Shown: piece after piece, positions 1-64,000 of the stretch
Layout: every line of letters starts with the position of its first letter
How positions within the stretch are numbered: the first letter of the stretch is position 1
From: Rhodopseudomonas palustris
GTDB taxonomy: Bacteria; Pseudomonadota; Alphaproteobacteria; Rhizobiales; Xanthobacteraceae
Reading direction: 5' to 3'
Assembly (NCBI GenBank): GCA_016215605.1
Contig: JACRJB010000024.1
Coordinates: 1-64,000 of the forward strand
DNA length: 64,000 bases
The notes under the pieces: model-generated
Databases searched by the model: none
Told to the model about the DNA's origin: nothing
What the model saw: only the letters and a program-made list of their open reading frames with translations
Position numbers and translations under genes: made by a program

Positions 1-92
1 GGGGCGCGCCACTGGGCGCGAGCCCGGAATCCATCACCCCCGCCGGGTTTATGGATTCCGGGCCCGCGCCAAGCGGCGCGTCCCGGAATGAC
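1..92. repeat. Palindromic repeat pair, family A (left unit cut by window edge)
   Basis: Two units face each other. The left one ends in CCCGGAATCCAT, and the right one begins ATGGATTCCGGG and ends CCCGGAATGAC. Each unit can fold on itself (TCATTCCGGG at one end, CCCGGAATCCAT at the other, with a GC-rich inner stem). The same paired architecture recurs at 4695-4834, 6592-6803, 26850-27013 and, interrupted by an IS, at 7669-9204. It is an intergenic REP/BIME-like element. Confidence 0.8.
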
Positions 93-167
93 GAACTTGA
101 TCGCCGGTGTCATGTCCTCCCGCCGATCGGCGGCACCGAGGGGAGCTCGGCGCCGCCGATCGTGTCC

Positions 168-1493
168 TCACGCCCGGAAGATGCGCTTCGCCGCGCGTTC
201 GGCGCTGCTCATCGCCGTCTTCACGTCTTCGCGGCCGGTGCAGTAGTTCGCGAACATGTCGACCACCACGAAGTCGGCGATCGCCGCGGCCGCGTTCTCG
301 CCCATCTGGCCGTCGCCGGCCGGGGTCGAGGCGGTGCGGGCGACGTCGCGATACGGCGTGTTCTTCGGGTCCGCGGTCCACATCGGGTTCTTCTCGTAGT
401 CGAGCAGGAACGGCGACAGATAGCCCTGCGCCGCCTCGACCCACGGGTTGAACTGTTCCGGCTCCATCATGAAGGCGGTGAACGCCTTGCAGGTGTTCGG
501 GAACTTGGTGAAGTTGTAGATCAGGATCGGGAAGCCGAGATGCAGCTCGCGGGTCTTGCCGTTGACGCCGGCGGGCAGATGCGCGTGGTTGATGTCCGCC
601 GCCATCTCCTTGTTGTCTTTCTTCGCCGTGACGTAGATCGAGATGCCGTTGGTGGTGAGATAGAGCTGGCCGGCGAGAAACGCCTTGTTGTTGGAGGCAT
701 CGTTCCACGACGCGGTGCCGGGAATGAAGTTCTCGTACAGGCCCTTGACGTATTCCAGCGCCTTGGCGGTCTCGGGCGAATTGACGACGACCTTGTTGCT
801 CTTGTCGATCAGCGCGCCGCCATGCGCCCACAGCGCCCAGTGCAGCCAGCCGTTGGCGTCGCCCGAAGCGTGGCCCAGCGCCATGCCGGCCGGGGTGCCG
901 TTCTTGTTCAGGCCCTTGACCAGATCGGAGAAGCCCGCGAGGTCCTTCGGAAACTCCTTGTGGCCCGCCTTTTCGGCGGCGCTGATCCGGTAGTTGACGA
1001 GGCCGCCGGTGGCCGCCACCGGGATGCCGATCCACTTGCCGTTGTGCATGCCGTAGGCCTTGCCGGACTCGCTCCAGCCTCCGCACTTCTTGGCCAGATA
1101 GTCGGCGACGTCGGTGACGTCGGTGCACTTGCTCGGGAACAGGAACGGCAGCGAATACAGCCCCCACACCATGTCGAGCCCCTGCCCGGTGTTGGCCGCG
1201 ACCGAGGCCTTGGGCTGGATGTCGTCGTAGGATTCGTTGGAGACGTTGATGGTGACGTTGTTGGCCTTCTGGAACGCGTCGACGATCTTCATGAAGGCGA
1301 CGTCTTCGGCTTCGACGAAGCGCTTCCAGCGCAGCAGGTTGATCTTGGCGCCGGCTTCCGGCTTCCACGGCGAGGTCTGCGCCCAGGCCTTCGCGTAACC
1401 CAGCAATTGATCGGCGGACATGGTCGCCGCCGCGGCCAGTGTCAGCGCGCCACCCTTCAGCAACGAGCGGCGATCGAATGTGAAGTCAGTCAT
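168..1493 (-). CDS. ABC transporter sugar-binding protein (extracellular solute-binding family 1)
   Basis: A 441-residue periplasmic binding protein for an ABC importer. A twin-arginine signal is visible at the start (DRRSLLKGG, residues 7-15, then an Ala-rich hydrophobic stretch to about residue 39), so Tat export is likely. The body resembles family 1 solute-binding proteins for sugars or oligosaccharides. The gene lies 86 bp downstream of a MalK/UgpC-type ATPase on the same strand. No permease genes are seen between them, so these would have to lie beyond the left window edge, which is the downstream direction of this operon. The neighbouring sugar-acid dehydratase and dehydrogenases suggest a sugar or sugar-acid ligand, but the ligand cannot be read from the sequence. 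Confidence 0.85.
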   Translation of the reverse strand: MTDFTFDRRSLLKGGALTLAAAATMSADQLLGYAKAWAQTSPWKPEAGAKINLLRWKRFVEAEDVAFMKIVDAFQKANNVTINVSNESYDDIQPKASVAANTGQGLDMVWGLYSLPFLFPSKCTDVTDVADYLAKKCGGWSESGKAYGMHNGKWIGIPVAATGGLVNYRISAAEKAGHKEFPKDLAGFSDLVKGLNKNGTPAGMALGHASGDANGWLHWALWAHGGALIDKSNKVVVNSPETAKALEYVKGLYENFIPGTASWNDASNNKAFLAGQLYLTTNGISIYVTAKKDNKEMAADINHAHLPAGVNGKTRELHLGFPILIYNFTKFPNTCKAFTAFMMEPEQFNPWVEAAQGYLSPFLLDYEKNPMWTADPKNTPYRDVARTASTPAGDGQMGENAAAAIADFVVVDMFANYCTGREDVKTAMSSAERAAKRIFRA

Positions 1494-1579
1494 CGTCCGT
1501 TAACTCCCTAATGTTGCCTGGTATCGTTTCTTGCTTGGTATCTTGGTTCGTTGATCGACCAATTCGCAGTTTGAAATCG

Positions 1580-2644
<1,065 letters not shown>

Positions 2645-2882
2645 ACAGCACCTCCCGGGATCGGCCTTGTTTTGTGCGGTCGTTGCCGCGGCCGGATCGT
2701 TGTCGGCGATGCTCATACCAGATTTCCGGAGAGCTGTCGCGCCATCAAATTATGCTTCGCGATCAGCATCTCCGCCAATTGCGAAGCCGGACACGACATG
2801 TCAGCATGCGCCCCCGCCGACTGACTCACATCAACACGCTCAAGACGCCCGGCCAACGGACGTGTGCGCTGCGGGAGAAACG

Positions 2883-4691
2883 ATGAACAAGATGACCCCG
2901 GGGATTGCCCGGCGCAAACTCCGTTCCAGCGAATGGTTCAACGATCCGCACAATCCGGCGATGACCGCGCTGTATCTCGAGCGCTATTTGAACTACGGGC
3001 TGACGCGGGCCGAGCTGCAGTCCGGCAAGCCGATCATCGGCATCGCCCAGACCGGTAACGATCTGTCGCCGTGCAACCGTCATCATCTGGAACTGGCGCA
3101 TCGGGTGCGCGAAGGCATCCGCGCCGCCGGCGGCATCGCGATGGAATTCCCGGTGCATCCCATCCAGGAGACCGGCAAGCGGCCGACCGCGGCGCTGGAC
3201 CGCAATCTCGCTTATCTCGGCCTGGTCGAGGTGCTGTTCAGCTATCCGCTCGACGGCGTCGTGCTCACCACCGGCTGCGACAAGACCACGCCGGCCTGCC
3301 TGATGGCGGCGGCCACCGTCAACATTCCGGCGATCGTGCTGTCCGGCGGGCCGATGCTGAACGGCTGGCACAATGGCGAGCGCTCCGGCTCCGGCACGGT
3401 GGTGTGGAAATCGCGCGAGCGGCTCGCCGCCGGTGAGATCGACTATGAGGAATTCATGGAGATCGTGGCGTCGTCGGCGCCCTCGGTCGGCCATTGCAAC
3501 ACCATGGGCACGGCGTCGACGATGAACTCGCTGGCCGAAGCGCTCGGCATGTCGCTGCCGGGCTGCGCCGCGATTCCGGCGCCGTATCGCGAGCGCGGCC
3601 AGATCGCTTATGCCACCGGGCTGCGTGCGGTCGAGATGGTGTGGGAGGATCTGAAGCCGTCCGACATCCTGACGCGCAAGGCGTTCGAAAACGCGATCGT
3701 GGTGAATTCGGCGATCGGCGGCTCGACCAACGCGCCGATCCATCTCAACGCGCTGGCGCGCCACATCGGCGTCGAGCTGTCGATCGACGACTGGCAGAGT
3801 GTCGGCCACGCGATTCCGCTGCTGGTCAACATGCAGCCGGCCGGCTTTTATCTCGGCGAGGAGTATCACCGCGCCGGCGGCGTGCCCGCGGTGGTGCGCG
3901 AGCTGATGAAGCACGGCAAGATCCACACCGACGCGATCACCGTCAACGGCCGCACCATGGGCGACAATTGCGCCGATGCCCCCGCCCCCGACGGCGACGT
4001 GATCAAATCCTACGACGGGCCGCTGGTGCAGGACGCCGGCTTCCTGGTGCTGCGCGGCAATCTGTTCGATTCCGCGATCATGAAGACGTCGGTGATCAGC
4101 CTCGAATTCCGCGAGCGCTATCTGTCCAATCCGAAGGATCCCAACGCGTTCGAGGGCCGCGCCATCGTGTTCGAGGGGCCGGAGGATTATCACCACCGGA
4201 TCGACGATCCGGCGCTGGACATCGACGAGCACTGCATCCTGTTCGTGCGCGGCACCGGACCGATCGGCTATCCCGGCGGCGCCGAGGTGGTCAACATGCA
4301 GCCGCCGGCGGCGCTGATCAAACGCGGCATCCACTCGCTGCCGTGCATCGGCGACGGCCGGCAGAGCGGCACGTCGGGCTCGCCGTCGATTCTCAACGCG
4401 ACGCCGGAAGCCGCCGCCAATGGCGGTCTCGCGATCCTGAAGACCGGCGACCGCGTCCGCATCGATCTGAACAAAGGCAGCGCCAACATCCTGATCTCGG
4501 ACGAGGAGCTGCAGCAGCGCCGCGCCGAGCTCGAGGCGCATGGCGGCTTCGCCTATCCGAAGCATCAGACGCCATGGCAGGAATTGTATCGCGCGACCGT
4601 CGGCCAGCAAGCCACCGGCGCCTGCCTCGAACTCGCCACCCGCTATCACGACATCGCCGGGACGGTCGGCGTGGCGCGGCACAATCATTGA
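2883..4691 (+). CDS. IlvD/Edd-family sugar-acid dehydratase (L-arabinonate dehydratase-like)
   Basis: A 602-residue Fe-S dehydratase of the IlvD/Edd family. The cluster-binding cysteines fall at C64 (SPCNRHH), C132 ([11 protein letters not shown]) and C205 (GHCNTMGT), and a GTSGS segment near the C-terminus supplies the catalytic serine. The spacing matches sugar-acid dehydratases such as rhizobial L-arabinonate dehydratase rather than branched-chain IlvD; this assignment is from family knowledge. The expected reaction is conversion of an aldonic acid to a 2-keto-3-deoxy sugar acid. ATG 2883 follows GGGAGAAACG, a usable ribosome site; earlier in-frame codons do not resemble the family. Three dehydrogenases follow on the same strand, which fits a non-phosphorylative sugar pathway. 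The exact sugar acid is not determined. Confidence 0.88.
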
Positions 4692-4694
4692 TAA

Positions 4695-4834
4695 CGTCAT
4701 TCCGGGGCGCGCGAAGCGCGGGCCCGGAATCCATAACCACCGCCCTGGCTGCTTAGGCACCGCGGCCGTGACAACTAACTATCACAGGGGTTATGGATTC
4801 CGGGCCTGCGCCTGCGGCGCATCCCGGAATGACA
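4695..4834. repeat. Palindromic repeat pair, family A
   Basis: Complete pair: unit one starts CGTCATTCCGGGG and ends GGAATCCATA, unit two starts TTATGGATTCCGGG and ends CCCGGAATGAC, separated by about 60 bp that are not conserved between copies. It lies between the dehydratase and the first SDR gene. Confidence 0.85.
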
Positions 4835-4877
4835 AACTCTCGGGCTGCGCAACGACGCAAACGACAATGGGGGAAAG

Positions 4878-5612
4878 ATGTCCGACCGTCTGAAAGGCAA
4901 ACGCGCGTTCGTCACTGCCGCCGCTGCGGGGATCGGGCGCGCGTCGGCGATCGCATTCGCGCGCGAAGGCGCGGAGGTGTTCGCGACCGATATCGACGAA
5001 GCCGGGCTCGCCTCGCTGGCCAAGGACGGCATCGGCGAAGCGGCGAGACTCGACGTCCGCGACAGCGCCGCGGTCGAAGCTATGGCCAAGCAGGTCGGCA
5101 CGATCGACATCCTGCTCAACGCCGCCGGTTTCGTGCATCACGGCACGGTGCTGGACTGCTCCGATGCCGACTGGGATTTCTCGTTCGACCTCAACGTCAA
5201 GTCGATGCATCGCACGATCCGCGCCTTCCTGCCCGGCATGCTCGAGAAAGGCGGCGGCTCGATCGTCAACATCTCGTCGGCCGCCGGCGTGTTCAAGGCG
5301 GCGCCGAACCGCTACGTCTACGGCGCCACCAAGGCCGCCGTCGCGGCGCTGACCCGCGCGGTCGCCGCCGACTTCATCACCCGCGGCATCCGCTGCAACG
5401 CGATCTGCCCGGGCACGATCGAGACGCCGTCGATGCTCGGCCGCGCCGCCGCCGCCGGCCCGCAGGGCCGCGAAATGTTCGTGGCGCGCCAGCCGATGGG
5501 AAGGCTCGGCACTGCCGACGAAATCGCGTCGCTCGCGGTCTATCTCGCCAGCGACGAAAGCGCCTTCACCACCGGCGTCGCGCACATCATCGACGGCGGC
5601 TGGACGCTGTGA
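4878..5612 (+). CDS. SDR dehydrogenase, BDH2 / 2-keto-3-deoxy-L-fuconate dehydrogenase-like
   Basis: A 244-residue classical short-chain dehydrogenase. The cofactor motif is TAAAAGIG instead of TGxxxGxG, a variant shared by the DHRS6/BDH2 and 2-keto-3-deoxy-L-fuconate dehydrogenase group. The active-site YGATK follows NISSAAG, and the C-terminus ends IIDGGWTL as in the family. ATG 4878 has GGGGAAAG just upstream. A likely role is NAD-dependent oxidation of the keto-deoxy sugar acid made by the upstream dehydratase; this is an inference from gene order and family. The gene is separated from the dehydratase by a palindromic repeat pair, so one transcript is plausible but not shown. Confidence 0.85.
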   Translation: MSDRLKGKRAFVTAAAAGIGRASAIAFAREGAEVFATDIDEAGLASLAKDGIGEAARLDVRDSAAVEAMAKQVGTIDILLNAAGFVHHGTVLDCSDADWDFSFDLNVKSMHRTIRAFLPGMLEKGGGSIVNISSAAGVFKAAPNRYVYGATKAAVAALTRAVAADFITRGIRCNAICPGTIETPSMLGRAAAAGPQGREMFVARQPMGRLGTADEIASLAVYLASDESAFTTGVAHIIDGGWTL

Positions 5613-5617
5613 TTGGG

Positions 5618-5766
5618 TCACCTCTCCCCGCCCTTTTGCGGGGAGAGGTCGGCGCGAAGCGCCGGGTGAGGGGCCTGGCACTGCGCAGCCTCGAGCCTCG
5701 GCACGCGCGGATCGGCCGCAGCCCCTCACCCCACCCCTCTCCCCGCAAGCGCGGGGCGAGGGAGCA
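5618..5766. repeat. Repeat family C pair (CTCTCCCCG hairpins)
   Basis: Begins with CACCTCTCCCCGCC and a self-complementary GGGGAGAGG arm, continues with GGCGCGAAGCGCCGGGTGAGGGG, and ends with CCCTCACCCC and CTCTCCCCGCAAGCG arms. The same architecture recurs at 31345-31474 and 33707-33842. It occupies the whole gap between two SDR genes. Confidence 0.75.
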
Positions 5767-5829
5767 AGTTTCCGGCGCGGCGACGGCCGCGCTCCCTCAA
5801 GGCAGCAGATCAGCGGGAGCTTTCGCACC

Positions 5830-6579
5830 ATGAACACCATCGATCTCAACCATCGCCGCGCGGTGGTCACCGGCGGCGCGCAAGGGTTCGGGCGGGCGAT
5901 CGCCGAGCGGTTCGCGGCGTCGGGCGCGCGGGTGGCGATCTGGGACCACGACATCGCGTTGGCGGAGAAAACCGCGAAGGAGATCGGCGACGACGTCGTC
6001 ACCGCCCTGCAGGTCGACGTCACCGATCCCGCCGCGGTCGACAGCGCGCGCGATGCCACCCTCGCCGCGTTCGGCAAGATCGACATCCTGGTCAACAATG
6101 CCGGCATCGCCGGGGTCAACAAGACGGTGTGGGACACCGACTACGAAGAATGGCGCAAGGTGCTGCGGATCAATCTCGACGGTCCGTTCATCTGCTGCAA
6201 ATCGATCGTGCCTTTGATGATCGCGCACAAATACGGCCGCATCGTCAACATCGCCTCGATCGCCGGCAAGGAAGGCAACCCCAACGCCGCGCACTACTCG
6301 GCGTCGAAGGCCGGCCTGATCGCGCTGACCAAGTCGCTGGGCAAGGAGCTCGCCGCCTACGACATCGCCGTCAACGCGGTGACCCCGGCCGCGGCGCGCA
6401 CCGCGATCTTCGACCAGATGACGCAGCAGCACATCGACTTCATGCTGTCGAAGATCCCGAAAGGCCGCTTCGTGCTGGTCGAGGAACTCGCCGCGATGGT
6501 GGCGTGGCTGGCGTCGGAGGACTGCGCGTTCTCGACCGGCGCAGTGTTCGACATTTCGGGCGGACGGGCGACGTATTAG
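5830..6579 (+). CDS. SDR family oxidoreductase (2-dehydro-3-deoxy-sugar-acid dehydrogenase-like)
   Basis: A 249-residue short-chain dehydrogenase with cofactor motif TGGAQGFG, NNAG, a serine before the active site (NIASIAG) and YSASK. The C-terminal FDISGGRATY is the usual SDR ending. ATG 5830 follows GCGGGAGC. It resembles FabG-like and 2-keto-3-deoxy-L-rhamnonate dehydrogenase-like enzymes, and its place in the dehydratase cluster supports a sugar-acid substrate. It is clearly different in sequence from the SDRs on either side, so the three are not recent tandem duplicates. Substrate unknown. Confidence 0.83.
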   Translation: MNTIDLNHRRAVVTGGAQGFGRAIAERFAASGARVAIWDHDIALAEKTAKEIGDDVVTALQVDVTDPAAVDSARDATLAAFGKIDILVNNAGIAGVNKTVWDTDYEEWRKVLRINLDGPFICCKSIVPLMIAHKYGRIVNIASIAGKEGNPNAAHYSASKAGLIALTKSLGKELAAYDIAVNAVTPAAARTAIFDQMTQQHIDFMLSKIPKGRFVLVEELAAMVAWLASEDCAFSTGAVFDISGGRATY

Positions 6580-6591
6580 CAACTCCACCCA

Positions 6592-6803
6592 AATCATTCC
6601 GGGAGGCGCGAAGCGCGAACCCGGCTCTCTCGTGTACGCAACACTTATCGTTCGTCATTCCGGATTGCGCGTAGCGCAAGTCCGGAATCCATATCCCCTA
6701 CCCCCTCGGATGGAGCACGGCGGCGGCCGCCATTTGACAGAACACCAATGCCAGGGGTTATGGATTCCGGGCTCGCGCTGCACGCGCCCCGGAATGACAA
6801 CTG
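6592..6803. repeat. Compound palindromic repeat, family A (three units)
   Basis: Fills most of the 304-bp gap between two SDR genes. A first unit (ATCATTCCGGGAGGCGCGAAG) lacks the ATCCAT end. A second starts CGTCATTCCGG and ends CCGGAATCCATAT. After about 65 bp a third inverted unit starts TTATGGATTCCGGG and ends CCCCGGAATGAC. I see no gene or clear promoter here. Confidence 0.8.
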
Positions 6804-6883
6804 AGAGGCGGTGCCGGAAAGCGGAGCGCCGCGGAATGACGAGCCGAGATGATCTTCGCTGACAAGACAATCAAGGAGGCAGC

Positions 6884-7633
6884 ATGCGTTTGAAAGGCAA
6901 ATCGTTCGTCGTCACCGGCGGCGGCTCGGGGTTCGGCGCCGCGATGGCGCGGCGGTTCGTCGCCGAGGGCGCGCGGGTGCTGGTGGCGGACATCAACGGC
7001 GAGGCGGCTTTGAGCGTCGCGCAATCGATCGGCAAGGAGGCCGTCGCGTGTACCGCCGATGTCGCCGATCGCGCCAGCCATCAGGCGATGATCGACGCCG
7101 CGATCGCGGCGTTCGGCGGCATCGACTGCGTCGTCAACAATGCCGGCTACACTCACAAGAACCAGCCGCTGCTCGACGTCGACGAAGCGACGTTCGATCG
7201 CGTCTACGCCGTCAACGTCAAGTCGATCTACTATTCGTGCCACAGCATGGTGCCGCATTTCCGCGCGCGCGGCGGCGGTCACATCCTCAACATCGGCTCG
7301 ACCGCCGGCATCCGCCCGCGGCCCGGACTGACCTGGTACAACGGCTCGAAGGCCGCGGTGAACCTGCTGACCAAGTCGCTCGCCGTCGAACTCGCCCCCG
7401 ACAAGATCCGCGTCAACGCGATCTGCCCGGTGATGGGGCCGACCGGGATGCTGGAGCAGTTCATGGGCATGCCCGACACGCCGGAGAACCGCGCGAAGTT
7501 CATCGCGACGATTCCGCTCGGGCGATTGTCGGACGCCGAGGACATCGCCGGCGCGGCGCTGTATCTGGCGTCGGACGAGGCGCAGTTTCTGACCGGCGTG
7601 TGCCTCCCGGTCGACGGCGGGCGGACGATCTGA
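6884..7633 (+). CDS. SDR family oxidoreductase, glucose/sugar-dehydrogenase-like
   Basis: A 249-residue short-chain dehydrogenase with cofactor motif TGGGSGFG, the NNAG core, NIGST before the active site, and YNGSK as the catalytic Tyr-Lys pair. It ends LPVDGGRTI. The start at 6884 has a strong AAGGAGG seven bases upstream. It is the third oxidoreductase in the sugar-acid cluster. With the dehydratase and two other SDRs it could cover aldose oxidation and keto-deoxy-acid oxidation, but which enzyme does which step cannot be read here. It is followed by a family A repeat and then an insertion sequence, so this is the last gene of the block. Confidence 0.83.
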   Translation: MRLKGKSFVVTGGGSGFGAAMARRFVAEGARVLVADINGEAALSVAQSIGKEAVACTADVADRASHQAMIDAAIAAFGGIDCVVNNAGYTHKNQPLLDVDEATFDRVYAVNVKSIYYSCHSMVPHFRARGGGHILNIGSTAGIRPRPGLTWYNGSKAAVNLLTKSLAVELAPDKIRVNAICPVMGPTGMLEQFMGMPDTPENRAKFIATIPLGRLSDAEDIAGAALYLASDEAQFLTGVCLPVDGGRTI

Positions 7634-7668
7634 CAGCCGACGCATTGCTCGTCGTACAAACGACGCGT

Positions 7669-7717
7669 TCGTCATTCCGGGGCACGTCGGCGAAGCCGGC
7701 GTGAACCCGGAATCCAT
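7669..7717. repeat. Left half of a family A repeat pair, split by the IS
   Basis: The unit runs from CGTTCGTCATTCCGGGG to CCCGGAATCCAT and is complete. Its partner unit, normally about 60 bp away, is found at 9161-9204, with the IS1111-group element occupying the position immediately after CCCGGAATCCAT. Confidence 0.8.
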
Positions 7718-7719
7718 AT

Positions 7720-7732
7720 GTGGACGGCCCCC
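7720..7732. repeat. IS left subterminal inverted repeat
   Basis: GTGGACGGCCCCC, the perfect reverse complement of 9079-9091. Confidence 0.85.
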
Positions 7733-7978
7733 GAGCCACAAGGGTTTCTGAGGACTGATCGGATCGCTTGCATCCATATGTGCGGCCTGTTTATGCAGCC
7801 ACGATGGACCGCTGGCCAAGATGGCTTCCGCGACGCGAGATCCAAACAGCCCGTCGGCCTTTGTGTGCCGATGGATTCCACGGATTGTCTCGCCCCTCGG
7901 TTCGATCGATCGTTCCATCTGTCTCCCGTTGCAGCTCCGGCTCGCGCGTCGGACGATCGTTGTCCGATGCGCGATCTC
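7733..7978 (-). ncRNA. Candidate bridge RNA region of the IS1111-group element
   Basis: This is the only long non-coding stretch of the element, lying between the transposase stop and the left end. In IS1111-group elements the bridge RNA that guides target and donor recognition is encoded here, downstream of the transposase. Two short matches to the junction support this. ATCCATATGTG at 7772-7782 repeats 7712-7722, which spans the genomic target and the element end. ATGGATTCC at 7871-7879 is the reverse complement of GGAATCCAT at 7709-7717, the flanking target. I have not folded the RNA; ends and strand are inferred from family knowledge. Confidence 0.5.
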
Positions 7979-9019
7979 TCAGGCGGCGCGCGGCGATGCG
8001 CTCGGCATCCGCGCTCCGTCGTAACTCTGCCCCGTGGTCATCATCTTCCAGGCGGTCCTGGCGATCTTGTTGGCGAGCGCCACTGCCGCGAGCTTGATCG
8101 GCTTGCGCGCCAGCAGCGCGATCAGCCACGCCGACGCTCGGCCGCGCCCATGCCGCGCCTGCTGGATCACCGCCATGGCGCCGGAGATCAGCACGCTGCG
8201 TAGCATCTCGTCGCCGGCGCGCGTGATGCGACCGAGCCGGAGCTTGCCGCCGGTGGAGTGATCCTTCGGCGTCAGGCCGAGCCAGGCCGCGAAGTCGCGC
8301 CCCGATCTGAACGCCTGCGGCGTCGGCGTCTTCAGCACCAGCGCGCTGGCGCCGACCGGCCCGACGCCGGGAATCTGCGACAGCCGACGGCTGCCCGCGT
8401 CGGCGCGGTGCCAGGCCAGCAGCTTGGCTTCGATCGCCTTCAACTCGTCCTGCAGCCGCGCGTAGTCCTGCGCCTGCACGGCGAACAGCTCACGCGCCAG
8501 CTCGGGCAACGTCTCGTCCTGCGCGATCCGCGCCAGCAGCGGTTCAATCTTGTGAAGCCCGCACGGCGCGATCAGCCCGAACTCCGCCGCGTAGCCGCGG
8601 ATCACGTTGCTCAGTTGGGTGCGCCGCGCGATCATCTGCTGGCGCACGCCCAGCAGCATCAATCCCGCCTGCTGCTCGGCAGTCTTGACCGGCACGAACT
8701 CCATCCGCGGACGGCTCATCGCCTCGCACAGGCCCTCGGCATCGCGCCCATCGTTCTTGTTGCGGCCGACGTAAGGCTTGACGTGCTGCGGCGCCAGCAA
8801 CTTCACCGTATGACCGAGCCCGCCGAGCGCCCTTGCCAGATGGTGCGACGCCCCGCAGGCCTCGATCCCGATCACGGTCGGCGGCAAGCCGGCGAAAAAA
8901 GCCAGCATCTGACTGCGCCGCAACTTCTTGCGCAGCACCACGCGCTCCGCGGCGTCGACCCCGTGCAGCTGAAAGAAATGCTTCGACGTATCCATCCCAA
9001 TGCGGATAATCTCGTTCAC
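7979..9019 (-). CDS. IS110-family transposase (IS1111 group)
   Basis: A 346-residue DEDD transposase. The N-terminal RuvC-like catalytic acids fall at D10 (IGMDTSK), E53 (IGIEACG), D90 and D93 (KNDGRD). The phrases RKKLRR, PQHVKPYV and RPRMEFVPVK are typical of the IS1111 branch. The C-terminal Tnp_20 domain carries IPGVGPVGA and the conserved STGGK serine region (PKDHSTGGK). Length is normal and there is no frameshift. It catalyses excision as a circle and site-specific insertion guided by a bridge RNA in characterised relatives. It is the only gene in the element. Confidence 0.93.
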   Translation of the reverse strand: MNEIIRIGMDTSKHFFQLHGVDAAERVVLRKKLRRSQMLAFFAGLPPTVIGIEACGASHHLARALGGLGHTVKLLAPQHVKPYVGRNKNDGRDAEGLCEAMSRPRMEFVPVKTAEQQAGLMLLGVRQQMIARRTQLSNVIRGYAAEFGLIAPCGLHKIEPLLARIAQDETLPELARELFAVQAQDYARLQDELKAIEAKLLAWHRADAGSRRLSQIPGVGPVGASALVLKTPTPQAFRSGRDFAAWLGLTPKDHSTGGKLRLGRITRAGDEMLRSVLISGAMAVIQQARHGRGRASAWLIALLARKPIKLAAVALANKIARTAWKMMTTGQSYDGARMPSASPRAA

Positions 9020-9078
9020 GGACGGCTCCCTCGTTTGAAGTTTGCGACAACCTCAATCTGGCACAATGCGATGCCGTT

Positions 9079-9091
9079 GGGGGCCGTCCAC
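9079..9091. repeat. IS right subterminal inverted repeat
   Basis: GGGGGCCGTCCAC, complementary to 7720-7732. The next bases, CCCATCAGCC, look like the original spacer of the interrupted family A pair. Confidence 0.85.
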
Positions 9092-9160
9092 CCCATCAGC
9101 CCTGCGCTCACGCTCGAGCACGGCGATGGATGCGCATCAATCAAAACACGACTGCCAGCG

Positions 9161-9204
9161 GCTATGGATTCCGGGTTCGCGCTGCGCGCGCCCCGGAATG
9201 ACGA
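9161..9204. repeat. Right half of the IS-split family A repeat pair
   Basis: The unit starts CTATGGATTCCGGG and ends CCCCGGAATGACGA, the inverted partner of 7669-7717. It lies about 70 bp beyond the right IS repeat, matching the normal spacer length of intact pairs. Confidence 0.8.
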
Positions 9205-9400
9205 GGTGAGAGACACGGCGCGTGTCCCGGGCGCGGTGCAGCGCGGAGCGCTGCTCCGCAGACCCGGGACCCCGGTTTCTTGCTGCAGGCTTTGATCGCA
9301 ACTCGGCATTGATGAAGTCGTCCGACGGCCCCGAGCAACCGAGCCCCCGGATCTGCGCAGCGGCACTGCGTGCCGCAGCGCGTCCGGGGAACGGGGCGAT
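9205..9400. repeat. Repeat family E (GTCCCGGG / CGGATCTGCG palindromes)
   Basis: One hairpin runs from GTGTCCCGGGCGCGG to CAGACCCGGGAC; another from CCCCGGATCTGCGCAGCGGC to GCCGCAGCGCGTCCGGGG. The second closely matches 23285-23425. With the IS right end and the repeat half before it, this fills the 414-bp gap between the transposase and tonB; I see no gene in it. Confidence 0.65.
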
Positions 9401-9433
9401 CGGGCGAAGCGACGCGCCCGACGAGCGCCGTTC

Positions 9434-10231
9434 CTAGCCCTTCCCCTTGGTCCGGAAGATCACCGGCAGGCTGAAGGTCAGGCCCTCGTCGGCGATCAAC
9501 GGCGGCGGCGCGGGGACCGGGTCGGAGCGCTTGACCATGTCGAGCGCGGCCTGGTCGAAGGCGGCGTCGCCGGAGCCTTCGACGATCCGGGTGGACAGCA
9601 CGTGGCCGACGCGGTCGAGCTCGAAGCTGATGACGATCCGCACGTTCTTCTGGTTGCCGTCCTTCGGATAGCGCTTGTGCTTGTCGAGATAGGCGACCAG
9701 CTCCTTCTGCCAGGTGGCGCGGATGCGCTGCGCGGCCTGGCCGACGCCCTGCGCGGGGGCGACCGAGCGCGGGCCTTCCTTGGCGGTCTCGTTGCTCGGC
9801 ATCGCGGTGGCTTCGGCGGCGACCGACTCGGTCGAGGCCTGCTGCTGCACCACCGCCTTTTCCTTCTGCTCCTCGTCGGGCTTCTTCTTCGCCTCCTGCG
9901 TGGTGACGACGCGGTCGGCCTCTTCGGTCTCCTGCGGGACGTCCTTCGGCAGGTCGGTTTCCTTGACCTCGGCCTTCTGCTCGTTCAGCGCCGGCGACGC
10001 CGCGGAGGCGTCGGTGTCCGGGCCCGGCGGCAGGTCGGTCGCCTCGTGCTTGGGCGACATCATCTCGAGGCCGACCTCGATCGCCGGCGCGCCGAGCGCG
10101 TCGTCGTCGAGATCGTCCGCCCGGTGCGCCAGCGCCAGCGCGGCGCCGCCGGCATGCAGCGCGACGGCGGCGACGCCGGCGATCAGCCACAGCGTGCGCG
10201 AGGGCTTGCGGGTGAAGTCGAAGTCGGTCAT
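9434..10231 (-). CDS. tonB: Energy transducer TonB
   Basis: A TonB-type protein of 265 residues that couples the inner-membrane proton motive force to outer-membrane receptors. Visible parts are a short cytoplasmic start, one membrane segment (LWLIAGVAAVALHAGG), a long Pro/Glu/Lys-rich periplasmic linker, and a C-terminal TonB domain with the family phrase YPKDGNQ and a final beta-rich region (TRIVEGSGDAAFD, ADEGLTFSLPV). I chose the ATG at 10231, MTDFDF, twelve codons inside the longest frame, because it sits just before the membrane segment. It is the last gene of the receptor-piuC-exbB-exbD-tonB operon, 102 bp after exbD. Confidence 0.88.
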   Translation of the reverse strand: MTDFDFTRKPSRTLWLIAGVAAVALHAGGAALALAHRADDLDDDALGAPAIEVGLEMMSPKHEATDLPPGPDTDASAASPALNEQKAEVKETDLPKDVPQETEEADRVVTTQEAKKKPDEEQKEKAVVQQQASTESVAAEATAMPSNETAKEGPRSVAPAQGVGQAAQRIRATWQKELVAYLDKHKRYPKDGNQKNVRIVISFELDRVGHVLSTRIVEGSGDAAFDQAALDMVKRSDPVPAPPPLIADEGLTFSLPVIFRTKGKG

Positions 10232-10333
10232 GCGCTCAACGTTTCGTTTGGTCGCTCTTGATAGCACAGCCGGAGCCGCTCCGGCCGCCGCGCGGTTGCG
10301 GCCGCGAGCCGCACCGACCCGATTACCACTTCG

Positions 10334-10783
10334 CTACTGCGCCCCCGGCGCCGCGCCGGGTACGCCTTCCAGCGCCACCAGCTTGATCTTGGCGTAGCCG
10401 CCGGCGCGCAGCATCTCCAGCACGTCCATCAGCTCGCCATACGGCACCGCGCGATCGGCGCGCAGAAAGATGAAGCGGTCCTTGGTCATATCCGGCATCG
10501 AATCCAGCGTCTGCACCAGATCGACTCGCTTGACCTGATTTTCGCCGATCGCCACCGCGAGGTCGGACTTGATGCTGACATAGGTCGGCTTGTCGGGTCG
10601 CTTCTGCGGCGTCGCCGTGGACGTCGGCAGGCTGACCGGCAGATCGACGGTCGACAGCGGCGCCGCGACCATGAAGATGATCAGCAGCACCAGGATGACG
10701 TCGATGAACGGCGTGACGTTGATCTCGTGGGTCTCGTCGAAATCGTCGTCGAGACCGTCGGAATCGTTCAGCGAGACGGCCAT
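10334..10783 (-). CDS. exbD: Biopolymer transport protein ExbD
   Basis: A 149-residue ExbD. It has one N-terminal membrane helix (TPFIDVILVLLIIFMVAAP) containing the conserved proton-path aspartate in FIDV, followed by a periplasmic domain ending GGYAKIKLVALEG. It forms the ExbB-ExbD motor for TonB. It starts 3 bp after the exbB stop, so the two are translationally close. Normal length, no oddities. Confidence 0.93.
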   Translation of the reverse strand: MAVSLNDSDGLDDDFDETHEINVTPFIDVILVLLIIFMVAAPLSTVDLPVSLPTSTATPQKRPDKPTYVSIKSDLAVAIGENQVKRVDLVQTLDSMPDMTKDRFIFLRADRAVPYGELMDVLEMLRAGGYAKIKLVALEGVPGAAPGAQ

Positions 10784-10786
10784 CGC

Positions 10787-11674
10787 CTACTCCGCCGCGC
10801 GCGCGTGACGGCCGCCGCTGCCGTGGCTGCGATCGAGATCGCGCGACAGCAACCGCCCCGCCGCGCCGGCGGCGCGCGCCACCATCTCGAGATAGACCTT
10901 AATCTCGCGCGAGAAGTGATTGTAGATGATCACCGCCGGGATCGCGGCGACCAGACCGATCGCGGTGGCGAGCAGCGCCTCGGCGATGCCGGGCGCCACC
11001 ACCGCGAGGTTGGTGGTCTGCGACTTCGAAATGCCGATGAAGCTGTTCATGATGCCCCACACCGTGCCGAACAGGCCGATGAAGGGCGCGGTCGCGCCGA
11101 TCGTGGCGAGGAAGCCCATGCCGTGGCGCATGTGCCGCGACTCGGCGCGGACGATTTCGCTGAAGCTCGACGCCGCGCGCTCCTTGATGCCTTCGTCGCT
11201 GGCGAGCCCGGCCGAGATCCGCGCCTCGCGCAGCGCCGCGGTCAGCAGCATCGACAGCGGGCTGGTCTTGTCGCCGAGCGCGAGCTGCGCCTCGGACATC
11301 GATCGCGCCTCGGCGATCGACTTCAGCGCCGTGCGCAGCCGCCAGCGGGCGCGGCCGAGTTCGATCTTCTTGGCGATCAGGATGGTCCAGGTGATCACCG
11401 AAGCCAGCGCCAGCCCGACCATCACCGCCTTCACGACGATGTCGGCCTGCAGGAACATCGACCACGGCGACAGTTCGGCGAGGCCCGGCGAGACGCTGCC
11501 GCTCGGCGTCGTCCCGGAGGCCGGCAACGCCTGGGCCGCGGTCGTCGTCGGAGCCGCAGCCCCGGGCTGCACCTGCTGCGCCGGCGCCTGTTGCGCGACG
11601 ATCGGTGCGGCCTGCGCCATCAGGACCGCGGCAACCAATGCGACGGCGATCGATCGAGTTTTCGACAGTTTCAT
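10787..11674 (-). CDS. exbB: TonB-system proton channel ExbB
   Basis: A 295-residue ExbB of the longer type, with an N-terminal signal-like segment and a Pro/Ala/Gln-rich stretch (residues about 25-60). Three membrane helices follow (around 75-95, 195-215 and 240-260), with the MotA/TolQ/ExbB signature around [18 protein letters not shown]. Its ATG overlaps the stop of the upstream piuC-like gene by 4 bp, indicating translational coupling. It is the motor partner of ExbD and TonB. Confidence 0.93.
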
Positions 11675-12360
11675 ACTTCGGCCCAGTAGCGGATGAGGTT
11701 GTGATAAATGCCGGTCAATTTGACCGTTTCAGGGTCATCGCGTCCCAGCCGCTCGACCAGTGCCTGAATGGCGCCGTCGAGATCGTAGATCATGCTGCGC
11801 GCATGGGCATCTCGTATCATGCTCTGCAGCCAGAAAAAAGACGCGACCCGTGCACCGCGGGTGACCGGCGTGACCATGTGCAGGCTGGTCGACGGATAGA
11901 GAACGCAGTCTCCGGCCGGCAGTTTGACCTCGTGCGACCCGTAAGTATCCTCGACCACCAGTTCGCCGCCGTCATATTCGTCGGGTTCGGCGAGGAACAG
12001 CGTCACCGACAGGTCGGTGCGGATGCGCAGGCCGGTGAGCGGATCACCGCGCACCGCGTTGTCGACGTGGATGCCGAAATGGTGATTGCCCGCCGCCGCA
12101 TAGCGGTTGAACAGCGGCGGGAAGATCTGCAGCGGCACCGCCGCCGAGACGAATTTCGGATTGGCGGTGAGCGCGGAGATGACGCGGCGGCCGAGCACGC
12201 GCGCGAGCTCGCTGTCCGGCGGCAGTTGCTCGTTGCGCTTGACCATCGCCGACTGCGCGCCGGCGGTGGAGCGGCCATCCTCCCAGTCGGCATTGTCCAT
12301 GAGGTGACGGAACTCCGTCACCTCATGCTTCGACAGGACCTCGGGAATGCAAACCAGCAT
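11671..12360 (-). CDS. PKHD-type Fe(II)/2-oxoglutarate hydroxylase, PiuC-like
   Basis: A 229-residue non-haem iron dioxygenase. The facial triad is H98-x-D100 (FGIHVDN) and H161 (TSLHMV), with R171 as the 2-oxoglutarate-binding residue. The start at 12360 gives [10 protein letters not shown], the usual family N-terminus; the longer frame is not conserved-looking. PiuC-type genes commonly neighbour TonB-dependent siderophore receptors and respond to iron limitation (family knowledge); their substrate is unsettled. Here it lies 25 bp after the receptor and overlaps exbB by 4 bp, so it is embedded in the uptake operon. Confidence 0.9.
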
Positions 12361-12385
12361 GGCGACTCCAGTTCCGGCGCGCCCT

Positions 12386-14770
12386 TCAGAGCGCGCCGCG
12401 CAGGCTGAGCAACACCGAACGGCCCGGCGCGATGAACACGAACGGCGAGGCGCTGCGATAGAACGCATCGTAGTAGGTCGTGTTGAGGATGTTGTTGACC
12501 GACAGCTTGGCGGTCAGATGCTTGTCGACCTTGAACTCGACGAAGCCGTCGAACCGCCAATGGTCGGGCAGCACGTTGCCGTTGATGGCGCCGAAGGTGC
12601 CGCCGTAGATCTTCGACGCGTAGGTCGCCTGCCCGCCGAGCTCCCAATGCTCGTCGAACCTGTACTTGGTGAGCAAGTTGAACGACTGGTGCGCGATGTT
12701 GGCGAGCTGCGCGCCGACCTGGGTCGGATCGACCGACTGCAGCACCTGGCTTTCCATCAGCACCAGGCCGCCGAACACGCTCCAGCGGTCGGTGATCTTG
12801 CCGGCGGCCTCGAGGTCGATGCCGCGGACGCGATAGACGCCGGTGGAGAGGATGTTGCTGCCCACCGTCTCGCGGGCGTTCGACTTCTCGGTCTGGAACA
12901 GCGCGCCGGTCAGCAGCAGATGCCGGTCGAACAGCTCCCATTTGGTGCCGACTTCGACCGCCTTGTTCTGCTCAGGCGATAGCGCCTGGAAGGTGGTGTT
13001 GTTGACCACGAGGCCGCCATAGGCGGTGCCCGAGGCGTCGAGTTCGGCGCCGACCGGATTGGACGAGGTGGCGTAGGCCGCATAGACGCTGGCATAGGGC
13101 AGCGGCTTCACCACCGCGCCGACATTGTAGTTCCACATCCCGGACTGCACGCCGGTCGACGCCGTGCTGCTCTCGCCCTTGATGTTGTAGTCGTCGTAGC
13201 GCAGGCCGCCGTTGAGGATGACGACGTCGTTCCAGTTCGCGGTCTCGATCAGATACGCCGATTTGGTGTCGACCGTGATGTTGGTCGGATTGTAGGCGCG
13301 CTGCGGCGTGCTGGCGAAGCTGAGCTCGTTCGGCGGCGCCAGCAGCGACACCGTGACCCGGCCGCCGGTCTGCAGCCCGGTCAGCTCCGAATTGAGCCCG
13401 GCATAGGTGTCGCGCATCACCTTTTCCTGCGACACCTCGGCGCCGCCGATCAGCGTGTGCTTCACCGGGCCGGTATCGAACTTGTAGGTCAGGTCGGTCT
13501 GGTTGGCGAGCACGTCGGTGACCTGATAGCGGCTCTGCGAGGCGAGCTGCACCGTGGTGGCGGTCGGGTTGCTCGGCAGCGTGCCGATGTAGTCGAGCAC
13601 CGAGCGCGCCGCGCGCGAGCGGTTGCTCAGCGTCAGGTCCGGCGTGATGTTGAACTCGCCGATCACCGTGCCGAAATCCTGCTTTGCCTTCTGGAAGTCG
13701 CGATTGACGAAGCCGTAATAGGTCTCGCGCGGCACGTTCACGCTGGTCGAGGGCTTCCGCAGCGCGGTGTTGTAGGGCACGCCGAAATCCGGCAGCCCGT
13801 CGAGATCGGTGTGGACGTAGTTCGCGGTGATCTTGATGGCGTCGGTCGGGGTCCACTTGATCGCGCCGAGGGTGCCCCAGCGATCGTCGTAGACGTAGTT
13901 GCGGCCGGCGACGTTGGCCTTCTGATACAGGCCGTCGAACCGCACCGCGAGTGTCGGGCTCAGCACCTGATTGACGTCGACGGTGACGCGCTTGGTGGCG
14001 TCGGTGCCGAAGGTGGTCTCCGCCTTGGTGAAATTGCCCGCGGTGGTGGCCTGCTTGGTGACGATGTTGATGGCGCCGCCGGCGGTGCCGCGGCCGGCCA
14101 GCGTCGAGGCCGGGCCGCGCAGGATCTCGACCTGCTCGGTGAAGAAGTTCTCGCGGATCGACACCGCCGGATCGCGGATGCCGTCGATGAACACGTCGTT
14201 GCGGGCGTCGAAGCCGCGGATGAAGAAGCGGTCGCCGAAGGCGTTGCCGCCCTCCCCGGTGCCGAGCGTGACGCCGGCGGTGGAGCGCGCCACGTCGCGC
14301 AGCGAGGTCGCGTTCTTGTCCTGCAGGATTTCCTTGCTCAGCACCGTCACCGTCCGCGCGGTGTTCAGCACCGGTTCGGAGAACTTGGTGCCGGACAGCC
14401 GGTCGACCTTGTAGGGCGCGTCGGCGTCGGCATAGGGGTTGCGATCCGCCGACAGCGCGCCGGCATTGGGAAACGGCACCGGCGCCACCTGGGCCGGCTG
14501 CGCCCGCCGCGCCGCGCGGCGCAGCGCGGTGCGCGCCCGCACCTGATCCGGCGTCGGCTTCGCAGCGGCGGGACGCGGCCGCGCCACCGGCGCATCGACG
14601 GTCACCGGCGGCAGGTTCGATTGCTGCGCCTCGGCGCCGCCGATCGACGCCACCGCGATCATCCCCGCGACGGCCGAGACCTTGCGACCATAATGACTGT
14701 CGAGCTCATCGTTGAAAGTCCGAACAGACGCTTCCGCGCGTAACGATCTCGGTGCTTTTGCCGCATTCAT
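12386..14770 (-). CDS. TonB-dependent siderophore receptor (catecholate/Fiu type)
   Basis: An outer-membrane receptor of about 794 residues. The N-terminal signal region includes [19 protein letters not shown] Pro/Arg-rich linker leads into the plug domain ([32 protein letters not shown]). The 22-strand barrel ends in VLLSLRGAL with the terminal aromatic-rich segment FVFIAPGRS. The ATG at 14770 (MNAAKAP) is preferred to one six codons upstream, though the difference is not decisive. It is the first gene of an operon with piuC, exbB, exbD and tonB, so its own energy machinery is supplied. The ligand is inferred to be a ferric catecholate; this needs binding data. No perfect Fur or Irr box was found upstream. 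Confidence 0.9.
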
Positions 14771-15024
14771 CTCGCCCAACGCCCCCATTGATGCAGTTGC
14801 TAATTACCTGCAGCTTTCAGTGGTATCGGCCGCGAAATAGAGGGTCAACGCGCGTGCGTCTTTGTCGCGCTGGAATCGTTCAAGATCAAAACGGTTCTAA
14901 ACAACGACCTCCGGAAACATCCTGAGGTGATCGCGCCGACATGCCGAAAATGCCGATCGAATAAGCATTTGCGCAGCGATTGCGCGCGCGGGTACGGTAC
15001 CTTGATAGTGGCGCGATGAGGCTG

Positions 15025-15270
15025 TTATTCCGTCGGCGGGCTCGGCGGCTTCATCAGCGAGAACAATTCGTCGACGGTCTGCTGCGCGATGACGCGAACG
15101 CGCTCGGTGTCCAGCGCGCCGCCGATCCTGATCCCGCCCACCACCGCGCGGATCTCGTCGCGAAACTCGCTGAGAAAGCGCAGCGGGTCCGGCTGATCAT
15201 TGGCGACGCGCGCGATCAGACCCGTGATCAGGATCTGGCACGCGATCATCCGCCCGTTGAGTTCTTCCAT
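15025..15270 (-). CDS. Small hypothetical protein, 81 aa
   Basis: I do not recognise the family. The protein starts MEELNGRMIACQIL and contains an amphipathic stretch, DPLRFLSEFRDEIRAV, then a Pro-rich tail (MKPPSPPTE). No signal peptide or membrane segment is seen. I placed the start at 15270 because TCCGGAG lies seven bases upstream; the longer in-frame extension is Arg/Pro-rich low-complexity translation. It stands alone between the siderophore receptor and the RND genes, and is transcribed away from the latter. Confidence 0.6.
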   Translation of the reverse strand: MEELNGRMIACQILITGLIARVANDQPDPLRFLSEFRDEIRAVVGGIRIGGALDTERVRVIAQQTVDELFSLMKPPSPPTE

Positions 15271-15675
15271 GCAGTGCTCCGGAGGACCGTGGCGAGGTGT
15301 GGGCCACGACCGCTGCGGCCGATATGACCGACCTCGGCAGCGCTGACAATTGGAAGAGTTCTCAACTGGCCCGCCGACCGCGTCGCCAGCCGTCGCCGAC
15401 GGCAGTGAAACGCGCGAAGCGGGTCCCCGCGAGCCCCGCTCTCCCTGCCGCTCGGAAGTTGTGGATCTGCCATGCGCCGACAGCGCCGAAATCGGCCTCC
15501 GCCATGCGCCAGAGAGCCATTTCATGAATGTTTGGCAATGTCGGATAATTTCAAGCGATATTGTGTTTACAGCCTCAGAACGGATTAGTTAGTTCCAGCC
15601 TATCGTTGGATCGCTGCCCGGGCTGGAGGGCGTCTTGCCAGCACGAATTCGGCGGCGGAAAGCATCGGATCAGCC
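15271..15675. other. Gap before the RND operon
   Basis: This 405-bp gap separates two divergent genes. Roughly 15525-15600 is clearly richer in A and T than its surroundings and is the likeliest place for the efflux-operon promoter. I cannot identify a defined operator, RNA or additional gene here. Confidence 0.4.
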
Positions 15676-16908
15676 ATGAGCAATCCCCGCGCCCTCCGCC
15701 GGGTCGTCGTTGTGCTTGCGTGTCTGGGAGGCGCCGGCGCCGGCGCATGGGCGTGGCAGCATCGCGGTGACCCGGCCCACGCGCAGGCGACCAGTGCGGG
15801 CGGAACCAAGGACCCCGGCAAGGGCCGCGGGCCGGCCGCCGTTCCGGTCACGGTGGCCACGGTGCAAAAAGCCAGTTTCCCAGTGATGCTGAGCGGCCTC
15901 GGCACCGTCCAGGGCTTCAACACGGTGGTGGTCCGGACCCGGGTCGACGGCGAGATCGACCGGATCGGCTTCAAGGAAGGTCAGATCGTCAAGGCCGGCG
16001 ACCTGATCGCGCAGATCGACCCGCGGCCGTTCCAGGCCTCGCTCGACCAGGCCAAGGCCAAGAAGGCGCAGGATCAGGCCAACCTCGCCAATGCGCAGCT
16101 CGACCTCGGCCGCTCGGTCAAGCTCGGCGAATTCGCCACCAAGCAGCAGACCGACACCCAGCGCTCCACCGTCCAGCAGCTCACCGCCCAGATCGAGGCC
16201 GACGAGGCGGCGATCGCCAATGCCCAGACCCAGCTCGACTATGCCAGCATCAAGGCGCCGATCTCCGGCGTCACCGGTCTGCGCCAGGTCGACAAGGGCA
16301 ACATCGTCAACGCCGCGACCCAGACCGGGATCGTCACCATCGCGCAGATCGAGCCAATCGCGGTGATCTTCACCGCGCCCGAGGAGCGCGTCACCGACAT
16401 CAACAAGGCGCTCGCTGCGCATCCGCTGCAGGTGATCGCGCTGTCGTCCGACGGCAAGACCAGGCTCGCCGAGGACGGCACGCTGGCGGTCGTCAACAAC
16501 CAGGTCGATTCCAGCAGCGGCACGGTGCGGCTCAAGGCGGTGTTCGCCAACAAGGACCACGCGTTGTGGCCGGGGCTCGCAGTGTCGACCCGACTGCTGG
16601 TGAAGACGCTCGACGACGCCGTCGTGGTGCCAAACGACGCGATCCAGCACGGCGCCGACGGGCTCTATGCCTATGCGGTCGACCCGGACAACAAGGCGCA
16701 GATCCGCAAGCTGCAGGTCGGCGCGGCCAACGACCAGACCACCGTGATCGAACGCGGGCTCGAGCCCGGCGACCGCGTCATCGTCGGCGGCCAGTACAAG
16801 GTGAAACCCGGCTCGACCGTGTCGTTCAAGGTCGCCGACGGCCAGCCGCCGCCCGCGCCCGCCCCAGGATCGCCCGCCACCGGATCGGCCGCCGGCGGAG
16901 CCCGCTGA
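15676..16908 (+). CDS. RND efflux periplasmic adaptor subunit (MdtA-like)
   Basis: A 410-residue membrane-fusion protein. An N-terminal hydrophobic anchor or uncleaved signal (residues about 9-28) is followed by the first lipoyl half (VRTRVDGEID). Next comes an alpha-helical hairpin rich in Ala/Gln (about 115-185), then the second lipoyl half and beta-barrel (YASIKAPISGVTGLRQVDKGN). The C-terminus is Pro/Ala-rich. It bridges an inner-membrane RND pump to an outer-membrane channel. The pump gene starts 1 bp after its stop. No outer-membrane factor gene is present nearby, so a shared TolC-type channel is presumably used. Confidence 0.92.
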   Translation: MSNPRALRRVVVVLACLGGAGAGAWAWQHRGDPAHAQATSAGGTKDPGKGRGPAAVPVTVATVQKASFPVMLSGLGTVQGFNTVVVRTRVDGEIDRIGFKEGQIVKAGDLIAQIDPRPFQASLDQAKAKKAQDQANLANAQLDLGRSVKLGEFATKQQTDTQRSTVQQLTAQIEADEAAIANAQTQLDYASIKAPISGVTGLRQVDKGNIVNAATQTGIVTIAQIEPIAVIFTAPEERVTDINKALAAHPLQVIALSSDGKTRLAEDGTLAVVNNQVDSSSGTVRLKAVFANKDHALWPGLAVSTRLLVKTLDDAVVVPNDAIQHGADGLYAYAVDPDNKAQIRKLQVGAANDQTTVIERGLEPGDRVIVGGQYKVKPGSTVSFKVADGQPPPAPAPGSPATGSAAGGAR

Positions 16909-16909
16909 G

Positions 16910-19900
16910 ATGAGCGGCGGCATCTCCTCTCCGTTCATCCGCTATCCGATCGCCACCTCGCTGCTGATGGCCGGCATTCTGTTCGTCGGCCTGGTCGCCT
17001 ATCCGCAACTGCCGGTGGCGCCGCTACCGCAGGTCGACTTCCCCACCATCCAGGTGTCCGCTTCGCTGCCGGGCGCCAGTCCCGAGACGATGGCGTCGTC
17101 GGTGGCGCAGCCGCTGGAGCGGCAATTCGCGCAGATCCCCGGCGTCGCGCAGCTGACTTCGACGAGTTCGCTCGGCAGCACCGCGGTGACGATCCAGTTC
17201 GACCTCAGCCGTGCCATCGATGGCGCCGCCAACGACGTCCAGGCGGCGATCAACGCCGCCGGCGGCCAATTGCCGAAGACGCTGCCGAGCCCGCCGACCT
17301 ATCGCAAGGTCAATCCGGCCGACTCGCCGATCCTGCTGCTGTCGGCGACCTCCGAGACGCTGCCGCTGACCACCGTCAGCGACTCGGTCGATGCCCAGCT
17401 CGCGCAGCAGATCAGCCAGATCACCGGCGTCGCCCAGGTGCTGATCGGCGGCCAGCAGAAGCCGGCGATCCGCATCCAGATCGATCCGGCGAAACTCGTC
17501 GCCAAAGGCCTGTCGCTGGAGGACGTCCGCAGCCAGATCGCCATCACCACGGTCGACAGCCCGAAGGGCAATATCGACGGCGCGACCCGCAGCTACACGA
17601 TCTACGCCAACGATCAGCTCACCCAGGCGAAGGACTGGAACGACGTCATCCTCGCCTATCGCAACGGCGGGCCGCTGCGGATTCGCGACATCGGCCGGGC
17701 CGTCGCCGGCCCGGAGGACGCCAAGCAGGCGGCGTGGGCCGACGGCAAGCGCGGCGTATTCCTGGTGATCTTCAAGCAGCCCGGCGCCAACGTCATCGAC
17801 ACCGTCGACAAGATCAAGGCGCAGCTGCCGCGCCTCGTCGCCGCGATCCCACCGGCGGTGAAGATCGCCGTGATCAGCGACCGCACCCAGACCATCCGCG
17901 CCGCGGTCGAGGACGTGCAGTTCACCCTGCTGCTGACGATCGCGCTGGTGGTGATGGTGATCTTCCTGTTCCTGCGCAATCTGTGGGCGACCATCATCCC
18001 GAGCATCACCGTGCCGCTGGCGCTGCTCGGCGCCTGCGCGCTGATGTGGGCGGCCGGCTATTCGCTCGACAATCTGTCGCTGATGGCCTTGACGATTTCG
18101 GTCGGCTTCGTGGTCGACGACGCCATCGTGATGCTGGAGAACATCACCCGCTACATCGAGGAAGGCGAGACGCCGATGGCGGCGGCGCTGAAGGGCGCCG
18201 GCGAGATCGGCTTCACCATCGTGTCGATCTCGATCTCGCTGATCGCGGTGCTGATTCCGCTGCTGCTGATGGGCGGCATCATCGGCCGGCTGTTCCGCGA
18301 ATTCGCCGTGACGCTGGCGATGACCATCGTGGTGTCGCTGGTGGTGTCGCTGACGCTGACGCCGATGATGGCGTCGCGCTTCCTGCGCAACGAGCACGCC
18401 GTCAAGCACGGCCGGTTCTACCAATGGAGCGAGCGCGGCTTCGAGGCGATGCTGCGCGGCTACGAGCGCGGCCTCGATCTGGTGCTGCGCTGGCGGCTGA
18501 CGACGCTGCTGGTGTTCTTCGCCACGCTCGGCCTGTCGGTCTATCTGTTCATCGCGATTCCGAAGGGCTTCTTCCCGCAGCAGGACACCGGGCTGATCAC
18601 TGCGAGTTCGGAAGCCGCGCAGGACATTTCCTTCGCCGACATGAAGGCGCACCAGGAGGCGCTCGGCAAGATCGTGCAGGCCGATCCCGACGTCGCGAGC
18701 GTGGCGATGGCGATCGGCGGCTCCGGCAGCGCGCTCAACACCGGGCGGCTGTTCATCACGCTGAAGCCGCGCGACCAGCGCAGCGCCAGCGCGCAGCAGA
18801 TCATCGCCCGGCTGCGACCGAAACTCGAACAGGTCGAGGGCGCGCGGCTGTTCATGCAGGCGGCGCAGGACGTCCGGCTCGGCGGCCGGCCGACCCGGAC
18901 GCAGTTCGAATACACCCTGCAGGATTCCAACCTCACCGAGCTCAACGAATGGGCGCCGAAGGTACTCGCCAAGCTGCAGACGCTGCCAGAACTGCGCGAC
19001 GTCGCCACCGATCAGCAGACCGAGGGCACCACGCTGACGCTGACGATCGACCGCGACACCGCCTCGCGCTTCGGCATCCAGCCGCAACTAATCGACGACA
19101 CCTTGTACGACGCGTTCGGCCAGCGTCAGGTCGCGCAATATTTCACCCAGACCAATTCGTATCACGTCGTCCTGGAGATCCTGCCGGAGCTGCAGGGCCA
19201 GCCGGACACGCTGAACAAGATCTACATCAAGTCGCCGACCACCGGCGATCAGGTGCCGCTGTCGGCCTTCGCGAAATGGACCACGGTGCCGGTGCGGCCG
19301 CTGTCGATCAGCCACCAGGGCCAGTTTCCGGCCACCACGATCAGCTTCAACCTGGCGCAGGGCGCAGCCCTCGGGCAGGCCACCGAAGCGGTGCAGCGCG
19401 CGATGGCCGAGATCGGCGCGCCGCCGACGCTGAACGGCAGCTTCCAGGGCACCGCGCAGGCGTTCCAGCAATCGCTCGGCACCGTGCCGCTGCTGATCCT
19501 CGCCGCCCTCGTCGTGGTCTATCTGATCCTCGGGATCCTGTACGAGAGCTACATCCACCCGCTGACGATTCTCTCGACGCTGCCCTCGGCCGGCGTCGGC
19601 GCGCTCGCCATCCTCATGCTGTTCGGCTTCGACTTCAGCCTGATCGCGCTGATCGGCGTCATTCTGCTGATCGGCATCGTCAAGAAGAACGGCATCATGC
19701 TGGTCGACTTCGCGATCGCCGCCGAGCGCGACGAGCACCTCAGCCCCGAACAGGCGATCCGCAAGGCGGCGCTCTTACGCTTCCGTCCGATCATGATGAC
19801 CACGATGGCGGCGCTGCTCGGCGGCGTGCCGCTGATGCTCGGCACCGGCACCGGCTCGGAGATCCGCCAGCCGCTCGGCTACGCCATGGTCGGCGGCCTC

Positions 19901-20050
19901 GCCGTCAGCCAGGCGCTGACGCTGTTCACCACCCCGGTGGTGTATCTGTATCTCGACCGGCTCTCCAACGCGCTGTCGAACTGGAGCCGCGGCCGACGTC
20001 CCGACGACGCCGGCGCCGCGCCGGGAGAGGTGAAACAGGCGGCGGAGTGA
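16910..20050 (+). CDS. RND multidrug efflux permease (MdtB/MdtC-like)
   Basis: A 1046-residue HAE1-type RND pump, full length. It opens with FIRYPIATSLLMAGILFVG (TM1) and carries the classical TM4 segment (VGFVVDDAIVMLENITRYIE), with Asp pairs for proton relay. The second half contains GIVKKNGIMLVDFAI and RFRPIMMTTMAALLGG. Only one permease is encoded, whereas enterobacterial Mdt systems use two (B and C), so this pump is probably a homotrimer. It is translated immediately after the adaptor. A candidate terminator lies about 180 bp downstream, just before the tRNA. Confidence 0.93.
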   Translation: MSGGISSPFIRYPIATSLLMAGILFVGLVAYPQLPVAPLPQVDFPTIQVSASLPGASPETMASSVAQPLERQFAQIPGVAQLTSTSSLGSTAVTIQFDLSRAIDGAANDVQAAINAAGGQLPKTLPSPPTYRKVNPADSPILLLSATSETLPLTTVSDSVDAQLAQQISQITGVAQVLIGGQQKPAIRIQIDPAKLVAKGLSLEDVRSQIAITTVDSPKGNIDGATRSYTIYANDQLTQAKDWNDVILAYRNGGPLRIRDIGRAVAGPEDAKQAAWADGKRGVFLVIFKQPGANVIDTVDKIKAQLPRLVAAIPPAVKIAVISDRTQTIRAAVEDVQFTLLLTIALVVMVIFLFLRNLWATIIPSITVPLALLGACALMWAAGYSLDNLSLMALTISVGFVVDDAIVMLENITRYIEEGETPMAAALKGAGEIGFTIVSISISLIAVLIPLLLMGGIIGRLFREFAVTLAMTIVVSLVVSLTLTPMMASRFLRNEHAVKHGRFYQWSERGFEAMLRGYERGLDLVLRWRLTTLLVFFATLGLSVYLFIAIPKGFFPQQDTGLITASSEAAQDISFADMKAHQEALGKIVQADPDVASVAMAIGGSGSALNTGRLFITLKPRDQRSASAQQIIARLRPKLEQVEGARLFMQAAQDVRLGGRPTRTQFEYTLQDSNLTELNEWAPKVLAKLQTLPELRDVATDQQTEGTTLTLTIDRDTASRFGIQPQLIDDTLYDAFGQRQVAQYFTQTNSYHVVLEILPELQGQPDTLNKIYIKSPTTGDQVPLSAFAKWTTVPVRPLSISHQGQFPATTISFNLAQGAALGQATEAVQRAMAEIGAPPTLNGSFQGTAQAFQQSLGTVPLLILAALVVVYLILGILYESYIHPLTILSTLPSAGVGALAILMLFGFDFSLIALIGVILLIGIVKKNGIMLVDFAIAAERDEHLSPEQAIRKAALLRFRPIMMTTMAALLGGVPLMLGTGTGSEIRQPLGYAMVGGLAVSQALTLFTTPVVYLYLDRLSNALSNWSRGRRPDDAGAAPGEVKQAAE

Positions 20051-20226
20051 GGCGGCCGCCGCGCCGGCAACCGAGCGGCGCTTCGTCGGATAACCCGCTG
20101 GCGGAGCTCTCGTGCCGGGCGGCAATTCTTCAACAGGAAGCTCTTGCGGCCAGAGGCCGACACCGTTAGAAGTCGCCCCACATCCGAGGCGCCGCGAATT
20201 CTTCCCGCCGCGCCCGGCACCGATGT

Positions 20227-20252
20227 AAATGCCTGATTTCGTGAGGCATTTT
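20227..20252 (+). terminator. Candidate rho-independent terminator of the RND operon
   Basis: An 8-bp perfect stem, AAATGCCT (20227-20234) with AGGCATTT (20244-20251), a 9-nt loop, and a short T run. It ends five bases before the tRNA gene. Confidence 0.5.
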
Positions 20253-20256
20253 CCGG

Positions 20257-20330
20257 TGGGGAATGGTGTAACGGTAGCACAACAGACTCTGACTCTGTTT
20301 GTCTAGGTTCGAATCCTAGTTCCCCAGCCA
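20257..20330 (+). tRNA. tRNA-Gln (anticodon CUG)
   Basis: A complete cloverleaf of 74 nt including an encoded CCA. The acceptor stem TGGGGAA pairs with TTCCCCA. The anticodon stem ACAGA/TCTGT encloses loop CTCTGAC, giving anticodon CTG (reads CAG). The T arm contains GGTTCGAATCC. No integrase or duplicated tRNA 3' end is seen nearby, so it does not look like an occupied attachment site. Confidence 0.95.
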
Positions 20331-20413
20331 TTCCGGCCCCAGCAGTCATCGCACCATCTCGAGAACCGCAGGCCGCAAACGCGCGACCGAGGCGGGCGCG
20401 ATCGACTGCCTTC

Positions 20414-20662
20414 CTACAGCTCCGACAGATCGCTCGGCACATCGCCGAACGCCTTGAGCAGCACCGCGTCGTGAAATTCGCCGATCAGCGGATCACCGCT
20501 GCGGCTGAACGCGACTGCGCCGGCATTGCCGCTGGTCCGCGCCAGCACCTCGGCCCTGCGGATGGCCGCGGATGCGCTTTGGCACTCGGCCGGCTCACCC
20601 GGCGCGACGCCGTCGTCCGCCGCCGTGAAGGGCAGCGCCACGTAGTAGGTGATATCGGCCAT
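20414..20662 (-). CDS. Hypothetical protein, 82 aa
   Basis: A small acidic soluble protein starting MADITYYVALPF. Its composition and length resemble short conserved hypotheticals of Bradyrhizobium and Rhodopseudomonas, but I cannot name a family. It contains a short helix rich in Ala and Arg (SAAIRRAEVLARTSG) and ends GDVPSDLSEL. No signal or membrane segment. It stands alone between tRNA-Gln and the amidase gene. Confidence 0.6.
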   Translation of the reverse strand: MADITYYVALPFTAADDGVAPGEPAECQSASAAIRRAEVLARTSGNAGAVAFSRSGDPLIGEFHDAVLLKAFGDVPSDLSEL

Positions 20663-20787
20663 CGAATCGCCTTCCGAGCCTGACTGCGCGGCTCGATTGT
20701 TCTCATTTTGTTCTTATCGAGTCAAGCATGCGCCCGCGCTGGCGCCGTGGCGCGGCGAGAGCGGATGCGACGGTGGTCTGTGAGCCT

Positions 20788-21984
20788 TCAGTGCGCCGGC
20801 GTCCCCGCCTCCAGCTCCGCCGCGAGCGCGAGCAGATCCTCGTCGCAATCGCGGCCGCCGATCAGCGATAGGCCGATCGGGCAGTCGTCGAGCGTGGCGA
20901 GCGGCAGCGACAGTTGCGGCAGGCCGGCATGGCCGGCGGGACAGAGCAGTTCGAGCGAGCGGGCGCGGAAGGTTTCGAGCGCCTCGCCCGAGCTGCCGCG
21001 CAGCGGCGCGATGCCGGGCGCGGTCGGCGCGATCAGCACGGCGTCGTCCTGCAGCAGCGTCCGCATCTTCGCGGCGATGGTTTCGCGCAGCGCCTTGGCG
21101 GCGACGACTTCGGCGGGATCGAGCACGGCGGCGGCGGCGAAGCGCTCCTTGACGCCGGGACCGAACGCCGGCTTCACCGCCCTCACCCAGTCGCCATGCG
21201 CCGCCCAGGCTTCGGCGGATTGCAGCACGCGAAACGCGTTGCGCCACGCCGCGCGCTGATCGCCTGCGACCTCGACCGGCTCCGGCTCTCCCAGCAATCC
21301 GCTCAGCCGCGCGAGCCCCGGCTGCAGCGCCGCGACGACGCGCGGCTCCAAGGCTTCGAACAGATCGCGCGCGATCAGCACGCGCTTCGGCCGGCGCGGC
21401 GCGCGGACGCCGTCGAGCAGCACGTCGCCGACCCGCGCCATCAACGCCGCGCTGCGCGAAAACCAGCCGACGGTGTCGTAGCTCGGCGCCAGCGGCACCG
21501 CGCCGTCGAGCGGAATCCGCCCATGCGTGGTGCGAATGCCGTAGACGCCGCAATAGCTCGCGGGCAGCCGCACCGAACCGCCGGTGTCGGAGCCGAGCGC
21601 GAAGTCGACCAGGCCGCCGGCGGTCGCCGCGGCCGATCCGCTCGACGAGCCGCCGGGAATCCGGCCGGGCGCGGCCGGATTGATCGGCGTGCCGTAATGC
21701 GCGTTCTCGCCGTTGAGGCTCCACGCCATCTCGTCGGTGTGGGTCTTGCCGACCATGGTGCCGCCGGCCGCGAACAGCCGATCGACCGCGGGCGACGATT
21801 GCGTCGGCACCGGATGCGTCGCCAGCCATTCCGGGCTGCCGGCGCCGGTCGGCAGATCCGCGACGTCGAAGAAATCCTTCACCGCGAAGCTCAGCCCGGC
21901 GAGCGCGCCGCCGTCCTGAATCCGCCGATCGCCCCGGCCATAAGTACAGAACGCGTTCAGATTGTCGTCGACCGGCATCGCCAT
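20788..21984 (-). CDS. Amidase-signature hydrolase
   Basis: A 398-residue amidase-signature enzyme. The Ser-cisSer-Lys triad is visible: K36 (FAVKD), a cis-serine in PGGSSSGS around residues 113-114, and the nucleophile S137 in SDTGGSVRLPAS. It hydrolyses a carboxamide or related C-N bond in the cytoplasm. It lies 36 bp downstream of a deaminase-like hydrolase and at the end of an operon with a branched-chain-type ABC importer, so it probably acts on the product of that hydrolase. AtzE-type amidases pair with ring-opening hydrolases in a similar way, but the substrate is not determined. Shorter than GatA (about 480 aa), which argues against a tRNA amidotransferase role. Confidence 0.87.
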   Translation of the reverse strand: MAMPVDDNLNAFCTYGRGDRRIQDGGALAGLSFAVKDFFDVADLPTGAGSPEWLATHPVPTQSSPAVDRLFAAGGTMVGKTHTDEMAWSLNGENAHYGTPINPAAPGRIPGGSSSGSAAATAGGLVDFALGSDTGGSVRLPASYCGVYGIRTTHGRIPLDGAVPLAPSYDTVGWFSRSAALMARVGDVLLDGVRAPRRPKRVLIARDLFEALEPRVVAALQPGLARLSGLLGEPEPVEVAGDQRAAWRNAFRVLQSAEAWAAHGDWVRAVKPAFGPGVKERFAAAAVLDPAEVVAAKALRETIAAKMRTLLQDDAVLIAPTAPGIAPLRGSSGEALETFRARSLELLCPAGHAGLPQLSLPLATLDDCPIGLSLIGGRDCDEDLLALAAELEAGTPAH

Positions 21985-22020
21985 CTCCGTTTCGTTTCTT
22001 GTTGTCGCCGCGCGGCGAGT

Positions 22021-23253
22021 TCAGCTCGGCTTGTGCAGCATCGCGGCGGGTTTGTCGAACGTGCGCACGCCGTGCTTCAGCCCGAAGAGCGGCTGCGCGA
22101 TCTCGCAGACCGCCTGCGCCTTGGCGGCGCAATCGAGCACGACCAGATCGGCCGGATGGCCGACGGCGATGCCGTAGTCGGGAAGATTCAGCAACCGCGC
22201 CGAATCCGACGTCACCATGTCGAGGCAGCCGGCGAGCTCCGCAGTCGCGGCGACCTGGGTGACGTTGGCGTAGAGATTGATCATCCGGATCAGCGAGCAG
22301 TCGCCGAACGGCGTGAACGGATTGAGCACGTTGTTGGTCGAGATGTTGCAGGTGACGCCCTGCGCCCGCAGCTTGTGCGCCGGGGTGACGCCGCGCGGCA
22401 CGTTGTGGTCGCTGTCGCGGCCGGTGAGGAACAGATCGGTCGCCGGCAGCACGGTGACGGCGACGCCGGCGTCCGCAAGGCGCTTCGCCGCGGCGTCGAA
22501 CGCGGCCTTCGGCATCGCCGACAGCTTGGTGACGTGGCCGATCGTGACGCGCCCGCCCCAGCCGGTGCGCGTCGCGAGCCGGCACACTTCGTCGAGATCG
22601 AGATGCGAAGGGTCGAGCCCGAAATCGAGATGGAAGTCGATGTCGACGTCGAACTCGCGGGCCATCTCGAAGATGCGGCCGATCTGGCCGTGCGAATCCT
22701 TGTCCATATAGGGCGCGCCGCCGACCACGTCGGCGCCCTCGCGCAGCGCCTGCAGCATCACCGCATCGCAGCCTGGATCGTCGAGCAGCCCCTCCTGCGG
22801 AAATACGCAGAGCTGCAGGTCGATCGCCCAAGCGTAGTCGAGCTTCAACTGCTTCAGCGCGCGAAAACTGGTCAGGCCGACCCGCGGGTCGACCTCGACG
22901 TGGGTGCGCATCCGGTTGGTGCCGTTCTTGATCGCCTTCTCCAGCGTCAGCGACGCGCGCTGATACACGTCCTCCTCGGTGAAGCCGCGCTTGGCTTTCA
23001 CGACCTCGGCGATCGCCTCGTCGAGCGAGCCCTTCTCGCAATTGCAGCGGCCGAGCAGGCAGGACTTGTCGAGATGGATGTGGGTTTCGACGAAGCCCGG
23101 CACCACGAGGCGGCCGCCGCAATCGTGCTCGGGCGCGCCGGTCGCCGGCAGCCCCGCCTCGATCGCGGCGAAGCGTCCGGCCTTGATGCCGATGTCGGCG
23201 CGGCCGTCGCGATCGACGATGGCGGCGTTGCGGAGGATGAGATCGAACGTCAT
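22021..23253 (-). CDS. Cytosine deaminase-like amidohydrolase (CodA/AtzC group)
   Basis: A 410-residue metal-dependent hydrolase of the cytosine deaminase branch. Metal-binding histidines appear as H58-x-H60 (VETHIHLDK), H208 (DFHLDFG) and H240 (IGHVTK). Where CodA has GHDD with the metal-ligand aspartate, this protein reads STNN (about 305-308) followed by NPFTPFGD, so it is probably not a true cytosine deaminase. The ATG at 23253 (MTFDLIL) matches the family N-terminus. The amidase follows downstream and the ABC importer genes lie upstream on the same strand. It likely hydrolyses an imported cyclic amide or amino-substituted ring; the substrate is unknown. Confidence 0.82.
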   Translation of the reverse strand: MTFDLILRNAAIVDRDGRADIGIKAGRFAAIEAGLPATGAPEHDCGGRLVVPGFVETHIHLDKSCLLGRCNCEKGSLDEAIAEVVKAKRGFTEEDVYQRASLTLEKAIKNGTNRMRTHVEVDPRVGLTSFRALKQLKLDYAWAIDLQLCVFPQEGLLDDPGCDAVMLQALREGADVVGGAPYMDKDSHGQIGRIFEMAREFDVDIDFHLDFGLDPSHLDLDEVCRLATRTGWGGRVTIGHVTKLSAMPKAAFDAAAKRLADAGVAVTVLPATDLFLTGRDSDHNVPRGVTPAHKLRAQGVTCNISTNNVLNPFTPFGDCSLIRMINLYANVTQVAATAELAGCLDMVTSDSARLLNLPDYGIAVGHPADLVVLDCAAKAQAVCEIAQPLFGLKHGVRTFDKPAAMLHKPS

Positions 23254-23284
23254 GGGAGGGTCCTCGAGATTTTGGTCAATTCCC

Positions 23285-23425
23285 ACGAACCGTTCCCCGG
23301 ACGCGCTGCAAGACGAAGTCTTGCTGCGCAGATCCGGGGGCCCCGTTTCGCTGCATGAAAGTGACCGGGATCCCGGATCTGCGGAGCGGCATGAGAATGC
23401 CGCACCGCGTCCGGGATACGGATCG
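23285..23425. repeat. Repeat family E pair
   Basis: Contains TTCCCCGGACGCGCTGC ending in GCAGATCCGGGGG, and a second unit GATCCCGGATCTGCGGAGCGG ending in CCGCGTCCGGGAT. It matches the second hairpin of 9205-9400. It occupies the gap between the fused ABC gene and the hydrolase gene. Confidence 0.65.
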
Positions 23426-23433
23426 GATGCGCG

Positions 23434-25932
23434 TCACTGCGCGGCCTCGGCATGGCCGAGATAAGCGGCCTCGACGTCTGGATCGCTGGCGAGCGCCGCG
23501 GCGCTGTCGTCGCGCACGATCGTGCCGCTGTCGATCACATAGCCACGGTCGGCGACCGCGAGCGCCAGCACCGCGATCTGATCGACCAAGAGGATAGTGA
23601 TGCCCTCGTCGCGCAGATCGGCGAGCACGTCGTAGAGTTCGTTGATCATCGCGGGCGCCAGCCCGAGCGACGGCTCGTCGAGCAGCAGGATGCGGGGCTT
23701 GGCCATCATGCCGCGCGCGATCGCCAGCATCTGCTGCTCGCCGCCGGAGAGCAGCCCGGCCCGGCTGTCGAGCCGTTCGCGCAGCCGCGGAAATCGCGTC
23801 AGCACCGCTTCGATCTCTGCGGCGTAGTCGACGTTGCTGCGCGTATTGGCGCCGAGTTCGAGATTGTCGTAGACGCTGAGTTCGGCGAACACCTGCCGGC
23901 CTTCCGGCACCAGCGCGAGGCCGCGCGCGGCGATGCGATGCGCCTCGATCGCTTCGATCCGTTCGTCATTGAGGATGACGTCGCCCTGCACCGGCCGCAG
24001 CAGCCCGGACAGCGCGCGCATCATCGTCGATTTGCCGGCGCCGTTGGCGCCGATCAGCGCCACCATCTCGCCGGGCCGCACCTGCAGATTGACCTTCTGC
24101 AGCACCGGCGCGGCGCCGTAGCCGGCGACCAGATCGATCACGTCGAGCACCGCGTCGCGCGAGCCGTCCCACGGCACATCGCGGCCGCGGGCGCGCATCT
24201 CGGCGCCGCCGAGATAGGCGGCCAGCACCTTCGGATCGCGGCGGATGACATTAGCAGTGCCCGCCGCGATCGGCGTTCCGGCGTCGAGCACCACGACGTG
24301 ATCGGAGATCCCCATCACCAGCCGCATGTCGTGCTCGACCAGGATGACCGCGATGCCGAGATCGGCGATCCGGCGCAATAGCCCGCTGAGCGCATCCTTG
24401 TCGGCCGCCATCAGCCCGGCGGCCGGCTCGTCGAGTAACAACACGCGCGGCCGCATCGCCAGCGCGCGGGCGATCTCGACCAGCCGGCGATCGACATGCG
24501 GCAGGTCGCCGGCGGCGGTGGCGATCGGGCCGCGATAGCCGACGAAATCGATCAGCGCTTCGGCGGCGGCCTCGTCGGCCGCGTTCGCCGCGAAGGCCAG
24601 CATCGAGCCGAGCCGGCCGCGGCGCATCGCGATCAGCACGTTGTCGCGCACGCTCATCGTCTCGAACAATTTGGTGGTCTGATAGGTGCGGCCGATTCCG
24701 GCGCGCGCCACTTTCCAGGCCGGCGCGCCGGCGAGCTCCTGCCCGCCGAGCCGGATGCTGCCGGCGTCGGGCTTGTAGAAACCGCCGATCATGTTGAGCA
24801 CGGTGGTCTTGCCGGCGCCGTTCGGCCCGATCACGCTGGTGACCTTGCCGGGCTCGGCCGTGAACGACACCTGCGATGCGGCGCGAATGCCGCCGAAGCT
24901 GATGCCGATGCCGCCGACTTCGAGCGCACCCTTGTCGGACGCCGCGGCGAGGAAGCCGGCGACGTCGCCGGGCTCGGCGGGCCGCGGATCGATCCGGCGC
25001 ATCCATCGCGCCAGCGTGCCGAGGATGCCCTCCGGCGCCAGCCACAACACCACGAGCAGCAGCAGCCCGAAGAACAGCAGCCGATATTCGGCAAGCTGCG
25101 ACAGCAATTCCGGCAGCACCACGGTGATCGCGGCGCCGACCACCGGGCCGAGCACCCAGCCGGCGCCGCCGACGACGCAGGCGAACAGGAACAGGATCGA
25201 CTGCGAGAACGGAAACGAATCCGGCGCGACGAAGGCGATCAGCGCCGCGAAGATCCCGCCGGCGATGCCGGCGAGCGCCGCCGACAGCACGAACGCCGCC
25301 GCCTTGACGCTGACCGGATTGAGCCCGATCGAGCGCGCCGCAACCTCGGCGTCGCGCACCGCGACCATCGCCTTGCCCCAGGCCGAGCCGGCGAGCCGAT
25401 GGAACAGATAGGTCGACGCACCGGCGAGGCCGATCGCCAGCAGCGCCATCTCGCGCTCGGTGAACAGCTTGCCCGCCAGCACCGGCGCCGGCAGTCCCAT
25501 CAACCCGTTGGAGCCGCCGGTGACGCCGCGCCATTCGATGGTGAGATGCTGCACGATGAAGGCGAAGGCGATGGTGATCATCGCCAGATACGGCCCGCTG
25601 ACACGCAGCGCCGGCAGCGACAGCAGCAGCCCGATCGCGCCGGCGATCAGTCCCGCCAGCGGCAGCGCCAGCCAGAAACTGAGACCCTTCAGCGTCAGGA
25701 TCGCCACCGTATAGGCACCGATCGCATAGAAGCCGACATGGCCGAGCGAGATCTGCCCGGTCAGTCCGACCAGCACGTTGAGGCCGACGCCGACGATGCA
25801 GGTGAGCGCCACCATCGCCAGCACGAACGGCACGTAGCCCTCCGCGCGCGCTGCATAAAGCGCCGCGACCACGGTCAGCAGCAGCACCGTGGCCGGCATC
25901 GCGTAGGCGCGTAGCTTCGCAATCAAGCCCAT
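23434..25932 (-). CDS. Fused ABC importer: LivM permease + LivG ATPase + LivF ATPase
   Basis: One 832-residue chain carries three normally separate proteins. Residues about 1-315 are a LivM-type permease (QISLGHVGFYAIGAY). Residues about 335-575 are a LivG-like ATPase with Walker A GPNGAGKTT (369-377) and Walker B VLLLDEP. Residues about 595-832 are a LivF-like ATPase with GANGAGKST and signature LLSGGEQQM. The first ATPase lacks a standard signature: LPHVDRR (477-483) stands where LSYGQQR is expected. The start at 25932, two bases after the LivH stop, fits the LivM N-terminus. With LivH and the binding protein it forms a complete hydrophobic-amino-acid-type importer, here probably serving the hydrolase pathway downstream. 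Confidence 0.92.
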   Translation of the reverse strand: MGLIAKLRAYAMPATVLLLTVVAALYAARAEGYVPFVLAMVALTCIVGVGLNVLVGLTGQISLGHVGFYAIGAYTVAILTLKGLSFWLALPLAGLIAGAIGLLLSLPALRVSGPYLAMITIAFAFIVQHLTIEWRGVTGGSNGLMGLPAPVLAGKLFTEREMALLAIGLAGASTYLFHRLAGSAWGKAMVAVRDAEVAARSIGLNPVSVKAAAFVLSAALAGIAGGIFAALIAFVAPDSFPFSQSILFLFACVVGGAGWVLGPVVGAAITVVLPELLSQLAEYRLLFFGLLLLVVLWLAPEGILGTLARWMRRIDPRPAEPGDVAGFLAAASDKGALEVGGIGISFGGIRAASQVSFTAEPGKVTSVIGPNGAGKTTVLNMIGGFYKPDAGSIRLGGQELAGAPAWKVARAGIGRTYQTTKLFETMSVRDNVLIAMRRGRLGSMLAFAANAADEAAAEALIDFVGYRGPIATAAGDLPHVDRRLVEIARALAMRPRVLLLDEPAAGLMAADKDALSGLLRRIADLGIAVILVEHDMRLVMGISDHVVVLDAGTPIAAGTANVIRRDPKVLAAYLGGAEMRARGRDVPWDGSRDAVLDVIDLVAGYGAAPVLQKVNLQVRPGEMVALIGANGAGKSTMMRALSGLLRPVQGDVILNDERIEAIEAHRIAARGLALVPEGRQVFAELSVYDNLELGANTRSNVDYAAEIEAVLTRFPRLRERLDSRAGLLSGGEQQMLAIARGMMAKPRILLLDEPSLGLAPAMINELYDVLADLRDEGITILLVDQIAVLALAVADRGYVIDSGTIVRDDSAAALASDPDVEAAYLGHAEAAQ

Positions 25933-25934
25933 GG

Positions 25935-26804
25935 TCAGACCTTGTTGATCGCGGCGTGGCCGAACAAGCCGTTCGGCTTCAACGCCAGCGCCAGGATCAC
26001 CACGGAGAACACCACGATCTGGGTGTAGACCGAGCCGAGGAACGAGGTCACCAGCGCCTCGATCAGCCCGTAGGCGAGACCGGCGATCACCACGCCCCAG
26101 GCCGAGCCCATGCCGCCCAGGATCGCAACGGCAAAGGCCTTGATGCCGAACAGCGTGCCCATCTCCGAGCTGACGCTGAACAGCGGCGCGATCAGGAGGC
26201 CGGCGAGGCCGGCGAGCGCGGTCGAGACCATGAAGGAGATCGCGATGGTCCGGTGCACGTTGATGCCCATCAGCCGCGCGGCGTCGGGATTCTGCACCAC
26301 CGCCAGCAGCGTCTTGCCGCGGCGCGTATGGCGCAACAACAGATGCATCACGCCGGCGATGCCGATCCCGACCAGCGGAATGACGAGCTGCAGCGGATAG
26401 ACTCCGGCGCCGAACAGCCGGATCGGCTGCGCCGCCCAATCCGACGGAAAGCCGCGCGGCTCCTTGCCGAAGGTGAACATCACCGCATTGTCGAGCACGA
26501 TGCCGGCCGCCACGGTCGCCATCAGCCAGGCATTCGAACCGCGCGCCACGAACGGCCGAACCAGAATGCGCTCGACCACCAGGCCGAACAGCGCACACAC
26601 CGCAAGCGCCGCCAGCATCGCCAGCGGCATCGGCCAGCCGTATCTGACGCCGAACGTGTAGCCCAGCACGGCGCCCAGCATCATCGCCGAGCCCTGGGCG
26701 AAGTTCACGGTGTTCGACACCACGTAAGTGATGTGAAAGCCGAGCGCGATCAGCCCGTACATGCTGCCGAGGCCGATGCCGGAGATGATGGCGGAGGTGA
26801 GCAT
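25935..26804 (-). CDS. ABC importer permease, LivH type
   Basis: A 289-residue inner-membrane permease of the branched-chain amino-acid importer family. It has about eight hydrophobic segments and the family phrases GLGSMYGLIALGFHITY, NFAQGS and GIKAFAVAILGGMGS. It pairs with the LivM part of the fused gene 2 bp downstream. A repeat pair separates it from the upstream binding protein gene, so expression levels may differ across that gap. Confidence 0.92.
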   Translation of the reverse strand: MLTSAIISGIGLGSMYGLIALGFHITYVVSNTVNFAQGSAMMLGAVLGYTFGVRYGWPMPLAMLAALAVCALFGLVVERILVRPFVARGSNAWLMATVAAGIVLDNAVMFTFGKEPRGFPSDWAAQPIRLFGAGVYPLQLVIPLVGIGIAGVMHLLLRHTRRGKTLLAVVQNPDAARLMGINVHRTIAISFMVSTALAGLAGLLIAPLFSVSSEMGTLFGIKAFAVAILGGMGSAWGVVIAGLAYGLIEALVTSFLGSVYTQIVVFSVVILALALKPNGLFGHAAINKV

Positions 26805-26849
26805 TGGGAGAGTCCGTGAGAAAGGTGTTAGCTAAGAAACTCTCGCCTC

Positions 26850-27013
26850 GTCATTCCGGGGCGCGCGCAGCGCGAACCCGGAATCCATACCCCCTGAAGC
26901 CGCTGTTCCGCTCGGGCGTGACGACCGTTGTGCCGAAACGCGAGCACAGGGGTTATGGATTCCGGGCCTGCACTTCCGCCGGCTTCGCCGGCGAAAGTAC
27001 ATCCCGGAATGAC
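26850..27013. repeat. Palindromic repeat pair, family A
   Basis: Unit one runs from CGTCATTCCGGGGCGCGC to CCCGGAATCCATA, and unit two from TTATGGATTCCGGG to CCCGGAATGACGA with an extended inner stem (CCGGCTTCGCCGG). They are separated by about 64 bp. It lies inside the transporter operon, between livH and the binding protein gene. Confidence 0.85.
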
Positions 27014-27030
27014 GAACTCTGGATTAGCGG

Positions 27031-28215
27031 CTAGTTCGTCAGCGGCAGGATCTCCGCGCCCTTGAAGTAGGTGAACAGATAGTCCGAGGGCGACAGCGCG
27101 TCGTGATTGTCGGGGGTGAAAGGCTTGCTGTAGGTCTTGATCAGGCCGTCATAGCTGCCGATCTGGTAGAAGCCCTCGCGGATCTTCGGGCCTTCGGTCG
27201 AGCCGGCCTTGGCGATCGCCAGCGCGGTCAGATGCATCGCGTCGTAGGCGTTGGCGATGCCGACCGCGGGGGTGACGTCGGCGGCGGACTTGATCTCCGG
27301 ATATTTCTTCTTCAGCGCCTCGAACACCGCGGTCGCCTTCGGATTGCTGTTGCCGGAGAAGCTGAAGGTCTGGATGAAGTGGACCTTCTCGGCGCTGGGG
27401 CCGGCGAGTTCGGTAAAGCGGCCGCCGGCCGGGCCCCAATGCGACACCACCGGCACGTTCCAGCCCATCCGGTCGAGCGATTTCACCACCTGCGCCGAGG
27501 GCGCGACGTTGGCGACCATGAACAGCGCGTCGGCGCCCGCGTCCTTCAGCCGGGTCAGTTGCGGCACGATGTCGACGTCGCCGCCCTCGAACTTCTCGAT
27601 GCCGGCGGCGGTCATCTTCTTGGCGTCGAGCGCGCTCTTCAGCCCGGCCTCGTTGGATTCGCCCCAGGGATTGTTGATCAGGATCATCCCCGGCTTCTTG
27701 GCGCCGTATTTCTTGATCGCGTAGTCGACCAGCGCGATGTCCACCAGCGCATCGACCGCCGAGACCCGGAACACGTAGTTCTCCGGCGCGTCGTTGCGGG
27801 TGATCTTGGTGCCGGCGGCCCAGACGCCGATGAACGGCACCTTGGACTGATTGGCGAACGGCACGATCGCCATCGACACCGGGGTGTCGATGCCGCCGAA
27901 GTAAGCGACGACCTTTTCGCGCTGCACCAGTTCGCGCGCGGCGATCACGCCCTTGGCGGGATTGCTCTCGTCGTCGCGCACCACCAGTTCGAGCTTCTTG
28001 CCGAGCACGCCGCCCTTGGCGTTGATCTCGTCGAGCGCCAGCGACAGGCCGCGGACGATGGCCTCGCCGGATTTCGCCGACTGGCCGGACATCGCCGCGA
28101 CCAGACCGACCTTCATGGTGTCCTCGGCCGATGCCGGCCCGACACCGATCAGCGCCAGCGACGCGGCGCCGGCCGCGAGCAACAGGCGACGCGAAACGTG
28201 GGAAGCGAAAGTCAT
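27031..28215 (-). CDS. ABC importer substrate-binding protein (Leu/Ile/Val-binding type)
   Basis: A 394-residue periplasmic binding protein. The N-terminal RRLLLAAGAASLALIGVGPASA looks like a signal peptide, possibly Tat. The body has the type I fold phrases KVGLVAAMSGQSAKSGEA and VVRDDESNPAKGV. I chose ATG 28215 because it places the signal at the very start; a candidate ATG nine codons upstream is less likely. It is the first gene of the operon leading through livH and the fused LivM-G-F to the hydrolase and amidase. The NTF2-like gene diverges from it across a gap that contains a candidate GntR operator. Confidence 0.9.
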   Translation of the reverse strand: MTFASHVSRRLLLAAGAASLALIGVGPASAEDTMKVGLVAAMSGQSAKSGEAIVRGLSLALDEINAKGGVLGKKLELVVRDDESNPAKGVIAARELVQREKVVAYFGGIDTPVSMAIVPFANQSKVPFIGVWAAGTKITRNDAPENYVFRVSAVDALVDIALVDYAIKKYGAKKPGMILINNPWGESNEAGLKSALDAKKMTAAGIEKFEGGDVDIVPQLTRLKDAGADALFMVANVAPSAQVVKSLDRMGWNVPVVSHWGPAGGRFTELAGPSAEKVHFIQTFSFSGNSNPKATAVFEALKKKYPEIKSAADVTPAVGIANAYDAMHLTALAIAKAGSTEGPKIREGFYQIGSYDGLIKTYSKPFTPDNHDALSPSDYLFTYFKGAEILPLTN

Positions 28216-28370
28216 CACGGGCTCCTCGCAGGATGAAATCATCGCATCCTTGCTAGCAAGCGCTGTGCCACCACCCGGGCGACGCCGAAGCGCCCGGAAT
28301 CGCCGGGAAAGCCCGATCTGACGGCCGTTTTTTCCGACCGCTGCCCATTATCCAGACAGCGCCCGCACAA

Positions 28371-28404
28371 ATCGTATACAATATTTGTCGGAAACGGATA
28401 CGAT
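28371..28404. promoter_or_regulatory. Candidate GntR operator
   Basis: An inverted repeat, ATCGTATAC (28371-28379) and GGATACGAT (28396-28404), with one mismatch, lies between the divergent binding-protein and NTF2-like genes. GTATAC-centred sites are typical of FCD-type GntR regulators, and one is encoded at 29038-29775. Confidence 0.45.
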
Positions 28405-28465
28405 ATCTGGCACCGGGCTTGCTTGGATCGCCCCGCTGTCGTCCCCCGTTTCAGGAGATCTCGCC

Positions 28466-28897
28466 GTGTCATCATCCCGCGCCGAAGCCGCGCCGTCCAT
28501 GGATCAGACCGCCGCAGCCGCGGCGCTGGTCGAACGCTTTCTGGTCGCCTCGATGGTTCCCGACCCCGACACGGCGGCCACGTTCATGGCCCCGGACGTC
28601 GCCATCACCTTCACCGGCGGCCGCAAGTTCAAGCATCCGCGCGACAGCACCGCGTTCAATGCCGGCCGCTACAAATGGGTGAAGAAGAAGATGGAGCGCA
28701 CCGACGTCGCGCCCGGCATCGACGAAACCATCGTCTACAACACCGGCACGCTGTACGGCGAATGGCCCGACGGCACGCCGTTCGAGGGCAATCGCTACGT
28801 CGACCGCTTCGTGGTCCGCGGCGGCAAGATCGTGAAGATGGACGTCTGGAACGACAGCGCCGAATGGCTGCTGACGAGGCACGGCATCGAGGCGTAG
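28466..28897 (+). CDS. NTF2-like / SnoaL-like protein
   Basis: A 143-residue protein with the compact NTF2-like fold signature: an N-terminal helix (AAALVERFLVASM), a central FTGGRKF strand, and the terminal RYVDRFVVRGGKIVKMDVWNDSAEWLL. I chose GTG 28466 because AGGAG lies eight bases upstream; the ATG 27 codons earlier lacks such a site. Members of this fold include small-molecule isomerases, hydratases and scaffold proteins, so function is not assigned. Its divergent position beside the importer-hydrolase operon suggests a role in the same pathway. Confidence 0.72.
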   Translation: MSSSRAEAAPSMDQTAAAAALVERFLVASMVPDPDTAATFMAPDVAITFTGGRKFKHPRDSTAFNAGRYKWVKKKMERTDVAPGIDETIVYNTGTLYGEWPDGTPFEGNRYVDRFVVRGGKIVKMDVWNDSAEWLLTRHGIEA

Positions 28898-28950
28898 GCG
28901 CTTACTTTCGCGGCGGGCGGACGATCAGGACTGATCTGCGCCGACCTCCC

Positions 28951-29026
28951 CGTCCTTGCGAGCGAAGCGAAGCAATCCAGAACGCCGTGCAATGAGCTGG
29001 ATTGTTTCGCTTCGCTCGCAATGACG
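28951..29026. repeat. Repeat family B (GCGAGCGAAGCGAAGCAATCC hairpin)
   Basis: A long inverted repeat: TTGCGAGCGAAGCGAAGCAA with CCAG pairs with CTGGATTG followed by TTTCGCTTCGCTCGCAATGA. It separates the convergent NTF2-like and GntR genes and could serve as a bidirectional terminator. I saw no second copy in the window. Confidence 0.7.
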
Positions 29027-29037
29027 ACTGAAAACGC

Positions 29038-29775
29038 TCAACGCTTCTTCGCGCCGGCCTTCTTGGTCTTCGGCTGCGACGCCTCGCGCGCATAAGGCGA
29101 CAGGATGTCCTGGATGTCGCGCGGCTCCGGCGCGTGCGGCACGATCGCCGCGCGGTCGGCGACCGCGTCGAGATGATGATCCATCAGCGCGGTGGCGTGG
29201 GCGACGTCGCCCGACGCCAGCGAGGCGATCACCGCGCGATGCTCGCTGACGGCGCAATCGGCCGAATGCGGCCGGGCGTACAGCGCCAGGATCAGGCCGC
29301 AGCGCGAGGCGACCTCGCTGACATAGCGCGCCAGCACCGGATTGCCGGTCATTTCCGCAAGCTTGATGTGGAACGCTGTGGCGAGCCGGATCGACAGCGG
29401 CACGTTGCTGCCCCGCGCCTGCTCCTCGGCGTCGACGTGCTGTTCGAGCTGGCTGATCTGGTCGCGCGTCAGCCGGCCGGCGAGCCGCGCCACCACCAGC
29501 CGCTCCAGTCCGATGCGGACGTCGAAGATGTCGCGCGCCTCGCTCCAGCTCGGGGTGGCGACCGCGGCGCCGCGATTGCGCCTCAGCTCGACCAGGCCTT
29601 CGGCGGCGAGACGGCCGAGCGCGGCGCGGACGATGGTGCGGCTGGCGCCGAATTTCTCGCCGATCGCGTCTTCCGGCAGCTTGGCGCCGGGCTGCAGCGC
29701 CTGATCGATGATGGCGTGCCACAACGCCTTGTAGATGACCGCACCGCGATCAGGAGCCCTGCTCGAATTTGCCAT
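29038..29775 (-). CDS. GntR-family transcriptional regulator (FCD type)
   Basis: A 245-residue regulator. The N-terminal winged helix spans roughly residues 10-75 (LPEDAIGEKFGASRTIVRAALGRL). The C-terminal FCD domain has the metal-ligand pattern of the family (DVRIGLERLV, FHIKLAEMTGNP, EHRAVIASL). It ends in a Lys-rich tail. The start at 29775 gives MANSSRAP; the much longer open frame upstream is antisense to another gene. It probably controls the divergent importer-hydrolase operon, with the pathway substrate as ligand; this rests on proximity and the nearby GTATAC-type palindrome. Confidence 0.9.
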   Translation of the reverse strand: MANSSRAPDRGAVIYKALWHAIIDQALQPGAKLPEDAIGEKFGASRTIVRAALGRLAAEGLVELRRNRGAAVATPSWSEARDIFDVRIGLERLVVARLAGRLTRDQISQLEQHVDAEEQARGSNVPLSIRLATAFHIKLAEMTGNPVLARYVSEVASRCGLILALYARPHSADCAVSEHRAVIASLASGDVAHATALMDHHLDAVADRAAIVPHAPEPRDIQDILSPYAREASQPKTKKAGAKKR

Positions 29776-29919
29776 CGCATCGACGTCGCTGGAGTGCCTC
29801 GCGTGATTGCCACAGCCTCGGGTCGAATGCAATTTGCGGGGACGGGACGCTGCGCCGCGCTTTCGGTCGTCAATTCGGCCGGCTTGCATTGGATATGATT
29901 TAGGTTTATATTCCGATGC

Positions 29920-30600
29920 ATGCGCCATCCCTTTCTCGAACCCATCGTCCGTCTCCGGGTCACGCCCGACCCGACCGATGACGGGCCGCCGCCGGTCCCC
30001 GGCGGGCGGACGCGCGGCTGCCGGCGGCCGCACACCAACGCCAAGGCGGCGGAGGTACGCCGGCTGATCGAGCAGACGACGCTGACCTACAGCGAGATCA
30101 GCGCCAGGACCGGCGTCGGCCGCGCCAGCATCAGCCGCTGGAGCCGCGACGGCGCCTGGACGCGCCCGCTCGACGCGCCGCGCGCCACCGACCGGATGCC
30201 GACCGCCCGCGCCAGCCAGAAGCTCAAGTTGCGGACACTGGCCGAGCGGCTGCGCCGGCTCGCCGAGCGCATGATCGACGAACTCGAAGCCGATGCGCGC
30301 GTCGACGTCGACAAACTGATGCAGGCGCTGCAGGTGGTGAAGATGGCGCGGCTGGAAGCGATGGGCCGCCACCGTCGCCGCCGCGCTCCCGACCTTCCGG
30401 CGCGCACCGGCTATGAGTGCCAGGCGGAAGAGGAAGCCATCCGCACCGCCCTGAAGGAGATGCGCCGCGGCGGCGTCGACCTCGACCGCATCCCGCAGGA
30501 CGCGATGGACCTGCTGGTCGCCGCCAAACGGCCGGCGCAGGAGTACGACCTCGGCCATGCCGGCCGTGGCCGACGAAAGCGGCGAACCACCGAGCCCTAG
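29920..30600 (+). CDS. Helix-turn-helix protein of unknown function, 226 aa
   Basis: The product is very Arg-rich. Around residues 45-75 is a helix-turn-helix (EVRRLIEQTTLTYSEISART, then GVGRASISRWSRDGAW) of the kind seen in resolvase or phage terminase small-subunit N-termini. The middle (about 95-140) is a Leu/Arg-rich likely coiled coil, and the C-terminus is basic (GRGRRKRRTTEP). I recognise no catalytic motif. It lies alone between the GntR gene, which diverges from it, and a DUF421 gene. DNA binding is a reasonable guess and nothing more. Confidence 0.65.
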   Translation: MRHPFLEPIVRLRVTPDPTDDGPPPVPGGRTRGCRRPHTNAKAAEVRRLIEQTTLTYSEISARTGVGRASISRWSRDGAWTRPLDAPRATDRMPTARASQKLKLRTLAERLRRLAERMIDELEADARVDVDKLMQALQVVKMARLEAMGRHRRRRAPDLPARTGYECQAEEEAIRTALKEMRRGGVDLDRIPQDAMDLLVAAKRPAQEYDLGHAGRGRRKRRTTEP

Positions 30601-30716
30601 CGGAATTGTCGCGGGGCGGCGCCGGGACTTCCGGCGACGCTTCGCCGATGATCGAACCGGGCGGCCGGCCGATCAGGTCGTTCGCCGAGCGCCGTCAGCA
30701 ACAGGGATGAGCACCA

Positions 30717-31247
30717 ATGTCGATCGACTGGCCGGCGATCTTCGTTCCGCAGAATTCGCTCGCCGAAGTGATTCTGCGCGGCACAATCATCTATTTCATT
30801 CTGTTTTCCGTGCTGAGGTTCTTCCTCAACCGCCAGGCCGGCGCGGTCGGCATTCCGGATCTGCTGGTGGTGGTGCTGATCGTCGAGTCGACGACGGATG
30901 CGCTCGGCCGCAACGAATCCGTGACCGAAGCCGCCGTCCTGGTGATGACCGTGGTGCTGTGGAGTTACGGCCTGCAGTGGATCGCCTACCGCTTCCCGCG
31001 GCTGGAGTTCCTGATTTCGTCGCCGCGGGTCAAGCTGGTCGAACACGGCAAGATGCTGCGCAAGAACATGCGCCGCGAGCTGGTGACCGAGAGCGAACTG
31101 ATGGCCCTGCTGCGCACCCAGGGCGTCGACGATCTCGCCGCCGTCAAGCTCGCCTGCCTGGAGAGCAGCGGCGACATCAGCGTGGTGACGCACGACGCCG
31201 CCGGCGACCAGAACGGCTCCAGCAACCGGGCGCGCAAGGCGATGTGA
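30717..31247 (+). CDS. DUF421 (YetF/YcaP-like) membrane protein
   Basis: A 176-residue inner-membrane protein. Three hydrophobic segments lie near residues 18-38, 45-65 and 70-90. The cytosolic DUF421 domain includes the signature LVEHGKMLRKNMRRELVTESELMA, split here by family convention into a strand and a helix-rich part, and ends near CLESSGDISV. The molecular role of the family is not established. It stands 116 bp after the HTH gene. A family C repeat follows it. Confidence 0.85.
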   Translation: MSIDWPAIFVPQNSLAEVILRGTIIYFILFSVLRFFLNRQAGAVGIPDLLVVVLIVESTTDALGRNESVTEAAVLVMTVVLWSYGLQWIAYRFPRLEFLISSPRVKLVEHGKMLRKNMRRELVTESELMALLRTQGVDDLAAVKLACLESSGDISVVTHDAAGDQNGSSNRARKAM

Positions 31248-31344
31248 TCGCCCGCCAAACGGCCGGCGCAGGAGCATCCGGCGCTGCGGCCGCCGAAAGC
31301 GAGCAAGCGGCGGCGGTGATGACAACGCCGGCATGCGGCGCTGT

Positions 31345-31474
31345 TCTCCCCTCCCCCTTGCGGGGAGGGAGCCTGCCCCGGACTTGATCCGGGGTCGGGG
31401 GTGGTGGTCCACAGGCACGGTGCTCGCGTCACCCTCACACCACCCTCTCCCGCAAGCGGGAGAGGGAGCGCGCT
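31345..31474. repeat. Repeat family C pair
   Basis: Begins TCTCCCCTCCCCCTTGCGGGG and ends CTCTCCCGCAAGCGGGAGAG, with a TGCCCCGGACTTGATCCGGGG hairpin in the first unit. It lies between the convergent DUF421 and nitrilase genes. Confidence 0.75.
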
Positions 31475-31479
31475 GTGGC

Positions 31480-32484
31480 CTACCGATCTTCGGCCAGCTC
31501 GAACGAAGAGACCACCGGGCCCTCCGCCGGCACCGAGAAGTACTCGACGCGGCGGGCCGGCTTGTTGTTGAACAGCAGCCGGGTCACGTCGGGCCGCGCA
31601 TAGTGGCCGGCCGGATCGGCCGAGGCCTTCGCGTAGGCGATCAGGCTCAGATCGATATCGGCGACGACCAGTCCTTCCACGTGCGGATCGAGATTGGCGC
31701 CGATCGAACGGCCGTCCGGCGCGTAGATCCGGGAGAAGCCGCCGCCGAGCTGACACATCGCCTCCTTCATCGGATCGCCCTGGCACAACAGGTCCTGCTG
31801 GGCCTTGTCGACCAGCGCGGCCGCGGCGACGACGAAGCAGCCGCCCTCGACCGCGTAGATCATGCTGGCGCCGTTGTTGACGGTGGGACCGAGCGCATAG
31901 GCCTCGTCGGAAATCAGCGACAGCGCCGGCCACGCGCCGCAATGGATCTGTTCGTTCTGGCTGTACATCGCGTATTTGCTGAGCGGCTGCAGGTGCTCCC
32001 AGCACGACAGCTGGCCGATGCGGCCGAGCGAGGTGTCGTTGACGACGAGATCGCTGCCGTCGCCCTCGCCGAACACCGTGCGCTCGACATGAGTCGGCTT
32101 CAGCTTGCGGCGACGCTTGATCACTTCGCCGGTCTCGGCATAGTGCCACTGCGCGATGTACAGGCTGCCGCCGTCGCGCTCCGACAGACCGATCGAGACC
32201 TGAATGCCGTTGCGGCGCGCCGCCTCGGCGATCGCGCGATCCTCCGCACTGCCGGCCTGCACGCTGTTGTCGAAGTAACGGCCGACGAACTGCATCGCCC
32301 AGGCCGGCGGGCCGAGCCAGATGTGGTTGGGATAGCCCGGCAGCCAGACTTCGGGAAACACGATCAGCTTGCAGTCCTGCCGCGCCGCCTGCTCGATCAG
32401 CCCGATCGCCTTGGCGACGCCGGCCTGAAGATCGAGGAACGCCGGCGCCGCCTGGACGGCAGCCACCTTGAACTGTTTGGACAT
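31480..32484 (-). CDS. Nitrilase (carbon-nitrogen hydrolase)
   Basis: A 334-residue nitrilase-superfamily enzyme. The Glu-Lys-Cys triad is E45 (VFPEVWLPG), K127 (RRKLKPTHVER) and C161 (LSCWEHLQPL). The CWEH and RKLxPT phrases place it with true aliphatic or aryl nitrilases rather than amidases. It converts an organic nitrile to a carboxylate and ammonia in the cytoplasm, usually as a helical oligomer. ATG 32484 starts MSKQFKVAAVQAAP. An AraC-type regulator diverges from it, as in known nitrilase loci. Confidence 0.93.
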   Translation of the reverse strand: MSKQFKVAAVQAAPAFLDLQAGVAKAIGLIEQAARQDCKLIVFPEVWLPGYPNHIWLGPPAWAMQFVGRYFDNSVQAGSAEDRAIAEAARRNGIQVSIGLSERDGGSLYIAQWHYAETGEVIKRRRKLKPTHVERTVFGEGDGSDLVVNDTSLGRIGQLSCWEHLQPLSKYAMYSQNEQIHCGAWPALSLISDEAYALGPTVNNGASMIYAVEGGCFVVAAAALVDKAQQDLLCQGDPMKEAMCQLGGGFSRIYAPDGRSIGANLDPHVEGLVVADIDLSLIAYAKASADPAGHYARPDVTRLLFNNKPARRVEYFSVPAEGPVVSSFELAEDR

Positions 32485-32613
32485 CTGCACGGTCGGCCTC
32501 CACGGATGCTGGGGATGGCGCGAAGTGTAGCGAGGGTCGGACCGCCCGGCTTTTGCGTTTGGGCGTGATTTGTTGTGGATTCGCGCGGAGCCGGATATCG
32601 TGGCCGCGGTCTC

Positions 32614-33591
32614 ATGCAGGCGATCCCGGCGATGCTCGCACGATACGACACCGACCACGTTGCTCCGCAGGATCGGATCGCCTATTGGCGCGACGTGGTG
32701 TGCGCGACCTATGTTCAGCTCGAATGCGAGATCGCGGACACCAGCGACATTCGCGGCGCGATCGAGATCAAGCGCCTCGCCGACGTCTCGGTGTCGGAAG
32801 TCAGCGGAACCGGCGGCAAGGTCCGGCGCCGCGCCCGCGACATCCGGCGCGCCACCGAGGAGTTCTTCCTGCTCAGCCTGCAGCTCGAGCAGACCACGAC
32901 GATCAGCCAGCGCGGCGAAATCACTACGCTGCGGCCCGGCGACATGGCGGCCTACAGCAGCACCGAGCCCTACGAACTCAGCATGGCGAGCGGCTTCCGC
33001 CAGATCGTGCTGCAGATCCCCAAGGCGTCGCTGCTGCTGCGGATGCCCGACGCGGAACTGGCGCTCGGCCGGCGGATCGACGGCAGCACCGGCCCGGGAC
33101 ATCTGATCGGCCAGAGCATCAGGCACTTCGGCAACTACACGCCGGAGGCGAATGCGCATCTGAACGACCACGTCGCCGATATTCTGGCGGGCCTGTTTTC
33201 CGCGGCGCTGTCCAGCGCGGCGACCGCCGGCGCAGGCGAACTCTCTTCCTCGACCCAGCTGCTGCTGCTGCGCGCCAGATCGGCGATCCGGCGCCATTGC
33301 CGGGAAGCGCAGTTCGATCGCGCCGCGCTGGCGGAGGCCGTCGGCGTCTCGGTGCGCCGGCTCAACGAGATCTTCGCCACGCAGGACACGTCCGCCAGCG
33401 ACGCCATCCGCGAAACCCGCCTGCAGATGGCGGCCGACGAACTGGCCGATCGACGCAAGGCCGGCCTGACGGTCAGCGACATCGCGCTGCGCAACGGCTT
33501 CAGCAGCTTCTCGCACTTCTCGACACTGTTCCGGAAACGCTTCGACATGACGCCCCGCGACTGGCGGCAGCAGCGGTCACGTCGCGCGTAG
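32614..33591 (+). CDS. AraC-family regulator, probable nitrilase regulator
   Basis: About 325 residues. The N-terminal AraC-binding-like domain starts near HVAPQDRIAYWRDVV, and a double helix-turn-helix lies at the C-terminus (FDRAALAEAVGVSVRRLNEIF and VSDIALRNGFSSFSHFSTLF, ending MTPRDW). The exact start is uncertain: ATG 32614 is preferred, but GTG 32575 and ATG 32632 are in frame. Its divergence from the nitrilase and its NitR-like architecture suggest nitrile-induced activation of that gene; this is inferred from position. Confidence 0.85.
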   Translation: MQAIPAMLARYDTDHVAPQDRIAYWRDVVCATYVQLECEIADTSDIRGAIEIKRLADVSVSEVSGTGGKVRRRARDIRRATEEFFLLSLQLEQTTTISQRGEITTLRPGDMAAYSSTEPYELSMASGFRQIVLQIPKASLLLRMPDAELALGRRIDGSTGPGHLIGQSIRHFGNYTPEANAHLNDHVADILAGLFSAALSSAATAGAGELSSSTQLLLLRARSAIRRHCREAQFDRAALAEAVGVSVRRLNEIFATQDTSASDAIRETRLQMAADELADRRKAGLTVSDIALRNGFSSFSHFSTLFRKRFDMTPRDWRQQRSRRA

Positions 33592-33706
33592 CAGGCCCTT
33601 AGTACGTTGGGTGGGCAAAGCCGAGCGTGCCCACGTTAGCGGCGAGACGACGCCGGCGGCAGCGAGAACTACGCCGACCAGTGATGACGATAGCAGCGCG
33701 CGGCGC

Positions 33707-33842
33707 ATTCTCCCCTCCCCCTTGCGGGGAGGGGTCGGGGGTGGGGGTCCCCAGGCACTGAGCTCGCGTCGCTTTCGCACAGGCACTGCGCCCACGTCGC
33801 CCTCACCCCAGCCCTCTCCCGCAAGCGGGAGAGGGAGCGCGC
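33707..33842. repeat. Repeat family C pair
   Basis: Starts with TCTCCCCTCCCCCTTGCGGGG and ends with CCCTCTCCCGCAAGCGGGAG; very similar to 31345-31474. It is part of a 494-bp non-coding gap (33592-34085) that otherwise holds a family D pair and no gene that I can support. Confidence 0.75.
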
Positions 33843-33911
33843 CGTGCTCTGCCGCAAAGAGGGAACCGGCGCCGCCTTGCCCGTCCCCGACCGCGCCCGC
33901 AGTGATCGGCT

Positions 33912-34031
33912 CGTCGTCCCCGCGCAGGCGGGGACCCATACGCCGCAGCATCTCGTTCGGGCACTGTGGCAGTGGCCATTCCTCGACTTGAAGAGCCAGG
34001 GGCTATGGGTCCCCGCCTCCGCGGGGACGAC
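33912..34031. repeat. Repeat family D pair (GTCCCCGC hairpins)
   Basis: Unit one, CGTCGTCCCCGCGCAGGCGG ending in GGGACCCATA, faces unit two, CTATGGGTCCCCGCC ending in GCGGGGACGAC. A single related unit occurs at 38193-38221. Confidence 0.75.
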
Positions 34032-34085
34032 TTACATCGGATGCAGCGGCTGAACGCTTCATCCGTCTGCAACAGCCCCGCCGCC

Positions 34086-35279
34086 TCACCCCTCCCCCAC
34101 TGCGCCCGCCGCGATCAGCGCATCGATCTCCGCGGCGCTGTAGCCGGCCTCCAGCAGCACTTCGCGCGAATGTTCGCCGAGGCGTGGGGTCGGGCGGTGC
34201 AGGTTGGGCGGGTCTTCGGAAAATCGCGTCGCGGGGCGCGCCTGGCGGATCCGGCCTTCGCTGGGATGGTCGATGGCGGCGAAGTAATCGACCGCCTTGA
34301 GATGCTCCTGCTCGCCGATCTCGCTGATCCTTGCAAACGCAGTGTGCGGCACGTCGAGCCGCAGCAGCAGGTCCTCCCACTCCGCGGTGGTGCGGCTCGG
34401 CGCGATCTCGCTCATCGCCGTGTAGATCCGGTCGATGTTCTCGGCCCGCGCCACCGGATCGCGCACCTGCAGCTCCTCGATCAGTTCAGGGCGGCCGACC
34501 GCGGTGAAGAACGCGCACCAATTGTCGCCGGAATACGGCAGCATCGTCATCCAGCCGTCCTTGGTGCGCACCGGCCGGCGCTCCTTCATCCGCTTGTAGC
34601 CGGCCGGACCGATCGGCGGATCGAATGCGTAGCCGCCCAGCATCTCGATGCTGTTGAAGCCGGCGATGGTTTCCAGCATCGGCACTTCGACGAGCTGGCC
34701 CTTGCCGCTGCGCGCGCGGCTGAACAGCGCCGCCGACACCGCGCCGGCGAGCGCCTGGCCGCAGATCTTGTCGCCGACCAGGCTCGGCACGAATTGCGGC
34801 GCGTCGTCCGTGCCGATCGACGAGGCGAGGCCCGAGGCCGCCTGAATGATCTCGTCGAACGCCGGCCGCTTGGCCCACGGCCCGTCCTGGCCGAAGCCGG
34901 TCGCCGCGGCGTAAATCAGCCGCGGATTGAGCGCGCGGCAGTCCTCGTAGCCGAAGCCGAGCCGCGCCATCGCCGCGGGGCGGACATTGGTGACCAGCAC
35001 GTCGGCGGTCGCAATCAGCCGCTGCAGCGCCGCCTTGCCGTCCGGATGCTTGAGGTCGAGCGCGAGGCTGCGCTTGTTGCGGTTCACCGCCATGAACTGG
35101 CCGCTCATGCCGCGATGGCGGAACGCCCCGCTGTAGCGCCACATGTCGCCGTCGAGCGTCTCGATCTTGACAACGTCGGCGCCCCAGTCGCCGAGGATCT
35201 GCGCCGCATAGGGGCCGAACAGCACGCTGGTGAGATCGAGAATGCGGATGCCGGCGAGCGGCCCGGTCGGTTTCGTCAT
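34086..35279 (-). CDS. CaiB/BaiF family CoA-transferase
   Basis: A 397-residue family III CoA-transferase. The N-terminal GIRILDLTSVLFGPYAAQIL, the LGADVVKIE-like segment (WGADVVKIET) and the LDLKHPDGKAALQRLI phrase are typical. The middle has NPRLIYAAATGFGQDGPWA. It moves CoA between acyl groups, usually in catabolism of carnitine, oxalate or aromatic acids; here there is no partner gene to suggest the acid. It is a single gene between repeat-rich gaps. Confidence 0.9.
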   Translation of the reverse strand: MTKPTGPLAGIRILDLTSVLFGPYAAQILGDWGADVVKIETLDGDMWRYSGAFRHRGMSGQFMAVNRNKRSLALDLKHPDGKAALQRLIATADVLVTNVRPAAMARLGFGYEDCRALNPRLIYAAATGFGQDGPWAKRPAFDEIIQAASGLASSIGTDDAPQFVPSLVGDKICGQALAGAVSAALFSRARSGKGQLVEVPMLETIAGFNSIEMLGGYAFDPPIGPAGYKRMKERRPVRTKDGWMTMLPYSGDNWCAFFTAVGRPELIEELQVRDPVARAENIDRIYTAMSEIAPSRTTAEWEDLLLRLDVPHTAFARISEIGEQEHLKAVDYFAAIDHPSEGRIRQARPATRFSEDPPNLHRPTPRLGEHSREVLLEAGYSAAEIDALIAAGAVGEG

Positions 35280-35515
35280 GGCTTCGCCGCTCGCGTGGTC
35301 GACATTCGCCGAACGAGACTCATGCGTGCTTCCTCCTTGACCGCATCGTCTGCGCGATGCTGACGGTTGCTCTGCCTCACGACCTCAGTGGTCGTCGGCG
35401 CCAACATACAGATCCGGCCGGCGCTGAGATGGTGGCTCGACCACGCAGGGGCATGCGATTTTTGCGGGCTTGGGGCGGAAGCTGGAGATTTCTCGGAGCA
35501 GCCACCTTCCAGCAA

Positions 35516-35643
35516 CGTCATGGCCGGGCTTGTCTCGCCTGCGCGGCCGAAGCCGCTTCGGCGCGGCGAAGGCCCTGCTATCCACGCCTTGCTGCGCGTC
35601 ACGGCCATAAATGAGGATGCCCGGCACGAGGCCGGGCATGACG
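35516..35643. repeat. Repeat family F
   Basis: Starts CGTCATGGCCGGGCTTGTC and ends ATGCCCGGCACGAGGCCGGG with CATGACG, with an internal GGCCGAAGCCGCTTCGGC stem. It occupies part of the 400-bp gap 35280-35679; the remainder shows no gene. Confidence 0.6.
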
Positions 35644-35676
35644 TAGGAACGGATCGAGGAAAGTGCGGAAGCGCTC

Positions 35677-36060
35677 CCCTCACTCCTCCTTGAAGCCGTA
35701 TTCCTGGTTGTTGCCGGTCGCGCCGTAATACTTGTACGGCAGGAACTTGCCCGACATCGTGATCTTGACGCGGTCGCCCTTCGGATTTGGCAGGCTGTCC
35801 ATCACCATGTCGAAGTCGATCGCCGACATGATGCCGTCGCCGAATTCCTCCTCGATCAGCGCCTTCCAGGCCGGGCCGTTGATCATCACCAGCTCGTAGA
35901 ACCGATAGATCAAGGGATCGGTCGGCGGCATGGTGATGCCCTCGCCGCGCATCGGCACTTCGTTGAGCATCGCGATCTCGACCTTGCTGAGGCCGAACAG
36001 CTCGCCGGCGGCGGCGGCCTGCGGCTTGGTCAGCTTCATCTGGCCGAGAATGGCGCCGAC
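35677..36060 (-). pseudogene. 5'-truncated second copy of cynS
   Basis: This 384-bp segment aligns without gaps to 38246-38629, the 3' part of the intact cyanase gene. I count 14 base differences, and 13 are silent; the only residue change is Ser for Arg in VMDSLPNPKG. The first 37 or so codons, encoding the N-terminal helical domain, are missing. An accidental in-frame start at 36090 would give a 136-residue chimera beginning MYFWAFSLL. Cyanase needs its N-terminal domain for decamer assembly, so activity is doubtful. The copy marks one edge of a two-gene island. Confidence 0.88.
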
Positions 36061-36171
36061 GATCAGCAGACTGAAAGCCCAAAAATACACACTCCATAAA
36101 CATGCAATCTTTGGTTGATTTTCTTTAAGAGCTGAGCTTTTGTTTGTTGATACTTCATACGGGGGTCTGTC

Positions 36172-37299
36172 ATGCGGGTCCTTTTTCTAGTCCTCGGCCT
36201 GATCGCGACGATTTCATCCGCGACCGCGGCCAACGTCTCCAGGCGACCGCAGGCGATTCTGAACGCCGCTCCCCTTTGCGGTGCGGCCAATGCGGCCCCG
36301 ACCGCGATCGATTGGGATGCCAAAGATCGCGAGCCGCGGTCGTGCGATCCGGCGACAGCCCGCGACTATGTGCCGAAATTCAAGGGCCTTGGCTTCGAGA
36401 TCCTGACCTTCGAATCCGAAGCGTGCTTCGTACCGGACCAGTCCTTTCGGCTGCTAGACGACATCGTCGGCACAGTCGTCAGCAGGGTCGCGGCAGCGCC
36501 GCCGTCCGACCCTGCTGAAAAAGCCATGCTGGTTAGCACCATCACGTCCAGCGTGCTGACCGAATTCGGGTTTGCGCTCTGGATTCCGACAAGGAATCTG
36601 TCGGACGCACTGATCTCGCGCAGAACCGATTCTGACCGTTACCGCTATCTGTTCGACTGCGACACCGGATCGATGATCCTGCTGACGGTGGCGCAGGCAC
36701 TTGGCATGGACGCGACGCTGGTCGAAAGCACGATCCCCAGCAACACCGATCCACGAAAGCGCGTTCAGCACAATTTTGTCCGCTGGACCCTCGCCGACCG
36801 GAGCGAGGTCAACTGGGACATGAACATGCGCACCATGTGCTCGACCCCGACCTTGAACCAGCTACCCTACCAGGGCAAACCACTCACAATGGACCAGCTC
36901 TGGTCCTACGAGAAGCAGCTCAGAGGATCGCTTTGGGAGCGAACCCGGCATTACTCCGAATCCACCAAGGATTTTCGCCAGGCGGCAGCGCAATTTCCCG
37001 AGCGCGACGTCCCCTACAACAATTTCGCCTGGACCGTGGCGACCAAGACCTTTCCCGAGCGCGCTAGCTTCGTCAAGGACGCCCTGGAATTTGCATTGAA
37101 GGCTGTTGCGATCTCTGGCGATGCCAACAATCTCGACACCCTCGCTTGCGTCTACGCCCACACGGGTGACTTCCAGAAGGCAATCGCTACCGAAAAGCGG
37201 GCCGTCGATGCTGCCCCGCAGAAAAGTCTTCCGGATTTTCGGCGCAGGCTACAGGGGTTCAGCACTGTGCCGCCGCAAGACTGCACCGGCGAGGACTAG
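36172..37299 (+). CDS. Exported transglutaminase-like / TPR protein of unknown function
   Basis: A 375-residue protein with a clear signal peptide (MRVLFLVLGLIATISSATA). The middle suggests a transglutaminase-like fold: C163 (FDCDTGSMILLTVAQALGM), H200 (QHNFVRWTL) and D216 (EVNWDMN) are spaced like a Cys-His-Asp triad. The C-terminal quarter looks like TPR repeats (NNFAWTVATKTFP, NNLDTLACVYAHTGDFQKAI). I do not recognise a named family. The triad assignment is from pattern, not alignment. It lies in the island beside the truncated cynS and is followed 46 bp later by a DUF1353 gene. Codon use is less GC-biased than in the surrounding cyn genes. Confidence 0.72.
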   Translation: MRVLFLVLGLIATISSATAANVSRRPQAILNAAPLCGAANAAPTAIDWDAKDREPRSCDPATARDYVPKFKGLGFEILTFESEACFVPDQSFRLLDDIVGTVVSRVAAAPPSDPAEKAMLVSTITSSVLTEFGFALWIPTRNLSDALISRRTDSDRYRYLFDCDTGSMILLTVAQALGMDATLVESTIPSNTDPRKRVQHNFVRWTLADRSEVNWDMNMRTMCSTPTLNQLPYQGKPLTMDQLWSYEKQLRGSLWERTRHYSESTKDFRQAAAQFPERDVPYNNFAWTVATKTFPERASFVKDALEFALKAVAISGDANNLDTLACVYAHTGDFQKAIATEKRAVDAAPQKSLPDFRRRLQGFSTVPPQDCTGED

Positions 37300-37345
37300 C
37301 AGGTTCGCCCAGCGCAAACTGACCAAGCAGCAAAAGGAAGCCGAC

Positions 37346-38089
37346 ATGGCCGCACCAATGAAACTGACGATGCTGATCGCGCTGGGCCTTGCGATACTGT
37401 TCGCAGGGGAGGCACGCGCGGAGTTTATCGGCAGGCTGGCGTTCGCGCCGCCCGACTGCAGGAGCGCGGGTCAATGCGACCTGGTTTACGATTTCGGCTA
37501 TATCGACCCGCGGGGCATCGGGTGGCAGGCCAAAGCCGGGCTCAAGACCGACGGTGCGTCGATTCCGCCATGGGCGCAGCCTATAATCGGCGGCCCGTGG
37601 GAAGCGCAGTACTTGCGCGCCGCCGTCATCCATGACCATTACTGCAAGCGGACGGTGCGGAGCCGGACCTCCACCCATCGCATGTTTTACGATGCGCTGA
37701 TTGAAAGCGGCGTCACCAGGGTCAAAGCCCTCGTCATGTATTACGCCGTCATGGTGGGTTCGCATATGTGGATCAATCTGATGGAAGGTAGACCGTGCTC
37801 CGCTATGCAGAACTGCATTCAAAACGTCGATGCCACCCGGGTAATTCCCGGTTCGACCATCCGGAAGAATGAAACCAACGAATTGCAGGCGTACCGACCG
37901 TCGCGCTTCGACGATCCCACGGTGGTACGTGACATAGCAGAGGCACAGGTCATCATCGAAGGCGGGTCGATCACGTCTCCAGAAGCTGTCGAACAACTCG
38001 CAAGACATCGGAACGCTTCGGATTTTTACCTGATCCACGGCGACAGCATCGCCTATCAGGGACCGACGAGTACCTTGCAGGATCGCTGA
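37346..38089 (+). CDS. Exported DUF1353 protein
   Basis: A 247-residue protein. A signal peptide covers about the first 26 residues (LTMLIALGLAILFAGEARA). The DUF1353 core follows: KTDGASIPPWAQPIIGGPW, AAVIHDHYC and the helix RMFYDALIESGVTRVKALVMYY, given here in parts. ATG 37346 has AAAAGGAAG upstream, a good ribosome site; the longer frame overlaps the previous gene. DUF1353 is often seen in phage and mobile DNA, and its function is unknown. The C-terminal 100 residues are not conserved-looking. Confidence 0.8.
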   Translation: MAAPMKLTMLIALGLAILFAGEARAEFIGRLAFAPPDCRSAGQCDLVYDFGYIDPRGIGWQAKAGLKTDGASIPPWAQPIIGGPWEAQYLRAAVIHDHYCKRTVRSRTSTHRMFYDALIESGVTRVKALVMYYAVMVGSHMWINLMEGRPCSAMQNCIQNVDATRVIPGSTIRKNETNELQAYRPSRFDDPTVVRDIAEAQVIIEGGSITSPEAVEQLARHRNASDFYLIHGDSIAYQGPTSTLQDR

Positions 38090-38192
38090 CACGCGCATTC
38101 CGCCTCAGCCTTCCATCAGATCTCCGCTCGAAAGCGGTGACCGAAGCACCGTGCAGACCGACGGTGATTTCACGACGTTGGGAGACCTAGCG

Positions 38193-38221
38193 TATGGGTC
38201 CCCGCCTTCGCGGGGACGACA
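38193..38221. repeat. Single repeat unit, family D
   Basis: GTATGGGTCCCCGCCTTCGC followed by GGGGACGAC, a hairpin matching the right unit of 33912-34031. It lies between the island genes and cynS, near the island edge. Confidence 0.65.
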
Positions 38222-38248
38222 GACCACTGTTATCCGCAATTGCCGCCC

Positions 38249-38737
38249 TCACTCCTCCTTGAAGCCGTACTCCTGGTTGTTGCCGGTGGCGCCGTAGTAC
38301 TTGTAGGGCAGGAATTTGCCCGACATCGTGATCTTGACGCGGTCGCCCTTCGGGTTGGGCAGGCGGTCCATCACCATGTCGAAGTCGATCGCCGACATGA
38401 TGCCGTCGCCGAATTCCTCCTCGATCAGCGCCTTCCAGGCCGGGCCGTTGATCATCACCAGCTCGTAGAAGCGATAGATCAGCGGGTCGGTCGGCGGCAT
38501 GGTGATGCCCTCGCCGCGCATCGGCACTTCGTTGAGCATCGCGATCTCGACCTTGCTGAGGCCGAACAGCTCGCCGGCAGCGGCGGCCTGCGGCTTGGTA
38601 AGCTTCATCTGGCCGAGAATGGCGCCGACCACCAGCACTTCGGAATGGCCGCCGATCTTTTCGCAGATGTATTTCCAGGTCCAACCCTTCTCGCGCTTGA
38701 GATCGACGAGCTTTTCGGTGAGTTGCGCACGCTTCAT
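38249..38737 (-). CDS. cynS: Cyanate hydratase (cyanase)
   Basis: A 162-residue cyanase, close to the usual 150-160. It catalyses bicarbonate-dependent breakdown of cyanate to carbamate, which yields ammonia and carbon dioxide. The N-terminal helical domain is intact (WTWKYICEKIGGH), and the active-site residues R89 and E92 (IYRFYELV) and S115 (GIMSAID) are present. It ends the cynA-B-D-S operon. No carbonic anhydrase gene (cynT) is found nearby, unlike enterobacteria. A truncated near-copy lies 2.2 kb downstream. Confidence 0.96.
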   Translation of the reverse strand: MKRAQLTEKLVDLKREKGWTWKYICEKIGGHSEVLVVGAILGQMKLTKPQAAAAGELFGLSKVEIAMLNEVPMRGEGITMPPTDPLIYRFYELVMINGPAWKALIEEEFGDGIMSAIDFDMVMDRLPNPKGDRVKITMSGKFLPYKYYGATGNNQEYGFKEE

Positions 38738-38782
38738 GGGAGGTCTCCGTGAGTGAAGGGATGATCGGATGAGAGGATCGCG

Positions 38783-39718
38783 TCAGCGCGCGCGGAGCTG
38801 CGCCGGCGCCGACACCGCCGCGCCGGTCGCGGCCGCGCCGCTCGCAGCGGACAGCACTAGAGCGGGCTCGGCGAGGCCGGGCCGCACCACCGGCACGTGC
38901 AACGGATCGTGGTCCGGGTTAGCGGCGACGAAGCCCTTGCTGCGCGTCACCAGGAAGTCGACGATGTGGTTGCGCAGCGCGTAGTAGTAAGGATGCCGGT
39001 GCAGGTCGATCCGGGCGCGATCCTTCGGCAGCGGGTTCTCGACGATCTCGGCGACCACGGCGCCGGGGCCGTTGGTCATGAGAAAGATTTTATCGGCGAG
39101 ATACATCGCCTCGTCGACGTCGTGGGTGATCATGAAGGTGGTCTGCCCGGTCTCCAGACAGATCCGGCGCACCTCGTCCTGCAGCGAGCCGCGGGTCAGC
39201 GCGTCGAGCGCCGAGAACGGCTCGTCCATCAGCATGATCTTCGGCGTGATGCTCAGCGCCCGCGCGATGCCGACGCGCTGCTTCATGCCGCCGGAGAGCT
39301 CCGACGGACGCTTGTGTTCGGAGCCGGTGAGGCCGACCAGGTCGATGAACTGCTGGGCGTGGGCGCGGACCTTGGCCTTGTCCCACTTGCGCCACTTCGA
39401 ACTCACCGCATAGGCGACGTTGCCCATCACCGTGCGCCACGGCAGCAGCGCGTGGCTCTGGAAGATTACCGCGCGGTCGAGGCTGGTGCCCTGGATCTCG
39501 TGATCGTCGACGATCACCGTGCCCTCGCTCGGCTGATCGAGCCCGGCGAGGATGTTCAGCACCGTGGTCTTGCCGCAGCCGGAATGCCCGATCACGCAGC
39601 CGAACTCGCCGCGCGGCAACGACAGCCACAGATTTTCGAAGATCGTGGTGTCGCCGGCGCCGGCCGCACCGGGATAGCGCTTGGCGATGCCCTCGATCGA
39701 AATGAACTTGTCGATCAT
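38783..39718 (-). CDS. cynD: Cyanate/nitrate-type ABC transporter ATP-binding protein
   Basis: A 311-residue ATPase of the nitrate/sulfonate/cyanate importer group. Walker A is GHSGCGKTT, the signature is LSGGMKQRV, and Walker B is KIMLMDEPFSALD. The C-terminal 60 residues are an Ala/Pro-rich tail. I took ATG 39718 (MIDKFISIEG), 5 bp after the permease stop. It powers uptake of cyanate, judged from cynS directly downstream; nitrate or another anion cannot be excluded from the ATPase alone. Confidence 0.9.
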   Translation of the reverse strand: MIDKFISIEGIAKRYPGAAGAGDTTIFENLWLSLPRGEFGCVIGHSGCGKTTVLNILAGLDQPSEGTVIVDDHEIQGTSLDRAVIFQSHALLPWRTVMGNVAYAVSSKWRKWDKAKVRAHAQQFIDLVGLTGSEHKRPSELSGGMKQRVGIARALSITPKIMLMDEPFSALDALTRGSLQDEVRRICLETGQTTFMITHDVDEAMYLADKIFLMTNGPGAVVAEIVENPLPKDRARIDLHRHPYYYALRNHIVDFLVTRSKGFVAANPDHDPLHVPVVRPGLAEPALVLSAASGAAATGAAVSAPAQLRAR

Positions 39719-39723
39719 CGCCC

Positions 39724-40563
39724 TCACTCCGGAAACGTCACGAGCCGCGTGGCCTGCGCCAGGACCTGATCGAGCACCATCCCGACCACCCCGATCGCCA
39801 AGATGGCGATGATCACATTCACGATCGACAAATTATTCCATTCGTTCCAGACGAAGTACCCTATACCCGTACCCCCTACTAGCATCTCGGCGGCGACGAT
39901 AACTAACCATGCGATGCCGATCGAGATCCGCATGCCGGTGAGAATGGTCGGCGCGGCAGCGGGCAGGATCACCGTGAAGGCGCGGCGCACGGTGCCGACT
40001 TCGAGCGTGCGGGCGACGTTGACCCATTCCTTGCGCACCGAGGCGACGCCGAACACGGTGTTGAGCAGCATCGGCCAGATCGAGCAGATGAAGATCACGA
40101 ATATCGCGGACAGGCTGCTATCCTTGATGGTGTAGAGCGCGAGCGGCATCCAGGCGAGCGGCGAGATCGGCTTCAGCACCTGGATGAACGGATCCAGCGC
40201 CTTGCTCATCAGCGGCGACATGCCGATGAGGAAGCCGAGCGGGATCGCGACGGCGACAGCGAGCAGATAGCCCGCCATCACCCGCGCGATCGAATAACCG
40301 AGCTGGATGCCGAGCCCCTTGTCGTTCGGGCCGTTGTCGTAGAACGGGTGCCGAAGATGATCCCACAGCTTGGCGCCGACATCGAGCGGGCCCGGCATCG
40401 CCGATTTGCCCTGCGTGGCGGTGAGCCCCATCAGCTTGGCGTATTCGGGGCTCATCGCCGCGGTCGACCCGGTGCTGCGCGTCGCCAGATGCCAGGCGCC
40501 GATGAAGCCGAGGAACAGCACGATCGACACCACTGCGGCACGGACGTTGAGCGATTTGGTCAT
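39724..40563 (-). CDS. cynB: Cyanate-type ABC transporter permease
   Basis: A 279-residue inner-membrane permease of the NrtB/CynB group, with about six hydrophobic segments and the ATPase-contact loop EWVNVARTLEVGTVRRAF. The start at 40563 (MTKSLNVR) is preferred to a 56-codon upstream extension of low-complexity sequence. A short stretch (39835-39910, AWLVIVAAEMLVGGTGIGYF) uses many codons rare in this genome (TTA, CTA, GTA, ATA) while the encoded protein looks conserved. Third-position bases there differ sharply from the rest of the gene. Confidence 0.9.
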   Translation of the reverse strand: MTKSLNVRAAVVSIVLFLGFIGAWHLATRSTGSTAAMSPEYAKLMGLTATQGKSAMPGPLDVGAKLWDHLRHPFYDNGPNDKGLGIQLGYSIARVMAGYLLAVAVAIPLGFLIGMSPLMSKALDPFIQVLKPISPLAWMPLALYTIKDSSLSAIFVIFICSIWPMLLNTVFGVASVRKEWVNVARTLEVGTVRRAFTVILPAAAPTILTGMRISIGIAWLVIVAAEMLVGGTGIGYFVWNEWNNLSIVNVIIAILAIGVVGMVLDQVLAQATRLVTFPE

Positions 40564-40696
40564 CGAGAGTCTCCGCCCCTCCGTTGGTGGAAGGGTCGGC
40601 CGCAAAGCAGCCGGGGATCGATTGGACCGGCGATCTTCGGGATCGCCGGCCTCCGTCGAAGCGGGTGACGGGATGACGCGCGGGTTCGCCATCCCG

Positions 40697-42085
40697 TCAC
40701 GACGCCTTCTTGATCTTGAAGCTGGCGACATAGTCGTCGGGCTTCTGCGGGTCGAAGCTCTTGCCCATGACGGTGAACGATTTGTAGCCGCTCGACGGCG
40801 GCGCCAGCCCCATCTCCTTCATCAGCTTCATGGTGTCGGTGGCGAGGAAGACCTGCTCGGCGACGCCCTTGTAGTCGACGTCACCCTTGAGCTGCCCCCA
40901 GCGCTTCATCTGGGTCATGATCCACACCGCGAACGACTGCCAGGGGAACGGATCGAAATCGACCCGCTTGGGATCGGACTTGATCTCGCCGAGGCCGTCC
41001 GCATAGGTCCCGGTCAGCACCTGCTCGAGCACGGTCACCGGCGCGTTGAGATAGTTCGCCGGCGCGATCGCCTCGGCGATCGACTTGCGGTTCTCCGCCT
41101 TGGACGCATAGGCGGTGGCGTCGACGATGGCGCGGGTCAGCGCCGCGAACGAATTCGGCGCCGTGGTGATGAACTCCCGGCTGGCGGCGAAGGTGCAGCA
41201 GGGATGGCCGTCCCAGATCTCCTTCGACAGCAGGTGCATGAAGCCGACGCCGTCGTAGATCGCGCGCTGGCAGATGTTGTCGGGGGCGAGGAAGCCGTCG
41301 ATGTTGTCGGCGCGCAGATTGGCGACCATCTCCGGCGGCGGCACCGAGCGGATCTGGACGTCCTGGTCCGGATCGAGGCCGTGTTCGGCGAGGTAGTAGC
41401 GCAGCAGATAGTTGTGCATCGAATAGTCGAACGGCACCGCGAGTTTCATGCCCTTCCACAGCTTCGGATCGCGCTTGTCCTTGTGCTTGGTGGCGAGGGT
41501 GATGCCCTGGCCGTTGATGTTCTCGATCGCCGGCACGGTGAACGGCACCGCGTTGGCGCCGAGCCCGAGCGTGATGGCGATCGGCATCGGCGCCAGCATA
41601 TGGGCGGCGTCGTATTCCTTGTTCATGGTCTTGTCGCGGACCACGGCCCAGCCGGCAGTCTTGACGACTTCGACGTTGAGGCCGTGCTTGGCGTAGAACC
41701 CCATCGGCGCGCCCATGATGATCGGGGTGGCGCAGGTGATCGGAATGAAGCCGACCTTGAGATCCTTCTTCTCGAGCGGTCCGCCCTGCGCGAAAACCTC
41801 GGTCGCGGTCTGCAGCGGAAAGAATTGCGAAACCGCCGCGAGCGCGGTGGCGGCGCCGACCGATTTCAGGAAGGCGCGGCGCGAGGCGTCCTGCGGAAAC
41901 ATCGCCCGCATCACCGCGGAGGCGACCACGCCCTCGAACCGCTTGTCCTCGCTCTCCAGCATCGCCGGCTGCAGCGACGTGGACGGATCCGCGGCATGCT
42001 CGGCTTCGTTGATGTGCCGGCCACAGCTGCATCCACCGGCAGCCAGACGGCGGTCGGGATCGAACGGATTGTCGAACGTGGACAT
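40697..42085 (-). CDS. cynA: Cyanate-type ABC transporter substrate-binding protein (NrtA/CmpA/CynA family)
   Basis: A 462-residue binding protein. Unusually, the twin-arginine signal (SRRAFLKSVG, R69-R70) is preceded by a 68-residue N-terminal region carrying CSCGRH (C19, C21) and VVASAVMRAMFP. The mature part shows the NrtA family (DLKVGFIPITCATPIIMG, MHNYLLRYYLAEHGLDPD). ATG 42085 is well supported by AGGAGG five bases upstream. It is first in the operon and lies 34 bp from a consensus sigma-54 promoter. The ligand is inferred from cynS; nitrate or bicarbonate binding is possible by fold alone. Confidence 0.9.
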   Translation of the reverse strand: MSTFDNPFDPDRRLAAGGCSCGRHINEAEHAADPSTSLQPAMLESEDKRFEGVVASAVMRAMFPQDASRRAFLKSVGAATALAAVSQFFPLQTATEVFAQGGPLEKKDLKVGFIPITCATPIIMGAPMGFYAKHGLNVEVVKTAGWAVVRDKTMNKEYDAAHMLAPMPIAITLGLGANAVPFTVPAIENINGQGITLATKHKDKRDPKLWKGMKLAVPFDYSMHNYLLRYYLAEHGLDPDQDVQIRSVPPPEMVANLRADNIDGFLAPDNICQRAIYDGVGFMHLLSKEIWDGHPCCTFAASREFITTAPNSFAALTRAIVDATAYASKAENRKSIAEAIAPANYLNAPVTVLEQVLTGTYADGLGEIKSDPKRVDFDPFPWQSFAVWIMTQMKRWGQLKGDVDYKGVAEQVFLATDTMKLMKEMGLAPPSSGYKSFTVMGKSFDPQKPDDYVASFKIKKAS

Positions 42086-42118
42086 GAGACCTCCTGCGAT
42101 GACATCAGGAACCGTTAC

Positions 42119-42133
42119 GCAAGGAGTGTGCCA
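42119..42133 (-). promoter_or_regulatory. Sigma-54 promoter of the cynABDS operon
   Basis: Read on the minus strand the sequence is TGGCACACTCCTTGC, an exact TGGCAC-N5-TTGC match to the -24/-12 consensus. It lies 34 bp upstream of the cynA start in the correct direction. A sigma-54 activator is encoded divergently. Confidence 0.82.
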
Positions 42134-42186
42134 GCGCTTCGCAGGAGATTTCGCAAGCCAACTCAAGCGCCGGCTCGATTTGGCTT

Positions 42187-42219
42187 CTACGAGATTTCGT
42201 AATATACGAAATTTCGTAG
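42187..42219. promoter_or_regulatory. Palindromic operator in the cyn divergent region
   Basis: Arms CTACGAGATTTCGTA and TACGAAATTTCGTAG match at 14 of 15 positions around a 3-bp centre; a further half-site-like TTACGAATTTTCGG follows at about 42225. It lies about 55-85 bp upstream of the sigma-54 promoter and just before the activator gene, which suits an enhancer bound by that activator and possibly autoregulation. Confidence 0.7.
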
Positions 42220-42247
42220 GTCGATTACGAATTTTCGGAGCTTTGCA

Positions 42248-44191
<1,944 letters not shown>

Positions 44192-44223
44192 GCAAGCCGG
44201 AGTGGCAATCCGGCGCGAGGCGC

Positions 44224-44574
44224 TCAGGGCTTCGCGGCGATCTTGCGCGGGACGTGATGCACAATCATCTCGCCGTCGGGGCAGACGCTGCGCTTCACCT
44301 CGGCGAGCACGCGGTTGAAATCCATCTCCGGGTTGCACAGCAGGACGTCGAGCAGCAGCAGCCGGTATTCCGGCCACGTCGTCAGCACGATGTGCGACTC
44401 GGCCAGAAACAGCGCGATCGTCAGCCCGTGCGGGACGTAACGGACCTCGTAGGAGCCGATGATGGTTGCGCCGACGCTCTGGACCGCGGCCCTCGCCGCC
44501 GCTACCAAGGCGGCTTCATCCTCGATCAGCGGCAGGCAGTCGTACATTTCTGCCAGCGCGTGGGTCATCAACAT
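44224..44574 (-). CDS. S-adenosylmethionine decarboxylase-like proenzyme (SpeH type, divergent)
   Basis: A 116-residue protein resembling the small class 1B AdoMet decarboxylases, which self-cleave to create a pyruvoyl group and supply decarboxylated AdoMet for polyamine synthesis. The cleavage site E59-S60 in LAESH is present, as are TWPEY and C80. Two residues needed for processing in the characterised Thermotoga enzyme appear changed: Ser55 corresponds to T52 and His68 to T65 (ESHIVLTTWPEY). So it may process slowly, differently or not at all. It diverges from a BpsA-like synthase gene 104 bp away, its presumed user of decarboxylated AdoMet. Confidence 0.78.
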   Translation of the reverse strand: MLMTHALAEMYDCLPLIEDEAALVAAARAAVQSVGATIIGSYEVRYVPHGLTIALFLAESHIVLTTWPEYRLLLLDVLLCNPEMDFNRVLAEVKRSVCPDGEMIVHHVPRKIAAKP

Positions 44575-44678
44575 CGGCGGTCGGTCCTCGATGGCGGTTC
44601 AGTTGCGGCGCCTGTTTGGCACGGATAGCGGCGCGGGCCAACCGCGGCCCGGCCCGTTGTGGTGCGGGGTGCCGCGCC

Positions 44679-45830
44679 GTGGCTGAGCCCGCGATCCTGC
44701 AGGTGGTCGCCGAGGCGACCCGGCTACGCGAAGGCCCGGCCGGCGTCGCCGCGATCCTGCGCGCGGTGTATCGTGCCGGCTCGCTGCGGCTGCAGGATGC
44801 CGCCCGCGAGGCGCGGCTGCCGATGCCGATCGCCACCGCGGTCCGCCGCGAGCTGGAAAAGGCCGGCCTCCTGGAACGCAAGCAGGGCCTGGCGCTGAGC
44901 CCGGAGGGCCGCGACTTCGTCGAGCGCGAGCTCGGGCTCGGCATCACCATCGACCTCACCTGCCCGACCTGCTCGGGCCACGGCGTGGTGATCCCGGAGA
45001 ATTTTCAGGCGCAGGTCGCGCGGCTGGCCGCGATCATCGCCCAGGCGCCGTCGGTCGACGTCACGCTGGATCAGGCGCCGTGCACGCCGGAGACCTCGTT
45101 GCTGCGGGCTCTGCTGATGCTGCGGGCCGGCGCGCTGGAGGGCCGCCGCGTGCTGCTGCTCGGCGACGACGATTCGGTGTCGCTGGCGATCGGCCTGGTC
45201 GGCCAGGCACTCGGCAAAGGCGACCTCACCCGCGGCGTGACGGTGGTCGACGCCGACGAGCGCCGGCTCGCCTTCCTGCGCGACAGCGCCGCCCGCGAAG
45301 GCCTCGCGCTGCGCACGCTGCATCACGATCTGCGCCAGCCGCTTCCGGCCGAGCTGCGCGGCGCATTCGACACCACCGAAACCGACCCGCCCTACACGCT
45401 CGAAGGCGCCACGCTGTTTCTCACCCGCGGCCGCGAGGCGCTGGCCGGCGACGGGCTGTGCTACTTCTCGTTCGCGCAATGGCCGCCGCGGCAGATGCTG
45501 GCGCTGCAGCGGGTGTTTCTCGATCTCGGCCTCGCGGTGCAAACGATCCGGCCCGGCTTCAACGCCTATGCCGGCGCCACCGTGCTCGGCAATGTCGGGC
45601 AGCTGATCGAACTCGCCGCCGCCGGGCCGGCCACCGCCGCGCTGCCGGCGTGGCAGGGACCGCTGTACACCGCCGAAATCAATCCGCGGGTCCGCGCCTA
45701 TGTCTGCACCGAATGCGGCCGCGAGGCCGTGCTCGGGCGCGGCTCGACGCCGGAGACGATCGAGGCATTGAAGGACCAGGGCTGCGCGAATTGCGGCGGG
45801 CACAGCTTCCGCCGCAAGACTGGCGGCTAG
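44679..45830 (+). CDS. BpsA-like branched-chain polyamine synthase (DUF43)
   Basis: A 383-residue member of the DUF43/BpsA family. Characterised archaeal and thermophile members add aminopropyl groups from decarboxylated AdoMet to spermidine, giving branched polyamines. An N-terminal winged helix (about 15-85) is followed by CPTCSGHG, then the AdoMet-binding Rossmann core with LLLGDDDSVS (159-168) and TDPPYTLEG (235-243). A C-terminal zinc-ribbon-like tail has C343-x2-C346 and C369-x2-C372. I chose GTG 44679 because no ATG fits the frame. The upstream divergent AdoMet decarboxylase-like gene supports a polyamine role. The family is best known from thermophiles, so its product in this organism is open. 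Confidence 0.82.
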   Translation: MAEPAILQVVAEATRLREGPAGVAAILRAVYRAGSLRLQDAAREARLPMPIATAVRRELEKAGLLERKQGLALSPEGRDFVERELGLGITIDLTCPTCSGHGVVIPENFQAQVARLAAIIAQAPSVDVTLDQAPCTPETSLLRALLMLRAGALEGRRVLLLGDDDSVSLAIGLVGQALGKGDLTRGVTVVDADERRLAFLRDSAAREGLALRTLHHDLRQPLPAELRGAFDTTETDPPYTLEGATLFLTRGREALAGDGLCYFSFAQWPPRQMLALQRVFLDLGLAVQTIRPGFNAYAGATVLGNVGQLIELAAAGPATAALPAWQGPLYTAEINPRVRAYVCTECGREAVLGRGSTPETIEALKDQGCANCGGHSFRRKTGG

Positions 45831-45965
45831 TTTCGCTTTGAGGCGTTGTCGTCACGCGGACCAGACTGTAAGGCGCGCGAAAACGCCATCGACCACGCGG
45901 AAAGACGGACTTGCCCGCCGCCCCGGATCGTGCGAACGCGGCGGCTGAATTTTCGGAGTTGAACG

Positions 45966-46433
45966 ATGACCGACAAGCCCCTGCACACGCTGCGCCCGCT
46001 GGAGCGCGCGGATCTTGAGAAGATCGGCTGGATGGAGGCCGAGATCGCCAAGATCTCGTTCCCGGACGATCCGATCACCGACGTCGGCTTCTACGTGAAG
46101 AAGCTGGAGAAGCTGTTCGGCGACAAGGAAGCCGCGACCTTCGTCGCCGAGCGCGACGGCGAGATCGTCGGCTGGTCCTATGTCAGCATCCGCCGCAACT
46201 TCATCACCAAGCAGCCCTACGGCGATTATCACTCGATCTACATCGACCCGTCGCAGCGCGGCTCGGGCCTGTCGAACCTCTTGATGAATGCGGTGTTCGA
46301 CTGGTGCAGGGCGCAGGATCTCGGCCACGTCGTGTTTCGCACCCGCGCCACCAACGAGCCGATGAAGGGCGTGCTGGCGCGCGTCGGCTTCGTGCCGACG
46401 CAGATCTATCTGGAAAAGCCGCTCAAGGATTGA
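45966..46433 (+). CDS. GNAT family N-acetyltransferase
   Basis: A 155-residue GNAT enzyme. The acetyl-CoA-binding motif is YIDPSQRGSGLSNLLM (a Q/RxxGxG/A form), preceded by strands AATFVAERDGEIVGWSYV. It transfers an acetyl group to an amine; the substrate is unknown. It follows the BpsA-like gene by 135 bp on the same strand, and polyamine acetylation is one possibility, but nothing in the sequence specifies it. Its last 11 bases overlap the convergent rsmJ-like gene. Confidence 0.85.
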   Translation: MTDKPLHTLRPLERADLEKIGWMEAEIAKISFPDDPITDVGFYVKKLEKLFGDKEAATFVAERDGEIVGWSYVSIRRNFITKQPYGDYHSIYIDPSQRGSGLSNLLMNAVFDWCRAQDLGHVVFRTRATNEPMKGVLARVGFVPTQIYLEKPLKD

Positions 46434-47076
46434 GCGCGGCGTCGGCGCCCGTCGCCGCGTCGTCCGCCGCGCGCGGCTGGACGAACACGTCGTAGCGGAC
46501 CGTCTTGCCGACGATCTGATAGGACGGCTTGCGGACGCAGGCGAGCGGCTCGGCGCGCAGCGGCCATTTCAGCACGACGCGGCCGCAACGCGCGGCCAGT
46601 GCCGCCTGCATCAATTCGCAAACGTCCGGATCGGCGCCGACCAGATCGCGGAGCAGCCGCATCTCCTGCTTGACCAGCGCCGTCTTGGTCCGCTCCGGAT
46701 GCATCGGATCGACGGTCACGACGTCGGCCTGCAATGTCGGCAGCAATTCGCGCGCATCGCCGTGCAGCAGCGTCATCCGCGCGACGGTCGCGGCGAGCTC
46801 GGCGCTCTCCGCCTGCGCGGCGGCGAGCCCTTGCGCCAGCAGCGCGTGAACCTGCGGCGAGCGCTCGATCAGCGTCACCGTCGCGCCCATCGAGGCGAGC
46901 AGGAAGGAATCGCGGCCGAGCCCCGCGGTGGCGTCGATCACCTGCAGCGGACGGCTGGGTGAGACGCCGACCGCCTTCAGCAGCGCGTGGCTGCGCGCCG
47001 CCCCGGTCCGCAATTTGTAGCCGACCGCGCCGCCGACGAAATCGACGGCGAGCGCGGGCCGGCCGGCTTTGGCCAT
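46423..47076 (-). CDS. 16S rRNA methyltransferase RsmJ-like
   Basis: A 217-residue class I AdoMet methyltransferase. Motif I is VIDATAGLGRDSFLLASMG and the catalytic region reads VTVDPMHPER, the pattern of RsmJ, which methylates a guanine (m2G1516 in E. coli numbering) of 16S rRNA. It begins 4 bp after the degP stop and is the last gene of the hflK-hflC-DUF2065-degP run. Its C-terminus overlaps the convergent GNAT gene. Confidence 0.85.
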   Translation of the reverse strand: MAKAGRPALAVDFVGGAVGYKLRTGAARSHALLKAVGVSPSRPLQVIDATAGLGRDSFLLASMGATVTLIERSPQVHALLAQGLAAAQAESAELAATVARMTLLHGDARELLPTLQADVVTVDPMHPERTKTALVKQEMRLLRDLVGADPDVCELMQAALAARCGRVVLKWPLRAEPLACVRKPSYQIVGKTVRYDVFVQPRAADDAATGADAALNP

Positions 47077-47080
47077 CGCG

Positions 47081-48574
47081 CTATTGCAGGCTCAGCGCCA
47101 CGAAGCGCAGCTCGCCCTCGCCGTTCGAGACCAGCAGCAGCACCGACTTCTTGCCGTCCTTCTTGAGCTGATCGACGCGCTTCTTGATGTCGGCAGCGCT
47201 GGTCACGGTTTCCTGCGCGACTTCGACGATGACGTCGCCGGCGGACAGCCGCTTCTCGGCGGCGTCGGAGCCGCCGTCGACGCCGATCACCACCACGCCC
47301 TTGACGGTTTCCTTGATTTTGTAGCGGCCGCGCAGATCCTTCGACAGCGCCGCGAGATCGAGCCCGAGCGCCTTCTGCGTCACCGGCTTCTCCGGCTCGG
47401 GCTGCGCCTTGGCCGAGGCCGGCTGCGGCTTGGCGCCGTCGTCGAGGCGGCCGAGCGTGACTTGCTTGGTCTCTTCTTTGCCCTTGCGGATGATCACCAC
47501 GTCGACGGTCTTGCCGACCGCAGTATCGGCGACCACGCGCGACAGATCCTTCGGCTCCTTGACGTCCTTGCCGTCGAACTTGATCACGACATCGCCGGGC
47601 TCGATGCCGGCCGGCTTGGCCGGGCCCTTGTCGTCGATGCCGGCGACCAGCGCGCCGCGCGCCGGCTTGATGTTGAGGCTCTCGGCGATTTCGTCGGTGA
47701 CCTGCTGGATGCGCACGCCGAGCCAGCCGCGGCGCAGCTCGCCGAACTGGCGGAGCTGATCGACGACGCCGACCACGGTCTTCGATGGCACCGCGAAGCC
47801 GATGCCGATCGAACCGCCGGACGGCGAGATGATCAGCGTGTTGACGCCGATCACTTCGCCGTTCAGGTTGAACAGCGGGCCGCCGGAATTGCCGCGATTG
47901 ATCGCCGCGTCGGTCTGGATGTAGCTGTCGTAGGGCCCGGAATTGATGTCGCGGTTGCGCGCCGAGACGATGCCCGCGGTTACCGTGCCGCCGAGCGAGA
48001 ACGGGTTGCCGATCGCCACCACCCATTCGCCGAGCCGCAGCTTGTCCGAGTCGCCGAACTTCACCGCGACCAGCGGCTTGTTGGCCGGCGGCTTGAACTT
48101 CAGCACCGCGAGGTCGGTCTTCTTGTCGACGCCCACCAGCTCGGCTTTGATCTTGGTGCCGTCGTTCATGATGATGTTGATCTCGTCGGCGTCGGCGATG
48201 ACGTGATTGTTGGTCACGGCGATGCCGGCGGTGTCGACGATGAAGCCCGAGCCGAGCGAGTTGGTCTTGCGCGGACCGCCGCCCTTCTCGCCGCGACGGT
48301 TCTTGAAGAAGTCGTCGAAGAATTCCTCGAACGGCGATCCCGGCGGCAGATTCGGCTTGGCGCTGTTGCCCTCGCCGGGTCCGCTCTTGGCTTCGACGGT
48401 CTGGGTGGTCGAGATGTTGACCACCGCATCGATCACCTTCTCGGCGACGTCCGCGATGCCTTCGGGGCCGCGGGCTTGCGCGGGCGCCGTGGTGATGGCC
48501 GCAGCGGCGCCGAGGCACAGCGCCGTCAGGAGCGGCCTGATCCGAAAGCTGAAGGCAGAGATCGCAGCGGGCAT
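47081..48574 (-). CDS. Periplasmic serine protease DegP/HtrA
   Basis: A 497-residue Do-type protease-chaperone. A signal peptide covers roughly residues 1-34 (LTALCLGAAAAITTAPAQA). The catalytic triad is H124 (TNNHVI), D154 (KTDLAVL) and S230 (RGNSGGP). Two PDZ domains follow, about residues 275-375 and 405-490. It degrades or refolds damaged periplasmic proteins. Its position after hflK, hflC and DUF2065 is the standard alphaproteobacterial order and indicates an envelope quality-control operon. Confidence 0.93.
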   Translation of the reverse strand: MPAAISAFSFRIRPLLTALCLGAAAAITTAPAQARGPEGIADVAEKVIDAVVNISTTQTVEAKSGPGEGNSAKPNLPPGSPFEEFFDDFFKNRRGEKGGGPRKTNSLGSGFIVDTAGIAVTNNHVIADADEINIIMNDGTKIKAELVGVDKKTDLAVLKFKPPANKPLVAVKFGDSDKLRLGEWVVAIGNPFSLGGTVTAGIVSARNRDINSGPYDSYIQTDAAINRGNSGGPLFNLNGEVIGVNTLIISPSGGSIGIGFAVPSKTVVGVVDQLRQFGELRRGWLGVRIQQVTDEIAESLNIKPARGALVAGIDDKGPAKPAGIEPGDVVIKFDGKDVKEPKDLSRVVADTAVGKTVDVVIIRKGKEETKQVTLGRLDDGAKPQPASAKAQPEPEKPVTQKALGLDLAALSKDLRGRYKIKETVKGVVVIGVDGGSDAAEKRLSAGDVIVEVAQETVTSAADIKKRVDQLKKDGKKSVLLLVSNGEGELRFVALSLQ

Positions 48575-48760
48575 GATCGGGACATCTCCTGAAACGAGGC
48601 CGGGCGCCGGAGGCAGCCGCCTGAGAACCTTGCGCCCGATCCGGGGCGCGGGGCAAGCATCGGAATCGGTCGAAACTACCCCATCCGCAGCACCGATTAC
48701 GGCGAAAAACGGACGCCCGGGCTCACGTTGCCGTTGAAAACGGTCCGATCGCGGCGCGCC

Positions 48761-48961
48761 CTAGTGGCGGACCATCCAGATCAGGATCAGGCCGAGCACG
48801 GCCGAGACGAGGCCGACCGCCCGCAGCACGTTGTCGGGGGTCGCCAGCGCGCTCTTCATCGCACGCCGCATCCAGTTCGGGCTCGCGGCGAAGATCAGGC
48901 CTTCCAGCACGAACAACACACCCACCCCGATCAGGAGGTCGGCGAACGCGAAAGACCTCAT
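48761..48961 (-). CDS. DUF2065 small membrane protein
   Basis: A 66-residue protein with two hydrophobic helices (ADLLIGVGVLFVLEGLIF and GLVSAVLGLILIWMV) joined by SPNWMRRAM, the DUF2065 pattern. It is usually encoded beside hflKC and degP in proteobacteria, as here. Function unknown; probably an accessory of the HflKC complex or its protease partner. Confidence 0.85.
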   Translation of the reverse strand: MRSFAFADLLIGVGVLFVLEGLIFAASPNWMRRAMKSALATPDNVLRAVGLVSAVLGLILIWMVRH

Positions 48962-49117
48962 GCGACTGGTTCCTCCCGGCCGGAGGTCCGGCCTTGGCAG
49001 CGATTGTTGAAGGAGCGCGAACCCTGCGGTCCGCGCTCCTCATCTCGAGCCTGTTCTAGTCGAGCCGATCCCGGAACGCAAAACGAACAGCGCGCCGGTA
49101 TCCGTTCGCAGCTGCGC

Positions 49118-50044
49118 CTATCGCGGCGCAGCGGCCGGCTCGGGCGCGGCGGTGGTCGTCGGCCGGGCAGCGGACTTGCCGGAGGGGTTGCCGAAGAACC
49201 GGAAGAACTCCGAATCGGGCCGCAGCAGGAAGCGGGTGTCGGACGCCTTCAACGCCTGATCGTAGGCAGTCATCGAACGGTAGAACGCGAAGAAGTCGGG
49301 ATCCTTCGAATACGCCGTCGCGAACAACCGGTTACGCTCGGCGTCGCCGGAACCGCGAACCTCTTCGGCCTGCGAATTGGCCTCGGCGATGATCACGGTC
49401 GCTTCGCGGTCGGCCCTCGAGCGGATCTCCTGCGCCTTCTGTCCGCCCTGCGCGCGGAACTCGGCGGCCTCGCGCTGACGCTCGGTCTGCATCCGCTGGT
49501 ACACCGCCTGGCTGTTCTGCTCCGGCAGATCGGCGCGACGGATACGGACGTCGACCACCGAGATGCCGTAGCCTTCGGCCTCGCGGTCGAGCTGGCTGCG
49601 GATGCGGGCCATCAGGCCCTCACGCTCGTCGCGCACCACCTGGATGAAGGTGACCTCGCCGAGCACGCGGCGCAGCGCCGCGTTCAGCAGCGTGGTCAGC
49701 TGAATGTTGGCGGCCGGGATCGAGCCGATGCTCTGATAGAAGCGCAGCGCATTCTTGATGCGGTAGCGGGCGAACGCATCGACCACGAGCCGCTTCTGGT
49801 CCGAAGCGATGACTTCCTGCGACGGATTTTCGAGATCGAGAATCCGCTTGTCGATGCTGATCACGGTGTCGATGAACGGCGCCTTGAAGTGCAGGCCCGG
49901 TTCAGTGACGACGCGCACCGGCTCACCGAGTCGAACCAGCAGCACCTGCTCGGTCTGGCGCACGGTGAACAGCGACGACCAGCCGACGATGATCGCCACC
50001 AGGAGGACGATCAGGGCGACGATACCTGCGATACCGGCCTTCAT
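49118..50044 (-). CDS. hflC: FtsH protease regulator HflC
   Basis: A 308-residue SPFH-domain protein. It has an N-terminal membrane anchor (IAGIVALIVLLVAIIVGWS), the SPFH core (EQVLLVRLGEPVRVVTEPGLHFK), and a coiled coil with repeated Arg/Ala/Glu (ERQREAAEFRAQGGQKAQE). It ends in a Pro/Ala tail. It forms the HflK-HflC cage that surrounds and restrains FtsH in the inner membrane. Its ATG overlaps the hflK stop by 4 bp. Confidence 0.95.
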   Translation of the reverse strand: MKAGIAGIVALIVLLVAIIVGWSSLFTVRQTEQVLLVRLGEPVRVVTEPGLHFKAPFIDTVISIDKRILDLENPSQEVIASDQKRLVVDAFARYRIKNALRFYQSIGSIPAANIQLTTLLNAALRRVLGEVTFIQVVRDEREGLMARIRSQLDREAEGYGISVVDVRIRRADLPEQNSQAVYQRMQTERQREAAEFRAQGGQKAQEIRSRADREATVIIAEANSQAEEVRGSGDAERNRLFATAYSKDPDFFAFYRSMTAYDQALKASDTRFLLRPDSEFFRFFGNPSGKSAARPTTTAAPEPAAAPR

Positions 50045-51216
50045 CGGGTGCCTCCGCCCTGGGTCTGCTGGTTCTGCGGCGGCTGTGCCGGGGTCGCCGG
50101 CGTGGTGCGGCGCGGGCTCAGCTCACTCAGCGGCAGATACGGCACGATGCCCTGGCCTCCGCCGGCGCCGGAACCGGTTCCGGAATCGTAGACGAGCTTC
50201 TCGGCCGGGCCGAGCACGCGCTCCATGGTTTCGAGATAGATCCGCTGACGGGTCACGTCGGGAGCCTTCCTGTATTCTTCATAGACGTCGAGGAAGCGCG
50301 CGCTCTGGCCCTTGGCCTCGGCGACCGCCTGCCCCTTGTAGCCTTCGGCGGCCTGGATGATCTGCGCCGCGCGGCCCTTGGCGTCGGGGATGACGCGGTT
50401 GGCGTAGGTCTGCGCTTCGTTCTGCAACCGCTCGAGGTCGGCGCGCGCCGCCTGAACGTCGCGGAACGAATCGATCACCTGCTGCGGCGGGTCGACCTTC
50501 TGCATCTGCACCTGCTGCACGAGCACGCCGGCGCCGTAGCCGTCGAGCGTCTTCTGCATCAGTTCCTGCACGCCGGTTTCGATCGTGGTGCGGGCGCCGG
50601 TGAGGATCGGCTGGATGTTGGAGCGGCCGATCACTTCGCGCATCGCGCTCTCGGCCACCGCCTTCACGGTGCCCTCGGGGTTCTGGATGTTGAACAGGAA
50701 GTTGCCGACGCCGTCGGGCTTGATCCGCCACAGCACGGTGAAGTCGACGTCGACGATGTTCTCGTCACCGGTCAGCATCAGGCTTTCTTCCGGAACGTCG
50801 CGCACCGTGGTGCCGCGCCGCGCCGGATCGTTGATCAGCGTCATGCCGATGCTGATCGTCGACACGCGCAGCGCCTTCGGCAGCAGCACGGTCTCGATCG
50901 GATACGGCAGATGATAATTCAGGCCGGGCTGCACGGTGCGGACGTGCTTGCCGAAGCGCAGCACGACGCCGAGCTCTTCGGACTGCACCCGGAAGAAGCC
51001 GGACAGGCCCCAGATCGTCAACGCGCCGAGCACCGCGATGGCGATGCCGAGGCTGCTGAAATAACCGCCGGGAAGCAATTGCTGCAGCCGGTCCTGGCCG
51101 CGACGAAGCAGGTCTTCCAGATCAGGCGGCCGCGGTCCCGATGATTGCGGCCCGGAGCCCCAGGGACCCTTCGGGCCAGAACCCCACGGGCCTCCGCCTT
51201 GATTCTTCCACGGCAT
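50041..51216 (-). CDS. hflK: FtsH protease regulator HflK
   Basis: A 391-residue HflK. The N-terminus is Gly/Pro/Ser-rich (MPWKNQGGGPWGSGPKGPWG), then one membrane helix (SSLGIAIAVLGALTIWGLSG), the SPFH domain (VQPGLNYHLPYPIETV) and a long helical stalk (ADLERLQNEAQTYANRVIPD). ATG 51216 is chosen because it begins the glycine-rich family N-terminus; the upstream extension is not typical. It is the partner of HflC, translationally coupled to it. Confidence 0.95.
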   Translation of the reverse strand: MPWKNQGGGPWGSGPKGPWGSGPQSSGPRPPDLEDLLRRGQDRLQQLLPGGYFSSLGIAIAVLGALTIWGLSGFFRVQSEELGVVLRFGKHVRTVQPGLNYHLPYPIETVLLPKALRVSTISIGMTLINDPARRGTTVRDVPEESLMLTGDENIVDVDFTVLWRIKPDGVGNFLFNIQNPEGTVKAVAESAMREVIGRSNIQPILTGARTTIETGVQELMQKTLDGYGAGVLVQQVQMQKVDPPQQVIDSFRDVQAARADLERLQNEAQTYANRVIPDAKGRAAQIIQAAEGYKGQAVAEAKGQSARFLDVYEEYRKAPDVTRQRIYLETMERVLGPAEKLVYDSGTGSGAGGGQGIVPYLPLSELSPRRTTPATPAQPPQNQQTQGGGTR

Positions 51217-51365
51217 CAATAGTCTCCTCAGCGGTCCAGCGAGCGGACCGCAATTCGTGCACGGCTTTATAGGGGACGGGCCCGGCAGGCACAACGCGCG
51301 TCGTCACCTGTCGCGAGCTATGCCCTGACGCAATTTTGTCAATGTTGAGGGCGCTGCGCAGACGG

Positions 51366-51881
51366 TTAACGTGCAGTGCAGCGTCGATAGGTCACATAGG
51401 AGAAGTCGGCGCTGTCCTGCGGGCCGGCGGCGTGGCGCGAGCGCGCGATCTCCTGCCATTGCGCCGGGTCGAGCGACGGGAACGTGGTATCGCCCTGCGG
51501 GCTCGCATGTACCTCGGTCAATTCGATACGCGCGGCGCGCGGCAGGAAGCGCGCGTAGATCTCGGCGCCGCCGATCACCATGATTTCGGTGGCAAAACGC
51601 CGCAGCGCGTCGCCCGTCGCAACCTGCTCGGCGGCGTCGAACGAGGGCGCGACCACCACGCCCTCCGCCTGGAGATGCGGGTCGCGACTCACCACGATGT
51701 TAGTCCGTGCCGGCAGCGGCCGGCCGATCGACTGATAGGTCTTGCGGCCCATGATCACCGGCTTGTTCAGCGTGATCTCTTTGAACCGCTGCAGATCGGA
51801 TTTGAGCCGCCACGGGATCGCGTTGCCCTGCCCGATCACGCCGTTGTCGGCGACCGCCACGACGAGGACGATGGCAATCAT
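51366..51881 (-). CDS. folA: Dihydrofolate reductase
   Basis: A 171-residue DHFR. The substrate-binding acid is D29 in IPWRLKSDLQRF, and the NADPH-binding phrases IMGRKTYQSIGRPLP and VIGGAEIYARF are present. It regenerates tetrahydrofolate after ThyA. It overlaps the stop of the upstream hypothetical gene by 4 bp, so it is translationally coupled to the inserted module between thyA and folA. Confidence 0.95.
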   Translation of the reverse strand: MIAIVLVVAVADNGVIGQGNAIPWRLKSDLQRFKEITLNKPVIMGRKTYQSIGRPLPARTNIVVSRDPHLQAEGVVVAPSFDAAEQVATGDALRRFATEIMVIGGAEIYARFLPRAARIELTEVHASPQGDTTFPSLDPAQWQEIARSRHAAGPQDSADFSYVTYRRCTAR

Positions 51882-52249
51882 GCGGCGGGACGGAGGATGA
51901 ACGCCTCGTCGACGTACGTGCCGTTGTGATAGGCACCTCGAACACGGCCATCGGGAGCTGTCGCGACTTTCACCGCCTGCACGATTTCATTTTCCGGTTT
52001 GACGACAGAATAACGCAAATCGTAACGGCCAGGCAGTTCGTCACGGTGATCAACAATCGTCTGAGCTACCCGGATCGTCTCCCGCAAGGTGTCATCGCCT
52101 CGCCCGCGAGGCACAATGAAAAGACGCCCGCGCCCTTCTTCGTCAAGTGCCCAGATTGCAGTGTCGACAACGAACCCGTCAGCCTCGAGAAAATCGAGCA
52201 ACCGACGAGCCGTTTCGAACTCCTCTGCTACAATTTGCTGCGCAGCCAT
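51878..52249 (-). CDS. Hypothetical partner of the HEPN-like gene, 123 aa
   Basis: I do not recognise this family. The protein starts MAAQQIVAEEFETARRLLDF and has alternating strands and helices (TAIWALDEEGRGRLFIVPRG, LPGRYDLRYSVVKPENEIVQ), with no membrane segment or nucleotidyltransferase GS motif. It overlaps the HEPN-like gene by 22 bp and folA by 4 bp, so all are probably translated from one message. Base composition is somewhat less GC-rich than thyA or folA. A two-gene module with the upstream HEPN-like gene is likely; its job is unknown. Confidence 0.7.
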   Translation of the reverse strand: MAAQQIVAEEFETARRLLDFLEADGFVVDTAIWALDEEGRGRLFIVPRGRGDDTLRETIRVAQTIVDHRDELPGRYDLRYSVVKPENEIVQAVKVATAPDGRVRGAYHNGTYVDEAFILRPAA

Positions 52250-52641
52250 GGGAGAATTCCTCCTTCGATAGCTCGGACTAGATTAGAAGCATCATCCCGT
52301 GTGACATCTCCATAGCGACTGGCTTCGTCCCATCCGTCTACAATCTGCCAAAATCCCTCGAACTCCACGTCGGTTTGCCGACGTAATTTGAGTTCATCTT
52401 CCAATCGACACATTTTCACGAGCTTTGAAAAATCGTGTGTAAACACGTCTTTTAGAAGGCTTCGATCGGGAAGCGTATCGGCTTTGAATTGGGCAGACAA
52501 GATAGCCTTCAGCGTCAGTTCGATCGCATATCCCGCCAGATAATAGGCGTTTCCGCTACTGCCAGCGTTCAGCAGAAGCTTGGCATCGTGCAGTTTTGCA
52601 TCGGACAGAGCGACCAACCGGGCTTTACTGATTTCGGCCAT
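52228..52641 (-). CDS. HEPN-like domain protein, 137 aa
   Basis: The N-terminal half fits a HEPN-type helical bundle: LHDAKLLLNAGSSGNAYYLA leading to GYAIELTLKAIL (residues 37-48), the hallmark helix of this fold, then VFTHDFSKLV. The classic RX4-6H ribonuclease motif is not evident, so an RNase toxin is not supported. The start at 52641 lies 5 bp after the thyA stop. The coding sequence is noticeably lower in GC than thyA. HEPN proteins often work with a small partner in toxin, defence or nucleotide-binding pairs; the overlapping downstream gene could be that partner. Confidence 0.7.
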   Translation of the reverse strand: MAEISKARLVALSDAKLHDAKLLLNAGSSGNAYYLAGYAIELTLKAILSAQFKADTLPDRSLLKDVFTHDFSKLVKMCRLEDELKLRRQTDVEFEGFWQIVDGWDEASRYGDVTRDDASNLVRAIEGGILPWLRSKL

Positions 52642-52646
52642 GGCTG

Positions 52647-53441
52647 CTACACCGCCACCTCCCCCTTGATATGCGGATGCGGGTCGTAGCCGTGCAGCGT
52701 GAAGTCCTCGTAGCGGAAGCCGAAGATGTCCTTCACGTCGGGAGCGATGGTCATCACCGGCAGCGCGCGGGGCGCGCGTGTCAGCTGCAGCCGCGCCTGT
52801 TCCAGATGGTTGGAGTACAGATGCGCGTCGCCGAGCGTGTGGACGAACTCGCCCGGCTTCAGCCCGGTGACCTGCGCCACCATCATCGTCAGCAGCGCGT
52901 AGGACGCGATGTTGAACGGCACGCCGAGAAACACGTCGGCCGAACGTTGATACAACTGGCACGACAGCTTGCCGCCGGCGACGTAGAACTGAAACAGGCA
53001 GTGGCACGGCGGCAGCGCCATCTTCTCGACGTCCGCCGGATTCCACGCGGTGACGATCAGCCGCCGCGAATCCGGGTTGCGCCTGATCATCTCGACGACA
53101 TTGCCGATCTGATCGATCGAGCCGCCGTCGGCGGTCGGCCAGGAGCGCCATTGCGCGCCGTAGACCGGGCCGAGATCGCCATTGGCGTCGGCCCATTCGT
53201 CCCAGATCGTGACGCCGTGGTCGCGCAGATATTTGATGTTGGTGTCGCCCTGCAGGAACCACAGCAGTTCGTGCACGATGGCTTTCAGCGGCAGCCGCTT
53301 GGTGGTCAGCATCGGAAAGCCGGCGGCGAGATTGAACCGCATCTGATGGCCGAACACCGACAGCGTGCCGGTGCCGGTGCGGTCGTGCTTCTCGGCGCCG
53401 TCGCTGAGGATGCGTTCGAGCAGATCGTGGTACTGGATCAT
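52647..53441 (-). CDS. thyA: Thymidylate synthase
   Basis: A 264-residue enzyme, the canonical length, making dTMP from dUMP and methylene-tetrahydrofolate. The catalytic cysteine is C146 in [29 protein letters not shown] binds substrate. ATG 53441 starts [12 protein letters not shown]; the longer frame adds an Arg-rich stretch not found in the family. In many relatives thyA is followed directly by folA; here two extra genes lie between. Confidence 0.96.
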
Positions 53442-53595
53442 CGGTCGGCGGTGCTCGCGATGGCGCCGGCGTCGCGGCCGCCGGGTGCGGCCACCGGACA
53501 AGGCGGCGGATCGTCGGATGTGATGCCGAAAATACCCCTGCGGGTCGAAACCACAAGGCTTGATCGGCGCCGACCCGCAACCATCAACCGATTCG

Positions 53596-54609
53596 TCAGT
53601 TGTGCGAGCGCTTCAGCACCTGTCCCCATCTCTGCAACTCGGTCGCCACCAGCGCCGCCAGCGCCTGCGGCGTGCGCTGATCGGCCGGCGGAACGACGCC
53701 GCCGAGGCCGATCAGGGGGCCGCGGACATCGGGCTGATCCAGCGCCCGGACCACCGCCGCGTTCAGGGCCTCGACGATCGGCGCGGGGGTGCCCTTGGGC
53801 GCGAACAGCGCGTTCCAGGCTTCGACCTGAAAGGCCGGCAGGCCGGCCTCGGCGGCGGTCGGTACCGTCGGCACCGCCGCATCGCGGTCGGAGCTGGCGA
53901 TGACATAGGCCCTGACCACGTTGGTGCGCAGCGGCAGCACCGCGTTGACGATCTGGTCGCACATGTAGTCGACCTCTCCTGCCACCAGGGCATCCATCGC
54001 CGGTGCGGTCCCGTTGAACGGAACGCCGGTGGGATCGATCCCGAGCAGATGGTTCAGCAACATGCACGAAGCATAGGATACCGATCCGACTCCGGCATGT
54101 GCCATATTGAGCACGTGGGTGTGGCCGCGGACGTAAGCGACGAACTCGGTGAAATCGCTCGCCGGGAACTCGCGGCGGGCCAGCAACAGCATCGGCATCT
54201 TGGTCAGCAGCGCGATCGGCGCGAAATCCGTATCCGGGCGGTAGCCGAGTTTGGGATACAGCGCGACCGCCGCCGCATGGGTGCCCATGTGGCCCACCAT
54301 CAGCGTGTAGCCGTCGGGCGCGGCCTGGGCCACGCGCCGGGTCGCCAGCGTCCCACCCGCCCCGACCACGTTCTCGATGACGATCGGCTGGCCCAGCGTT
54401 TTCGCCATTTCGACGGAGACGATCCGCGCCACGGTGTCGGTCGGCCCGCCTTTGGCGAACGGCACGATCAGCGTGATCGGCCGCGACGGGTAGCCGGCCT
54501 GGCCCTGACCGACCACGTGCGAGGCCGGAAGCAGCACCAACATTGCGCAGGCAAAACCGATGACAGCGGCGACGCGTAGGAACGCGGTCGCGCGCGCGGC
54601 GAAAAGCAT
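53596..54609 (-). CDS. Tripartite tricarboxylate transporter binding protein (TctC/Bug family), copy 2
   Basis: A 337-residue periplasmic binding protein of the Bug family. A signal peptide leads into [19 protein letters not shown] and [19 protein letters not shown], both family hallmarks. ATG 54609 has GGAGACG upstream. It is related to the binding protein encoded immediately upstream but has diverged well beyond a recent duplication. It probably delivers a carboxylate to TctAB; the ligand is unknown. Confidence 0.9.
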
Positions 54610-54847
54610 TCTTGCGTCTCCGGCAATAGAGCGCCAATCAGGAAAGATCGGGAGCAAATCAACCCGACCGAACAATGTCCATACAATTCACCACGCAGGG
54701 CGCGGCTGCGCAGGGCGCAGCTTGCTCATCCCGCGGATCGGACCAGGACGTCGCCGTGCCTGATCCGGATCCACAGTGCCCTCGCCTTGCCGGCAGGTGC
54801 GGCGGCGGTCGGCTATCGCCTCGCGCCGATCGCCGCGCCCGTTCGGC

Positions 54848-55834
54848 TCAGTTCGCGGCGGCGTCCCGCAGCACCGGGGTCCATTTGGCGATCTCGGCTT
54901 CCACCAGCTTGCCGAGCGCCTCCGGCGTGCGCTCCGCCGGCTCCGGGATCACGCTGCCGAGATCGAGCAGCCGCTTGCGGACGCCGGGGTCGTCGAGCGC
55001 CTTCACCGCCGCCGCGTTCAATGTCGCCACGATCGGCGCCGGCGTTCCCTTGGGCGCGAAGATCGCGTTCCAGGCCTGCGCCTTGAACGCCGGGAGGCCG
55101 CCTTCGGTGGTGGTCGGAAGATCCGGCTGCGACGCATTGCGATCGGGGGTTGCGATCGCATAGGCCTTGATCGTGCCGCCGTTGATCTGGGGCACCGCGT
55201 TGACGATCTGGTCGCACATGAAGTCAACCTGCTTGCCGACCAGCGCGTTCATCGCCGGGCCGGTGCCGTTGAACGGCACGCCGGTCGGCTTGATGTCGAG
55301 CACCGATTTCAACAGCTGACACGACACGTGAGAGACCGATCCGACGCCGGCATGCGCCTGGTTCAGCTTGTCTCCGCTGGCCTTCACGTAAGTGACGAAC
55401 TCGCGCAGGTCCTTCGCCGGGAAATCGCTGCGCGCCAGGATCAGGATCGGCGTGCCGGCGAGCAGCGACACCGGCTCGAAATCCTTGGTCGGATGATAGG
55501 CGAGCTTGGGATACAGCGGAACCGCGGCGGCATGCGTGCCCATATGGCCGGTGATCAGCGTGTAGCCGTCCGGGGTCGCGCGCGCCGCGCGGGTCGTGGC
55601 GGTGGTGCCGCCGGCACCGACGACGTTCTCGATCACGATCGCCTGGCCGAGAGTCGTCGACATGTGCTGAGCGACGATCCGCGCGATCACGTCGGTCGGG
55701 CCACCGGCCGCGAACGGCACGATCATGGTGATCGTGCGCGTCGGATAGTCCGCCGCCAACGCCGGCGTCAGAAGCGCAGCGCCTGCCGCGAGCGTGAAAC
55801 GGCCGAGCCTCAGCAGTCGGACAAACAAATTCAT
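54848..55834 (-). CDS. Tripartite tricarboxylate transporter binding protein (TctC/Bug family), copy 1
   Basis: A 328-residue Bug-family binding protein with signal peptide (LAAGAALLTPALA), YPTRTITMIVPFAAGGPTD and [21 protein letters not shown] 55834 follows AGGAGAAGTCACCCC. It lies after tctB and tctA on the same strand, completing a tctB-tctA-tctC transporter, with a second tctC downstream. Such operons import citrate or other di/tricarboxylates with a sodium or proton gradient. Confidence 0.9.
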   Translation of the reverse strand: MNLFVRLLRLGRFTLAAGAALLTPALAADYPTRTITMIVPFAAGGPTDVIARIVAQHMSTTLGQAIVIENVVGAGGTTATTRAARATPDGYTLITGHMGTHAAAVPLYPKLAYHPTKDFEPVSLLAGTPILILARSDFPAKDLREFVTYVKASGDKLNQAHAGVGSVSHVSCQLLKSVLDIKPTGVPFNGTGPAMNALVGKQVDFMCDQIVNAVPQINGGTIKAYAIATPDRNASQPDLPTTTEGGLPAFKAQAWNAIFAPKGTPAPIVATLNAAAVKALDDPGVRKRLLDLGSVIPEPAERTPEALGKLVEAEIAKWTPVLRDAAAN

Positions 55835-56026
55835 GGGGTGACTTCTCCTGACCCTGCGGATGTTATTGAGTTCGACAACAGCGCAACAACTAACAGTCGG
55901 CCAGAGTGGCGTATCGCCGCAGCCCGTCCGGCACACACCCCGGCATCACGCGGGTTCCGGACCGCGTGATGCCGACGTTCGATCAATCGAGACCTCCGGT
56001 CCTGAACGATCAGAACCGCAGCCGCC

Positions 56027-57544
56027 CTAGCTCTCGGATTCGACGAACACTTCGTCGCGCTTGCGCCGCAGCGACGGCAGCACCGCCAGGATCAACAGCC
56101 CCGCGGCGATGGCGAGCAGCGTCGCCGACAGCGGCCGGGTGACGAACACCGTGGCGTCGCCGCGCGAGATCAGCAGCGCGCGGCGCAGATTCTCTTCCAT
56201 CAGCGGCCCCAGCACCATGCCGAGCAGCAGCGGCGCCGGCTCGAAATCGTGCTTGACCAGCCAGTAACCGACCAGGCCGAACACACCAGCCAGCACGACA
56301 TCCATCGGCGCGTTGTTCACCGAATAGATTCCGATCGCGCAGAACACCACGATCGCCGGAAACAGCAGCCGGTAAGGCACGCGCAGCAACCGCACCCAGA
56401 TTCCGACTAGCGGCAGGTTGATGATCAGCAGCATCAGATTGCCGATCCACATCGAGGCGATCATGCCCCACACCAGTTCGGGCTGCTTCTGCATCACCTG
56501 CGGTCCCGGCACGATGCCGTGGATGGTCATCGCGCCGACCATCAGCGCCATCACCGCGTTCGGCGGAATGCCGAGGGTGAGCAGCGGGATGAACGAGGTC
56601 TGCGCGGCGGCGTTGTTGGCGCTTTCTGGCGCCGCCACGCCTTCGATCGCACCACGGCCGAACCGCTTGGGGTCGCGCGAGATCTTCTTCTCGAGCGTGT
56701 AGGCGGCAAACGACGCGATCACCGCGCCGCCGCCCGGAAGGATGCCGAGGATCGAGCCGAGCACCGTGCCGCGCGCGATCGCCGGCGCCGAATCCCTCAG
56801 GTCCTTGCGGGTCGGCATCAGGCCGGTGATCTTCTGTTGCACCAGCTGGCGGTCGGACTCCGCGCCGGTGTCGAGATTGCGGATGATCTCGGCGAAGCCG
56901 AACACGCCCATCGCCACCGTGGCGAAGCCTAGACCGTCGGCCAGTTCGGGAATGCCGAAGGTCATCCGCGACGCCCCGGTCTCGATGTCGGAGCCGACCA
57001 TCGACAGCAACAGGCCGAACACGATCATCGCGATCGCCTTCAGCACCGAGCCCTTGGCCAGCACCACCGCGAAGATCAGGCCGAGCACCATCAGCGAGAA
57101 ATATTCGGCCGGACCGAACGCCAGCGCCAGCTTGGTCAGCGGCGCGCCGAGCACCGCGATCAGCACGGTGGCGGCGCAACCGGCGAAGAACGACCCGATC
57201 GCGGCGATCGCCAGCGCCGGGCCGGCGCGGCCCTGCTTCGCCATCTGGAAGCCGTCGAGCGCCGTCACCACCGATCCGGCCTCGCCGGGAATGTTGACCA
57301 GGATCGAGGTGGTCGAGCCGCCATATTGCGCGCCGTAGTAGATGCCGGCCAGCATGATCAGCGCGCCGACCGGCGGCAGACCGAAGGTGATCGGCAGCAG
57401 CATCGCCACCGTGGCGATGGTGCCGATGCCCGGCAGCACGCCGACCAGCGTGCCGACCAGCGCGCCGATCAGGCAGAGGCCGAGATTGACGGGCGACGCC
57501 GCGACCTGGAAGCCGAGCGCAAGATTGGAAAACAGATCAAGCAT
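56027..57544 (-). CDS. tctA: Tripartite tricarboxylate transporter large permease TctA
   Basis: A 505-residue membrane protein, usual length for TctA, with about 12 hydrophobic segments. Family phrases include LVGVLPGIGTIATVAMLLP, YYGAQYGGSTTSILVNIPGE and GFGRGAIEGVAAPESANNAA (read near RFGRGAIEG). It is the main translocating subunit. It starts 9 bp after the tctB stop and precedes two binding protein genes. Confidence 0.93.
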   Translation of the reverse strand: MLDLFSNLALGFQVAASPVNLGLCLIGALVGTLVGVLPGIGTIATVAMLLPITFGLPPVGALIMLAGIYYGAQYGGSTTSILVNIPGEAGSVVTALDGFQMAKQGRAGPALAIAAIGSFFAGCAATVLIAVLGAPLTKLALAFGPAEYFSLMVLGLIFAVVLAKGSVLKAIAMIVFGLLLSMVGSDIETGASRMTFGIPELADGLGFATVAMGVFGFAEIIRNLDTGAESDRQLVQQKITGLMPTRKDLRDSAPAIARGTVLGSILGILPGGGAVIASFAAYTLEKKISRDPKRFGRGAIEGVAAPESANNAAAQTSFIPLLTLGIPPNAVMALMVGAMTIHGIVPGPQVMQKQPELVWGMIASMWIGNLMLLIINLPLVGIWVRLLRVPYRLLFPAIVVFCAIGIYSVNNAPMDVVLAGVFGLVGYWLVKHDFEPAPLLLGMVLGPLMEENLRRALLISRGDATVFVTRPLSATLLAIAAGLLILAVLPSLRRKRDEVFVESES

Positions 57545-57553
57545 TGCGCACGC

Positions 57554-58054
57554 TCACCGGATCAGGAAGGACGGGTACAGCGGAATCGGCAGCCCCAGCG
57601 CATAGGGAAACAGCAGGCTGCAGGCGGTCGTCAGCGCCGTGGCGACGATGATGGTTTCCTTCCAGCGTGTTTCGGGGGTGCCGAGCGCGGCGATCAGGAA
57701 GCTCGCGAAAGCGGAGACGATCAGGCCGAGCGGGCGGATCGAGACGGCAAAGCACAGGATGGCGAGGCTGACGAACAAAGGACCGCGCCAGTGAAACTTC
57801 GCCATCGGCTCGCCGTCGACGAGCACCGCGGTGATCGCGAGCACGGCGCCGAGCACCAGCAACAGCACGGCGAAGATCCGCGGCGCGGTGCCCGCGCCGA
57901 ACGAGAAGCCTTGCATGCCCTGAAGATCGCTCGACGCCCACAGCGCGAAGGCCCCCACGGCCACGAGCGCCAGACCGCCGATGAAATCCTGCGGCCCGCG
58001 AATCCATTTTGGAAAGACGGATTTCTCCGAGAGCCGGCTCGGCGCGTCAGTCAT
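57554..58054 (-). CDS. tctB: Tripartite tricarboxylate transporter small permease TctB
   Basis: A 166-residue small membrane subunit with four hydrophobic segments (IGGLALVAVGAFALWAS, IFAVLLLVLGAVLAITAVL, FVSLAILCFAVS, and a fourth near FASFLIAAL). ATG 58054 (MTDAPSRLSEK) is preferred; an upstream GTG or ATG would add a polar stretch. It is first in the tctB-A-C-C run. Confidence 0.88.
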   Translation of the reverse strand: MTDAPSRLSEKSVFPKWIRGPQDFIGGLALVAVGAFALWASSDLQGMQGFSFGAGTAPRIFAVLLLVLGAVLAITAVLVDGEPMAKFHWRGPLFVSLAILCFAVSIRPLGLIVSAFASFLIAALGTPETRWKETIIVATALTTACSLLFPYALGLPIPLYPSFLIR

Positions 58055-58127
58055 CGTTCCCTCCCCGTTTCCGGGCTCGTCGCCCATTTTTACTCGGCGG
58101 CGTTGAGGTCCTGCCTACCCATTTTCG

Positions 58128-58661
58128 TCACACAACGCCAGCGAAACCGAGCACGCCGCCGGCGATCAACAGCCAAAGCGGGTTGAGACGCGTCGCTCCC
58201 GCGAGCACGGCGACGAGCGCGGTGAGGAGCGCGGCGCCGAGCGTGCGATCGGACGTGATCGCCAGCACCAGCCCGCTCGCGGTCATCAGGCCGATCGACA
58301 GCGGCACCAGCGCCGCCTGGATGATCGCCGGCCACGGCGAATGGCTGGAGCGGCCGAGCACCCGGCTCACGACGTAAGCCAGCGCCGCGGTCGGCCCGCA
58401 CATCGACAGCGTCGCGACCATCGCGCCGAGCACGCCCGCGACCTGATAGCCGATCAGCGTCACGATCAGCACGTTGGGGCCCGGCGACAATTGCGCGATG
58501 GCGTAGGCATCGGCGAACTGCCGGTCGGTGAGCCAGTGATGCACATCGACGACGACGCGGTGAATCTCCGGCACCGCGGCGTTGGCGCCGCCGATCGCGA
58601 ACAGCGACATCAGGCCGAATGTGGCCGCCAGCGATCCCAGCGAGGTGTCGCCGCTGCTCAT
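58128..58661 (-). CDS. Chromate transporter half, second domain
   Basis: A 177-residue CHR-family membrane protein with several hydrophobic segments and the phrase QLSPGPNVLIVTLIGYQVAG. Full ChrA proteins have two such domains; here each half is a separate gene and the two overlap by 4 bp. It probably works with the upstream half as a heterodimer. It exports chromate in characterised relatives; other anions are possible. Confidence 0.87.
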   Translation of the reverse strand: MSSGDTSLGSLAATFGLMSLFAIGGANAAVPEIHRVVVDVHHWLTDRQFADAYAIAQLSPGPNVLIVTLIGYQVAGVLGAMVATLSMCGPTAALAYVVSRVLGRSSHSPWPAIIQAALVPLSIGLMTASGLVLAITSDRTLGAALLTALVAVLAGATRLNPLWLLIAGGVLGFAGVV

Positions 58662-59254
58662 GATGCGCGCCGCCGCATCAGATAGGTCGACACCATGCTG
58701 AGCGGGACCATGACCGACAGCACCATCGGGAGCGGCAGCCGCAACACGCCGATCGCGACGAACACCGCGATCAGCAGCGCGATCGCCAGCGGATCACGCT
58801 TGCGCAGCAGCGGCAGCAGCATCTTGAAACTGACCGCAAACAGCAGCCCGATCGCGACGCTGGCGACGCCGGCCAGGGTGCGGCGCAGCGCATCGATTTC
58901 GCCGTAATGCGCGTACAGCGCCGCGAGCGCGGTGACGATCAGCACCGGCGGCGCCAGCAGGCCGGTGAACGCCGCGAGCGCGCCGGGAATGCCGCGGAAG
59001 CGGGAACCGAACACGACCGAGAGATTGACGATGTTGGGCCCCGGCAGGAAGTGGCACAGCGCGAAGGTTTCGTTGAACTCGTCGGCCGTCATCCAGCGAT
59101 GCTTCTCGACGATCCCGCGCCGCGCCCACACCAGCACCCCGCCGAATCCGGCGAGCGACATCTTGGCGAAGGCGATGAACAGCTCGCCGAGTTCCGGCCG
59201 CGGAGCCGGCGGAGCATCGTCGTCTGCAAGGGCGGCGGAGGGGTCGCGAGCCAT
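58658..59254 (-). CDS. Chromate transporter half, first domain
   Basis: A 198-residue CHR-family protein. Family signatures include FAKMSLAGFGGVLVWARRGIV, CHFLPGPNIVNLSVVFGSRF and repeated membrane helices thereafter. ATG 59254 (MARDPSAAL) is chosen over an upstream start that would extend a short polar tail. It overlaps the second half gene by 4 bp. Together they equal one full-length ChrA. Confidence 0.87.
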   Translation of the reverse strand: MARDPSAALADDDAPPAPRPELGELFIAFAKMSLAGFGGVLVWARRGIVEKHRWMTADEFNETFALCHFLPGPNIVNLSVVFGSRFRGIPGALAAFTGLLAPPVLIVTALAALYAHYGEIDALRRTLAGVASVAIGLLFAVSFKMLLPLLRKRDPLAIALLIAVFVAIGVLRLPLPMVLSVMVPLSMVSTYLMRRRAS

Positions 59255-59394
59255 GGCGAAGCTGTAGAACGGCGGCCCGCGACCGACCACCGGCATTTTT
59301 GCCGGCGGCGGTTTCCGGACCGGCCGAGCGACAGGATAACCAAGGTTTCGCCGGCGATTGCCCTTCCGCCCCCCGTCATTGCCCCCTATATTGG

Positions 59395-59699
59395 GAGCGT
59401 CGGGGCAACCCGACTATGGAAATAAATGGCCGTCGTAATAAACCATTCGGACCCGGGGGCAGTACCCGGCGCCTCCACCAAAGCCCGTCATTTTCAAGCT
59501 GTGACAGCGGGTTTCGGCGGGGGCGAAACAGGATCGACGAGGGCGTAAAGGGCTTGCTTTTTCCCGGTATTGTTCCGCCGTTATCGGGCTATGCAATAGT
59601 TGCCAACGACAACTATGCTCCGGTTGCTCAGGCTGCGTAACGCAGTTTGAAAGACCAAGTCTAAAGTCCTAACGGGTTAAGCTCCGTTAGGCGGGGTTC
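59395..59699 (+). ncRNA. ssrA: Transfer-messenger RNA, circularly permuted two-piece form
   Basis: The gene order is permuted as in alphaproteobacteria. The acceptor piece comes first (about 59395-59480) and ends CGCCTCCACCA at 59480. A short intervening segment follows, then the coding piece starts GGGGGCG at 59519, which pairs with CGCCTCC. The tag reading frame 59602-59640 encodes ANDNYAPVAQAA and a stop. The CCTAACGGG/CTCCGTTAGG hairpin lies at about 59667-59691. The RNA rescues stalled ribosomes and tags products for ClpXP. The sspB gene encoding the ClpXP adaptor for these tags follows. The outer ends are approximate. Confidence 0.9.
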
Positions 59700-59737
59700 G
59701 GAGGCACCTGGCAACAGAAGCCTCCACTTTCCTTTTG
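59700..59737 (+). terminator. Rho-independent terminator after ssrA
   Basis: Stem GGAGGC (59700-59705) with GCCTCC (59720-59725), followed by the T-rich run CTTTCCTTTTG. Confidence 0.6.
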
Positions 59738-59927
59738 TTCTTCCGTCTCGCTCCCCTTTCGCGACCCGATGCCCCTTCCGCCGGCGCAGGGCCGCACAAT
59801 ATTAAGCTGCGATGCATGCTGACCCCGGGCCGCTGCCGGGCTACGATCCGCCGGTATGGCGCGAGTCGGGCCCCGGCGCCGGAACCGATCGGCGTTGAAG
59901 CATCCGAAGGCGGATACAGGACAAGTC

Positions 59928-60452
59928 ATGGCCACCGATCACATCCGATACGACGTCCTCGCGCGGGAGGCCCTGCGCGGCGTGCTGCGCCATGTCCTGA
60001 CCGACGTCGCTCAGCACGGCCTGCCCGGCGAGCACCACTTCTTCATCACCTTCCTGTCCCGGGCCGACGGCGTGAAGCTGTCGCCGCGGCTGCTGGCGCA
60101 ATATCCGGAAGAGATGACCGTGATCCTGCAGCACCAGTTCTGGGATCTGGTGGTGACCGAGGATCGCTTCGAGGTCGGGCTGTCGTTCGGCGGCATCCCT
60201 GAGCGGCTGGTGGTGCCGTTCTCGGCGATCAAGAGCTTCTTCGATCCGTCGGTGCAGTTCGGCCTGCAATTCGAGGCCAATGACGGCGCCGCGGACGCCG
60301 GCGAAACCGCCGCTGCGGAATCGCCCGCACCTGCGCCGAGCCCGGCCCTGCCCGCGGCCACCGAACCCGGCCCGGCCGAAGTCGCCGCCGACGAATCGGT
60401 GAAGTCCGAAGGCGCCGAGGTGGTCCGGCTCGATCGCTTCCGCAAGAAATAG
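59928..60452 (+). CDS. sspB: ClpXP adaptor SspB (alpha type)
   Basis: A 174-residue SspB-alpha-like protein. The N-terminal 125 residues hold the folded domain ([64 protein letters not shown]). A Pro/Ala/Glu-rich linker ends in [11 protein letters not shown], the C-terminal ClpX-binding motif. The adaptor hands ssrA-tagged proteins to ClpXP, and the tmRNA gene lies about 230 bp upstream, giving a tag-and-adaptor pairing in one locus. ATG 59928 (MATDHIRYD) starts the folded domain. Confidence 0.92.
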
Positions 60453-60543
60453 CGCCCGCGCGCCCCCGCGCGATCGATCCGTCGGCAGCGCGGCCCGCGG
60501 ACGCGTGTCCGATTCTCCACCGCCGACCGACAGGACGACCGCC

Positions 60544-61962
60544 ATGGCCCGCAAACCCGCCGCCGCGAAGCCCGGCGCCACCCGCAGCGAGACCGACAGT
60601 TTCGGCCCGATCGAGGTCGCCGCCGACCGCTATTGGGGCGCGCAGACCGAACGGTCGCGGCAGAACTTCAAGATCGGCCGGGAGCGGATGCCGATCGGCC
60701 TCGTGCACGCGCTCGGCATCGTCAAGCTCGCCGCCGCCGAGACCAATCGCGAGCTCGGCCTGCTCGACCAGCGCCGCGCCGGCGCGATCGTCCGCGCGGC
60801 GCGCGAAGTGATCGACGGCAAGCTCGACGATCACTTCCCGCTGGTGGTGTGGCAGACCGGCTCCGGCACCCAGACCAACATGAACCTCAACGAGGTGATC
60901 GCCAACCGCGCCAACGAACTGCTCGGCGGCGAGCGCGGCGCCAAGAAGCCGGTGCATCCCAACGATCACGTCAACATGAGCCAGTCGTCCAACGACTCGT
61001 TCCCGACCGCGATGCACATCGCCGCCGCGCAGGCGATCGTCGCCGACCTGATCCCGGGACTGACGACGCTGCATGACGCGCTGCGCAAGAAGGAAAAGGC
61101 GTTCGCCAGGATCGTCAAGATCGGCCGCACCCACACCCAGGATGCGACGCCGCTGACGCTCGGCCAGGAATTCTCCGGCTACGCGGCGCAAGTCGGCAGC
61201 AGCCTCGCCCGGCTGAAGCTCGCGGTGAAGGAGCTGTATCCGCTGGCGCAGGGCGGCACCGCGGTCGGGACCGGCCTCAACACCCATCCGAAATTCGCCA
61301 AGGCGTTCGCCAAGCGCGCCGCGGCGCTGACCAAGCTGCCGTTCGTCACCGCGCCGAACAAGTTCGAGGCGCTGGCCGGCAATGACGCCTACGTCTCGGT
61401 CCACGGCGCGATCAATTCGGCCGCCACCGCGCTGTTCAAGATCGCCAACGACATCCGGCTGCTCGGCTCCGGGCCGCGCTCGGGCCTCGGCGAACTGATC
61501 CTGCCGGAGAACGAGCCGGGGTCGTCGATCATGCCCGGCAAGGTCAACCCGACGCAGTGCGAAGCGCTGACCATGGTGTGCTGCCAGGTGTTCGGCAATC
61601 AGACGACGATCACCGTCGCCGGCAGCCAGGGCCATTTCGAACTCAACGTCTACAAGCCGGTGATGGCGCAGGCGATGCTGCAGTCGATCGGATTGCTGGC
61701 CGACGCCGCGCGCTCGTTCACCACCAACTGTGTCGACGGCATCCGCGCCGACGAGACCCGGATCGGCGAATTGATGCAGCGCTCGCTGATGCTGGTGACC
61801 GCGCTGGCGCCGAGCATCGGCTACGACAACGCCGCCAAGATCGCCAAATCAGCGCATCAGCGCGGCACCACCCTGAAGCAGGAAGCGCTGCGGCTCGGTC
61901 TGGTCACCGAGGCGGAGTTCGACCGGCTGGTGCGTCCGGACAATATGACGCATCCGGGCTGA
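60544..61962 (+). CDS. fumC: Fumarate hydratase class II
   Basis: A 472-residue fumarase C, iron-independent, interconverting fumarate and malate in the TCA cycle. The superfamily signature [11 protein letters not shown] is intact, and [14 protein letters not shown] and [20 protein letters not shown] form the substrate site. I chose ATG 60544 (MARKPAAAK). It begins 91 bp after sspB. A DUF4169 and RHH gene pair follows, the usual order in this group. Confidence 0.95.
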
Positions 61963-62007
61963 ACCGAGGTCGGCGTGCAGGTGGTCGAAAAAATGCCATT
62001 TGGGAAA

Positions 62008-62021
62008 TTGATGTAAATCAT
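62008..62021. promoter_or_regulatory. Candidate FNR/FixK box
   Basis: TTGATGTAAATCAT differs from the TTGAT-N4-ATCAA consensus only at the last base. It lies in the 267-bp gap after fumC, about 200 bp upstream of the DUF4169 gene. Which gene it would serve is unclear. Confidence 0.3.
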
Positions 62022-62229
62022 ATCCCTTGCTCGCCCGGATTGATCAACTTGATCTCGCAGTGTTGCGGTTTGGTAATTTTATTCCGCCTTGGCGGAGCAG
62101 ATTTCACAGCAACCTGCAGCGGTAAGGACTGTATTCTTGATGGTGATCGAGCCGCCTATGGCTTCGTGCATTCGTGCCCGGCCCTTAAGCGACGCCCGTT
62201 GCCGATTTAGTCGATAATGGGTGCCCGTT

Positions 62230-62418
62230 ATGGTGGATGTGGTCAATTTGAAACGTTTCAAGAAACGAGCGGAGCGGGAAGCAGCCGCGAAGCTCGCCGA
62301 CGTCAACCGCGCCCGATTTGGCAGAACCAAATCGCAGCGCGCAGTGGACGAGCATCGGGTCAGCCGCGCCAATGAACTGCTCGATCAACATGCAATCGGT
62401 GGCGAGGACGCGTCATGA
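62230..62418 (+). CDS. DUF4169 family protein
   Basis: A 62-residue basic protein (MVDVVNLKRFKKRAEREAAA, then ARFGRTKSQRAVDE), matching the DUF4169 pattern. GTG 62221 is an alternative start; I prefer ATG 62230, though neither has a strong ribosome site. Function unknown. Its stop overlaps the RHH gene start by 4 bp, and the pair after fumC is a common alphaproteobacterial arrangement. Confidence 0.8.
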   Translation: MVDVVNLKRFKKRAEREAAAKLADVNRARFGRTKSQRAVDEHRVSRANELLDQHAIGGEDAS

Positions 62419-62699
62419 AATCGCCGGTCGTCAAACGGTCGATCGTGGTCGCGGGCCACAAGACCAGTGTCAGCCTCGAAGAAGCTTTCTGGAACGGCAT
62501 GAAGGAAATCTCCGGCGTGCGGGACATGACCTTGTCCGAGCTCGTCGGTGAGATCGACGGCAATCGTCAGCAGGGCAACCTGTCGTCGGCGATCCGCCTG
62601 TTCGTGCTGGATTACTTCCGCAGCCGCGCGATGCAGCAGCCGCAGCCGACTCAGGCGGCGGTCGAGACCAAGGCTGATAGCAGCCTCGTGGCGCACTGA
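62415..62699 (+). CDS. Ribbon-helix-helix domain protein
   Basis: A 94-residue protein of the RHH_4 type: KRSIVVAGHKTSVSLEEAFW forms the strand and first helix, and LSELVGEIDGNRQQGNLSSA the turn. It ends in a Gln/Pro-rich tail. The fold suggests DNA binding, but no target is known. It is coupled to the DUF4169 gene by a 4-bp overlap. Confidence 0.85.
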   Translation: MKSPVVKRSIVVAGHKTSVSLEEAFWNGMKEISGVRDMTLSELVGEIDGNRQQGNLSSAIRLFVLDYFRSRAMQQPQPTQAAVETKADSSLVAH

Positions 62700-62724
62700 T
62701 CAGCACTGCTGATCGGTGCGCTGA

Positions 62725-64000
62725 TTAGTAGGCCGCCCGCGAGTTGTTCGGGGGCGTGAGAACTAACGGTGGGCGCGGCCGAGACGGTCGCGCATCGCCC
62801 GGCGCAGGCTTGATTTCCACAGGCGGTGGCAGTGGCGCGACGTGCTCGCGAGCGGCAGGTGCTGCTTCGCGAGCGCTCGGGGCTGCGCTGTTCAGCACCT
62901 GGGGCGCAGGCTGGGCCGGCGCAGGTTTCGGCGTCGACACCCGCGGCTTCGGCGCAGGTGCGCGGCGCGGATCTGCGTCCGGCAGCGGCGCCGGCGCGGC
63001 GACTGGCGGCGAAGCGGCTTGCGGCGCCGGGGTCTGCGGTGCCACGGTCTGCGGAATCACCGGTGCGGTTGCCGGCGGTGCGGCCCGCACGGCATCCGGC
63101 GTCCCCTGTCGCGGCGCAACGGCGGCATTTCCCGGCTTTGGCGTTTCCACCGACGGCGGCGCGGCAGCGTCCGGCGTTGCCGCGGACGGGCCAGGCGCGC
63201 CCGCCGATGGCGCGTCGGTCCTTGCGGCCGGCAGCACCGGCGGCTTCGCCTCCTGCTCCAGGCTCTGAAGCTTCCGGGTCTCGCGATCGATCCGCTTCAC
63301 CGTCAGCCAGGACGACAGCGCCGACAGATCGACATTGCGGGTCAGCCGATCCGGCGGCCCGGCGGCGAAGATCCGGATTTCGGGCGGCTGCTCCGGCCCC
63401 GTTCCGGCCAGCGCCAGCGTGACACGGAGGTCGGCCTGCCCGGCCGGAATGTCGTAGCCGCCGGACAGCACCGCACGGGCCCCCTTCGCGGTCAGCGTCG
63501 TCGCCGCGACTCGCAGCCGCCCGTCCGCCAGGCTGATCGGAAACTGCGCGCTGTCCACCGCCAGCGTGCCGCCCGCGAGCACCGGCTCGATCATCTTCGC
63601 GAGGCTCGTATCGTCGATCGGCTTGGCCGATTCGCCGGCGCGCAGCGCGACCTCGAACGCCTTCGGATCCAGCCCCGGAAGCTGCGCCCGCTCCAGCGTC
63701 AGCGTGCCTCCGCCCGCCAGCGCCCCGCTCAGCGCCGAGGCGCTGCGGCCGACGCTGTCGAGCGTCATCTGCAGCGAAGCCTTCGCCGCCGGCATCGCCT
63801 GTTCGCCGAACCGCAGCGCCTTCGCATCGGCGCCCGCCAGCGCGACATTGGCGTCGAGCGCGACGCCGGCATCGCCCGGCTTGGCGTGCAGCACCACCTT
63901 GGCGTCACCGCCGCCGAGCTTGCCTTTGGCATCCAGTGTCAGCGTTCGGCCGTCATGGCGCAGCACGCCGCCGAACGGCTGCAATTCGGAGCCGCCCGGC
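62725..64000 (-). CDS. AsmA-family protein, 3' part (runs off the right edge)
   Basis: Only the C-terminal 425 or so residues are inside the window; the start lies beyond 64000. The visible part has repeating beta-rich AsmA segments (GTLTLERAQLPGLDPKAFEV, DGRLRVAATTLTAKG, ARAVLSGGYDIPAGQADL). A long Pro/Ala-rich tail with low complexity follows (roughly the last 190 residues). AsmA-like proteins are envelope proteins linked to outer-membrane lipid transport and assembly. The disordered tail is longer than usual for the family. Confidence 0.8.
   Translation of the reverse strand, partial: PGGSELQPFGGVLRHDGRTLTLDAKGKLGGGDAKVVLHAKPGDAGVALDANVALAGADAKALRFGEQAMPAAKASLQMTLDSVGRSASALSGALAGGGTLTLERAQLPGLDPKAFEVALRAGESAKPIDDTSLAKMIEPVLAGGTLAVDSAQFPISLADGRLRVAATTLTAKGARAVLSGGYDIPAGQADLRVTLALAGTGPEQPPEIRIFAAGPPDRLTRNVDLSALSSWLTVKRIDRETRKLQSLEQEAKPPVLPAARTDAPSAGAPGPSAATPDAAAPPSVETPKPGNAAVAPRQGTPDAVRAAPPATAPVIPQTVAPQTPAPQAASPPVAAPAPLPDADPRRAPAPKPRVSTPKPAPAQPAPQVLNSAAPSAREAAPAAREHVAPLPPPVEIKPAPGDARPSRPRPPLVLTPPNNSRAAY

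Follow-up and report, generated by a model that had tools for sequence, protein, structure and literature searches.

A BpsA-family aminopropyltransferase homologue clustered with a divergent AdoMet decarboxylase homologue and a GNAT acyltransferase in mesophilic Alphaproteobacteria

Rhodopseudomonas palustris carries, within a stretch of 64,000 nucleotides that was analysed as a whole (the window; assembly GCA_016215605.1, contig JACRJB010000024.1, positions 1 to 64,000), a gene trio that recurs in mesophilic Alphaproteobacteria and encodes a divergent homologue of AdoMet decarboxylase (AdoMetDC), an aminopropyltransferase homologue of the BpsA family and a GNAT acyltransferase. We describe here the families and folds of these proteins, the linkage and co-occurrence of their genes, the conservation of their residues, the purifying selection acting on them and the gene content of their hosts. 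Judged from sequence, the cluster is real and conserved and represents a mesophilic counterpart, with two enzymes altered, to a pathway of thermophiles; the enzyme kinds are known and the function is a predicted one. In the module that we propose, AdoMet would be converted to decarboxylated AdoMet (dcAdoMet), which would serve to produce an aminopropylated, probably branched homospermidine and finally an acylated product. As the assessment of this explanation, the best of those considered, draws entirely on gene content and residues, we give it an even chance of being right, and each activity, the acceptor, the branching, the acylation and the physiological role are worded below as predictions.

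Branched-polyamine chemistry has so far been reported from heat-loving microbes only, and passages of two recent papers from the same group, one of them PMC12979288, call bpsA thermophile-restricted. Soil, plant and pond bacteria of ordinary temperatures nevertheless carry a conserved gene set predicted to serve it, so that the distribution and purpose of branched polyamines may have to be reconsidered. A mesophilic BpsA branch with its own decarboxylase makes the view of thermophile restriction testable in easily grown strains. In the openly licensed literature we recognised no paper dealing with this cluster or with an alphaproteobacterial homologue of BpsA, and passage searches did not find the term BpsA in the main text of PMC11107197, PMC9992855 or PMC11999265. 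An earlier note on this DNA had proposed a branched-polyamine system outside thermophiles; the synthase/decarboxylase pair outside thermophiles stands, while the branched product is to be taken as a prediction.

The divergent gene pair and the BpsA-family synthase

The AdoMetDC homologue, of a divergent SpeD/SpeH type (P0002, 116 aa; Pfam AdoMet_dc), is encoded on the minus strand at 44224-44574 with its ATG at 44574, and the BpsA-family protein with its Cys-ribbon tail (P0001, 383 aa; identified by Pfam BpsA_C and BpsA structures) on the plus strand at 44679-45830, from a GTG start at 44679 to a stop codon at 45828-45830. This GTG start is supported by relatives, which begin at the same residue. 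Both reading frames lie head-to-head where the earlier note had placed them. The ORF ends leave a spacer of 104 bp between the divergent start codons (44575-44678, no strand), in which a comparison of nine sequences found no motif conserved beyond close relatives except the start of the decarboxylase gene itself; promoter and terminator scans gave no excess over shuffles. The GNAT gene (P0003, 155 aa; Pfam Acetyltransf_1) lies on the plus strand at 45966-46433.

P0001 matches Pfam BpsA_C with an E value of 3.6e-41 and 141.4 bits (cut-off 27) over profile positions 5-186 of 243, and the sequences of solved BpsA proteins with an E value of about 2e-29; at the thresholds used, its sequence relatives in the PDB are Thermococcus BpsA, Thermus BpsA and a Pyrococcus homologue. 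The nine best fold matches of an AlphaFold2 model built from 27 clade members (pLDDT 83.9) are BpsA or homologue chains that were also found by sequence (E 5.6e-24 to 8.3e-22). These matches have TM scores of 0.50-0.55 by query length and a high rmsd, which we read as probably due to the arrangement of the domains. The Pfam, PDB and fold matches are all far above chance and place P0001 in the BpsA/DUF43 family.

The motifs pointed out earlier were found as described, namely GDDD (residues 162-165; 45162-45173, plus strand), which is the predicted dcAdoMet site and is invariant in 29/29 rows, TDPPYT (residues 235-240; 45381-45398, plus strand) and two C-terminal CxxC pairs. The latter form a predicted four-cysteine ribbon, which may bind zinc as the earlier note had suggested, C343xxC346 ... 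C369xxC372 (45705-45794, plus strand), whose four cysteines are invariant in all 29 rows, so that the Cys-rich C-terminus is a conserved trait; a third pair, C95xxC98, is located outside this tail. Residues of Tk-BpsA, with roles taken from passages of Fujiwara and Fukuda (2026, PMC12979288), were mapped through a HMMER alignment in which chain numbers equal Tk numbers plus 20. The equivalents of Asp159, Asp160, Asp225 (aligned with D236 of the TDPPYT motif) and Tyr290 are invariant in every one of the 29 rows, as are D236, P237, P238, Y239 and T240, the conservation of this last stretch being partly built in by pattern-based sampling. Tk Glu259 aligns with Pro269 of the window protein, and Glu is not kept at this place among the 29 rows. 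Around it, most Xanthobacteraceae-type rows have Gln or His, and 12/12 Aurantimonadaceae have an Asp two positions earlier (Asp267), lineage differences that may reflect different acceptors. Tk Tyr316 falls outside the alignment with P0001. The acidic C-terminal cluster that, according to passages of PMC12979288, carries the aminopropyl group in Tk-BpsA has no counterpart in the P0001 family rows, which contain no acidic run and have instead the four-Cys ribbon and scattered acids.

Because Glu259 and the acidic cluster are missing, the acceptor or the mechanism may differ from those of Tk-BpsA, and since the acidic tail is a feature described for that enzyme, we name P0001 "BpsA-family" and not BpsA. 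Its resemblance to thermophile BpsA (EC 2.5.1.128) extends over the BpsA_C domain, the fold, an N-terminal winged-helix-like region, GDDD, TDPP and the Tyr290 equivalent, whereas the window clade differs in its mesophilic hosts, in having the ribbon for the acidic tail and no Glu259 equivalent, and in the partnership of its BpsA with an own SpeD and a GNAT. P0001 thus appears to represent a distinct ribbon-tailed branch of the family that, by its anatomy, would work like BpsA rather than being a proven BpsA: it would bind dcAdoMet at the GDDD/TDPP site and move the aminopropyl group to a polyamine.

The AdoMet decarboxylase homologue

P0002 matches Pfam AdoMet_dc with an E value of 5e-20 and 72.3 bits (cut-off 25) and scores below the equivalog cut-off of NCBIfam TIGR03330 (SAM_DCase_Bsu; 56.9 vs 75.65 bits). 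The best fold match of its model (pLDDT 92.0) is T. maritima AdoMetDC, with TM scores of 0.79-0.83. Glu59 and Ser60, the predicted self-cleavage site and pyruvoyl-forming serine (codons at 44395-44400, minus strand), align with T. maritima E62-S63, and together with Cys80, Trp67, Pro68 and Glu69 they are invariant in 24/24 aligned members, down to 50% identity; Pro48 is likewise invariant in 24 aligned homologues. Passages of Li et al. (2023, PMC10407285) name S63, H68 and C83 as essential for AdoMetDC self-processing. In the P0002 clade the Ser and the Cys are kept, and the position of His68, occupied in P0002 by T65 (codon at 44380-44382, minus strand), holds Thr in 29/29 linked homologues, the window sequence included.

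The residues read earlier (E59-S60, C80, T52 and T65) are present as described, and the proposal to check whether both threonines are conserved among paired homologues gave a positive answer, with T52 and T65 in 24/24 aligned sequences and T65 in 29/29. The Thr at the Ser55 position, which had been presented as a peculiarity, is not unusual, since it also occurs in three of 33 His68-bearing canonical homologues and in several of 29 others. Thr at the His68 position, on the other hand, was found in none of 62 PF02675 proteins from outside the clade. These 62 comprise the canonical set of 33 proteins (33 His), which consists of L047-L049 and the 30 top scorers among 164 class genomes that passed the cut-off and is biased to typical sequences, and a set of 29 (26 His, 3 Tyr) that offsets this bias, as it comes from 24 mostly low-scoring or multi-copy genomes, with 29 of 32 matches read; in this second set residue 68 was taken visually as the fifth place after the Ser, and the 12 proteins lacking an ESH motif were positioned by inspection. 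In these samples it is therefore the Thr at the His68 position, and not that at Ser55, that is diagnostic of the clade. A tree of 60 rows, for which the program warns of long branches and in which L078-L080 are identical over the region used, has the 27 T65 rows on one side of a branch with a support of 100/100.

With respect to class 1b AdoMetDC (T. maritima TM0655), P0002 shares the fold, the equivalents of E62-S63 and C83 and the WPE motif, and its clade differs in the Thr for His68 and in a score below the NCBIfam cut-off. The replacement of His68 in 29/29 is why we call this protein an AdoMetDC homologue, one that may still work in an AdoMetDC-like manner. The same features, i.e., the Thr in 29/29, the separate clade on a long branch and the score under the NCBIfam cut-off, could also mean that the divergent SpeD has lost AdoMet action or processing and that the pair uses another donor or another substrate. 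The coexistence of an ordinary SpeD in one genome of the family (G003) and the position of FkbH and acyl carrier protein (ACP) genes next to SpeD in Aurantimonadaceae would also fit such a loss. However, this alternative seems unlikely to us, given that Ser60, Glu59, Cys80 and WPE are invariant, that Ser60 would probably not have survived in a dead proenzyme, and that P0002 is the sole dcAdoMet source found for BpsA in the window genome. As Ser60 is kept, self-processing would probably persist by a changed route: the divergent AdoMetDC would cleave itself at E59/S60 to generate the pyruvoyl group, Thr65 or another residue would do the work of His68, and the enzyme would produce decarboxylated AdoMet. 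The change from His68 to Thr raises the question of how pyruvoyl enzymes self-process without this histidine.

The presence of a divergent SpeD in a genome without SpeE is reminiscent of the SpeDA/SpeDC proteins of Li et al. (2023, PMC10407285), passages of which use SpeD without SpeE as the anomaly for finding such enzymes. P0002 might by analogy have been neofunctionalised to a pyruvoyl decarboxylase of ornithine or arginine that feeds polyamine synthesis. We consider this highly improbable, because the anomalous-SpeD genomes lacked SpeA and SpeC according to passages of PMC10407285, whereas the window genome has a PLP decarboxylase of Orn/Arg/DAP type, and because the proline marking true AdoMetDC in that paper is probably one of the invariant Pro48 and Pro68. 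The window-type SpeD is moreover linked to BpsA and GNAT, a constant BpsA partnership that fits a dcAdoMet supplier better, and its clade has Thr where those authors, in the passages concerned, expected His68 to be kept. Among phages, SpeD matches in 8 records are 31-35% identical.

Distribution and linkage of the gene trio

BpsA_C is a rare domain among related genomes, being matched at E <= 0.001 in 10/198 genomes of the GTDB family of the window genome (5.8 Mb), nine of them over the cut-off, in 5/397 of the order (four over the cut-off) and in 13/387 of the class, where the two over the cut-off are the window genome and one at 27.5 bits (cut-off 27). Seven family genomes have the window-type BpsA (G000, which is the window genome, G003, G005, G050, G068, G108 and G141), G067 and G160 have a BpsA_C of another kind, and in the order G928 contains the same trio besides the window. 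No SpeD was found in 4/4 tested same-genus genomes without BpsA. A scan of named genomes with the patterns DVTLDQAP and ETDPPYT[LF], which misses relatives without them and partly builds in motif conservation, gave 27 loci in Rhodopseudomonas, Bradyrhizobium, other Xanthobacteraceae, and Bradyrhizobiaceae or Hyphomicrobiales MAGs, as well as in Aurantimonas, Aureimonas, Mangrovicella, Rhodothalassium and one Chloroflexia MAG. The closest named relative among these loci is Rhodopseudomonas pseudopalustris DSM 123, with a BpsA identity of 92%. The named genera with window-type BpsA, as distinct from the MAGs, are mesophilic, and they bear out the claim that a BpsA/DUF43-type synthase and a divergent AdoMetDC homologue occur outside thermophiles.

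Thirty-one distinct BpsA loci were compared, i.e., those of the window, G108, G050 and G928 plus the 27 from the pattern scan; L012, L014, L016, L017, L153 and L154 repeat others, and the partners of L037 and L041 were read in L153 and L154. Homologues of P0002 and P0003 are located on the same contig in 29/31 loci (the GNAT of L042 is truncated at the end of the locus), with Rhodopseudomonas, Bradyrhizobium, Aurantimonas, Aureimonas and Mangrovicella as hosts of the trio, so the downstream GNAT gene to which the earlier note had drawn attention does keep company with the pair. The two exceptions are L033 of Rhodothalassium, where no divergent SpeD is linked and ordinary SpeD and SpeE are encoded at other places in the genome, and L043 of the Chloroflexia MAG, in which the contig ends just past the gene and an ordinary SpeD is found elsewhere. 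Gene order varies. Most Xanthobacteraceae-type loci read SpeD-/BpsA+/GNAT+, whereas L031 and L032 have the GNAT first (GNAT+/SpeD-/BpsA+). The order of Aurantimonadaceae is BpsA+/ACP-/FkbH-/SpeD-/GNAT+, with extra DNA between BpsA and ACP in L037, L041, L042 and L046. The persistence of linkage despite these rearrangements speaks for a common function of the trio, although a single early transfer of the cluster would also account for part of it. All three genes are under purifying selection, with Nei-Gojobori dN/dS values of 0.07-0.14 among three close relatives (window, L013 and L017).

Several other associations were considered and rejected. The adjacent sigma-54 activator, a candidate regulator of the cluster, is absent at a 45% identity filter from 36 loci (30 distinct, the window apart), and viral contigs contained no relative of the BpsA alignment. 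Plasmid carriage had a single weak match (36.8% identity over 53% of the query), and anti-phage defence just a weak local match of P0001 to the mad2 model (8.6e-6).

The likely acceptor and the acylated product

The window genome contains a single SpeD, a single BpsA and no match to PF01564 (SpeE) at E <= 0.001; a further AdoMet decarboxylase was not found. Its one homospermidine synthase matches the solved enzyme with an E value of 6e-257, and about 2.4 kb away lies the PLP decarboxylase of Orn/Arg/DAP type, which scores 188.1 bits against the diaminopimelate decarboxylase model, below the cut-off of 297.9. A separate true LysA is present, and we read the PLP decarboxylase as a probable ornithine decarboxylase. 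Given a homospermidine synthase and no SpeE match, the acceptor in this organism should be homospermidine or putrescine, and spermidine, the acceptor assumed earlier, is unlikely. The likely triamine is sym-homospermidine, and the likely product would accordingly be an aminopropylated, probably N-branched homospermidine.

The lack of SpeE could also be explained if the ribbon-tailed BpsA replaced spermidine synthase, converting putrescine to linear spermidine, with the GNAT as a spermidine acetyltransferase. PF01564 matches are in fact absent or weak in 17 of 19 BpsA-bearing genomes tested (none in seven, 4e-14 or weaker in ten), and on its acceptor side the site is unlike that of thermophile BpsA. 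However, strong SpeE matches accompany window-type BpsA in the remaining two genomes, G003 (1.7e-55) and Rhodothalassium (1.5e-48), and the relatives of known activity are branching enzymes according to passages of PMC12979288, which makes this replacement quite unlikely in our view. G003, a MAG with 6% contamination, combines the BpsA/divergent SpeD pair with an ordinary SpeD and SpeE. Since a search for the homospermidine-synthase domain gave no match in either G003 or Rhodothalassium, the acceptor may vary from one host to another. The genome of Rhodothalassium salexigens has a window-type BpsA (L033), and aminopropylhomospermidine is reported as the major polyamine of this species (Hamana et al., 2001, as cited in a passage of PMC11999265). 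This coincidence is suggestive only, as SpeE could make the linear isomer there, and with ordinary SpeD and SpeE, no homospermidine-synthase match and no linked divergent SpeD, the polyamine may not stem from BpsA.

A branched aminopropyl-homospermidine would, in the module that we favour, be acylated at an amine by the GNAT, perhaps with acetyl in Rhodopseudomonas. P0003 matches Pfam Acetyltransf_1 with an E value of 1.9e-15 and 57.6 bits (cut-off 20.7). At E <= 0.001, its matches among solved structures are phosphinothricin/nourseothricin types or an unnamed protein (best 4.5e-4), with no polyamine acetyltransferase among them or among the 10 NCBIfam matches listed. An additional layer is found in Aurantimonadaceae, in which tblastn located an ACP gene and an FkbH-type gene adjoining SpeD in 12/12 loci; the reading frames of L045 share four bases, and its FkbH scores 178.8 bits (cut-off 146.65). 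Neither gene was found in the stretch examined of the 18 other BpsA loci, and FkbH had no match in the window genome. FkbH was detected in 11 of 23 genomes searched, namely in all eight Aurantimonadaceae among them and in three trio-bearing Xanthobacteraceae, G050, G068 and G199; in these three it is located elsewhere in the genome, outside the cluster, which speaks against the proposed scheme. The FkbH protein had one partial match among solved structures.

FkbH-type glyceryl-ACP enzymes belong to polyketide clusters. The Aurantimonadaceae gene resembles them in an FkbH domain over the curated cut-off beside a carrier protein, a likeness restricted to this family, and differs in sitting beside polyamine genes. 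This acyl-carrier extension of the cluster in one family is unexpected and hints at an acylated rather than a free polyamine; the GNAT would there perhaps transfer a glyceryl group that FkbH had loaded onto the carrier protein. In the openly licensed literature, no work was found on FkbH with an aminopropyltransferase or on glyceryl-ACP with a polyamine, and none on Aureimonas with polyamines was relevant by title and start of abstract, so the FkbH/carrier-protein version points to a polyamine-derived metabolite for which we found no paper there. More tentatively, and with less confidence than in the basic module, the clusters may together constitute the core of a so far unrecognised family of polyamine-conjugate pathways in mesophiles, which would comprise an AdoMetDC that self-processes without His68 by a changed mechanism, a BpsA in which a metal ribbon replaces the acidic carrier tail, and a GNAT by which acetyl or FkbH/ACP-delivered glyceryl would be attached to a branched aminopropyl-homospermidine. 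Rhodopetrobactin, a siderophore of Rhodopseudomonas palustris that uses homospermidine (in a passage of PMC7857480), is possibly another use of acylated homospermidines.

Genes flanking the trio

On the decarboxylase side of the trio, a gene encoding a PAS-domain sigma-54 activator (42248-44191 in the window) ends just short of the gene for the AdoMet decarboxylase homologue (SpeD), and it was not found beside the SpeD/BpsA pair in the other loci compared under a 45% identity filter. On the GNAT side, an rsmJ-like rRNA methyltransferase gene (46423-47076) lies convergent to the GNAT gene. Because an rsmJ-like gene is found near GNAT in most Xanthobacteraceae-type loci, the linkage of GNAT in these loci could in part be plain synteny. 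In some Aurantimonas and Mangrovicella loci, GNAT is followed by a radical-SAM gene (10216-11358 in L034 and 10422-11411 in L039; also in L046, L153 and L154), which may there be part of the cluster.

Decarboxylase-family proteins with tyrosine at the His68 position

Three loci (L178, L179 and L180, from genomes G544, G533 and G481, respectively) encode AdoMet_dc-family proteins, recovered as weak matches, that carry Tyr at the His68 position and lack the ESH motif; they differ both from canonical SpeD and from the window type.

BpsA_C proteins of other kinds

Two genomes, G067 and G160, contain a BpsA_C protein of a different, shorter kind (loci L008, 1-3777, and L009, 1-3750, respectively), with no SpeD. 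Its gene is flanked by an ATPase or kinase-like gene (an AAA_17 domain in L008) and a 193-aa gene, with an additional ORF of about 200 aa on the opposite strand. PADLOC returned only weak mad2 matches for this gene group, which has the appearance of a mobile island or a cassette of the defence type. Three genomes of family f6 of the class sample (G212, G329 and G411) each show a sub-threshold BpsA_C match that is separated by about 1 kb from the gene for an ordinary SpeD and lies on the opposite strand; this protein is perhaps another aminopropyltransferase-like partner.
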